DNA of 28,751 bases, taken from positions 1 through 28,751 of the forward strand of contig JACUUP010000010.1 of NCBI GenBank assembly GCA_014859225.1. Direction: 5' to 3'. Made by a program: the position numbers and the translations under genes. Numbering within the stretch: position 1 is the stretch's first letter; each line of letters opens with the position of its first letter. Source of the stretch: Candidatus Aerophobota bacterium. Its GTDB lineage: Bacteria; Aerophobota; Aerophobia; Aerophobales; B3-G15. Under the pieces are notes generated by a model, which was given only the letters and a program-made list of their open reading frames with translations, was not told the DNA's origin and made no database searches. Below are positions 1 to 28,751 of the stretch, piece by piece.

Positions 1-68
1 AAGTGAGCTCCTCCGGCTAAAAGAAGAGAAGCAAGCACAAACAAAGCTTTGAGAAGTTTAGCCTTCAT
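1..68 (-). CDS. N-terminus of a secreted protein (partial)
   Basis: Only the first 22 codons lie in the window; the gene continues past base 1. The start ATG (68..66) has a near-perfect Shine-Dalgarno on the minus strand (GGAGGTGA, plus-strand 74-81) with a 5-base gap, so the start is well supported. The visible peptide begins MKAKLLKALFVLASLLLAGG: a short lysine-rich n-region and a hydrophobic run, as in a Sec signal peptide. The mature protein is outside the window and its function is unknown. It lies downstream of the AbrB-like gene on the same strand, but the 87-base gap and strong own RBS do not argue for coupling. Confidence 0.65.
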   Translation of the reverse strand, partial: MKAKLLKALFVLASLLLAGGAH

Positions 69-155
69 CTATATCACCTCCTCGTTTGAGATTTTTAAAT
101 TCAAGCACAGCCTCCTGAGAGTTTTTCAATGTTCATCTTTTTTAACTATTATATA

Positions 156-305
156 TTATTTATCAATGATAACTTTAGGAGTCAGAACTATCTTGTTATT
201 CTCTATCTCAACATCCAGATAATCGCCTTCTTTGACCCCTAATATTTTGCGAATCTTGCTGGGAATTGTAATTTGTGCCTTTTTTCTAACCTGGATAAGT
301 GGCAT
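156..305 (-). CDS. SpoVT/AbrB-type DNA-binding protein (49 aa, orphan)
   Basis: This 49-residue ORF starts at ATG 305 after GGGAG-type SD sequence. It reads MPLIQVRKKAQITIPSKIRK followed by ILGVKEGDYLDVEIENN and a short tail. The pattern V-x-x-K-x-Q-I-T-I-P-x-x-I-R, then L-G-V-x-x-G-D-x-L-x-V, is the swapped-hairpin AbrB fold found in SpoVT/AbrB/MazE proteins. These bind DNA as dimers and often autoregulate. The protein is essentially the domain alone and lacks the C-terminal extension that AbrB-fold antitoxins use to bind a MazF or PIN toxin. No toxin gene follows. It could be a stand-alone regulator or an antitoxin that lost its partner. Confidence 0.75.
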   Translation of the reverse strand: MPLIQVRKKAQITIPSKIRKILGVKEGDYLDVEIENNKIVLTPKVIIDK

Positions 306-362
306 AAAGTTTTCTCCCTTAAATGGGGATTACATTGCATTGTTAGAAGTTCTTACTTTCTT

Positions 363-391
363 AACATAGCAATACCACAAAATTTTGTCAA
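363..391 (-). promoter_or_regulatory. Putative sigma-70 promoter of the AbrB-like gene
   Basis: On the minus strand TTGACA (391..386) is followed after exactly 17 bases by TATGTT (368..363). The predicted transcript would start near 356, about 50 bases before the AbrB-like ATG at 305. The -35 is perfect and the -10 matches four of six positions. Prediction only. Confidence 0.45.
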
Positions 392-468
392 CCAACTCGT
401 GTTGAATGCACCGGGATGGGTGCGGCTACATTTTGACATCTCTTTAACTTTTTATATTCTATAGCACA

Positions 469-488
469 ACATGACAGGCGGGACGCCT
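469..488. repeat. 20-bp repeat, left copy (palindromic core)
   Basis: ACATGACAGGCGGGACGCCT occurs here and again, identically, at 2208-2227. This copy then diverges (ACCCC), so only a 5-bp stem AGGCG/CGCCT remains. The two copies are direct repeats on either side of the abiE pair and the DUF2442 remnant. Confidence 0.7.
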
Positions 489-504
489 ACCCCAGGATGT
501 AATC

Positions 505-530
505 AAAAAGGGGACGGACACCATTTTTGC
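505..530. repeat. Dispersed GGGGAC-type repeat fragment
   Basis: AAAAAGGGGAC (505-515) followed by GGACACCATTTTTGC. The first 11 bases are shared with the two longer copies at 25394 and 26315; the remainder differs. Short elements of this look are often scattered beside IS200-like or REP-associated transposases in environmental genomes, but no transposase is present here, so that link is only a suggestion. Confidence 0.4.
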
Positions 531-545
531 TTTCCAAAAAGAAAA

Positions 546-1127
546 TCATCCCGAGCCTAATTGATGAAGATAAGAATCAATTTTAATCCCCATTTTTTCA
601 GCATAAAATTTTATTTTCGCAGAATTCACTTCGTTTAAATTTATTTCAGAAAGATCAAGTTGAATGTGTCTCCCTTTATTAAGATAGAGATAGTCTAATA
701 GTGCTTTCTCAGGTTCAGCAATAAAATAACCTCCTTTGTCAACGAATCCCCAAAAAAAGCCTTTTTTAATCTGTCGGTATTCAATGGTTCCAAAAGAAGT
801 ATTAAATTTACGAGGAGGTTGAGTGCTAACGCAGGTTAAGACATAAGGGACCTGATTTAAAATTCCCCAGAAATATAAGGCTGATTCCAAAGAGATATAA
901 CTGGGTTGATAGATTTGATTAGAGATTTCTTCCAATGTAGGCGTATTAAATGGATTAGCATAAAACTCACGACAAATTCTCTTGATAACTTTTTTGGCAT
1001 TTAGTCTACTCAGGTTAACCCTCAGGGAGTGGCTCCTCATGCCCGTGAGTAGCCTTAGATGATTGATATGGAAGATGTTGATATCATTGTGTTCTTTAAA
1101 CAAGCTTAGCCACTGTTCAGTTTTCAT
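546..1127 (-). CDS. AbiEi-family antitoxin / transcriptional regulator
   Basis: A 193-residue protein. The N-terminal ~60 residues look like a winged helix-turn-helix, as in AbiEi antitoxins. The C-terminal part carries the family pattern YISLESALYFWG (about 77-88), then V-x-T-C-V-S-T-Q-P-P-R-K-F and an AEPEKALLDYLYL block (about 138-150). AbiEi proteins repress their own operon and oppose the nucleotidyltransferase toxin AbiEii; the pair is classed as type IV toxin-antitoxin. The ATG overlaps the upstream abiEii stop in an ATGA junction (1124-1127), so translation is probably coupled. The order toxin-then-antitoxin is reversed from the usual abiEi-abiEii. Family assignment is from remembered motifs. 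Confidence 0.8.
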   Translation of the reverse strand: MKTEQWLSLFKEHNDINIFHINHLRLLTGMRSHSLRVNLSRLNAKKVIKRICREFYANPFNTPTLEEISNQIYQPSYISLESALYFWGILNQVPYVLTCVSTQPPRKFNTSFGTIEYRQIKKGFFWGFVDKGGYFIAEPEKALLDYLYLNKGRHIQLDLSEINLNEVNSAKIKFYAEKMGIKIDSYLHQLGSG

Positions 1128-1966
1128 CTTTTCTTAAATTCCTTGAATAACTTGCTTAAGATATTTAGTTCCTCTTTGCAGATATCGGGATATTTATCTT
1201 TAAATAGATTTCGATAAGCCAAAGGCAGAAATTTGTCCATCTCTTCTCTTATAATAGCTGTTCCATTCTTCTTCAAAAGAATGAGATTTTCCTGGAATTT
1301 AAGCATAAATTTTTCCTTAGTTAAGCGGTAATCAGAGATTTTCTGCTCAAGCATTCTTTTAACATCCTCATTTACGGGAACCTGTAAAGTATTCAGGATA
1401 AAATAGATGTCCCAAAGGTCTCTTCCTTTCAGATAATTTCTCGAGGCAAAGGCAAGAAATTTATCACTCAGAATCTCCTGGGGTCTCTCAACTGCAATAC
1501 CCGGGCTTAAAGGAATATCTTCTACTTTCAAAATCATAGTTTGGGCAGAATAGGAAGGAACGTGTGCAATTTCAATGAGAGTTTTATCTTTGGCTCTTAA
1601 AAATTCTACTTCAAGGGTGAGACTGAACCTCGTAAAATTAGAGGTATTTTTCTGAACCTCAAGCTGAGGATTTTTGACTAATGGAATTAACCTGTCAATG
1701 TAAGAGGAAAGTGGTTGTAAGCTCTTAATCAATTGAGAGAAGAAATGGGCATCTTTTTTTCTTAAGACGAAATCCAAATCTTCAGAGTACCTTACTCCCT
1801 TATAGACAAATCTAAGAGCGGTGCCGCCTTGAAATACCAAATGAGAAAAAAAACCTTTTCTAAAGAGATATTCCAGGATGACCAAATGCACATATTCCTT
1901 AAAGACCAGACGTGCACTTACTCCCTGGATTTCTGTTTTTTGTTTAATTTTTTCTGCAGTAATCAT
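1124..1966 (-). CDS. AbiEii-family nucleotidyltransferase toxin
   Basis: A 280-residue protein with the AbiEii/AbiGii nucleotidyltransferase signature: FQGGTALRFVY (45-55), then RYSEDLDF (59-66), where the two acidic residues of DLD should bind metal. The downstream conserved blocks LSDKFLAFASR (166-176, with K169) and GRDLWDIYFI (181-190) also match the family. Characterised AbiEii-type toxins transfer nucleotides, in some cases onto tRNA ends. The ATG at 1966 sits only seven bases below a good -10 hexamer and no SD is visible, so the mRNA is predicted to be leaderless. Length and motifs are complete and nothing suggests decay. It is the first gene of a two-gene operon with the AbiEi-like gene. 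Confidence 0.85.
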   Translation of the reverse strand: MITAEKIKQKTEIQGVSARLVFKEYVHLVILEYLFRKGFFSHLVFQGGTALRFVYKGVRYSEDLDFVLRKKDAHFFSQLIKSLQPLSSYIDRLIPLVKNPQLEVQKNTSNFTRFSLTLEVEFLRAKDKTLIEIAHVPSYSAQTMILKVEDIPLSPGIAVERPQEILSDKFLAFASRNYLKGRDLWDIYFILNTLQVPVNEDVKRMLEQKISDYRLTKEKFMLKFQENLILLKKNGTAIIREEMDKFLPLAYRNLFKDKYPDICKEELNILSKLFKEFKKR

Positions 1967-1973
1967 ACTTTAG

Positions 1974-2002
1974 AAAATATACACATTTGTGTATTTTGTC
2001 AA
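1974..2002 (-). promoter_or_regulatory. abiE promoter with palindromic operator in the spacer
   Basis: On the minus strand TTGACA (2002..1997) and TATTTT (1979..1974) are separated by exactly 17 bases. The 16-bp perfect palindrome ATACACAAATGTGTAT (1979-1994) fills most of the spacer, where a bound repressor would block RNA polymerase. AbiEi proteins are known autorepressors that bind inverted repeats, so this is the likely AbiEi operator. The predicted transcription start is at or one base before the abiEii ATG (1966). Confidence 0.6.
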
Positions 2003-2184
2003 GTACAGGTAACCCAACTTATTTATCTGATGGAAGAATTATAAGTGTACCTATTGAATGGTTTCCTAAACTAAGAGATGCTTCAGAAAAACAGAGGAAT
2101 AATTGGCATCTAATTGGGGGAGGCATTGGCATTCACTGGGAAGATATTGATGAGGATGTATCTGTTGCGGGTTTATTGCAATGA
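1987..2184 (+). pseudogene. 5'-truncated DUF2442-family gene
   Basis: From about 2020 the plus strand encodes YLSDGRIISVPIEWF, then a block with NNWHLIGGGIGIHWEDIDED, ending SVAGLLQ. This matches the conserved core of DUF2442 proteins (DGR-x-ISVP, NW-x-LIGGG-x-GIHW, DEDxSVxGLL). The normal N-terminal ~25 residues are absent: upstream sequence is the abiE promoter and operator, in a different context. The only start in frame is a TTG at 1987 inside the palindrome with no RBS. DUF2442 proteins are commonly paired with a DUF4160 RelE-like partner; none is here. Most likely a remnant cut by arrival of the abiE cassette. Confidence 0.65.
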
Positions 2185-2207
2185 TGAATGAGAAAAACCT
2201 CTGGCAT

Positions 2208-2230
2208 ACATGACAGGCGGGACGCCTGTC
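2208..2230. repeat. 20-bp repeat, right copy, with full 8-bp hairpin
   Basis: Second copy of the 20-bp repeat (2208-2227, identical to 469-488). Here the palindrome is complete: GACAGGCG (2212-2219), loop GGA, CGCCTGTC (2223-2230), a perfect 8-bp G+C-rich stem. It starts 23 bases after the DUF2442 remnant stop. Not followed by a T-run on either strand, so a simple intrinsic terminator is unlikely. Confidence 0.7.
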
Positions 2231-2267
2231 CTACTCCTCTAACCTTTTCACCCCCACCTTCCTCTAT

Positions 2268-2444
2268 TCACTTATTTATTTGTGATATCTTCCTTAATAG
2301 CTCATTGAACAAAATTTGCACTGTTAATTTTCTTGCCCAATCTTTAAGATAATCTATATCCAGGTTTTGCTGAATCTCTAAAATCCCCAAAGCATCATCA
2401 AGATGCTTTTCTATCTCTGATTCTTTGAACCATATAAGGAATAT
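2268..2444 (-). pseudogene. C-terminal fragment of a nucleotidyltransferase-like protein
   Basis: The minus strand encodes 58 residues with no plausible start, opened by an in-frame stop (TGA) immediately upstream. The readable part includes WFKESEIEKHLDDALGIL, then LDIDYLKDWARKL and an amphipathic tail. The pattern W-x-x-S-D/E-x-x-K-H-L-x-D, followed by L-D-x-x-Y-L-x-x-W-A-x-x-L, resembles the C-terminus of small stand-alone nucleotidyltransferases. The catalytic N-terminal two thirds, including any GS and DxD motifs, are missing. Decayed gene; the family call is from remembered pattern only. Confidence 0.45.
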
Positions 2445-2458
2445 TCAGTTAAGTTAGC

Positions 2459-2650
2459 TTACCTGTCACCTTTAACAATAAATCTTCCTGTATCATAACC
2501 GAATCTTTCAAATATTCTCTTTTTCATTTCTTCATCTGTAATACCTGGGTCTAACTCCATTATATTCTGTTTGCATAAATTGAGTGCCATTTCGTAAAGC
2601 TGGAATGCAATCTTGAGCCTATTTTCTAAAAGAAAAGATTTTGTCCAATG
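2459..2650 (-). pseudogene. Remnant of a small helical protein overlapping the 3' end of the mutase gene
   Basis: The minus strand is open from about 2650 to a TAA at 2459 and reads LLENRLKIAFQLYEMALNL, then an acidic stretch (ELDPGITDEEMKKRIFERFG) and a short end. This resembles the conserved core of small proteins often encoded next to nucleotidyltransferases. There is no start before the core: the frame enters from within the mutase coding region, so the gene lacks its 5' end. A short version could start at ATG 2590 (43 residues) but has no clear RBS. With the downstream fragment at 2268-2444 it looks like one collapsed two-gene module. Confidence 0.45.
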
Positions 2651-3974
2651 CTAAGCGGGAAAGATTCTCTGCAGTTTTCTTATCCTTTGCCTCAGCTATT
2701 ACTCTTAGCACCGGCTCTGTTCCCGATGCTCTTATGTGAATCCATCCCTCGGGAAGCAAAATTTTAACACCATCGGTAAAATCCAGCTCATGGGAAGAAA
2801 AATCACTTCTTAAACTTTGCTTTAGTTTTTCAAAATCAACTCTTAGGTTTTTTATTTTTTGCTTTAACATGTAGTAACGGGGAAGGCTATCAACAAGAGA
2901 AGATAATGAAATATTTTCATTTGCAAGATGATTTAAGATAAGAGCAGCTGCCATAATCCCGTCTCTTGCATAATTTAAGGGTGGGAAAATAACTCCTCCG
3001 TTACCTTCTCCTCCAATTACTGCTCCTTTCTCCCGCATGCACCTTGAAACATGGATATCTCCCACGGGAGTTCTTTTAACCGGGCAGCTAAATTTAGCGG
3101 CAATATCATCTATGGCTCGGGAAGTGGATACATTGGTTACTACCAGACCTTTTTTGTTTTGCAGGACGAAATTGCAGGCGAGCATTAGTGTATATTCCTC
3201 AGAGAGAGCCTCACCTCTCTCTGAAACAAGCGCCAATCTATCAGCATCAGCGTCTTGGGCAAAACCAATATCTGCCCCAACCTCCTTAACTATCCTGCTT
3301 AAATCCTGGAGATTATGCGGGACAGGTTCAGGAAGATGGGCAAAATTACCTTTTGCTTCGCAGTTAAGTTTTACCACTTCACAACCAAGCTTCTCTAAAA
3401 GTAGGGGGGTGGCAAAAGCTCCTGCTCCGTTGCAAGCATCCACAACAACCTTGAAACGTTTAACTTTTATCTTCTCACAATCTACAAGCTGTATAACTTT
3501 CTTAATATGACGGGGGATGGCAGAGTTATCCTTTGAAAGTTTACCCAGCCTATCCCAGGGAGAAAGCTTCACAGTATCTTCTCTGTAAATATCAATTAAG
3601 TTTTTTCCTTCTTCGGGAAAAAGAAAAAGTCCATCACCTCGCACAAATTTTAAGGCATTCCACTCGGGGGGATTATGGCTTCCCGTGATAACTATTCCTC
3701 CATTTGCTCCCATTTCCTTAATCATTAACTGCAAAGATGGAGTGGGACAAATTCCAAGGTCAACAACATTGCATCCAACAGATAAAAGGGCGCTGAAAAC
3801 AGCGTATTTAAACATATCATTTGAAGTTCGGGTATCATAACCAACCAAAATCTTTTCCCCCATCATTTTTCCAAAAGCACAGGCAAGCTTTGCCACTATA
3901 TCAGGACTCAACCCTTTTCCCACTACTCCTCTAACACCTGAGGGACTGATAATGAGGGTGGAATCAGTCTTCAA
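2619..3974 (-). CDS. glmM: Phosphohexomutase, phosphoglucosamine mutase type
   Basis: A 451-residue alpha-D-phosphohexomutase. It shows all four landmarks: the phosphoserine loop TGSHNP (97-102, Ser99), the metal loop DADADR (241-246), the sugar loop GEGNGG (322-327) and the phosphate-binding RASGTEP (415-421). GlmM converts glucosamine-6-phosphate to glucosamine-1-phosphate for UDP-GlcNAc, peptidoglycan and lipid A. The GEGNGG sugar loop resembles archaeal-type GlmM rather than the GEQSGH of enterobacterial GlmM, so activity on mannose or glucose phosphates cannot be excluded. The ATG overlaps the last 11 bases of rnc, so it is probably the last gene of the large minus-strand array. Its 3' end abuts a decayed gene fragment. 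Confidence 0.85.
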   Translation of the reverse strand: MKTDSTLIISPSGVRGVVGKGLSPDIVAKLACAFGKMMGEKILVGYDTRTSNDMFKYAVFSALLSVGCNVVDLGICPTPSLQLMIKEMGANGGIVITGSHNPPEWNALKFVRGDGLFLFPEEGKNLIDIYREDTVKLSPWDRLGKLSKDNSAIPRHIKKVIQLVDCEKIKVKRFKVVVDACNGAGAFATPLLLEKLGCEVVKLNCEAKGNFAHLPEPVPHNLQDLSRIVKEVGADIGFAQDADADRLALVSERGEALSEEYTLMLACNFVLQNKKGLVVTNVSTSRAIDDIAAKFSCPVKRTPVGDIHVSRCMREKGAVIGGEGNGGVIFPPLNYARDGIMAAALILNHLANENISLSSLVDSLPRYYMLKQKIKNLRVDFEKLKQSLRSDFSSHELDFTDGVKILLPEGWIHIRASGTEPVLRVIAEAKDKKTAENLSRLALDKIFSFRK

Positions 3975-4677
3975 TTTTTTTTTCCTCTGATGTATTTATT
4001 TTTTCCCAGGCTCTTTTAGCCGCTATTTTCTCTGCTTTTTTCTTACTATTCCCCCATCCCTCGCCCAGTATTTTCCCGTTAACCTCTACCCTTACCCTGA
4101 ACATTTTTTTATGGTCAGGGCCCTCTTCCTGCACTAATTGATAGCGGGGTAGTTTTTTATGAGCTGATTGGGAATACTCCTGAAGTAAAGACTTGAAGTC
4201 TTTAGTCTTGCTCAGTAAATTTTCTTCCTTAATAAAAAAGTCCAGGATAAATCTTTTAGCAGCTCTTAGCCCCTGGTCTAAGTAAAGAGCGCCAATTACG
4301 GCTTCATAGGTATCAGCTAAAGTGGCATCCTGAACCCGGAGCTGCTCCTGGTCTTTACCTACTAAAATATAATCACCAAGATTTATCTTTCGAGCATGCT
4401 GGGCTAAGTTCTCCTCCGAAACAACAACACTTCTCATCCAGGATAAACTCCCCTCATCCAAATGGGGGAAGCGACGAAAAAGATAATCAGCAATCGCCAG
4501 TTCCAGAACAGCATCACCCAAAAATTCCATCCTTTCATTATCGGTAGTTTCCTTAGAGTTTGTGCGGGTATAAGATGAATGGGTTAAAGCCTGATTTAGA
4601 AGTTTTGTATCTTTCCACTTTACTCCTATTTTTTCCTGAAAAACCTCTAAGTCTTTATCATGAAGTGAATCTACCAT
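3964..4677 (-). CDS. rnc: Ribonuclease III
   Basis: A 237-residue RNase III, which cuts double-stranded RNA during rRNA and mRNA processing. The catalytic signature NERMEFLGDAVLEL lies at 47-60 (E48, E51 and D55 in the acidic cluster) and the second acidic site ADTYEAVIG at 121-129 (D122, E125). The C-terminal third (from about residue 160) is a dsRNA-binding domain ending in a KKAEKIAAKRAW helix. The gene follows fabF by 23 bases and overlaps glmM by 11. The fabF-rnc adjacency is common in bacteria. The SD is weak: GCAGGG lies about 13 bases before the ATG. Confidence 0.95.
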   Translation of the reverse strand: MVDSLHDKDLEVFQEKIGVKWKDTKLLNQALTHSSYTRTNSKETTDNERMEFLGDAVLELAIADYLFRRFPHLDEGSLSWMRSVVVSEENLAQHARKINLGDYILVGKDQEQLRVQDATLADTYEAVIGALYLDQGLRAAKRFILDFFIKEENLLSKTKDFKSLLQEYSQSAHKKLPRYQLVQEEGPDHKKMFRVRVEVNGKILGEGWGNSKKKAEKIAAKRAWEKINTSEEKKIED

Positions 4678-4700
4678 GAGTTATTATGCCCTGCAAATTT

Positions 4701-5948
4701 TTAAAGTTTATTGAAATTCCGAAGTAATAGCGTTGCATTGTGACCACCAAACCCCATTGCATTGGAGAGGGCAACATTCACCCTCATCTGTCGGGACTCA
4801 TTTGGGACATAGTCAAGGTCACACTCAGGGTCAGGAAACTCATAATTAATGGTAGGGGGGACGACCTGGTTTTGAATGGCAAGAATACAAGCAATAGTTT
4901 CCACACCTCCTGTCGCTCCTAATAAGTGACCCGTCATTGACTTGGTGGAACTTACAGGAATATCATAGGCTCTTTTTCCAAAAAGCTCTTTAATTGCTCT
5001 TGTTTCTATTTTATCATTTAAAGGAGTGGATGTTCCATGAGCATTAATATAATTTACCTCATCCGGGCTAAGCTTAGCATCCTCAAGCACTCTTTCCATT
5101 GCAAATCTGATTCCTTTGCCGTCTTCTACCGGCTGTGTAATGTGATAGGCATCACAACTCATGCCAAAACCTATTATTTCGGCTAATATCCTTGCTCCTC
5201 TTTTTTTTGCTCTCTTAAGCTCCTCAAGAATTATAATACCTGCTCCCTCTCCTATCACAAATCCGTCCCTCTCTCTGTCAAAGGGTCGGGAAGCTTTTTG
5301 TGGTTCATTATTCCTCGTGGATAAAGCTCTCATTGAACAAAAACCTGCAAGTCCGAGAGGCGTAATAGCTGCCTCGGTTCCCCCTGTTACCATCACATCG
5401 GCTTCTCCACGCTGTATTATTTTAAAAGCCTCTCCTATTGCATGATTCCCCGTAGCACAGGCTGTAGAGATGGAAAAATTCGGACCCATAAAACCATACT
5501 TTATGGCAATATAAGCAGAAGCTATATCAGTAATGAGCATAGGAACAAGAAAGGGACTGACTCTCTGAGGCCCTTTCTCTAAAAGAGTTATCTTTTCTCG
5601 TTCAATAGTCTCAAGCCCTCCTACTCCCGAACCAACAAGAACTCCAATCCTTTTAGGGTCTTCCCTGTCAGTATCTATCCCGGCCTCTATAATAGCTTCC
5701 TGCGCAGCAACCATCCCTAACTGAGTGAACCTATCCATCCTCTTTATATCCTTCGGGGAAAGGAAATTTTCCACTCTCAACCCATCCACCTCACCTGCTA
5801 TCTGGGAGCGAAAGGAGGAAGGGTCAAAGCGTGTAATCCTTCTAATGCCACTTTTTCCCGCAAATAGAGCTTCCTGGAAGTTTTTTAAACCTGTGCCTAT
5901 GGGACTTATCACTCCCATACCTGTGACCACAACACATTTTTTATCCAT
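4701..5948 (-). CDS. fabF: Beta-ketoacyl-ACP synthase II
   Basis: A 415-residue condensing enzyme that extends acyl-ACP with malonyl-ACP in fatty-acid synthesis. The Cys-His-His triad is visible: Cys164 in [10 protein letters not shown], His304 in [11 protein letters not shown] and His341 in [15 protein letters not shown], with Lys336. The glycine-rich end GFGGHNATL is also intact. It starts six bases after the acpP stop with no obvious SD, so it probably depends on coupling to acpP translation. Neighbours fabG, acpP and rnc form the familiar fab-rnc order. fabH, fabD and plsX, often part of this cluster, are not in the window. Confidence 0.96.
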
Positions 5949-5954
5949 TTGCAG

Positions 5955-6200
5955 CTATTTTTTTAAATGTTTTTCTATATAGTCAATAACTTTCTGGACA
6001 TTTGTTAGCTTTTCTGCTTCTTCATCAGATATTTCAATATCAAATTCTTCCTCAAGAGCCATAACGAGCTCTACCGTATCAAGGGAATCGGCTCCTAAGT
6101 CATCCACAAATTTTGCCTCCATGGTTATCTGCGACTCTTCAACACCTAACTGCTCACTTGTTATCTGTTTAACTTTCTTCAAAATTTCATCACTCGTCAT
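5955..6200 (-). CDS. acpP: Acyl carrier protein
   Basis: An 81-residue acidic four-helix protein that carries the growing acyl chain on 4'-phosphopantetheine. The attachment motif [18 protein letters not shown] is present, with Ser39 as the modified residue. A strong SD (AAGGAGG) precedes the ATG at 6200. It sits between fabG and fabF, as in most bacteria, and its strong RBS fits the high protein demand relative to its neighbours. Confidence 0.97.
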
Positions 6201-6249
6201 TCTTAATTCCTCCTTATTTCCAGTGGTTCAAATTTTTCAAAATAAAATT

Positions 6250-6993
6250 TTACATACTCAAGCCACCGTCAATTCTAATAACCTCGCCGGTAATGTAAGA
6301 AGCTTCATCTGAGCAAAGATATCCAATGAGAGAGGCAACTTCCCTGGGGCTACCAACCCTACCCAGGGGAATTTGAGAAATGAACTTTTTTGCTTTCTCT
6401 TTTTCCATTAGTTTCTCAGTCATCCCGGTTTGAATAAAACCCGGTGCCACTGCGTTTACCGTAATTTTTCTTGCAGCGAACTCCCGGGCGCAGGACTTTG
6501 TTAGCCCAATAATCCCCGCTTTAGATGCAGCATAGTTTGCCTGTCCTGCATTTCCCCGCAGTCCAATTATTGAGGAAATATTGACAATCCTTCCGTTTTT
6601 TCTTCTTAGCATGAAAGGGGAAACTGCCTTTATACAGTTAAAGACACCTTTAAGATTTATTTGAATTACGCTGTCCCACTCCTCCTCTCTCATTCTTAAA
6701 ATAAGCTTATCACGGGTGATGCCAGCATTGTTGACCAATATATCAATGTGGGAAAATTTGTCAATCACTTTACTTACCGCTTCTTTAACCAAGGTAAGTT
6801 CACTCACATCTACCTTAAAAAAAAGGAGAGCATCCTCATACATTTCTGTTAACTTCGCTATCTGTGGTGTAGGCTCCTGCACAACATCAAATATAGCTAC
6901 TTTAGCACCTATTTTAAGAAACATCTGGCATACAGCCATACCAATTCCCTGAGCACCTCCCGTAACTACAGCCACCTTGCTATTTAACTGCAT
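6250..6993 (-). CDS. fabG: 3-oxoacyl-ACP reductase
   Basis: A 247-residue short-chain dehydrogenase, the NADPH-dependent reducing step of fatty-acid elongation. Motifs: cofactor loop TGGAQGIG (11-18), NNAG (88-91), and the catalytic Ser140/141, Tyr154 and Lys158 in NISS and YAASK. The C-terminal block ends in YITGEVIRIDGGLSM, typical of FabG. The ATG overlaps the end of the upstream pseudouridine-synthase gene by 14 bases and has a GGAGAGAG-type SD. The position before acpP supports FabG over other short-chain dehydrogenases. Confidence 0.95.
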   Translation of the reverse strand: MQLNSKVAVVTGGAQGIGMAVCQMFLKIGAKVAIFDVVQEPTPQIAKLTEMYEDALLFFKVDVSELTLVKEAVSKVIDKFSHIDILVNNAGITRDKLILRMREEEWDSVIQINLKGVFNCIKAVSPFMLRRKNGRIVNISSIIGLRGNAGQANYAASKAGIIGLTKSCAREFAARKITVNAVAPGFIQTGMTEKLMEKEKAKKFISQIPLGRVGSPREVASLIGYLCSDEASYITGEVIRIDGGLSM

Positions 6994-7930
6994 ACTCTCT
7001 CTCCAGATAGTTTATTATCTCTTTCATATCCGGGGGTAGAGGAGCCTCAAACTCCATCCATTTTTTTTCTTCCGGATGGAAAAATCCAATAAATTTAGAA
7101 TGGAGCATACAACGACTCACTGGAAGGGGAAAATCTCTTCCTGGTTTTCCTCCGTATAACCTGTCTCCCACAAGATGACAATTTAAGGATTTGAGATGGA
7201 CTCTAATCTGATGAGTCCTGCCTGTTAAAGGATACACTTCAAGTAAACTCCAGTTTTTCCAGGATTTTAAGAGCTTATAGGAAGTTAAAGCTTCCCGGGC
7301 ACACTCTCCACCTGACACCATTTTTGTTCTGTAGATAGGATGCCTCCCAATCTCAAGCTCAACAGTTCCCTCACACAAAGAAGGTTTACCTTTCACTAAA
7401 GCTAAATACCTCTTTTTAATCTCTCTTTTCTTAAACTGACAAGATAGGGCAATATGAGCAGGGTCTGTTTTAGCAACCAGCATTACACCAGATGTCTCTT
7501 TGTCCAGACGATGCACGATGCCGGGGCGCAAAATACCTCCCACCCCCGATAGTCTCTTTGTATGATACAGAAGGGCGTTAACCAGGGTCCCTCTTTGCTG
7601 CGGGTGAACAGGATGTGTTGTCATTCCACCTGCCTTGTTAAGCACAAGAAGAAAATCATCTTCAAACAAAATATGGACTGGTAAAGATTCGGCTGATGGA
7701 AACTCCTCTTCTACGTGAGGAATGGTAATATCAATTTCATCCCCCGATTTGAGAATATATGAAGGTTTCTGCATAAGTTTTTTGCCCACAACTACTTTCC
7801 CCTGATGGATAATCTTTTGAATAAAACTGCGAGAAAATTGAGGAAACCTCTGGTGCAAAAAAATATCCAGGCGCCTTTTGCCTTCTTGTGCTCCCACTTT
7901 TATATGATAATCTTCAGGCAGATTTTCCAT
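6980..7930 (-). CDS. rluD: RluA/RluD-family 23S rRNA pseudouridine synthase
   Basis: A 316-residue protein. The N-terminal S4 RNA-binding domain covers about 17-75 (RRLDIFLHQRF, SRSFIQKIIHQGKV). The catalytic domain contains GIVHRLDKETSGVMLVAKT with the nucleophilic Asp143, and a TGRTHQIRVH motif in the C-terminal half. RluA-family enzymes with an S4 domain most often act on 23S rRNA helix 69 (RluD) or related sites; which uridine is modified cannot be read from sequence. Its start lies inside the last 17 bases of ileS and its end overlaps fabG, so it is translationally embedded in the operon. Confidence 0.85.
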   Translation of the reverse strand: MENLPEDYHIKVGAQEGKRRLDIFLHQRFPQFSRSFIQKIIHQGKVVVGKKLMQKPSYILKSGDEIDITIPHVEEEFPSAESLPVHILFEDDFLLVLNKAGGMTTHPVHPQQRGTLVNALLYHTKRLSGVGGILRPGIVHRLDKETSGVMLVAKTDPAHIALSCQFKKREIKKRYLALVKGKPSLCEGTVELEIGRHPIYRTKMVSGGECAREALTSYKLLKSWKNWSLLEVYPLTGRTHQIRVHLKSLNCHLVGDRLYGGKPGRDFPLPVSRCMLHSKFIGFFHPEEKKWMEFEAPLPPDMKEIINYLEREYAVK

Positions 7931-10712
7931 GTACGTTAATTTCTTCCACTACCAGCCAGCATTTCTCGCAAAGAGAGGGATGTTCATTATTCTCACCCAC
8001 TTTTTCGCTGTAGTTCCAGCATCTTGCACACTTTTTCCCTTTCGCCTTTTCTACATTTATCTTGATATCTGAAAACTGTTTCAGTTCAATCTGAGAAACG
8101 ATAAAAATCTCCTTTAAAGCAACCTCTCCTAAACTGTGCAGTTCCTTCAAGGTATCATCTGGCGCTTTGATAGTTAATCTTGCATCCAGGGAAGAAGAAA
8201 TTTCTTCAGCCTGGCGAGCTTCCTCCAACTTCTTTAAAACCATACCCCTTATTTGCATGAGTCTTTCCCATTTTTTCTCAAGTTCTGCATTAATTAATTC
8301 AGAATTTTCTTCAGGTAAAATAGATAGGAAAACGCTCTCCTCTTTTTCCTTTCCCATCTGTTTTATGTGTCCCCACACTTCCTCAGCCGTGAAGGAGAGC
8401 ACAGGACATATAAGCTTTACTACAGTTACAAGAAGAGAATAAAGCACGTTCTGGGCAGAGCGACGGGCAGATGAGGTTGGATAAAAGGTATATAATCTAT
8501 CTTTCAATATATCAAAATAAAAAGCGCTTAAATAATTATTGGTAAAGTAATGTATCTGTTGAGCTGCTTCATGAAATTTAAAGTTTTCATAGGACAAATT
8601 AACTTTTTGAATTAACCCTTGCACTTTAGATAAAATCCACTTATCTACCTCACGCAGTTCACTGTAGTTTACCTCATCCTGGAGGGGTGAAAAATCAAAT
8701 AAATTACCTAAGAGAAAACGAAAGGAATTTCTAATCTTCCTGTACACCTCAACTGTGTATTTAATTATTTCCTCAGAGATGCGGATGTCCTCGCTGTAAT
8801 CTTCCAGAGCTGACCACAACCTCAATATTTCTGCACCGTATTTTCCTACAATTTGCTGAGGGTCAACTACATTCCCTAAGGATTTGGACATCTTTCTCCC
8901 CTGGGCATCTACAACAAACCCATGCGTTAAAACAGCTTTGTAGGGAGGTCTATTTTTTAATCCCACTGAGGTTAAAAGGGAGCTCTGGAACCATCCCCGG
9001 TGCTGGTCCGAGCCCTCCAGGTAAAGGTCTGCAGGGTCACCTAAATTGGACTCTTTCGCCAGTACCGCCTCATGAGAGATGCCGGACTCAAACCAGACAT
9101 CTATAATATCCTGTTCTTTTTTAAAACTTTCCCCTTTACACTTGGGACATTTAAATCCCGCAGGAATAAAAAAATCTGCCTTTTTTCCAAACCAAACATC
9201 CGAGCTTTCTTCAAGCACTCTTTCTGCAATAAGCTGTATAACCTGCTCATGTAGAATGGGACTTTCACAGAGATTGCAGTATACCACCGGAATACCAACC
9301 CCCCAGAATCTTTGACGGGAAAGACACCAATCCGGGCGCTCCCTTAACATACTGCTCATTCTGCCTTGAGACGGGGAAGGAACCCACTTTATCTCAGATA
9401 TAACTGATTTTAGAGCCTTTTCTCTTAAATTGTTTTCATCCACAATTAAAAACCACTGAGGAGTTGCACGGAAAATCACCGCTCTTCCACACCTCCAGCA
9501 GTGGGGATAGGAGTGATGCAAACTCCCCTGCTGAAAGATAGCACCTCTTCTGGCAAGGTCCTCTTGAATTAGACTGTTAGCCTCAAAAACCTGAATTCCT
9601 TTAAACTTATCCACCTTTTCTGTGAACTTTCCTTCATCATCAAGAGGAGAAAAGATGGGCAGGTCGTTCTCAAGAGCCAAAAAATAATCTTCCTGTCCAT
9701 GCCCGGGAGCAATATGAACACAACCTGTGCCCTCTTCTGGATTAACAAAATCAGCAAGTAAAATTTCTCCTTCCCCTTTTAGAAAAGGCCTCAAATATTT
9801 TGCCCCCTTCAATTTTTTGCCGGGAAAATGACCCACTATCCTCCAATTTTCCAAACTTTTCCCCGTATCATCATTTTTGCCCTGGATATTTTTCAAAGAG
9901 TCACGGGCTATTATCATTGCCTCATTTTCATTCTCTCCCTGAACAAGAACATACTGCAAATCCGGATGGACAGCTATTGCCAGATTAGCAGGAAGAGTCC
10001 AGGGAGTAGTTGTCCATACAAGTATGTAGAGAGAACCTGCAAACGAAATGGGAAGATTGTCCTTGCGCAGAGGTAATTTAACATAGATAGAGGGGGACTC
10101 TTTTACCTTATATTCAATTTCTGCCTCAGCCAGAGCGGTTTGACAGTTAATACACCAGTAAATGGGTTTCATACGGCGATGGATATAACCTTTTTTTGCC
10201 AGATTGCCAAAAGATGTGATGATTTCACTTTCATATGTATAATCCATTGTAAGATAAGGTTTTTCCCAGCGTCCAAAAACACCCAATCTTTTAAACTCAT
10301 CTCTTTGCTTCTGGACAAAATGAAAAGCATATTCCCTTGCCTTTTTTCTAAATTCAAGACACGAGATATCGTTTTTACTAACCCCAAGTTCTTTGAAGAG
10401 TTGATGTTCCACAGGAAGCCCGTGACAGTCCCAACCAGGTACAAAAGGGCAAAAGTAACCTCTCACGATTTTGTACTTTACTATTATATCTTTAAGGATT
10501 TTATTAAAAGCCTGGCCAAGATGTATATCTCCATTGGCATAAGGAGGTCCGTCGTGGAGTATAAATTTTGGAGAATTTAAACGAAGCTCCTGGGCTTTTC
10601 TGTAAATCTTTTTCTTTTCCCAAAAATTTAAGATTTGCAGTTCCTGCTGGGTAAGATTTCCCCGCATGGGAAATGAAGTCTTAGGTAAACTAAGAGTTTT
10701 GTTATAGTCCAT
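7914..10712 (-). CDS. ileS: Isoleucyl-tRNA synthetase
   Basis: A 932-residue class I synthetase, full length for the bacterial type. The ATP site is PPYANGDIHLGQ (56-67), a variant of HIGH, and the second motif is KMSKS at 607-611. The editing (CP1) domain includes VWTTTPWTLPANLA near 232. A C-terminal zinc knuckle has Cys895, Cys898, Cys915 and Cys918 (CARCW ... CEKCW), characteristic of bacterial IleS. The ATG directly follows the punA stop (TAA-ATG) with an AGAGGT SD. A C-terminal overlap of 17 bases links it to the pseudouridine-synthase gene. Confidence 0.97.
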   Translation of the reverse strand: MDYNKTLSLPKTSFPMRGNLTQQELQILNFWEKKKIYRKAQELRLNSPKFILHDGPPYANGDIHLGQAFNKILKDIIVKYKIVRGYFCPFVPGWDCHGLPVEHQLFKELGVSKNDISCLEFRKKAREYAFHFVQKQRDEFKRLGVFGRWEKPYLTMDYTYESEIITSFGNLAKKGYIHRRMKPIYWCINCQTALAEAEIEYKVKESPSIYVKLPLRKDNLPISFAGSLYILVWTTTPWTLPANLAIAVHPDLQYVLVQGENENEAMIIARDSLKNIQGKNDDTGKSLENWRIVGHFPGKKLKGAKYLRPFLKGEGEILLADFVNPEEGTGCVHIAPGHGQEDYFLALENDLPIFSPLDDEGKFTEKVDKFKGIQVFEANSLIQEDLARRGAIFQQGSLHHSYPHCWRCGRAVIFRATPQWFLIVDENNLREKALKSVISEIKWVPSPSQGRMSSMLRERPDWCLSRQRFWGVGIPVVYCNLCESPILHEQVIQLIAERVLEESSDVWFGKKADFFIPAGFKCPKCKGESFKKEQDIIDVWFESGISHEAVLAKESNLGDPADLYLEGSDQHRGWFQSSLLTSVGLKNRPPYKAVLTHGFVVDAQGRKMSKSLGNVVDPQQIVGKYGAEILRLWSALEDYSEDIRISEEIIKYTVEVYRKIRNSFRFLLGNLFDFSPLQDEVNYSELREVDKWILSKVQGLIQKVNLSYENFKFHEAAQQIHYFTNNYLSAFYFDILKDRLYTFYPTSSARRSAQNVLYSLLVTVVKLICPVLSFTAEEVWGHIKQMGKEKEESVFLSILPEENSELINAELEKKWERLMQIRGMVLKKLEEARQAEEISSSLDARLTIKAPDDTLKELHSLGEVALKEIFIVSQIELKQFSDIKINVEKAKGKKCARCWNYSEKVGENNEHPSLCEKCWLVVEEINVHGKSA

Positions 10713-11543
10713 TTATACCTCTATTTCTCTAATTATTCTCTCTACAAGTCTGGTAATGCGGGGCTCAGCTCTGTTAGCTACCTCAATAACCTTTCTAAAA
10801 TCAACCGGTTCCAGTCGGTCGGGAATACAGATATCTGTTATACAGCTTATCCCCAGGACTTTTAAATCACTATGTCTTGCCACTATTACCTCAGGGACCG
10901 TAGACATTCCTACAGCATCTGCCCCAATGAATTGAAAGAACCTGTATTCTGCTTTTGTTTCAAAATTAGGTCCGCTCACTCCTATGTAAACCCCCCTGTG
11001 GCATCTTATACCTTCTTCTAATGCGATTTTTTCAGCAATTTCCATTAACTTTTCATCGTAAGGCTCCGACATATCGGGGAATCGGGAGCCTAAAGTTTCG
11101 TCATTGGCACCTATTAAGGGGTTTTGTCCGGTGAAATTAATGTGGTCTGCAATAATCATTGCATCGCCTGCTTTAAAGTTCCTGTTCATCCCACCTGCTG
11201 CATTTGATTCAATTAGAATTTTTATTCCCAGTGCCCTCATTACTCTCACAGGAAAGGTTATCTCTTCAAGGGAATAACCTTCGTAAGTGTGAAATCTTCC
11301 CTGCATGGCAACTACCTTTTTATCTGCAATCATGCCCATAATAAGATTTCCTGTGTGTCCGGGTGCAGTAGAAGTGGCAAAATAGGGAATTTCATTGTAA
11401 GGTATCACTGTCTTATCCTGAATATGGTCAGCTAACCCGCCCAGCCCTGTTCCCAGGATTATGCCAATGTCAGGGACAAGAGTGCGTTTTGACTGAATGA
11501 AATTTGTGGCCTCGTTGATTTTGTCTTTTAAACTTTTTGCCAT
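10713..11543 (-). CDS. punA: Purine nucleoside phosphorylase, trimeric class
   Basis: A 276-residue enzyme of the PNP/MTAP superfamily, which splits purine nucleosides with phosphate for base salvage. Motifs: GTGLGG (31-36, phosphate site), PGHTGN (61-66), RFHTYEGY (83-90), NAAGG (114-118) and GPNFETKAEYR (191-201, Glu199). Met213 matches the conserved ribose-site Met. The position that holds Asn in classical 6-oxopurine PNP is Asp here (CITD, Asp237), as in methylthioadenosine phosphorylases, so base preference may be shifted. It lies 9 bases after rplM and abuts ileS, an unusual neighbourhood. Confidence 0.88.
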   Translation of the reverse strand: MAKSLKDKINEATNFIQSKRTLVPDIGIILGTGLGGLADHIQDKTVIPYNEIPYFATSTAPGHTGNLIMGMIADKKVVAMQGRFHTYEGYSLEEITFPVRVMRALGIKILIESNAAGGMNRNFKAGDAMIIADHINFTGQNPLIGANDETLGSRFPDMSEPYDEKLMEIAEKIALEEGIRCHRGVYIGVSGPNFETKAEYRFFQFIGADAVGMSTVPEVIVARHSDLKVLGISCITDICIPDRLEPVDFRKVIEVANRAEPRITRLVERIIREIEV

Positions 11544-11552
11544 CTCTTACCT

Positions 11553-11981
11553 CTAAAGCTCTATTGGCTGTGGATTTTGTGATTGGTGAGGATGGTTTGC
11601 TTCAGGATAAACTTTTAGTTTGCTTAACATGCTTCTGCCTAATTTATTTTTGGGTAGCATCCCTTTCACCGCTTTTAAAATAATCTCCTCGGGCTTTTTT
11701 CCCATTAAATCTTCAAAAGTTTCCTTCTTCAAACCTCCGGGATATCCGGAGTGATGGTAATAAATTTTATTCTCACGTTTTTTTCCCGTTACCTTTATGC
11801 ACCTGGCATTTATCACCACCACAAAATCACCCGTATCAAGATGGGGTGTATACATTGGTTTATTTTTACCGGAAAGGAGCAGGGCAATTTTGGTAGCTAA
11901 TCTTCCTAAAATTTTATCCTTTGCATCAACCAAATACCAATTCCTTGTAATTTCTTTTTCCCTGGGGATATATGTTTTCAT
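11553..11981 (-). CDS. rplM: 50S ribosomal protein L13 (uL13)
   Basis: The product is 142 residues, the standard L13 length. I start it at ATG 11981 ([20 protein letters not shown]), which has the SD GAAGGAG about six bases upstream. A longer TTG reading from 11996 would put that SD inside the coding region, so I reject it. Conserved L13 blocks are [24 protein letters not shown] and [12 protein letters not shown]. In most bacteria rpsI (S9) follows rplM directly; here punA follows after 9 bases. No promoter is obvious between tRNA-Glu and rplM, so it may be read through from the gltX-tRNA unit. Confidence 0.96.
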
Positions 11982-12022
11982 TTTAATCTCCTTCAATCAA
12001 GACCTGACCTTTTTATTTATTT

Positions 12023-12098
12023 TGGTGGCGCCACGGGGATTCGAACCCCGGTCTGATGGCTGAGAACCACCTGTCCTGGTCCCCTAGACGATGGCGCC
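12023..12098 (-). tRNA. tRNA-Glu (anticodon CTC)
   Basis: A full cloverleaf can be drawn on the minus strand from 12098: acceptor GGCGCCA pairs with TGGCGCC, and the anticodon stem GGTGG pairs with CCATC (one G-U) around loop TTCTCAG, giving anticodon CTC. The T-arm is CGGGG-TTCGAAT-CCCCG. The discriminator is A and the CCA end is encoded (12025-12023). It follows tRNA-Gln by 69 bases and precedes rplM by 41. CTC reads GAG; a TTC-anticodon isoacceptor must lie elsewhere. Confidence 0.95.
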
Positions 12099-12159
12099 AA
12101 TTTTTAAGACTTTTCCCCTTTAACGTATCCGTTATCCATTATTTTCTCAGCTTCCTTTC

Positions 12160-13704
12160 TTAATGTGTGGCTGGGGGAGGAGGACTCGAACCTCCACTAC
12201 CAGATCCAGAGTCTGGCGTCCTACCATTAGACAATCCCCCACTTTCTTTTATTAAAAGCTTTAGAGCTCTATCAATCCTGCGAATTACCTCTTCTTTTCC
12301 CAAAACTTCAGCCAGTTCAAATAATCCAGGACCCGTCATTCTGCCGGTAAGAGCTATCCTTAAAGGATGAAAAACCTTACCTGTGGAAAGATTTAATTTT
12401 TCAGCTAATCTGCGTAAAATTTCTTCAAGACCGTCTTGCGTTAAAAGGTCCATCTTCTCTATTTCATGCTTGATTTTTTTTAGAAGAGAATAAACATAAT
12501 CCTTTTTCAGAGTCTTTTCTACTGACTTATCATCTAAGGGAAAATCTTTTTCAAAGAAAAAATCAGTTAGTTTTATAATATCAGAAAGCACCCTCAATCT
12601 ATCTTTTTCCAGCTCACTAATACGCACTATTTTCTTATAAGTAAGAGCATCTATTTTTTCTCCCACCCATCCTCTTTCTCTCAAATGAGGTATAACGAGT
12701 TCAGCGAGCTCATGGATATTAGTTTTTCTTATGTATTCTGCATTCATCCACTCAAGCTTTTGAGAATCAAAAATAGCCGGGCTTTTATTTACCCTATCCA
12801 GCGTAAATTTTTGAATAAGCTCCTCTCTGGTAAAAAACTGTTGACTGTCAACTGTTGACCATCCTAAAAGTGCTAAATAATTTATCAGTGCCCATGGAAG
12901 ATAGCCTTCTTTCCGATAATAGCTAACAGATGTTGCCCCATGTCTTTTGCTTAATTTAGAAGCATCTTTTCCTAAAATCATGGGAATATGAGCATAAAAA
13001 GGTTCCTTAAATCCCAGAGACTGGTAGAGCAAAAGCTGTCTGGGGGTATTAGAAAGATGGTCATCACCTCTAATTACATGAGTTATCCTCATCAAGGCAT
13101 CATCAACAACATTGGCGAAATTAAAAGTAGGCGTTCCATCAGATTTTAAAATGATAAAATCTCCCAACGTCTTGCTATCAAACTTAACTTCCCCCCGCAG
13201 GAGGTCTTTTACTCTAAGTTCACATTCCTGCAAAACCTTAAACCTGACAGCTGGCTTCATACCCTCATTTTCAAGGCTTTTTCTTTCCTTCTCTGAAAGG
13301 TAGCGACACCTACCGTTATAAAGAGGGGGAAGTTTTGCTTTTTGCATTTTTTGTTTTCTTTGCTCAAGTTCTTCAGGTAAACAGTAACAAAAGTAAGCTT
13401 TTTCTTCCTTTAATAGATTATCCGCCAGCCTTTTGTAAACAGGAAGCCTTTCAGATTGTAGATATGGACCATACTCACCTCCAATCTGCGGTCCTTCATC
13501 CCATATAAGTCCCAGCCATTTCAAGTTATCAATTATAGATTTAGTAAAATCTTCCCGGGAGCGTAAAGTGTCTGTGTTCTCTATCCTGAGTATAAATTTT
13601 CCTTTATTGTGTCGAGCAAAAAGCCAGTTAAATAGCGCTGTCCTTAACCCTCCAATATGAAGCTCCCCCGTGGGAGAAGGAGCAAAACGAACCCTTGCTT
13701 GCAT
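12160..13704 (-). CDS. gltX: Glutamyl-tRNA synthetase, 3' end overlapping tRNA-Gln
   Basis: A class I synthetase charging tRNA-Glu, and tRNA-Gln too if non-discriminating. The ATP-site motif is PSPTGELHIGGLRTALFNWL (HIGG, 16-19) and the second motif is KLSKR (250-254). Cys106, Cys108 and Cys133 form a zinc-site-like CYC ... GRC. The normal GluRS C-terminus ends near residue 487 (RRIDRALKLLI). There is no stop there: residues 488-514, a Gly/Ser/Pro-rich tail ending SSPPPPATH, are the tRNA-Gln gene read in frame. A TAATAA (12249-12254) lies in the +1 frame just before the tRNA, so one missing base in the T-run would restore a normal end. Confidence 0.93.
   Translation of the reverse strand: MQARVRFAPSPTGELHIGGLRTALFNWLFARHNKGKFILRIENTDTLRSREDFTKSIIDNLKWLGLIWDEGPQIGGEYGPYLQSERLPVYKRLADNLLKEEKAYFCYCLPEELEQRKQKMQKAKLPPLYNGRCRYLSEKERKSLENEGMKPAVRFKVLQECELRVKDLLRGEVKFDSKTLGDFIILKSDGTPTFNFANVVDDALMRITHVIRGDDHLSNTPRQLLLYQSLGFKEPFYAHIPMILGKDASKLSKRHGATSVSYYRKEGYLPWALINYLALLGWSTVDSQQFFTREELIQKFTLDRVNKSPAIFDSQKLEWMNAEYIRKTNIHELAELVIPHLRERGWVGEKIDALTYKKIVRISELEKDRLRVLSDIIKLTDFFFEKDFPLDDKSVEKTLKKDYVYSLLKKIKHEIEKMDLLTQDGLEEILRRLAEKLNLSTGKVFHPLRIALTGRMTGPGLFELAEVLGKEEVIRRIDRALKLLIKESGGLSNGRTPDSGSGSGGSSPPPPATH
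12168..12241 (-). tRNA. tRNA-Gln (anticodon CTG)
   Basis: Minus-strand cloverleaf from 12241: acceptor TGGGGGA pairs with TCCCCCA, anticodon stem CCAGA/TCTGG around loop CTCTGGA gives anticodon CTG, and the T-arm is GGAGG-TTCGAGT-CCTCC. The discriminator is G and CCA is encoded (12170-12168). The entire gene lies inside the open reading frame of gltX on the same strand: the gltX frame enters at the first tRNA base and stops six bases after the encoded CCA. Confidence 0.95.
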
Positions 13705-13722
13705 ATCTATTTCGCCGTTTAT

Positions 13723-13851
13723 TTACTTATTTTTATGTCTGTTTGCTCTTCTTCTTTTTTTACGTTTATGCTTGGCGATTTTCTTTCTTTTTCTTCTTTT
13801 GTCCGAGATTAATAAGATTAAATCCTCTATCCCAACCAGTGCCGCTATCAC
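13723..13851 (-). CDS. Small highly basic protein, COX24/AURKAIP1-like
   Basis: A 42-residue ORF starts at GTG 13851 with a good SD (AAGGAG, six bases away) and stops at 13723, 18 bases before gltX. The first ~15 residues are hydrophobic (VIAALVGIEDLILLIS). The remainder is almost all Lys/Arg: DKRRKRKKIAKHKRKKRRRA, then NRHKNK. The K-I-A-K-H-K-x-K-K-R-R-R core resembles bacterial COX24/AURKAIP1-domain (mS38-like) mini-proteins, which are probable ribosome components. The family call is by resemblance; the alternative is an unrelated nucleic-acid-binding peptide. Proximity to gltX and the SD support a real gene. Confidence 0.6.
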   Translation of the reverse strand: MIAALVGIEDLILLISDKRRKRKKIAKHKRKKRRRANRHKNK

Positions 13852-13911
13852 ATCTTTCTCCTTAATTTGGTTAATTAGAAGCTATATATTTTGAAAATTT
13901 GGGCAGGTTTG

Positions 13912-14577
13912 TCAACCTTTTTTCTGACCAAGATACTGAAGTTTTACCTCAGCAATCTCTGCCTGACGGGAAAGAGGGTATCTGGAGATAAGATTCTGGT
14001 ATATCTCAATTGCCTCCTCTTCCTCGCCTATAAGTTCTTTGCATCTTGCCAGGCCTAAAAATGCTTCAGGAGCTACAGGGGTTAGAGCATACTTTTCTTT
14101 AATCACCTCGTATATATCCATCGCTTCCTCGTGGCTACCTATTTTTTCATAAATAAGAGCTAACTTGAGATTTGCCCAGGGAGAAAAATAACTCTCAGGA
14201 TGTTTTTCTTTAAATTCTTTAAGTTTATATGCACTCTCCTCTAATCTATTCAATCTGTAAAGGCAGTCAGCAAGATAAAACAAAACCTCCTCCCTGCTGC
14301 CAAACCAAAATGTTTGAGCATCAAGCTCTTTAAAAAGTTGTGCTGCCTTCTCAAGGTTTTCTATCTTCTTTTCATTTTCCTCCTGCAATGCCTGCAGGTA
14401 TAAATTTTGAGCCTGCGCGTATTTCTCGTAACCTGATTTATTTGCATGGTTTAGATAAATATAAAGACCTGCCACTGAAATAGCAATCACCAGACCTGCG
14501 ATAAGATATGTCTTTAACTTACTCCTGAATTTATTGAAATCAAAAGATAGGCTTTTACCTTTTATGAACTTTCTCAT
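13912..14577 (-). CDS. Membrane-anchored TPR protein
   Basis: A 221-residue protein with one N-terminal transmembrane segment (about 26-42, LIAGLVIAISVAGLYIY) after a basic cytoplasmic start, so it is probably a signal-anchored protein with the bulk outside the membrane. From about residue 50 it is helical repeats, with clear TPR units near 100-135 (FYLADCLYRLNRLEESAYKL), 137-170 (NLKLALIYEKIGSHEEAMDIY) and 175-210. The layout resembles YfgM- or BamD/YbgF-like scaffold proteins, but no specific function can be assigned. It is two bases downstream of the UPF0280 gene, so co-transcription is likely. Confidence 0.7.
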   Translation of the reverse strand: MRKFIKGKSLSFDFNKFRSKLKTYLIAGLVIAISVAGLYIYLNHANKSGYEKYAQAQNLYLQALQEENEKKIENLEKAAQLFKELDAQTFWFGSREEVLFYLADCLYRLNRLEESAYKLKEFKEKHPESYFSPWANLKLALIYEKIGSHEEAMDIYEVIKEKYALTPVAPEAFLGLARCKELIGEEEEAIEIYQNLISRYPLSRQAEIAEVKLQYLGQKKG

Positions 14578-14579
14578 CT

Positions 14580-15305
14580 TTAATGTCCTCTTATTATATT
14601 AAGTTTTCCCCAGGCTCCTAATTTTTCACCTCTAACTATTAGTCCTCCTTTTATCCCGGAGATGTTCCTTAAGAACTTCAATCCTCTCTTAATATCTTTT
14701 TCCTCTTTTATTATATTTCCAACTGCTGTGGCTGTTGCATCAGCTAAAGCGGTATCAGATGAGAGTATCACAACTGCATCAGCTTCTCCTAAACTCAAGG
14801 AATGCCCAAAGCTGCCTGCTGAGGTGCATATGCCAAGCGGGGTCTCATCTGGCTCTATCTGTAAAGCAATACGCCCACTCAAAGGAGAATCGCCCGCATA
14901 TATCCCAACTTTTCTTTGCCTGGTTATCCTCATAAAAATATCCCCGCCATTTTCAACAATCACCTGTTTGCAGCAGGTAAGTAAGTCTTTCCCCACAAAC
15001 TCAGCTATGGCTCCGGCTACAGCAGCCATAGGACCTACTCCTGCTTTTTTAGAAGCCTCACTCATACACTTTACAATTGGGGGCATATTTTCCTCAATAG
15101 TAAAGCTCTTAAGAGTTTCTCTGAAGCAAGGGTTAAAATAAATATATCTTTCTATATCCTGACGGTACTTTAACAAAGCTTCCTCCGTTTCCCGGACTAA
15201 CTTTTTATCACAAAGAATAAATAAATCACTCTCTTTAATGCGCACTTTGAAAGAAATCAGGTCTTTTGATTGTATTAGTTTTCTATATACATGATTCTCC
15301 CCCAC
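14580..15305 (-). CDS. UPF0280 family protein
   Basis: A 241-residue protein starting at GTG 15305 with a strong SD (AGGAGG, five to six bases away). Family landmarks include a KKAGVGPMAAVAGAIAEFVG stretch (about 90-110), then VIVENGGDIFMR (about 137-148) and SAGSFGHSLSLGEADAVVI. UPF0280 proteins are distantly ApbE-like; ApbE is an FMN transferase, but the function of UPF0280 is not established to my knowledge. It lies 12 bases downstream of V-ATPase F and just upstream of the TPR gene. Confidence 0.85.
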   Translation of the reverse strand: MGENHVYRKLIQSKDLISFKVRIKESDLFILCDKKLVRETEEALLKYRQDIERYIYFNPCFRETLKSFTIEENMPPIVKCMSEASKKAGVGPMAAVAGAIAEFVGKDLLTCCKQVIVENGGDIFMRITRQRKVGIYAGDSPLSGRIALQIEPDETPLGICTSAGSFGHSLSLGEADAVVILSSDTALADATATAVGNIIKEEKDIKRGLKFLRNISGIKGGLIVRGEKLGAWGKLNIIRGH

Positions 15306-15317
15306 GTACTCCTCCTT

Positions 15318-15635
15318 TTACTCAGGTAGTTCTATTCCCATTGCTCTTTTTACTATTTCTCTGATCCTTTCCTCAGCAGCTGCTTTTTCTTCTTTTAGCA
15401 CATCGGGAAGTATAGTGATAATGGGCAAAGGCTTGCTCTCGGTTATCTTAGATATTATGTCCATACACTCTACAGCTATAGATTCAGCAATAAAAATTAT
15501 TCCGTATTCCCCATTGGTAGAATCAAGCAGAACTTTTCTGCCTTCCCTGGAGTTTTCAACATATCTTGCCTCGCAACCTGTAGCTCTGAAAGGTAAGGAT
15601 AAGTCCTCATCTCCAATTATCAGTATTTTTAACAT
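15318..15635 (-). CDS. V-type ATP synthase subunit F
   Basis: A 105-residue protein with the small alpha/beta fold of V/A-ATPase subunit F (NtpG/AtpF), a regulatory central-stalk part. It begins MLKILIIGDEDLSLPFRATG; a GIIFIAESIA strand follows near 46-55, and a PIITILPD segment near 70-77. SD AAGGAGA precedes the ATG. Subunit C is encoded 224 bases upstream on the same strand, with an opposite-strand gene between. Subunits A, B, D, E, I and K are not in the window, so the V-ATPase genes are split in this genome or the rest is lost. Confidence 0.75.
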   Translation of the reverse strand: MLKILIIGDEDLSLPFRATGCEARYVENSREGRKVLLDSTNGEYGIIFIAESIAVECMDIISKITESKPLPIITILPDVLKEEKAAAEERIREIVKRAMGIELPE

Positions 15636-15685
15636 CTTTTCTCCTTGACTTATCTTTATATACCTTTAAAATAATCTACAAAAAA

Positions 15686-15856
15686 ATGCGCAGGAAAACA
15701 TTCAAGGATACGTGGAAAAGTTTCATAACGCGTCTAACTAATCTTGGTGGAGGAGATGCTTATCTTTGCGATAGCTGCCAGTTTGACTACAGAAGCTGTA
15801 ATAATCCGGAGCGTCCAAATGCTACTAAATGCCCGGATTATAGGTCCCGCTATTAG
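15686..15856 (+). CDS. Small Cys-rich (zinc-ribbon-like) protein of unknown function
   Basis: A 56-residue plus-strand ORF begins MRRKTFKDTWKSFI and carries LCDSCQFDYRSCNNPERPNA, then TKCPDYR. Cys28, Cys31, Cys38 and Cys49 could bind zinc. The YLCDxC ... CNNPERPNAT-x-CPDY pattern recalls short conserved hypotheticals in uncultured lineages, but I know no function. It stands alone against the minus-strand operon: divergent from V-ATPase F and tail-to-tail with V-ATPase C (two bases apart). There is no SD. TTGACT (15646) and TAAAAT (15667) could be a promoter with a short 15-base spacer and almost no leader. Confidence 0.65.
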   Translation: MRRKTFKDTWKSFITRLTNLGGGDAYLCDSCQFDYRSCNNPERPNATKCPDYRSRY

Positions 15857-15858
15857 CT

Positions 15859-16899
15859 TCAAAGCCCTATATTTTCTATCTGCGCCTCAGAGAAATTAGC
15901 TTTTTTGCTTCTAAGTATTGACCTTAACTTTTTTATTTCAGATTTTTTAAGCATGATATAGTTAACAAGAGGTTCCCTTCCAAAGGTTATATAAAATCCT
16001 TTATAGGTAAAAGAAAAAAGAGTATCCTCCAGCAATCTGTCAAGACTGAACAAACTGTGTCTTTCTTTCCACTCCTCTAATGCTCTCTGGAAAATGCGCT
16101 GATACATTGTTCCTTTCGCAAGTTCTAACAGAGAATCAAGGGACTCACCTGCAAACTTACTTATCGTATCCTTCTTTATTTTTCCTCCGTCAATTATGGA
16201 GGCTTCAAGAAGTTTATACTCCTGTTCCCTGTCCCTGCCCCAAAGTTTAATCCTCAAAAGGCTCTTGATATTTACACTATCCACAATTATACCTGTTAGC
16301 TCTTTCAGGAAATAATCTTTGAGTTTTGCAGTATCGGATAATAATTTCTGGAAATATACTCTATCAAGAAAAAGAGCAATCTCTCTTGCAGTTATTTCCC
16401 TCTCCATCATATCCATAACCTCACTGATTATTTCTTTTAAAAAAGGAGGAAGCAGAGAAACATCCCCCTTTGTTATAGCATTAAGTAAAAGAGCCGGATT
16501 CAAGGTTCCTGATGTGGATATATTCTTCACCTTATCTATTTCCTGAGGAAGTTTTTGCTGCGCATGAAGTTTAAACAGGACCTTCATATTGTGAAAATCC
16601 TGTTCCAACCAGAAAAGCTCAACCAGTTCAGGTTCAGGAGCAAAACTTCTAACTTCCAGGTAAGTTCTTCTCCATTCCTCATCCAATCCCCTTTCAAAAT
16701 CATCAGCTCCATCACATACTTTTATTGACTCTGAATAAGGATAAAAATGAGATAAATTCTGAAAACTTTCTTCAAGGTCTTTTCCCTCTTTAATTCTGGC
16801 TAAATCGGCGTCTTTAAGTAAATATTTTTCAAGTCCCCTTATCCTACCAGTTGGATAGGCATAACGGGTATCCTTGGTGCTAATTTCCAGATAGCTCAT
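15859..16899 (-). CDS. V-type ATP synthase subunit C (AC39 family)
   Basis: A 346-residue, mostly helical protein matching the AC39/subunit C family, which sits on the membrane ring and connects it to the central stalk. It has the family start YLEISTKDTRYAYPTGRIRG (3-22), a middle EPELVELFWLEQDFHNMKVL block (about 91-110) and the C-terminal GFYITFGREPLVNYIMLKKSEIKKLR. In AC39 proteins the repeated LWLxxDxxNLK-like helices pack the three-lobed fold. The ATG overlaps the stop of the upstream glycosyltransferase (ATGA, 16896-16899). The gene is separated from subunit F by an opposite-strand gene. Confidence 0.85.
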   Translation of the reverse strand: MSYLEISTKDTRYAYPTGRIRGLEKYLLKDADLARIKEGKDLEESFQNLSHFYPYSESIKVCDGADDFERGLDEEWRRTYLEVRSFAPEPELVELFWLEQDFHNMKVLFKLHAQQKLPQEIDKVKNISTSGTLNPALLLNAITKGDVSLLPPFLKEIISEVMDMMEREITAREIALFLDRVYFQKLLSDTAKLKDYFLKELTGIIVDSVNIKSLLRIKLWGRDREQEYKLLEASIIDGGKIKKDTISKFAGESLDSLLELAKGTMYQRIFQRALEEWKERHSLFSLDRLLEDTLFSFTYKGFYITFGREPLVNYIMLKKSEIKKLRSILRSKKANFSEAQIENIGL

Positions 16900-18029
16900 A
16901 TTTTAGTTCCCCTGTTTATCATCATATCCACAATTTTGTGGGCAATCTCACAAGAAGAATTAGGTCGGGCTATATTCTTAACTTTTTCTTTCCAGAGGTC
17001 CTTGCTGTAGCCGTTATCAAGAAACTTACGAATAACACAGACCACATCTTTTGCGCTATTCAGATTAAAAGCTAATCCTTTTTCTACCAGAAATTCTTTA
17101 TTTTTCCTCTCCTGCCCGGCAATTGAATCAACCACAACCATAGGAAGAGCTTTGCTTAGTGCCTCTGCTGTTGTTAGCCCTCCTGGTTTAGTAATAAGAA
17201 GATCAGAGACCTCCATCAACTCATCTATCTCTCTCACATAACCCCATACCCTGAAAGGAAAATCCAACTTGGAGGCTAAGCGGCAAAGGTTTCTCTTTAA
17301 TTTTCTATTGGTTCCAGTAACTACTATCACCTGTAAAGGTAGACAGTTATTCTGCATGGCAAGCACAATATTTTCAATAGCTCCCCATCCCTGCCCTCCT
17401 CCCATGATAAGGACAGTAAAAAGACCATCTTCAATCTGCCATTTTCTTTTTAGATAAATTCTATCTTTTTGCCGGGAAAAAAGGGGGGAAATGGGAATAC
17501 CGCTTATCTGCAGTTTGTGAGATGGAAGCATCCTTCTCAAATATTCAAATTCCGAACCATCACGAGGAAGAAAATATATATCTACGTTCTTGTAGAACCA
17601 GTAGGGATTAAGGTAAAGGTCAGTGGGGACAGCTGCCAGCAGGTAGCTAAGCTTTTTATCTTGTTTAATAGCAGAACATATAGCACAGGATAAAGTATTA
17701 GTACATACAACCACCTGCGGGTCAAAAGGCTTCATAACTTCTCTATATAAGCGGTGATAGTTCATCCTGTATAGCATATTTCTTAAAAGGTACGTTAACC
17801 AGTAAACCTCCTTGCTATCCCAGATTAAATTCCAAAACCCCGGAGCAAACCTGATAATTGTATAGTACAAACTACTAAGGGTACATCTCACAAAAGGATT
17901 CCCGTGACGAAAAAGATTCACCTCTTTCACGCTAAGCCCGGGATAATCTTCTTTAAACGCCTGTTTGATTGCCCTTGCTGCTTGCCTGTGACCTGAAACA
18001 TCAGAAATGTAAACAATAAGGATTTTCAT
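16896..18029 (-). CDS. GT28 lipid glycosyltransferase (MGDG-synthase/UgtP-like)
   Basis: A 377-residue GT-B enzyme. The N-terminal domain carries the diacylglycerol-glycosyltransferase start with VSGHRQAARAI (11-21) and PTDLYLNPYWFYKNVD near 136-151. The C-terminal domain has a GGGQGWG nucleotide loop (about 212-218) and the sugar-nucleotide motif TKPGGLTTAEALSKALP (about 285-301). Relatives transfer galactose or glucose from a UDP-sugar to diacylglycerol. MurG is more distant: its usual N-terminal glycine-rich lipid II site is absent. It lies 16 bases downstream of the acyltransferase gene, suggesting a shared role in membrane lipids. Confidence 0.75.
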   Translation of the reverse strand: MKILIVYISDVSGHRQAARAIKQAFKEDYPGLSVKEVNLFRHGNPFVRCTLSSLYYTIIRFAPGFWNLIWDSKEVYWLTYLLRNMLYRMNYHRLYREVMKPFDPQVVVCTNTLSCAICSAIKQDKKLSYLLAAVPTDLYLNPYWFYKNVDIYFLPRDGSEFEYLRRMLPSHKLQISGIPISPLFSRQKDRIYLKRKWQIEDGLFTVLIMGGGQGWGAIENIVLAMQNNCLPLQVIVVTGTNRKLKRNLCRLASKLDFPFRVWGYVREIDELMEVSDLLITKPGGLTTAEALSKALPMVVVDSIAGQERKNKEFLVEKGLAFNLNSAKDVVCVIRKFLDNGYSKDLWKEKVKNIARPNSSCEIAHKIVDMMINRGTKI

Positions 18030-18045
18030 ATTTAAATCAGATAGA

Positions 18046-18906
18046 TTAAGTAAAATTTTTTTTCTTTAAAAGTAGCCAGTGCTCAGGATAAAACCTCAGG
18101 TAATCCTCCATCACCCGAGCAAATTCCTGTGCTGCCAAGTGTATGCTCCTTTTAGCATCTACATTATAATTCAAAAAAATAGGAGGTTCCACCACCCCTT
18201 TTTGTTTCCCGCTTTTTCTATCTTTCACCATAAAAGCAGGTAAAATAACTGATTTGAATCTATAAGCTATCTCAAAGGGACCTGAGGCCAAGTGTATCTT
18301 TTTGCCGAACATTTTAACCTCTACCCCTTTTTCTGCCTCATCCACCAGAGTAGCTACGACGCTGTTAGTCTGCAGTGCTTTTATTACCTGCCTTACATAA
18401 GGAAGAGGTATAACTTTTATACCGTGCCTTTCCCGTAAACTTAAGAATAATCTGTTGATATAGGGATTTTTGTGAGGTCTTACCAAAAAGTGGATATTAT
18501 AGCCGTTTAAAGCAAGCCCTATCCCTCCCCACTCCCAATTTCCAATATGGGCAGATAAAAGGAAAACCCCATTTCCCAGCCTCAAAGCAGCATCCAGATT
18601 CTCAACCCCTACAGGAGTTACTTCTCTAAAGAATCTATTCTTGCTTATTCCTCTAAGCCAAAAAAACTCTCTTATATACTGGGCAAAATTTTGAAAAACC
18701 CTGCGTGCATACTCTTTTCTATCAGAACCTGCAAAATGTAAAGTTAAGTTAAGGTTATGTAAAACCGCCTTTTTATAAAATTTGTATCTCTTAAAAGGAA
18801 GATAAAAAAATAAATCAGCTATCCTTTTAGCTACCCACAAAGCAACCGAAGATGGTAAATAGCAGGAAAGTAACTCCCCTGTCTTATATAGAACAAAAAG
18901 CCACAA
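18046..18906 (-). CDS. LpxL/HtrB-type lipid A acyltransferase
   Basis: A 286-residue membrane-associated acyltransferase. The catalytic HX4E motif is present as His120 ... Glu125 in LLSAHIGNWEWGG, and a VDEAEKG block (about 197-203) lies in the substrate region. Enzymes of this family add secondary acyl chains to Kdo-lipid A from acyl-ACP; some relatives acylate phosphatidylinositol mannosides, so the exact acceptor is open. The start is TTG 18906, with AGGA four to five bases before. It heads the minus-strand run to the GT28 gene, with a possible promoter upstream. Confidence 0.82.
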   Translation of the reverse strand: MWLFVLYKTGELLSCYLPSSVALWVAKRIADLFFYLPFKRYKFYKKAVLHNLNLTLHFAGSDRKEYARRVFQNFAQYIREFFWLRGISKNRFFREVTPVGVENLDAALRLGNGVFLLSAHIGNWEWGGIGLALNGYNIHFLVRPHKNPYINRLFLSLRERHGIKVIPLPYVRQVIKALQTNSVVATLVDEAEKGVEVKMFGKKIHLASGPFEIAYRFKSVILPAFMVKDRKSGKQKGVVEPPIFLNYNVDAKRSIHLAAQEFARVMEDYLRFYPEHWLLLKKKNFT

Positions 18907-18946
18907 TTTATCCTGCTTTTAGGAAAAATTAGTTTTATTCACTTAT

Positions 18947-18975
18947 AAGTTACCATATCTTTTAACTTATGTCAA
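18947..18975 (-). promoter_or_regulatory. Possible promoter of the acyltransferase operon
   Basis: Minus strand: a perfect -35 TTGACA (18975..18970), then 17 bases, then TAACTT (18952..18947), a weak -10. It lies 41 bases before the TTG start of the acyltransferase gene and nine bases from the end of the hairpin element. Confidence 0.3.
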
Positions 18976-18983
18976 TTAGTACT

Positions 18984-19093
18984 CTCCAGTTTCCTGAAAA
19001 ATTTTCATAGCTGTCCTTTCCCTCGGTATTCTCCAACGGTGGCGGCTTCGTTCTACTTTTTCCTTGCTTAAGGGTTTTTTCAGGAAACTGGAG
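18984..19093. repeat. 110-bp element with 18-bp perfect terminal inverted repeats
   Basis: CTCCAGTTTCCTGAAAAA (18984-19001) is inverted perfectly at 19076-19093, with 74 bases between. The interior has no ORF of note beyond a 10-codon reading on the minus strand (MKIFQETGEY) after an AAAGGAC-type SD. The layout resembles a non-autonomous miniature transposable element. No target duplication is obvious, and neither end is followed by a T-run, so an intrinsic terminator is less likely. It fills the gap between the rhomboid stop and the acyltransferase promoter. Confidence 0.6.
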
Positions 19094-19112
19094 TCCCTCT
19101 CTTAACTAATCA

Positions 19113-19814
19113 CTACCAGTCGTAGGAGCGTCTTTTATATCTTGGGCGCTTGGCAAAAAGAAAAACAAGACCCATTCCCACGAGAAATCCTCCCACATGT
19201 GCCCACCAGGCAACTCCTCCCGTGGCAGCTCTGCCTGCTAAAAGAGAGAAAGCACCACTGAAAAGCTGGAAAATAAACCATATTGCTATAAAGAAAAATG
19301 CCGATACCTCCACAAAAGTAAAAAAGAAAAAGATGGGAAATAAAGTAACTATGCGTGAGTGAGGGAAAAGCAGCATATAAGCGCCCATTACCCCCGATAT
19401 AGCACCACTTGCCCCTACAGCAGGAACGGAAGAGGTTGAATTAAGGAAAAGATGAACAAATCCTGCTCCCAACCCACAAAGGATGTAAAATATAAGATAT
19501 TTAAAGTGTCCCATCTCATCTTCTACATTATCTCCAAAAATCCAGAGAAAAAGCATGTTCCCTAAAATATGAAACCAACCCGCATGCATGAAGATAGAGG
19601 TAAAAAATGGAAAATACAGGGTGAGAAAAGGTGCACCTTCACCAGACAGATAAAAAAATCTTTCAGGAACAAGTCCATATATATACAAAAATCTTGTCAG
19701 CTCCCATCTATCAAGAGATACTTCATAAAAGAATAGGGCAAAATTAGTCAGGATGAGAAAAATATTGACATAAGGAGTGGTTTTAGAGGGAATGCTGTCT
19801 TTAATGGGTATCAT
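19113..19814 (-). CDS. Rhomboid family intramembrane serine protease
   Basis: A 233-residue six-helix membrane protein. The catalytic dyad is Ser136 in GASGAISG (134-141) and His206 in WWAHVGGF; the oxyanion-hole region has the HxxxN motif His82 ... Asn86 in FHILGNMLFLW. Helices are visible near 15-33, 66-93, 106-126, 133-150, 160-188 and 203-220. Rhomboids cleave transmembrane substrates in or near the membrane; the substrate is unknown. It starts about 15 bases below a good promoter and has no SD. It is transcribed divergently from the AIR-synthase operon. Confidence 0.9.
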   Translation of the reverse strand: MIPIKDSIPSKTTPYVNIFLILTNFALFFYEVSLDRWELTRFLYIYGLVPERFFYLSGEGAPFLTLYFPFFTSIFMHAGWFHILGNMLFLWIFGDNVEDEMGHFKYLIFYILCGLGAGFVHLFLNSTSSVPAVGASGAISGVMGAYMLLFPHSRIVTLFPIFFFFTFVEVSAFFFIAIWFIFQLFSGAFSLLAGRAATGGVAWWAHVGGFLVGMGLVFLFAKRPRYKRRSYDW

Positions 19815-19835
19815 TAAATGAGTCTTTTTGCTTTA

Positions 19836-19864
19836 AGTATACCAATTTTCAACCCACAAGTCAA
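19836..19864 (-). promoter_or_regulatory. Promoter of the rhomboid gene
   Basis: Minus strand: TTGACT (19864..19859), 17-base spacer, TATACT (19841..19836). Both hexamers match five of six positions. The start point would be near 19829, giving a leader of about 15 bases. It pairs back-to-back with the plus-strand promoter 40 bases away. Confidence 0.6.
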
Positions 19865-19903
19865 CTTACATGCTCTTCCCAGTTTTTTAGCTGCAAGTTC
19901 CGG

Positions 19904-19932
19904 TTGACAGAAGGCTGTAAAACTTGTATAAA
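19904..19932 (+). promoter_or_regulatory. Promoter of the AIR-synthase/his/spoIID/lptFG operon
   Basis: TTGACA (19904-19909), exactly 17 bases, then TATAAA (19927-19932). This is the best sigma-70-type promoter in the window. The -10 covers the TTG at 19924 that would otherwise be a possible start for the next gene, which is why I start that gene at ATG 19969. Confidence 0.65.
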
Positions 19933-19968
19933 GTAACGAAACCTATATTTTTTAAAGGAAACCTGAAT

Positions 19969-20976
19969 ATGAACCCTAAACTTAAGTCAGGAAAAGTTGA
20001 CCCTCACATTTTGCAAAAATTTTTTTCCGCCCTACCTGAGGATAATTCAGTCATAGTAGGACCTGAAATTGGTGAAGACGCGGCAATAGTTGACATGGAT
20101 GGCAGATTTTTAGTAGTTAAAACTGACCCTATAACCTTTACCTCAAATAATCTCGGCTGGTATGTTGTAAATATCAATGCAAATGACATTGCCTGCATGG
20201 GAGGAGTTCCCCGCTGGTTTTTAGTAACTGTTTTGCTTCCACCAGAACAAGAAGAAGAGTTTCTCCATCAGTTTTTCAACCAACTCTCTCATGCCTGCAG
20301 AGAACTTGGAATAAGTCTTATCGGAGGACATTCTGAGGTTACACCAGCTGTTAGCCGACCTGTAGCTATAGGGTGTATGGTGGGAAAAATTTCGCATGAG
20401 AAAATTATAAACAACTCCAGGGCAAAATCAGGAGATGTTATTCTTCTCACCAAGGGAATTGCTATAGAAGGAACACATGTTATCTATCAGGAAAAAAGGG
20501 AGGAACTTGAAAAGGAAATCGCCCCGGATATTTTAAAAAGAATGGGGGATTTTTTAAAAAATCCAGGAATAAGCGTGGTAAAGGAGGCGACTTTAGCCAG
20601 TGCCAGTGCAGATGTCCACTGTATGCATGACCCTACGGAAGGAGGACTTTCTGCAGGACTGTGGGAAATAGCTGCTGCCTCAGGGGTTGGAATCAGAATA
20701 AAAGAAGAGAACATCCCGATTTTTGAAGAAACAAAGCTTGTGTGCGAAAAATTTAACCTTAACCCATTGAATTTTCTTGCATCAGGGGCTCTCATTATTG
20801 TAACTACACCAGAGGATGCTGAGAAGTTAATGTCTATTTATAAAGACTTAAACATAAGATGTGCAAAGATAGGAGAAGTGCTTCCAAAAGAAAAAGCAAT
20901 AAGTATAATAAAAAAAGGGGGAGATGTTTCATATATCTTTTCACCTCCAAAAGATGAGTTAAATAAGCTGTTGTAG
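19969..20976 (+). CDS. AIR-synthase (PurM/HypE) family ATP-binding protein
   Basis: A 335-residue protein of the PurM/HypE/SelD/ThiL fold, which activates oxygen or carbonyl atoms with ATP. Landmarks: an N-terminal GEDAAIVD loop, NDIACMGGVPRW in the middle, GGHSEVTP, and MHDPTEGGLSAGLWEIAAAS in the C-terminal domain. It is closest in look to HypE, but it ends DELNKLL and lacks the C-terminal PRIC-type cysteine that HypE needs for hydrogenase maturation. No hydrogenase genes are near, so I do not call it HypE. The ATG follows AAAGGAA. It is the first gene of an operon with hisA 31 bases downstream. Confidence 0.75.
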   Translation: MNPKLKSGKVDPHILQKFFSALPEDNSVIVGPEIGEDAAIVDMDGRFLVVKTDPITFTSNNLGWYVVNINANDIACMGGVPRWFLVTVLLPPEQEEEFLHQFFNQLSHACRELGISLIGGHSEVTPAVSRPVAIGCMVGKISHEKIINNSRAKSGDVILLTKGIAIEGTHVIYQEKREELEKEIAPDILKRMGDFLKNPGISVVKEATLASASADVHCMHDPTEGGLSAGLWEIAAASGVGIRIKEENIPIFEETKLVCEKFNLNPLNFLASGALIIVTTPEDAEKLMSIYKDLNIRCAKIGEVLPKEKAISIIKKGGDVSYIFSPPKDELNKLL

Positions 20977-21007
20977 TGTGAAATAAAATGGATAGGAGGA
21001 TACCACT

Positions 21008-21733
21008 TTGTTAGTTATTCCTGCCATTGATTTAAAAGGAGGAAAATGTGTTCGTCTCTGGCAGGGTATAAAAGATAAAGAGACAGTCTATTCCCACGAG
21101 CCTCTCCAGGTGGCAAAACTCTGGATAGATAAAGGGGCAAAAAGACTGCACATCGTAGACCTTGATGGAGCATTTTCAGGGATTCCTCAACACCTGCCCG
21201 TTGCAGAGAGTATAAAAAAATCATTTTCCATCACTTTGCAGTATGGAGGAGGAATACGAACTTTAAAGATACTAAAAGGGGTATTTGAGAAAGGCATAAA
21301 CTTTGCTATTATTGGAACAAAAGCTTTATCTAAAAGTTTCCTGCAAAATGCTATAGATAAATTTGGTGAGAGAATAATAATTTCTATTGATTGTAAAGAA
21401 GATAAATTAGCACTGGAGGGATGGGAAAAGGAAACTTCTATTGAAATTCAAGAGTTTGCCAGAAATGTAACCGATATAGGCATAAAAACCATTATTTTAA
21501 CTGATATAACAAGGGACGGGACGCTGAGAGGTGTAAACATAGAATTAATTGAGGATTTTTTGAAAAATGTTAACTGCAATCTTATTGTAGCAGGAGGTAT
21601 TTCCTCACTTGAGGATATTAAATGGATGAAGAAACTTGAAGATAAAAAAATAAAAGGAATAATCATAGGAAAAGCACTATACACGGGAGCCATAAAATTA
21701 GAAGAAGCCTTAAAAATAGCAGATGAAGATTGA
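21008..21733 (+). CDS. hisA: HisA, phosphoribosylformimino-AICAR isomerase
   Basis: A 241-residue (beta/alpha)8 barrel that isomerises ProFAR to PRFAR in histidine synthesis. Asp8 in [14 protein letters not shown] and Asp128 in ISIDCK are the expected catalytic pair; GGGIR (80-84) and AGGISS bind phosphates, and DITRDGT (166-172) is intact. The start is TTG 21008 behind a perfect AGGAGG (20994-20999) at eight bases. It overlaps hisI by 11 bases. hisF, usually between hisA and hisI, is absent here. Confidence 0.93.
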
Positions 21734-22118
21734 GAAAATGGAAATTATTAATAGGATAAAGTTTAACACTCAAGGACTTGTTCCTGCTATCATCCAGGAG
21801 GATAAAACTAAAAAGGTATTAATGCTGGGGTGGATGAACAGAGAAGCTATTGAGAAGACAATTTTGACAAATAAAGTTCATTTCTGGAGCAGGTCAAGAG
21901 GAAAATTATGGTTAAAGGGGGAGACCTCTGGGCATTATCAAATTCTTCGCAGAATTCATATAGACTGCGATGAAGATACCCTTTTAATTAAAGTAAAACA
22001 GATAAAAGCTGCCTGTCACAAAGGTTACAGGTCCTGTTTTTTTAGAGAAATTACACCTCAAGGTTCGCTAAAAGTAGTAGAAAACAAACTATTTGACCCG
22101 GGGGAGGTTTATAAATAA
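21723..22118 (+). CDS. hisI: HisI, phosphoribosyl-AMP cyclohydrolase
   Basis: A 131-residue zinc enzyme that opens the purine ring of PR-AMP in histidine synthesis. Conserved parts: [38 protein letters not shown], the metal-binding DCDED (about 80-84) and [12 protein letters not shown] with the zinc cysteines. It lacks a HisE (pyrophosphohydrolase) domain, so hisE must lie elsewhere. The first ATG is at 21723 inside hisA; a second at 21738, five codons later and just after the hisA stop, is equally plausible. Its stop overlaps the presumed ATA start of the next gene. Confidence 0.92.
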
Positions 22119-23251
22119 GAAAATGGATTTTTTGCTTAATTTTCTTGTTAGTTTTTGCTCAATTAAATCCCTGGGGGGAAAATAAACTTTACCCTGAGGC
22201 ATGTTTTGCTTATCTTCCCACCCCTCATATAAGTGTGAGAATAGCCCGGGGAGAAGACTTTTCTATCTCAGCCACCAGCTCTTATCTAATCAGGAATAAC
22301 GAAAGAAGTAGTATCCTCAGTCAACCGACACACATCAAACCTTCTCCTGAGGGTATAAGTATAAATGGCAAGATATGGGGTGAGAATATATGGATAGAGC
22401 CAACCTCTGGTTCTCTCTGCAAACTCAACGAAAGACGCTACAGAGGAGCTTTTATTATAACACAGAGGGATAAATCTATTTTAGAAGTTATAAATAGAGT
22501 TTCCCTGGAGGAGTATCTTTATGGTTTAATAAAGATGGAGATATCTCCCGGCTGGCCACTGGCTACCCTGTTAGCTCAGGCTATTGCAGCAAGAACATAC
22601 GCACTTAGAAAATTATGGGAAGAGGACTTGGTAATGAGCGACTCTATTCAACATCAGGTATATGGGGGAGTGGAGGCGGAAGACCCCCGGGGAACAATCG
22701 CCGTAGATTTAACAAGAGGGGAAATTCTTACTTACGAAGGAAAACCCATAAATGCTCTCTATCATGCCTCAAGCGGAGGATACCTAACAAGTAGCAAGGA
22801 GGTGTGGGGGGAAGATTTTCCCTATCTTCAAGCAAAAAAAGACCCGTTTTCTATTATATCGCCATATCAGGACTGGACACTAAAGCTATCAGGCTCCGAT
22901 TTAGAAAAAATGCTACAGGTAGCCGGCTTTAGTATAAAAAAAATTAAAGCGCTTACAATAATAGAAAAGGATGCATCTCGCCGGGTAAAACTTTTACTTA
23001 TCTCATCAGAGGGGAAAACGAGTTATATTTCTGGAAGGAAACTTCGTGAAATTATTGGATTTAACCTTTTGCGCAGCACTTTTTTTGAAGTGGAAAATAA
23101 AAAAGATGAATTTATATTCAGGGGACACGGGTGGGGACACGGAGTTGGTATGTCTCAGTGGGGAGCTGCAACCATGGGAAAAATGGGCTACAGTGTAGAG
23201 GAAATTCTCCAGTTTTATTACCCAGGATGTGATATATACAGGGCCTACTGA
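22115..23251 (+). CDS. SpoIID/LytB-domain protein with signal peptide, ATA start
   Basis: A SpoIID-type protein; SpoIID is a lytic transglycosylase acting on denuded glycan, and related domain proteins occur in Gram-negatives. Core motifs: [51 protein letters not shown] and [16 protein letters not shown]. The frame has no ATG/GTG/TTG before TTG 22145, yet in-frame codons from 22115 encode (I)[15 protein letters not shown], a clear signal peptide. An SD GGAGG (22103-22107) sits seven bases before ATA 22115, which overlaps the hisI stop as ATAA. A TTG 22145 start would cut the signal peptide in half. I therefore place the start at ATA, giving 378 residues. Confidence 0.82.
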
Positions 23252-23256
23252 TTTCT

Positions 23257-24339
23257 ATGAAGATAATTCATCGCTATATCTTAAAAGAGACACTCTGGCC
23301 ATTTTTGTTTGGCTTTCTCTTCTTCAATTTTATCCTTTTTGTTGGAATTGTCTTTGACCTGACAAGACTGATATTTATGGAAAATGTTCCCCTTTTTATG
23401 GTTCTGCAGCTTATAATTTTCTCCCTTCCTTCCTTTTTTGATATAATCGTTCCCATCGCTCTGCTTTTTTCTGTCTTACTTAGCTTTGGTCGTCTATCTG
23501 CTGATGGAGAAATAACAGCTCTTAGGAGCTCTGGCATAAGCCTTCTTCGCGTGGAATCATCCATACTCTTATTTGCCCTGGGCTTAACTTTTATTTCTCT
23601 TTTTTTTTCTGCTTCCCTCACACCCTGGTCCAATCAGAGATATAAGAGCGTATATCAGGAAATTCTTCTCAGACGACCCGAGGTGCAGCTTAAAGAAAGA
23701 ACTATAATTAATATAGATGATAAGAGAATCTATGCATTTGAGCTGGATGAGAAAAACAGAATAATGCGGGAAATAATGCTGTGTGAGTTTTTCCCTTCCA
23801 GCCCTCAAAAATTCCCCCAGATAACTCTTGCTCGTGAAGGAAAAATAGAACAAGAGAAAATTCTCCTGCAAAAAGTAGAACTTTATATATTTGGCGCAAA
23901 CTATAGACTACACCAGTATGGAGAGTTTGACAGACAGGCTATCTATCTGCACCCGGAAATAAGAACACCTAAAAAACTAGAAAAGGAAAGCTGGGATATG
24001 ACTCTTACTGAAATAAGAGAAAAATTAAGGGAGGAGAAACTAACCTTAGAGCAAAAAAGAAGGTTTGAGATTGATTTTCAGGGAAGGATTGCTATTCCCC
24101 TTGCCACCTTCATTCTGGGAATTCTTGCTATTCCTCTGGGCGTGAAGGTGGAGCGAGGAGATAAATCCATAAGTCTGGGGATAAGTCTGGTAGTTGTGAT
24201 TGCATATTATGTTACTTTTCTTGCGGGCAATTTTTTTGCCCGGGCGGGATTGGTATCGCCTTTTTTAGGAGCCTGGATACCTAACTTTATTTTACTTTCC
24301 ACGGGAGTCTGGCTAAATATGCAGATGATAAGAAAATAA
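23257..24339 (+). CDS. lptF: LptF-like lipopolysaccharide export permease
   Basis: A 360-residue protein of the LptF/LptG (YjgP/YjgQ) family, inner-membrane parts of the LPS-extraction ABC transporter. Three N-terminal membrane segments (about 13-35, 45-77, 98-122), a large periplasmic beta-rich middle, then three C-terminal segments (about 270-290, 297-322, 332-350) give the standard layout. The C-terminal ILGILAIPLGVKVERG block is typical. It starts five bases after the SpoIID stop and is followed five bases later by its partner. The F/G assignment rests on gene order and could be swapped. Confidence 0.83.
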   Translation: MKIIHRYILKETLWPFLFGFLFFNFILFVGIVFDLTRLIFMENVPLFMVLQLIIFSLPSFFDIIVPIALLFSVLLSFGRLSADGEITALRSSGISLLRVESSILLFALGLTFISLFFSASLTPWSNQRYKSVYQEILLRRPEVQLKERTIINIDDKRIYAFELDEKNRIMREIMLCEFFPSSPQKFPQITLAREGKIEQEKILLQKVELYIFGANYRLHQYGEFDRQAIYLHPEIRTPKKLEKESWDMTLTEIREKLREEKLTLEQKRRFEIDFQGRIAIPLATFILGILAIPLGVKVERGDKSISLGISLVVVIAYYVTFLAGNFFARAGLVSPFLGAWIPNFILLSTGVWLNMQMIRK

Positions 24340-24344
24340 ATGCT

Positions 24345-25394
24345 ATGAGAATTTTAGATAGATACATAACAAAGGAATTTTTGAAATACTATTTTATTTT
24401 TATACTGCTTTTTGTTTCTGTTTTTGTTTTAACTGAATTTTTTACCTCTATGGCCAGTTTCAAAAAAGATGCGAATATTTTTCAAATAGTTATCTATTAT
24501 ATCCTCCAGATTCCTTATCTTTTTGTAATGTTAAGCCATCTTTCCATAATAATCTCCACCTTATTTACAATTTCCTACTTTGGGTCCACCAATCAACTTC
24601 AAGCTACACAAATAAGTGGAATTTCAGCAAAAAGAGCTACCTTACCTTTATTTACCGCAGGACTTGTAATAGGATTTTCTATTCTTTTCATGGACAATAC
24701 TCTCGTATATCAAGCAAATCAAATCTCTCACGAGATCAAGCAGAATAACTTCATGGGGATACCAGAGACCACAATCCAGAGGAACATATTCATAGCTGTT
24801 CCCCCGGACTATGTATTTTATATCCGCTACCTGGATGTGGAAAAAGGCTTCATGGAAGATGTGCTCATCTACAAAAATTCTGACCCTCGCTCTCTCATCT
24901 GTGCCGCAAAAAGTATGTGGAAAGAAAAAACCTGGGTCCTGGAGGAGGGAAGAGAATATATTTTAAATGATGAACCATCCGAACACGTATTCACCAGAAA
25001 AACTCTTCCCATAGATAGAGAACCGCGTTACTTTATCCGAACTCATTTTCCCCCTGATAAAATGAGCATATTTGAGTTAACTGGATACATTGAGGAATAC
25101 GATAGAAGTGGCTTTAAAACCGAGGATTTGAAAACAGAGCTACAATTTAAGATCTCAACTCCTTTTGCCAATTTTATTTTAATAATGGTTACAATACCCC
25201 TGGGGGTTATATTAAAACGGGGAAGAGGGGCAAGCTTGGCAGTTGGTCTGTTGATGAGTTTTGCATATTATCAAACTATGGCTCTTTTTAAAACTATGGG
25301 AAAAGCAGGTTTAGTCGCACCATTTTTTGCCGCCTGGATACCCAACCTTATATTCCTTATCGCTGCAGTTTACCTGATATATAAAATGGAGTAA
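24345..25394 (+). CDS. lptG: LptG-like lipopolysaccharide export permease
   Basis: A 349-residue LptF/LptG family permease, the probable partner of the preceding gene. The N-terminus MRILDRYITKEFLKYY matches LptG-type starts; six membrane segments frame a periplasmic domain (about 130-260, with FIAVPPDYVFYIRYLDVEKG). The C-terminal half has MVTIPLGVILKRGRGASLAVG. It ends the plus-strand operon. Its stop codon (25392-25394) overlaps the A-run of the 25394 repeat, so the accessory region begins exactly at the gene end. LptB, LptC and LptA are not in the window. Confidence 0.83.
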   Translation: MRILDRYITKEFLKYYFIFILLFVSVFVLTEFFTSMASFKKDANIFQIVIYYILQIPYLFVMLSHLSIIISTLFTISYFGSTNQLQATQISGISAKRATLPLFTAGLVIGFSILFMDNTLVYQANQISHEIKQNNFMGIPETTIQRNIFIAVPPDYVFYIRYLDVEKGFMEDVLIYKNSDPRSLICAAKSMWKEKTWVLEEGREYILNDEPSEHVFTRKTLPIDREPRYFIRTHFPPDKMSIFELTGYIEEYDRSGFKTEDLKTELQFKISTPFANFILIMVTIPLGVILKRGRGASLAVGLLMSFAYYQTMALFKTMGKAGLVAPFFAAWIPNLIFLIAAVYLIYKME

Positions 25395-25415
25395 AAAAGG
25401 GGACAGATTTATTTT
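25394..25415. repeat. 22-bp direct repeat, copy 1
   Basis: A5-GGGGACAGATTT-ATTTT; the same 22 bases occur at 26315-26336, and weaker similarity continues for about 20 more bases (TATCTCAATGGGTCTGG here, TATTTATGGGGCTCGG there). The two copies flank the HEPN/MNT gene pair. Confidence 0.75.
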
Positions 25416-25435
25416 TATCTCAATGGGTCTGGGTT

Positions 25436-25834
25436 TCATTTCTTCTCCTGGGTGAGATTTTCAATAACCTCTTCAATTCTATTGATAAAATTCTCTGTTT
25501 TATTTAGCCACTCTTTAACTTTTTGCTTTTCAAATTCAACAAAATCTCCATAGTCATCTTTTTGTCTGAATTCAAACATCCTATTATAGAATTCGGCAAG
25601 TTCTTCCTGTATAATCTCTGTCTTTACAAATTCCTTATTGAATAGGCTTCTTATACCTGTGTGTTTTTTAGAGGTTAAATCTTTTGTCAGAAGAAGAGCT
25701 ACTACTTGGTAAAAAATTGCATAGTATATCCTGTTTACAGTAGAAAAGAGACTGGCATGTTCAAATATTGATTTTGCATCTGCCAGGGCCTCCTTTGCTC
25801 TTTTCCTTCTGTAATTTATAAGGTCTATATTCAT
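25436..25834 (-). CDS. HEPN-domain protein (partner of MNT)
   Basis: A 132-residue all-helical HEPN protein from ATG 25834 (a TTG two codons earlier is also possible). Key features in the longer numbering are NRIYYAIFYQ (36-45), KKHTGIRSLF (58-67) and FEFRQKDDYGDFVEF (89-103). The last is the R-X4-Y motif of the HEPN family, which lacks the His of RNase-active RX4-6H HEPNs. HEPN genes next to MNT genes form toxin-antitoxin pairs. It begins right after the MNT stop, with no SD, so is probably coupled. The RX4Y form may not be a nuclease. Confidence 0.85.
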   Translation of the reverse strand: MNIDLINYRRKRAKEALADAKSIFEHASLFSTVNRIYYAIFYQVVALLLTKDLTSKKHTGIRSLFNKEFVKTEIIQEELAEFYNRMFEFRQKDDYGDFVEFEKQKVKEWLNKTENFINRIEEVIENLTQEKK

Positions 25835-25840
25835 TTTCAA

Positions 25841-26188
25841 CTATGCTATTGGTATTCCCTCTTTATCAACATTCCAGTGTAATGGCATTGCTTTACCTAA
25901 AGGTGAATCCCAGAATTTCTGTGGATAAACGATAATTCCAAAAATGACATCATAGTTAAGTTCAATCTTAAAAGATATGCTGAAGATTTCCTCTTCTAAG
26001 GTATTGTTCACTTCCCTGCCTAAAAGAACGAGAACATCAATATCGGATTCTTCATCAGAATCACCCCTTGCCTTAGAACCATAGAGGATAATCTCTGCAT
26101 CGGGAAATTTTTTAAGTAGTCTCCTTTTTAATTCGTGAAGAGCCTTTTTCTCATTTTCTTTTAGATTTAATTCCCTTAAAGTTCTCAT
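25841..26188 (-). CDS. MNT-type nucleotidyltransferase (antitoxin)
   Basis: A 115-residue minimal nucleotidyltransferase. GS-X10-DxD is exact: Gly37-Ser38, Asp49, Asp51 in YGSKARGD ... ESDIDVLV. MNT antitoxins such as those of HepT/MntA modify or bind the HEPN toxin, in studied cases by adding AMP to the tyrosine of its motif. The ATG (26188) has SD AAGGTGG and its first bases overlap the stop of a 12-residue leader ORF. The TAA two codons upstream in its own frame rules out a longer start. It is the first full gene of the HEPN/MNT operon, behind a good promoter. Confidence 0.88.
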   Translation of the reverse strand: MRTLRELNLKENEKKALHELKRRLLKKFPDAEIILYGSKARGDSDEESDIDVLVLLGREVNNTLEEEIFSISFKIELNYDVIFGIIVYPQKFWDSPLGKAMPLHWNVDKEGIPIA

Positions 26189-26223
26189 CTTTCCACCTTA
26201 ATTAATGGAGTGAGACACCCCAT
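26185..26223 (-). CDS. Leader ORF coupled to the MNT gene (12 aa)
   Basis: ATG 26223 follows SD GGAGG (26233..26229) at five bases and encodes MGCLTPLIKVER. Its TGA overlaps the MNT ATG as ATGA, the arrangement of translationally coupled genes. It lies in the leader of the predicted transcript (start near 26236). It could be a leader peptide that primes MNT translation or a chance reading; the strong SD and exact overlap favour the former. Confidence 0.4.
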   Translation of the reverse strand: MGCLTPLIKVER

Positions 26224-26242
26224 CTTTACCTCCACACTTTAA

Positions 26243-26271
26243 ATTATGCAGAGAAAAGCGTAGAAAGTCAA
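26243..26271 (-). promoter_or_regulatory. Promoter of the MNT/HEPN operon
   Basis: Minus strand: TTGACT (26271..26266), 17-base spacer, CATAAT (26248..26243), each matching five of six consensus positions. The transcript would start near 26236, with a leader of about 48 bases that holds the 12-residue leader ORF. Confidence 0.6.
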
Positions 26272-26314
26272 GGAAAATGAACTCAAAGAATTTGAAAAAT
26301 AAGATTTGACAGGT

Positions 26315-26336
26315 AAAAAGGGGACAGATTTATTTT
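26315..26336. repeat. 22-bp direct repeat, copy 2
   Basis: Identical in 22 bases to 25394-25415, same orientation, 921 bases away. It lies between the MNT promoter and the 3' end of the helicase gene. From the repeat to 26397 there is no gene; an imperfect G/C hairpin (GGGC-TC-GGCCC near 26345) is the only structure I see. Confidence 0.75.
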
Positions 26337-26397
26337 CTATTTATGGGGCTCGGCCCACGTCAAAACCTACCCCTAACAGGCTCAGCCATGGGCAAGT

Positions 26398-27978
26398 CTA
26401 TTTAAAGGTCAGGCTAATAGATTCCACGCTCAATGCTTCCCTTTCAAACTCCTTCAGCTCGGTTTCTTTGAATACATCTTTTTCCACAATATCTACAAAT
26501 ACGACGTAGATTCTTGAAAATTCCTTGCCTGGCATTCTTCTCAAAATTCTACCCATGCGCTGAATCCACTGCCTTGCGCTACTTGTCCCGGCAACGATAA
26601 TACCGGTATTTGATTCTGGGACATCAAATCCTTCATCCAGAGCCCGGCATGAAACAAGCATGTTAATCACTCCTTTTCTGTAGCTGGCGACATTTTCAAG
26701 TCTTTCCTCAAGCGGTAGCCGGGTGTGGTATATTCCCACCTTGAAATCCCTCTCTTTGAGATATTCATATATCTTTTCCGCTATTTCAATCCGTTCATGG
26801 AAGATGAGAACGCGCTCGTTTCTCAGGTTTTCATTGGAAATGAGCCATTTCAAAGCCTGGAGTTTGGAGCGTGAGGTATGAATTATTCCTTTCCGTAGAT
26901 TCAGCAACGAAGTATATCGTCCAATCATGCTATCCTGGGTCCTCTCATACAAGGAACCCAGTTTCTTGAAAAACTCAAAAGGTTTAGTTGCTTCCAGTTC
27001 AGGGTAACGTGAAAATAGCATTCTACCAATTTTACTTATCTGGTCAGTATATTCCTCGTACTGGGAATATTCCTCGTCTCTCAGTTTTACTTTCAGGGTA
27101 AACAGTTTGTAGGGTGGAATGATGCCGTCCCTCAAAGCATCATTGTATGAATAGGTGTAGATTATTTCTCCTAAGTTCGGAGCGATTTTCTCTTCAAAGC
27201 CAAGGTCTCCGTATCTCTCTGGCGTAGCAGAAAGACCAAGTGTGTAGGAGTAGTTCACCTGAAAGATTTTTGCATTTTCTCTGCTGCCGTAGCGGTGACA
27301 TTCATCGGCAATGAGAAAGGTGTCATTACCAAGAAGAAAGCTTTGATAATGTTCTACAATATAATCCCTGGCTGAATTTACCACATACAAAAGGATGCTC
27401 TTTCTCTGGAGCTTCTCTTTCTTTTGCCCGTAGAAAATGCCGATATCTTTTCTTGGAACATATAGCTTATCCATAAGTCCCACCAGCCACTGGTCAAGCA
27501 GTGCCGAGGTAGGAACGATAATTATTGTTTTGAGGCTACCATCCTGGTAGGCGGTTAAATTATAGAGCTCTGAGATTATGGAGAAGGCAAAGACGGTTTT
27601 TCCTGCTCCTGTCACCACCTTCACAATTCCCCTCCCGTTGTTCTCCCACCAGATTTTTTTTGCTTGTTTTTGCCATGCGTAAAGTTCAACACCTATTCTG
27701 TACGATTCCTCTAAAGGAGTCTCGGTAAGATAATTTTGCTTCAGCCTCTTGCATATGGCACAGCCTATATCCTCACAGGTTGTTTCAAAATCCTTTATTT
27801 GAGCAAGGCGCTTGAGTGATTTTTCTAAGATGGGAGAAAGGGAAGGAGGAATTTGTTTACCTCTGGTCAAATACCAACCGGATTTTTCCAGAGCGTCAAT
27901 CAGAGGTTTTTCTACGCCGAAAATCTTTGCCCTTCGTGCCAGATGATGAAGGTGCCAGCCCTGCCAGGTGTCTTTCAT
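26398..27978 (-). CDS. SF2 helicase / type III restriction-like ATPase
   Basis: A 526-residue superfamily 2 helicase of the XPB/restriction-subunit type. Motif I is TGAGKT (123-128), motif II DECH (225-228), motif III LSATPE (249-254), then ALDEGFDVPESNTGI (446-460) and motif VI QRMGRILR (473-480). The ~100-residue N-terminal part is not recognisable and carries Cys68, Cys73 and Cys76 (CEDIGCAIC), which might bind metal. No nuclease domain is visible. The start overlaps the upstream gene by four bases (ATGA), so it forms an operon with the 130- and 123-residue genes. Probable role: DNA or RNA unwinding in defence or repair, inferred from context. Confidence 0.85.
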   Translation of the reverse strand: MKDTWQGWHLHHLARRAKIFGVEKPLIDALEKSGWYLTRGKQIPPSLSPILEKSLKRLAQIKDFETTCEDIGCAICKRLKQNYLTETPLEESYRIGVELYAWQKQAKKIWWENNGRGIVKVVTGAGKTVFAFSIISELYNLTAYQDGSLKTIIIVPTSALLDQWLVGLMDKLYVPRKDIGIFYGQKKEKLQRKSILLYVVNSARDYIVEHYQSFLLGNDTFLIADECHRYGSRENAKIFQVNYSYTLGLSATPERYGDLGFEEKIAPNLGEIIYTYSYNDALRDGIIPPYKLFTLKVKLRDEEYSQYEEYTDQISKIGRMLFSRYPELEATKPFEFFKKLGSLYERTQDSMIGRYTSLLNLRKGIIHTSRSKLQALKWLISNENLRNERVLIFHERIEIAEKIYEYLKERDFKVGIYHTRLPLEERLENVASYRKGVINMLVSCRALDEGFDVPESNTGIIVAGTSSARQWIQRMGRILRRMPGKEFSRIYVVFVDIVEKDVFKETELKEFEREALSVESISLTFK

Positions 27979-28367
27979 GATTGCAAATTGAGCGGTGCAT
28001 AAAAATGTTTTAGGTCCAGGCGCTTAACCCTGCCTGTTACCGGGTACAGGTAGAATTCCTCATTCTTATACACTACTCTTGGTCTTTCGTCAGTTTCCAC
28101 GACTTCTAAATTGCCTTCTATTACTATTTGAATAATGTAGTTTCCGGCAACAAGCTGGTTGGCATTATCCTGGAGAATATTTCTTACATATTGTGCAATT
28201 TCGGTTCTATCTTTTGCATAATACAAAAGAGCATCAAGCCCATACACGGCAAAATCGCGAGGAAACCTTTTCTCATCACGTAAGTCTTTGAGAAACTGGA
28301 TGATGCTTATTTTTTCCTTAAAAATTTGGGGGTTATTTTTATCTATAATGTTAAATCCTATATCCAT
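27975..28367 (-). CDS. Unknown protein in the HepT-helicase operon
   Basis: A 130-residue protein that I do not recognise. The first two thirds are mostly helical (FLKDLRDEKRFPRDFAVYGL, LLYYAKDRTEIAQYVRNIL); the last third looks like short beta strands (YIIQIVIEGNLEVVETDE, then FYLYPVTGRVKRLDL). It has no signal peptide or membrane segment. It overlaps the helicase start by four bases and starts five bases after the HepT-like stop, so it is in the middle of a three-gene unit. A partner or adaptor of the helicase is a reasonable guess from context only. Confidence 0.7.
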   Translation of the reverse strand: MDIGFNIIDKNNPQIFKEKISIIQFLKDLRDEKRFPRDFAVYGLDALLYYAKDRTEIAQYVRNILQDNANQLVAGNYIIQIVIEGNLEVVETDERPRVVYKNEEFYLYPVTGRVKRLDLKHFYAPLNLQS

Positions 28368-28372
28368 TTTTA

Positions 28373-28744
28373 TTATTCACCCTCTTTTTGATTACTGGAC
28401 TCCAGAAAATCCATGAATTCTCTGATATCCTCTTTAAATTCAGTAAGTACTTGAGGAATTGAGTAAAGCAACGGCTTAAATCTCTCCCATTTAAGCTCAA
28501 AGCCGTATATGTGTCTGGAAAGATGACGAAACTTAAGATATTCTTTCAATTTCTCAAAAAGGTTTTCTGATATAATTTGTGGACGAATGCCTGCAAGAGG
28601 CTTTGCCATCTGGGACAGTACTTCAATATGCCAGCTTCCTTCGAAGGGAAGATTGTTGTCAATTACTAAGGCAATCTTTTCAAATATCTTTTCTATACCT
28701 GAGTAAAAATCATGTAAAATACTCGCTGAAGTCCTTATCTCCAT
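28373..28744 (-). CDS. HepT-like HEPN protein with RX4HXY motif (possibly 5' partial)
   Basis: 123 residues are visible from ATG 28744, but the frame is open to the window edge seven bases upstream, and relatives I remember have more N-terminal helix, so the gene may start outside. The core SILHDFYSGIEKIFEKIA (8-25) and FRHLSRHIYGFELKWER (72-88) are characteristic. Arg73, His78 and Tyr80 form RX4HXY, the RNase active-site and AMPylation-target motif of HepT toxins. An MNT-type antitoxin gene would be expected just upstream, outside the window. It is followed by the unknown gene (five bases) and the helicase. Confidence 0.75.
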   Translation of the reverse strand: MEIRTSASILHDFYSGIEKIFEKIALVIDNNLPFEGSWHIEVLSQMAKPLAGIRPQIISENLFEKLKEYLKFRHLSRHIYGFELKWERFKPLLYSIPQVLTEFKEDIREFMDFLESSNQKEGE

Positions 28745-28751
28745 GAAAGTC

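Follow-up and report, generated by a model that had tools for sequence, protein, structure and literature searches.

The glutamyl-tRNA synthetase (GluRS) gene, gltX, in the window analysed here (28,751 nt; contig C236 of the Candidatus Aerophobota genome G000, a metagenome assembly of 1.81 Mb that is 91 % complete) had no stop codon ahead of the tRNA-Gln(CTG) gene on the same strand, and all 74 bases of the tRNA were read in the gltX frame, as a sequence-only reading had proposed. This is probably a genuine nested overlap, in which the gltX stop was lost by drift within a packed unit and which is mainly tolerated rather than being an evolved control switch. The gltX ORF was a single open frame with no internal stops (Table 1), which entered the tRNA at base 2 (..AAA GAA AG[T GGG GGA TTG..) and left it as ..CCC CCA GCC A; five bases (CACAT), and not six as first read, separated the encoded CCA from the TAA stop. 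The entire tRNA was thus contained in the ORF, on the same strand, in frame and without a stop, which is nesting of the selB/selC type. Overlap of the stop with the start of the next ORF, which is frequent in selB but not universal, was not treated as defining; the gltX stop showed no such overlap, the next feature being tRNA-Glu, followed by rplM at 11996. Among the approximately 32 tRNAs of G000, only tRNA-Gln(CTG) was read through by a recognizable gene.

Table 1. Positions of gltX, the nested tRNA and neighbouring features in the window
Feature	Position	Strand	Remarks
gltX, GluRS ORF	12160..13704	-	514 codons, ATG start, TAA stop 12160-12162; TIGR00464 573 bits
tRNA-Gln(CTG) gene, encoded CCA, entirely within the gltX frame	12168..12241	-	Rfam 65.2 bits
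tRNA-derived C-terminal tail of GluRS, residues 488-514, SGGLSNGRTPDSGSGSGGSSPPPPATH	12163..12243	-	Predicted disordered
TAATAA, +1 frame relative to gltX	12249..12254	-	gltX stop only if one upstream base is missing
tRNA-Glu(CTC), second GluRS substrate, next after tRNA-Gln	12023..12098	-	
rplM (ribosomal protein L13), downstream of both tRNAs	11553..11996	-	PF00572

The GluRS of the window was of the standard bacterial type, with a TIGR00464 score of 573 bits against a cut-off of 290, and the Pfam match stopped at residue 481. An AlphaFold2 model built from 11 relatives (mean pLDDT 75) carried the terminal helix to approximately residue 488 and left residues 489–514 disordered, in agreement with the earlier proposal that the enzyme body ends near residue 487 and that the rest is translated tRNA sequence (example peptide of the predicted tail, TPDSGSGSGGSSPPPPATH). 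The tail contains PPPP, which makes the presence of EF-P relevant; EF-P was found in 15 of the 17 genomes of the phylum, including G000 and G007, and was not found in the incomplete genome G005.

Relatives were identified by a protein search of 60 related genomes and their gltX/tRNA joints were then read. In-frame read-through of the whole tRNA occurred in three of the 10 readable Aerophobota loci, belonging to three families (G000, G005 and G007), so that an event unique to G000 could be rejected. In G005 (L004, public record JAGHCO010000227.1) gltX read through the entire tRNA-Gln to a stop inside tRNA-Glu, giving a tail ending ..GGSASGRPQDSGSCSGGSNPPPPAKLAPSSRG, and in G007 (L007) it also read through the entire tRNA-Gln (tail ..GGGSASGRPRDSGSRSGGSNPPPPANFFGRE). 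The seven other loci had a stop before the tRNA, at distances, measured to the tRNA starts placed by ARAGORN, of 0 (G008), 4 (G001), 8 (G004), 17 (G003), 52 (G002), 65 (G011) and 98 bases (G015); these included G001 and G002, the closest relatives, which belong to the same family as G000. Well-supported branches of the GluRS tree forced three changes of the read-through state; these may all be gains, or may be a single gain with two losses. All three read-throughs shared one tRNA frame, but as two frames are open, three cases do not make this preference significant.

A profile of the fused C-terminus, run against 386 genomes, gave, among the matches listed, stop-free read-through in G000, G005 and G007 only, and a widespread trait was rejected at the sensitivity used. 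The gene order gltX, tRNA-Gln(CUG), tRNA-Glu(CUC) was conserved in the phylum and recurred in others. In other lineages (G164, G335, G362 and G233) the same order was found with the stop 2–80 bases before the tRNA; a search of the class around G164, where the gltX stop lies 2 bases before the tRNA, covered three genomes and yielded nothing further. More broadly, gltX was followed by tRNA-Gln(CUG), and often by tRNA-Glu(CUC), in several other lineages (L016, L027, L035, L133, L134, L135, L143 and L151), and the gltX-linked tRNAs were C34 isoacceptors in every case seen. In G007 and G011, glnS came directly after the tRNA.

The comparison with relatives bears on whether the overlap could be an artefact, produced by the loss or gain of one base close to the gltX end, with TAATAA as the real stop. 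The motif was correctly located by the sequence-only reading, it lies in the +1 frame near the natural end of GluRS, and the sequence comes from a metagenome assembly. The T-run to which a possible error had been ascribed (12247–12250) is AAAA on the coding strand and lies downstream of TAATAA; loss of a base there would leave TAATAA out of frame, and gltX would run into the tRNA in the other of the two open tRNA frames (stop offset 92). TAATAA comes into frame only if a base is missing upstream of it, e.g. in the coding-strand T-run at 12254–12257. Such an error is nevertheless very improbable, because the same read-through was present in two further genomes from different families (G005 and G007) and because the assembled frame agreed with relatives past the T-run (RALKLL, compared with RALNLL in G001); the run is, moreover, only four bases long. 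Sequencing error was therefore largely rejected, given the read-through in two further families and the conserved residues beyond the T-run.

GatB was present in all 17 genomes of the phylum (GatB_N match in G000, 401.8 bits), whilst GlnRS (TIGR00440) gave no match over the cut-off in the incomplete G000 assembly and reached the cut-off only in family f6 among the 17 genomes. On this pattern, with GatB as the marker searched on the amidotransferase side, G000 was assigned a non-discriminating GluRS and the indirect Gln-tRNA pathway. With GatB present and GlnRS undetected, GluRS should charge tRNA-Gln as well as tRNA-Glu, and the nested tRNA is very probably its substrate, as the first reading had supposed. 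Judging from gene content, the single GluRS of G000 should make the Glu-tRNA-Gln used by the amidotransferase, and the enzyme and its substrate tRNAs should share one locus. A second isoacceptor, tRNA-Gln(UUG), was seen in G001, G005 and G007 and was not found in the incomplete genome of G000; since it occurs in three relatives, the nested tRNA is probably not the sole tRNA-Gln. In all three read-through genomes, the cloverleaf was predicted as the minimum-energy structure when the tRNA stretch was folded within its RNA context. tmRNA scored over the cut-off in 14 of the 17 genomes, including the same three.

On the favoured interpretation of a tolerated overlap, gltX, tRNA-Gln(CUG) and tRNA-Glu(CUC) would form a tightly packed, co-transcribed unit. 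The gltX stop, which usually lies a few bases ahead of the tRNA, was presumably lost from it by drift, so that the frame runs to the next stop. A ribosome on the uncut transcript would decode the tRNA as 26 codons and yield GluRS with a harmless disordered tail. Where the tRNA folds instead, RNase P would cut at 12241/12242, releasing mature tRNA-Gln and leaving a stop-less gltX message, and ribosomes on that message would be cleared by ribosome rescue, for which tmRNA is available. The stop-less message, anticipated in the sequence-only reading, is a necessary consequence of cleavage at the 5′ end of an overlapping tRNA. The scheme follows from the anatomy of the locus, unless the two products stem from separate transcripts.

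The packing of tRNAs behind protein-coding genes was surveyed in five Aerophobota genomes. Of their approximately 158 tRNA genes, many followed a same-strand gene at a distance of 0–15 bases. In a set of 151 distinct tRNA sequences, 42 % of frames were fully open, and therefore the loss of one stop will often yield full read-through; two of the three frames of tRNA-Gln(CTG) were open. An open tRNA is thus unremarkable once the stop is missing, and the missing stop is the notable part. A stop triplet at positions 8–10 was found in 94 of the 151 tRNAs, where it provides a built-in stop for an upstream frame in that phase; tRNA-Gln(CUG) had no stop triplet at these positions.

Several other gene/tRNA overlaps were encountered. 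In four genomes the TAG stop of a conserved, small multidrug-export-like gene (PF06695; L061 1001–1579 in G000:C209, L191, L211 and L224) was U8-A9-G10 of tRNA-Pro(CGG), and this message would also be left without a stop by an RNase P cut at the tRNA. In G005:C133, serS (6685–7977, minus strand; L224, L231) extended 36 bases into tRNA-Ser(UGA), stop included, the TGA stop being the anticodon of the tRNA. In G010 and G003, 5–6 bases separated the end of serS from tRNA-Ser(UGA), and in G011 the tRNA-Ser sequence started directly after serS, the contig ending inside the tRNA; the link between serS and tRNA-Ser(UGA) was absent in G000 and G001. An integrase-family ORF in G007:C6 (L206 491–1141) continued in frame through the whole of tRNA-Leu(CAA), possibly a trace of element integration at this tRNA. 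In four genomes (L154, L175, L188 and L199) an apparent cysS, identified by eye from its C-terminal sequence, was followed after 4–78 bases by tRNA-Thr(UGU), a non-cognate pair. A 109-codon frame through tRNA-Pro(UGG) in G000 contained no recognizable gene and was set aside as probably spurious.

The overlap might instead be an evolved either/or switch, in which tRNA folding and RNase P destroy the gltX message, translation hides the tRNA, and the levels of enzyme and substrate regulate each other. Genes for the enzyme and for the tRNAs that it probably charges lie together in the phylum and in several other lineages, and the same model has been proposed for selB/selC; the idea is kept alive by the recurrence of the read-through at the same joint in three families and by the second synthetase/cognate-tRNA overlap, serS in G005. 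It is nonetheless unlikely. Even in its own family, G000 does not share the state with G001 and G002, which carry stops, overlaps also affect genes unrelated to their tRNA (the PF06695 gene and the integrase), and three relatives have tRNA-Gln(UUG). Its general form, in which the Aerophobota overlaps of synthetases with cognate tRNAs (gltX/tRNA-Gln and serS/tRNA-Ser) are such devices and maturation of the tRNA by RNase P destroys the synthetase message, is most doubtful; if it were true, the ratio of enzyme to tRNA would be self-adjusting. It is also rather improbable that the tRNA is made mostly from its own promoter inside gltX, or that the gltX RNA is rarely cut, with almost no consequence beyond the C-terminal tail. 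The tRNA is intact and is predicted to fold in context, and nothing ties both products to one transcript, but a simple consensus scan located neither a sigma-70-like promoter immediately ahead of the tRNA on the tRNA strand nor a terminator between gltX and the tRNAs, such scans being weak evidence.

Tolerance is favoured over these alternatives because the state is patchy, is absent in the two nearest relatives, occurs alongside a second isoacceptor in relatives and is set against a general close packing of tRNAs; taken with the three tree changes, the same observations left the feedback on GluRS suggested in the sequence-only reading unsupported. In G008, G001, G004 and G003 the stop lies only 0, 4, 8 and 17 bases, respectively, ahead of the tRNA, which also counts for tolerance. 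Against tolerance, loss of the stop three times at one joint could mean that the overlap is useful, the serS/tRNA-Ser overlap in G005, as a second overlap of a synthetase gene with its cognate tRNA, hints at something particular about synthetases, and loss of the stop from the message at every cut would seem a high price for an essential, single-copy gene.

The closest precedent for the gltX/tRNA-Gln overlap is the tRNA-Sec gene (selC) nested in selB in Alphaproteobacteria, reported as the first tRNA nested in a bacterial protein ORF (Mukai, 2021; PMC8124441). RNase P/nonstop-mRNA logic was proposed there, alternative expression of protein or tRNA is a hypothesis in that system too, and the overlap has been patchily lost among relatives. 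In both systems a whole tRNA lies in frame in the 3′ end of an ORF for a protein that handles that tRNA (for GluRS probably, judging from gene content), translation of the tRNA supplies the C-terminal tail, the ORF ends ahead of the tRNA in some relatives and an RNase P cut would give a nonstop mRNA. They differ in that gltX encodes an essential housekeeping synthetase and its tRNA is an ordinary elongator, in that the gltX stop does not overlap a following ORF start and in that the gltX state is patchier. A whole tRNA-Lys also lies inside the coding region of cox1, in the same orientation, in Armadillidium mitochondria (Doublet, 2015, as cited in PMC8124441); that pair sits in a compact mitochondrial genome and is not an enzyme and its substrate.

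Human mitochondrial messages and arfA are looser parallels for stop-less messages. Human mitochondrial messages are flanked by tRNAs, whose cutting gives messages without a stop codon, and polyadenylation completes the stop (PMC9674279), whereas the cut G000 message would end ..GAA AG, where addition of A makes no stop. The cut gltX message of G005 (L004 2964–3063) would end ..GGT TA, and one added A would give TAA, as in mitochondria; the presence of an A-completable stop in G005 but not in G000 or G007 is possibly due to chance. For arfA, as outlined in PMC10107115, a stop-less message likewise couples the product to ribosome rescue, but this takes place without a tRNA, and the arfA product is a rescue factor in its own right.

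No report of an overlap of gltX or another synthetase gene with a tRNA was found in the open-access literature that was searched. With the present locus, the single bacterial precedent found in print, selB/selC, is joined by a housekeeping synthetase whose state recurs within one phylum. The locus is also a natural setting in which one RNA would have to be contested by the ribosome, RNase P and ribosome rescue. The ends of such genes could be misplaced by gene finders that bar overlap of coding sequences with tRNAs. Upstream of gltX, the window also contained a 241-codon ORF with no Pfam match (14580–15305, minus strand), flanked by genes for a V-type ATPase subunit F and a TPR protein.
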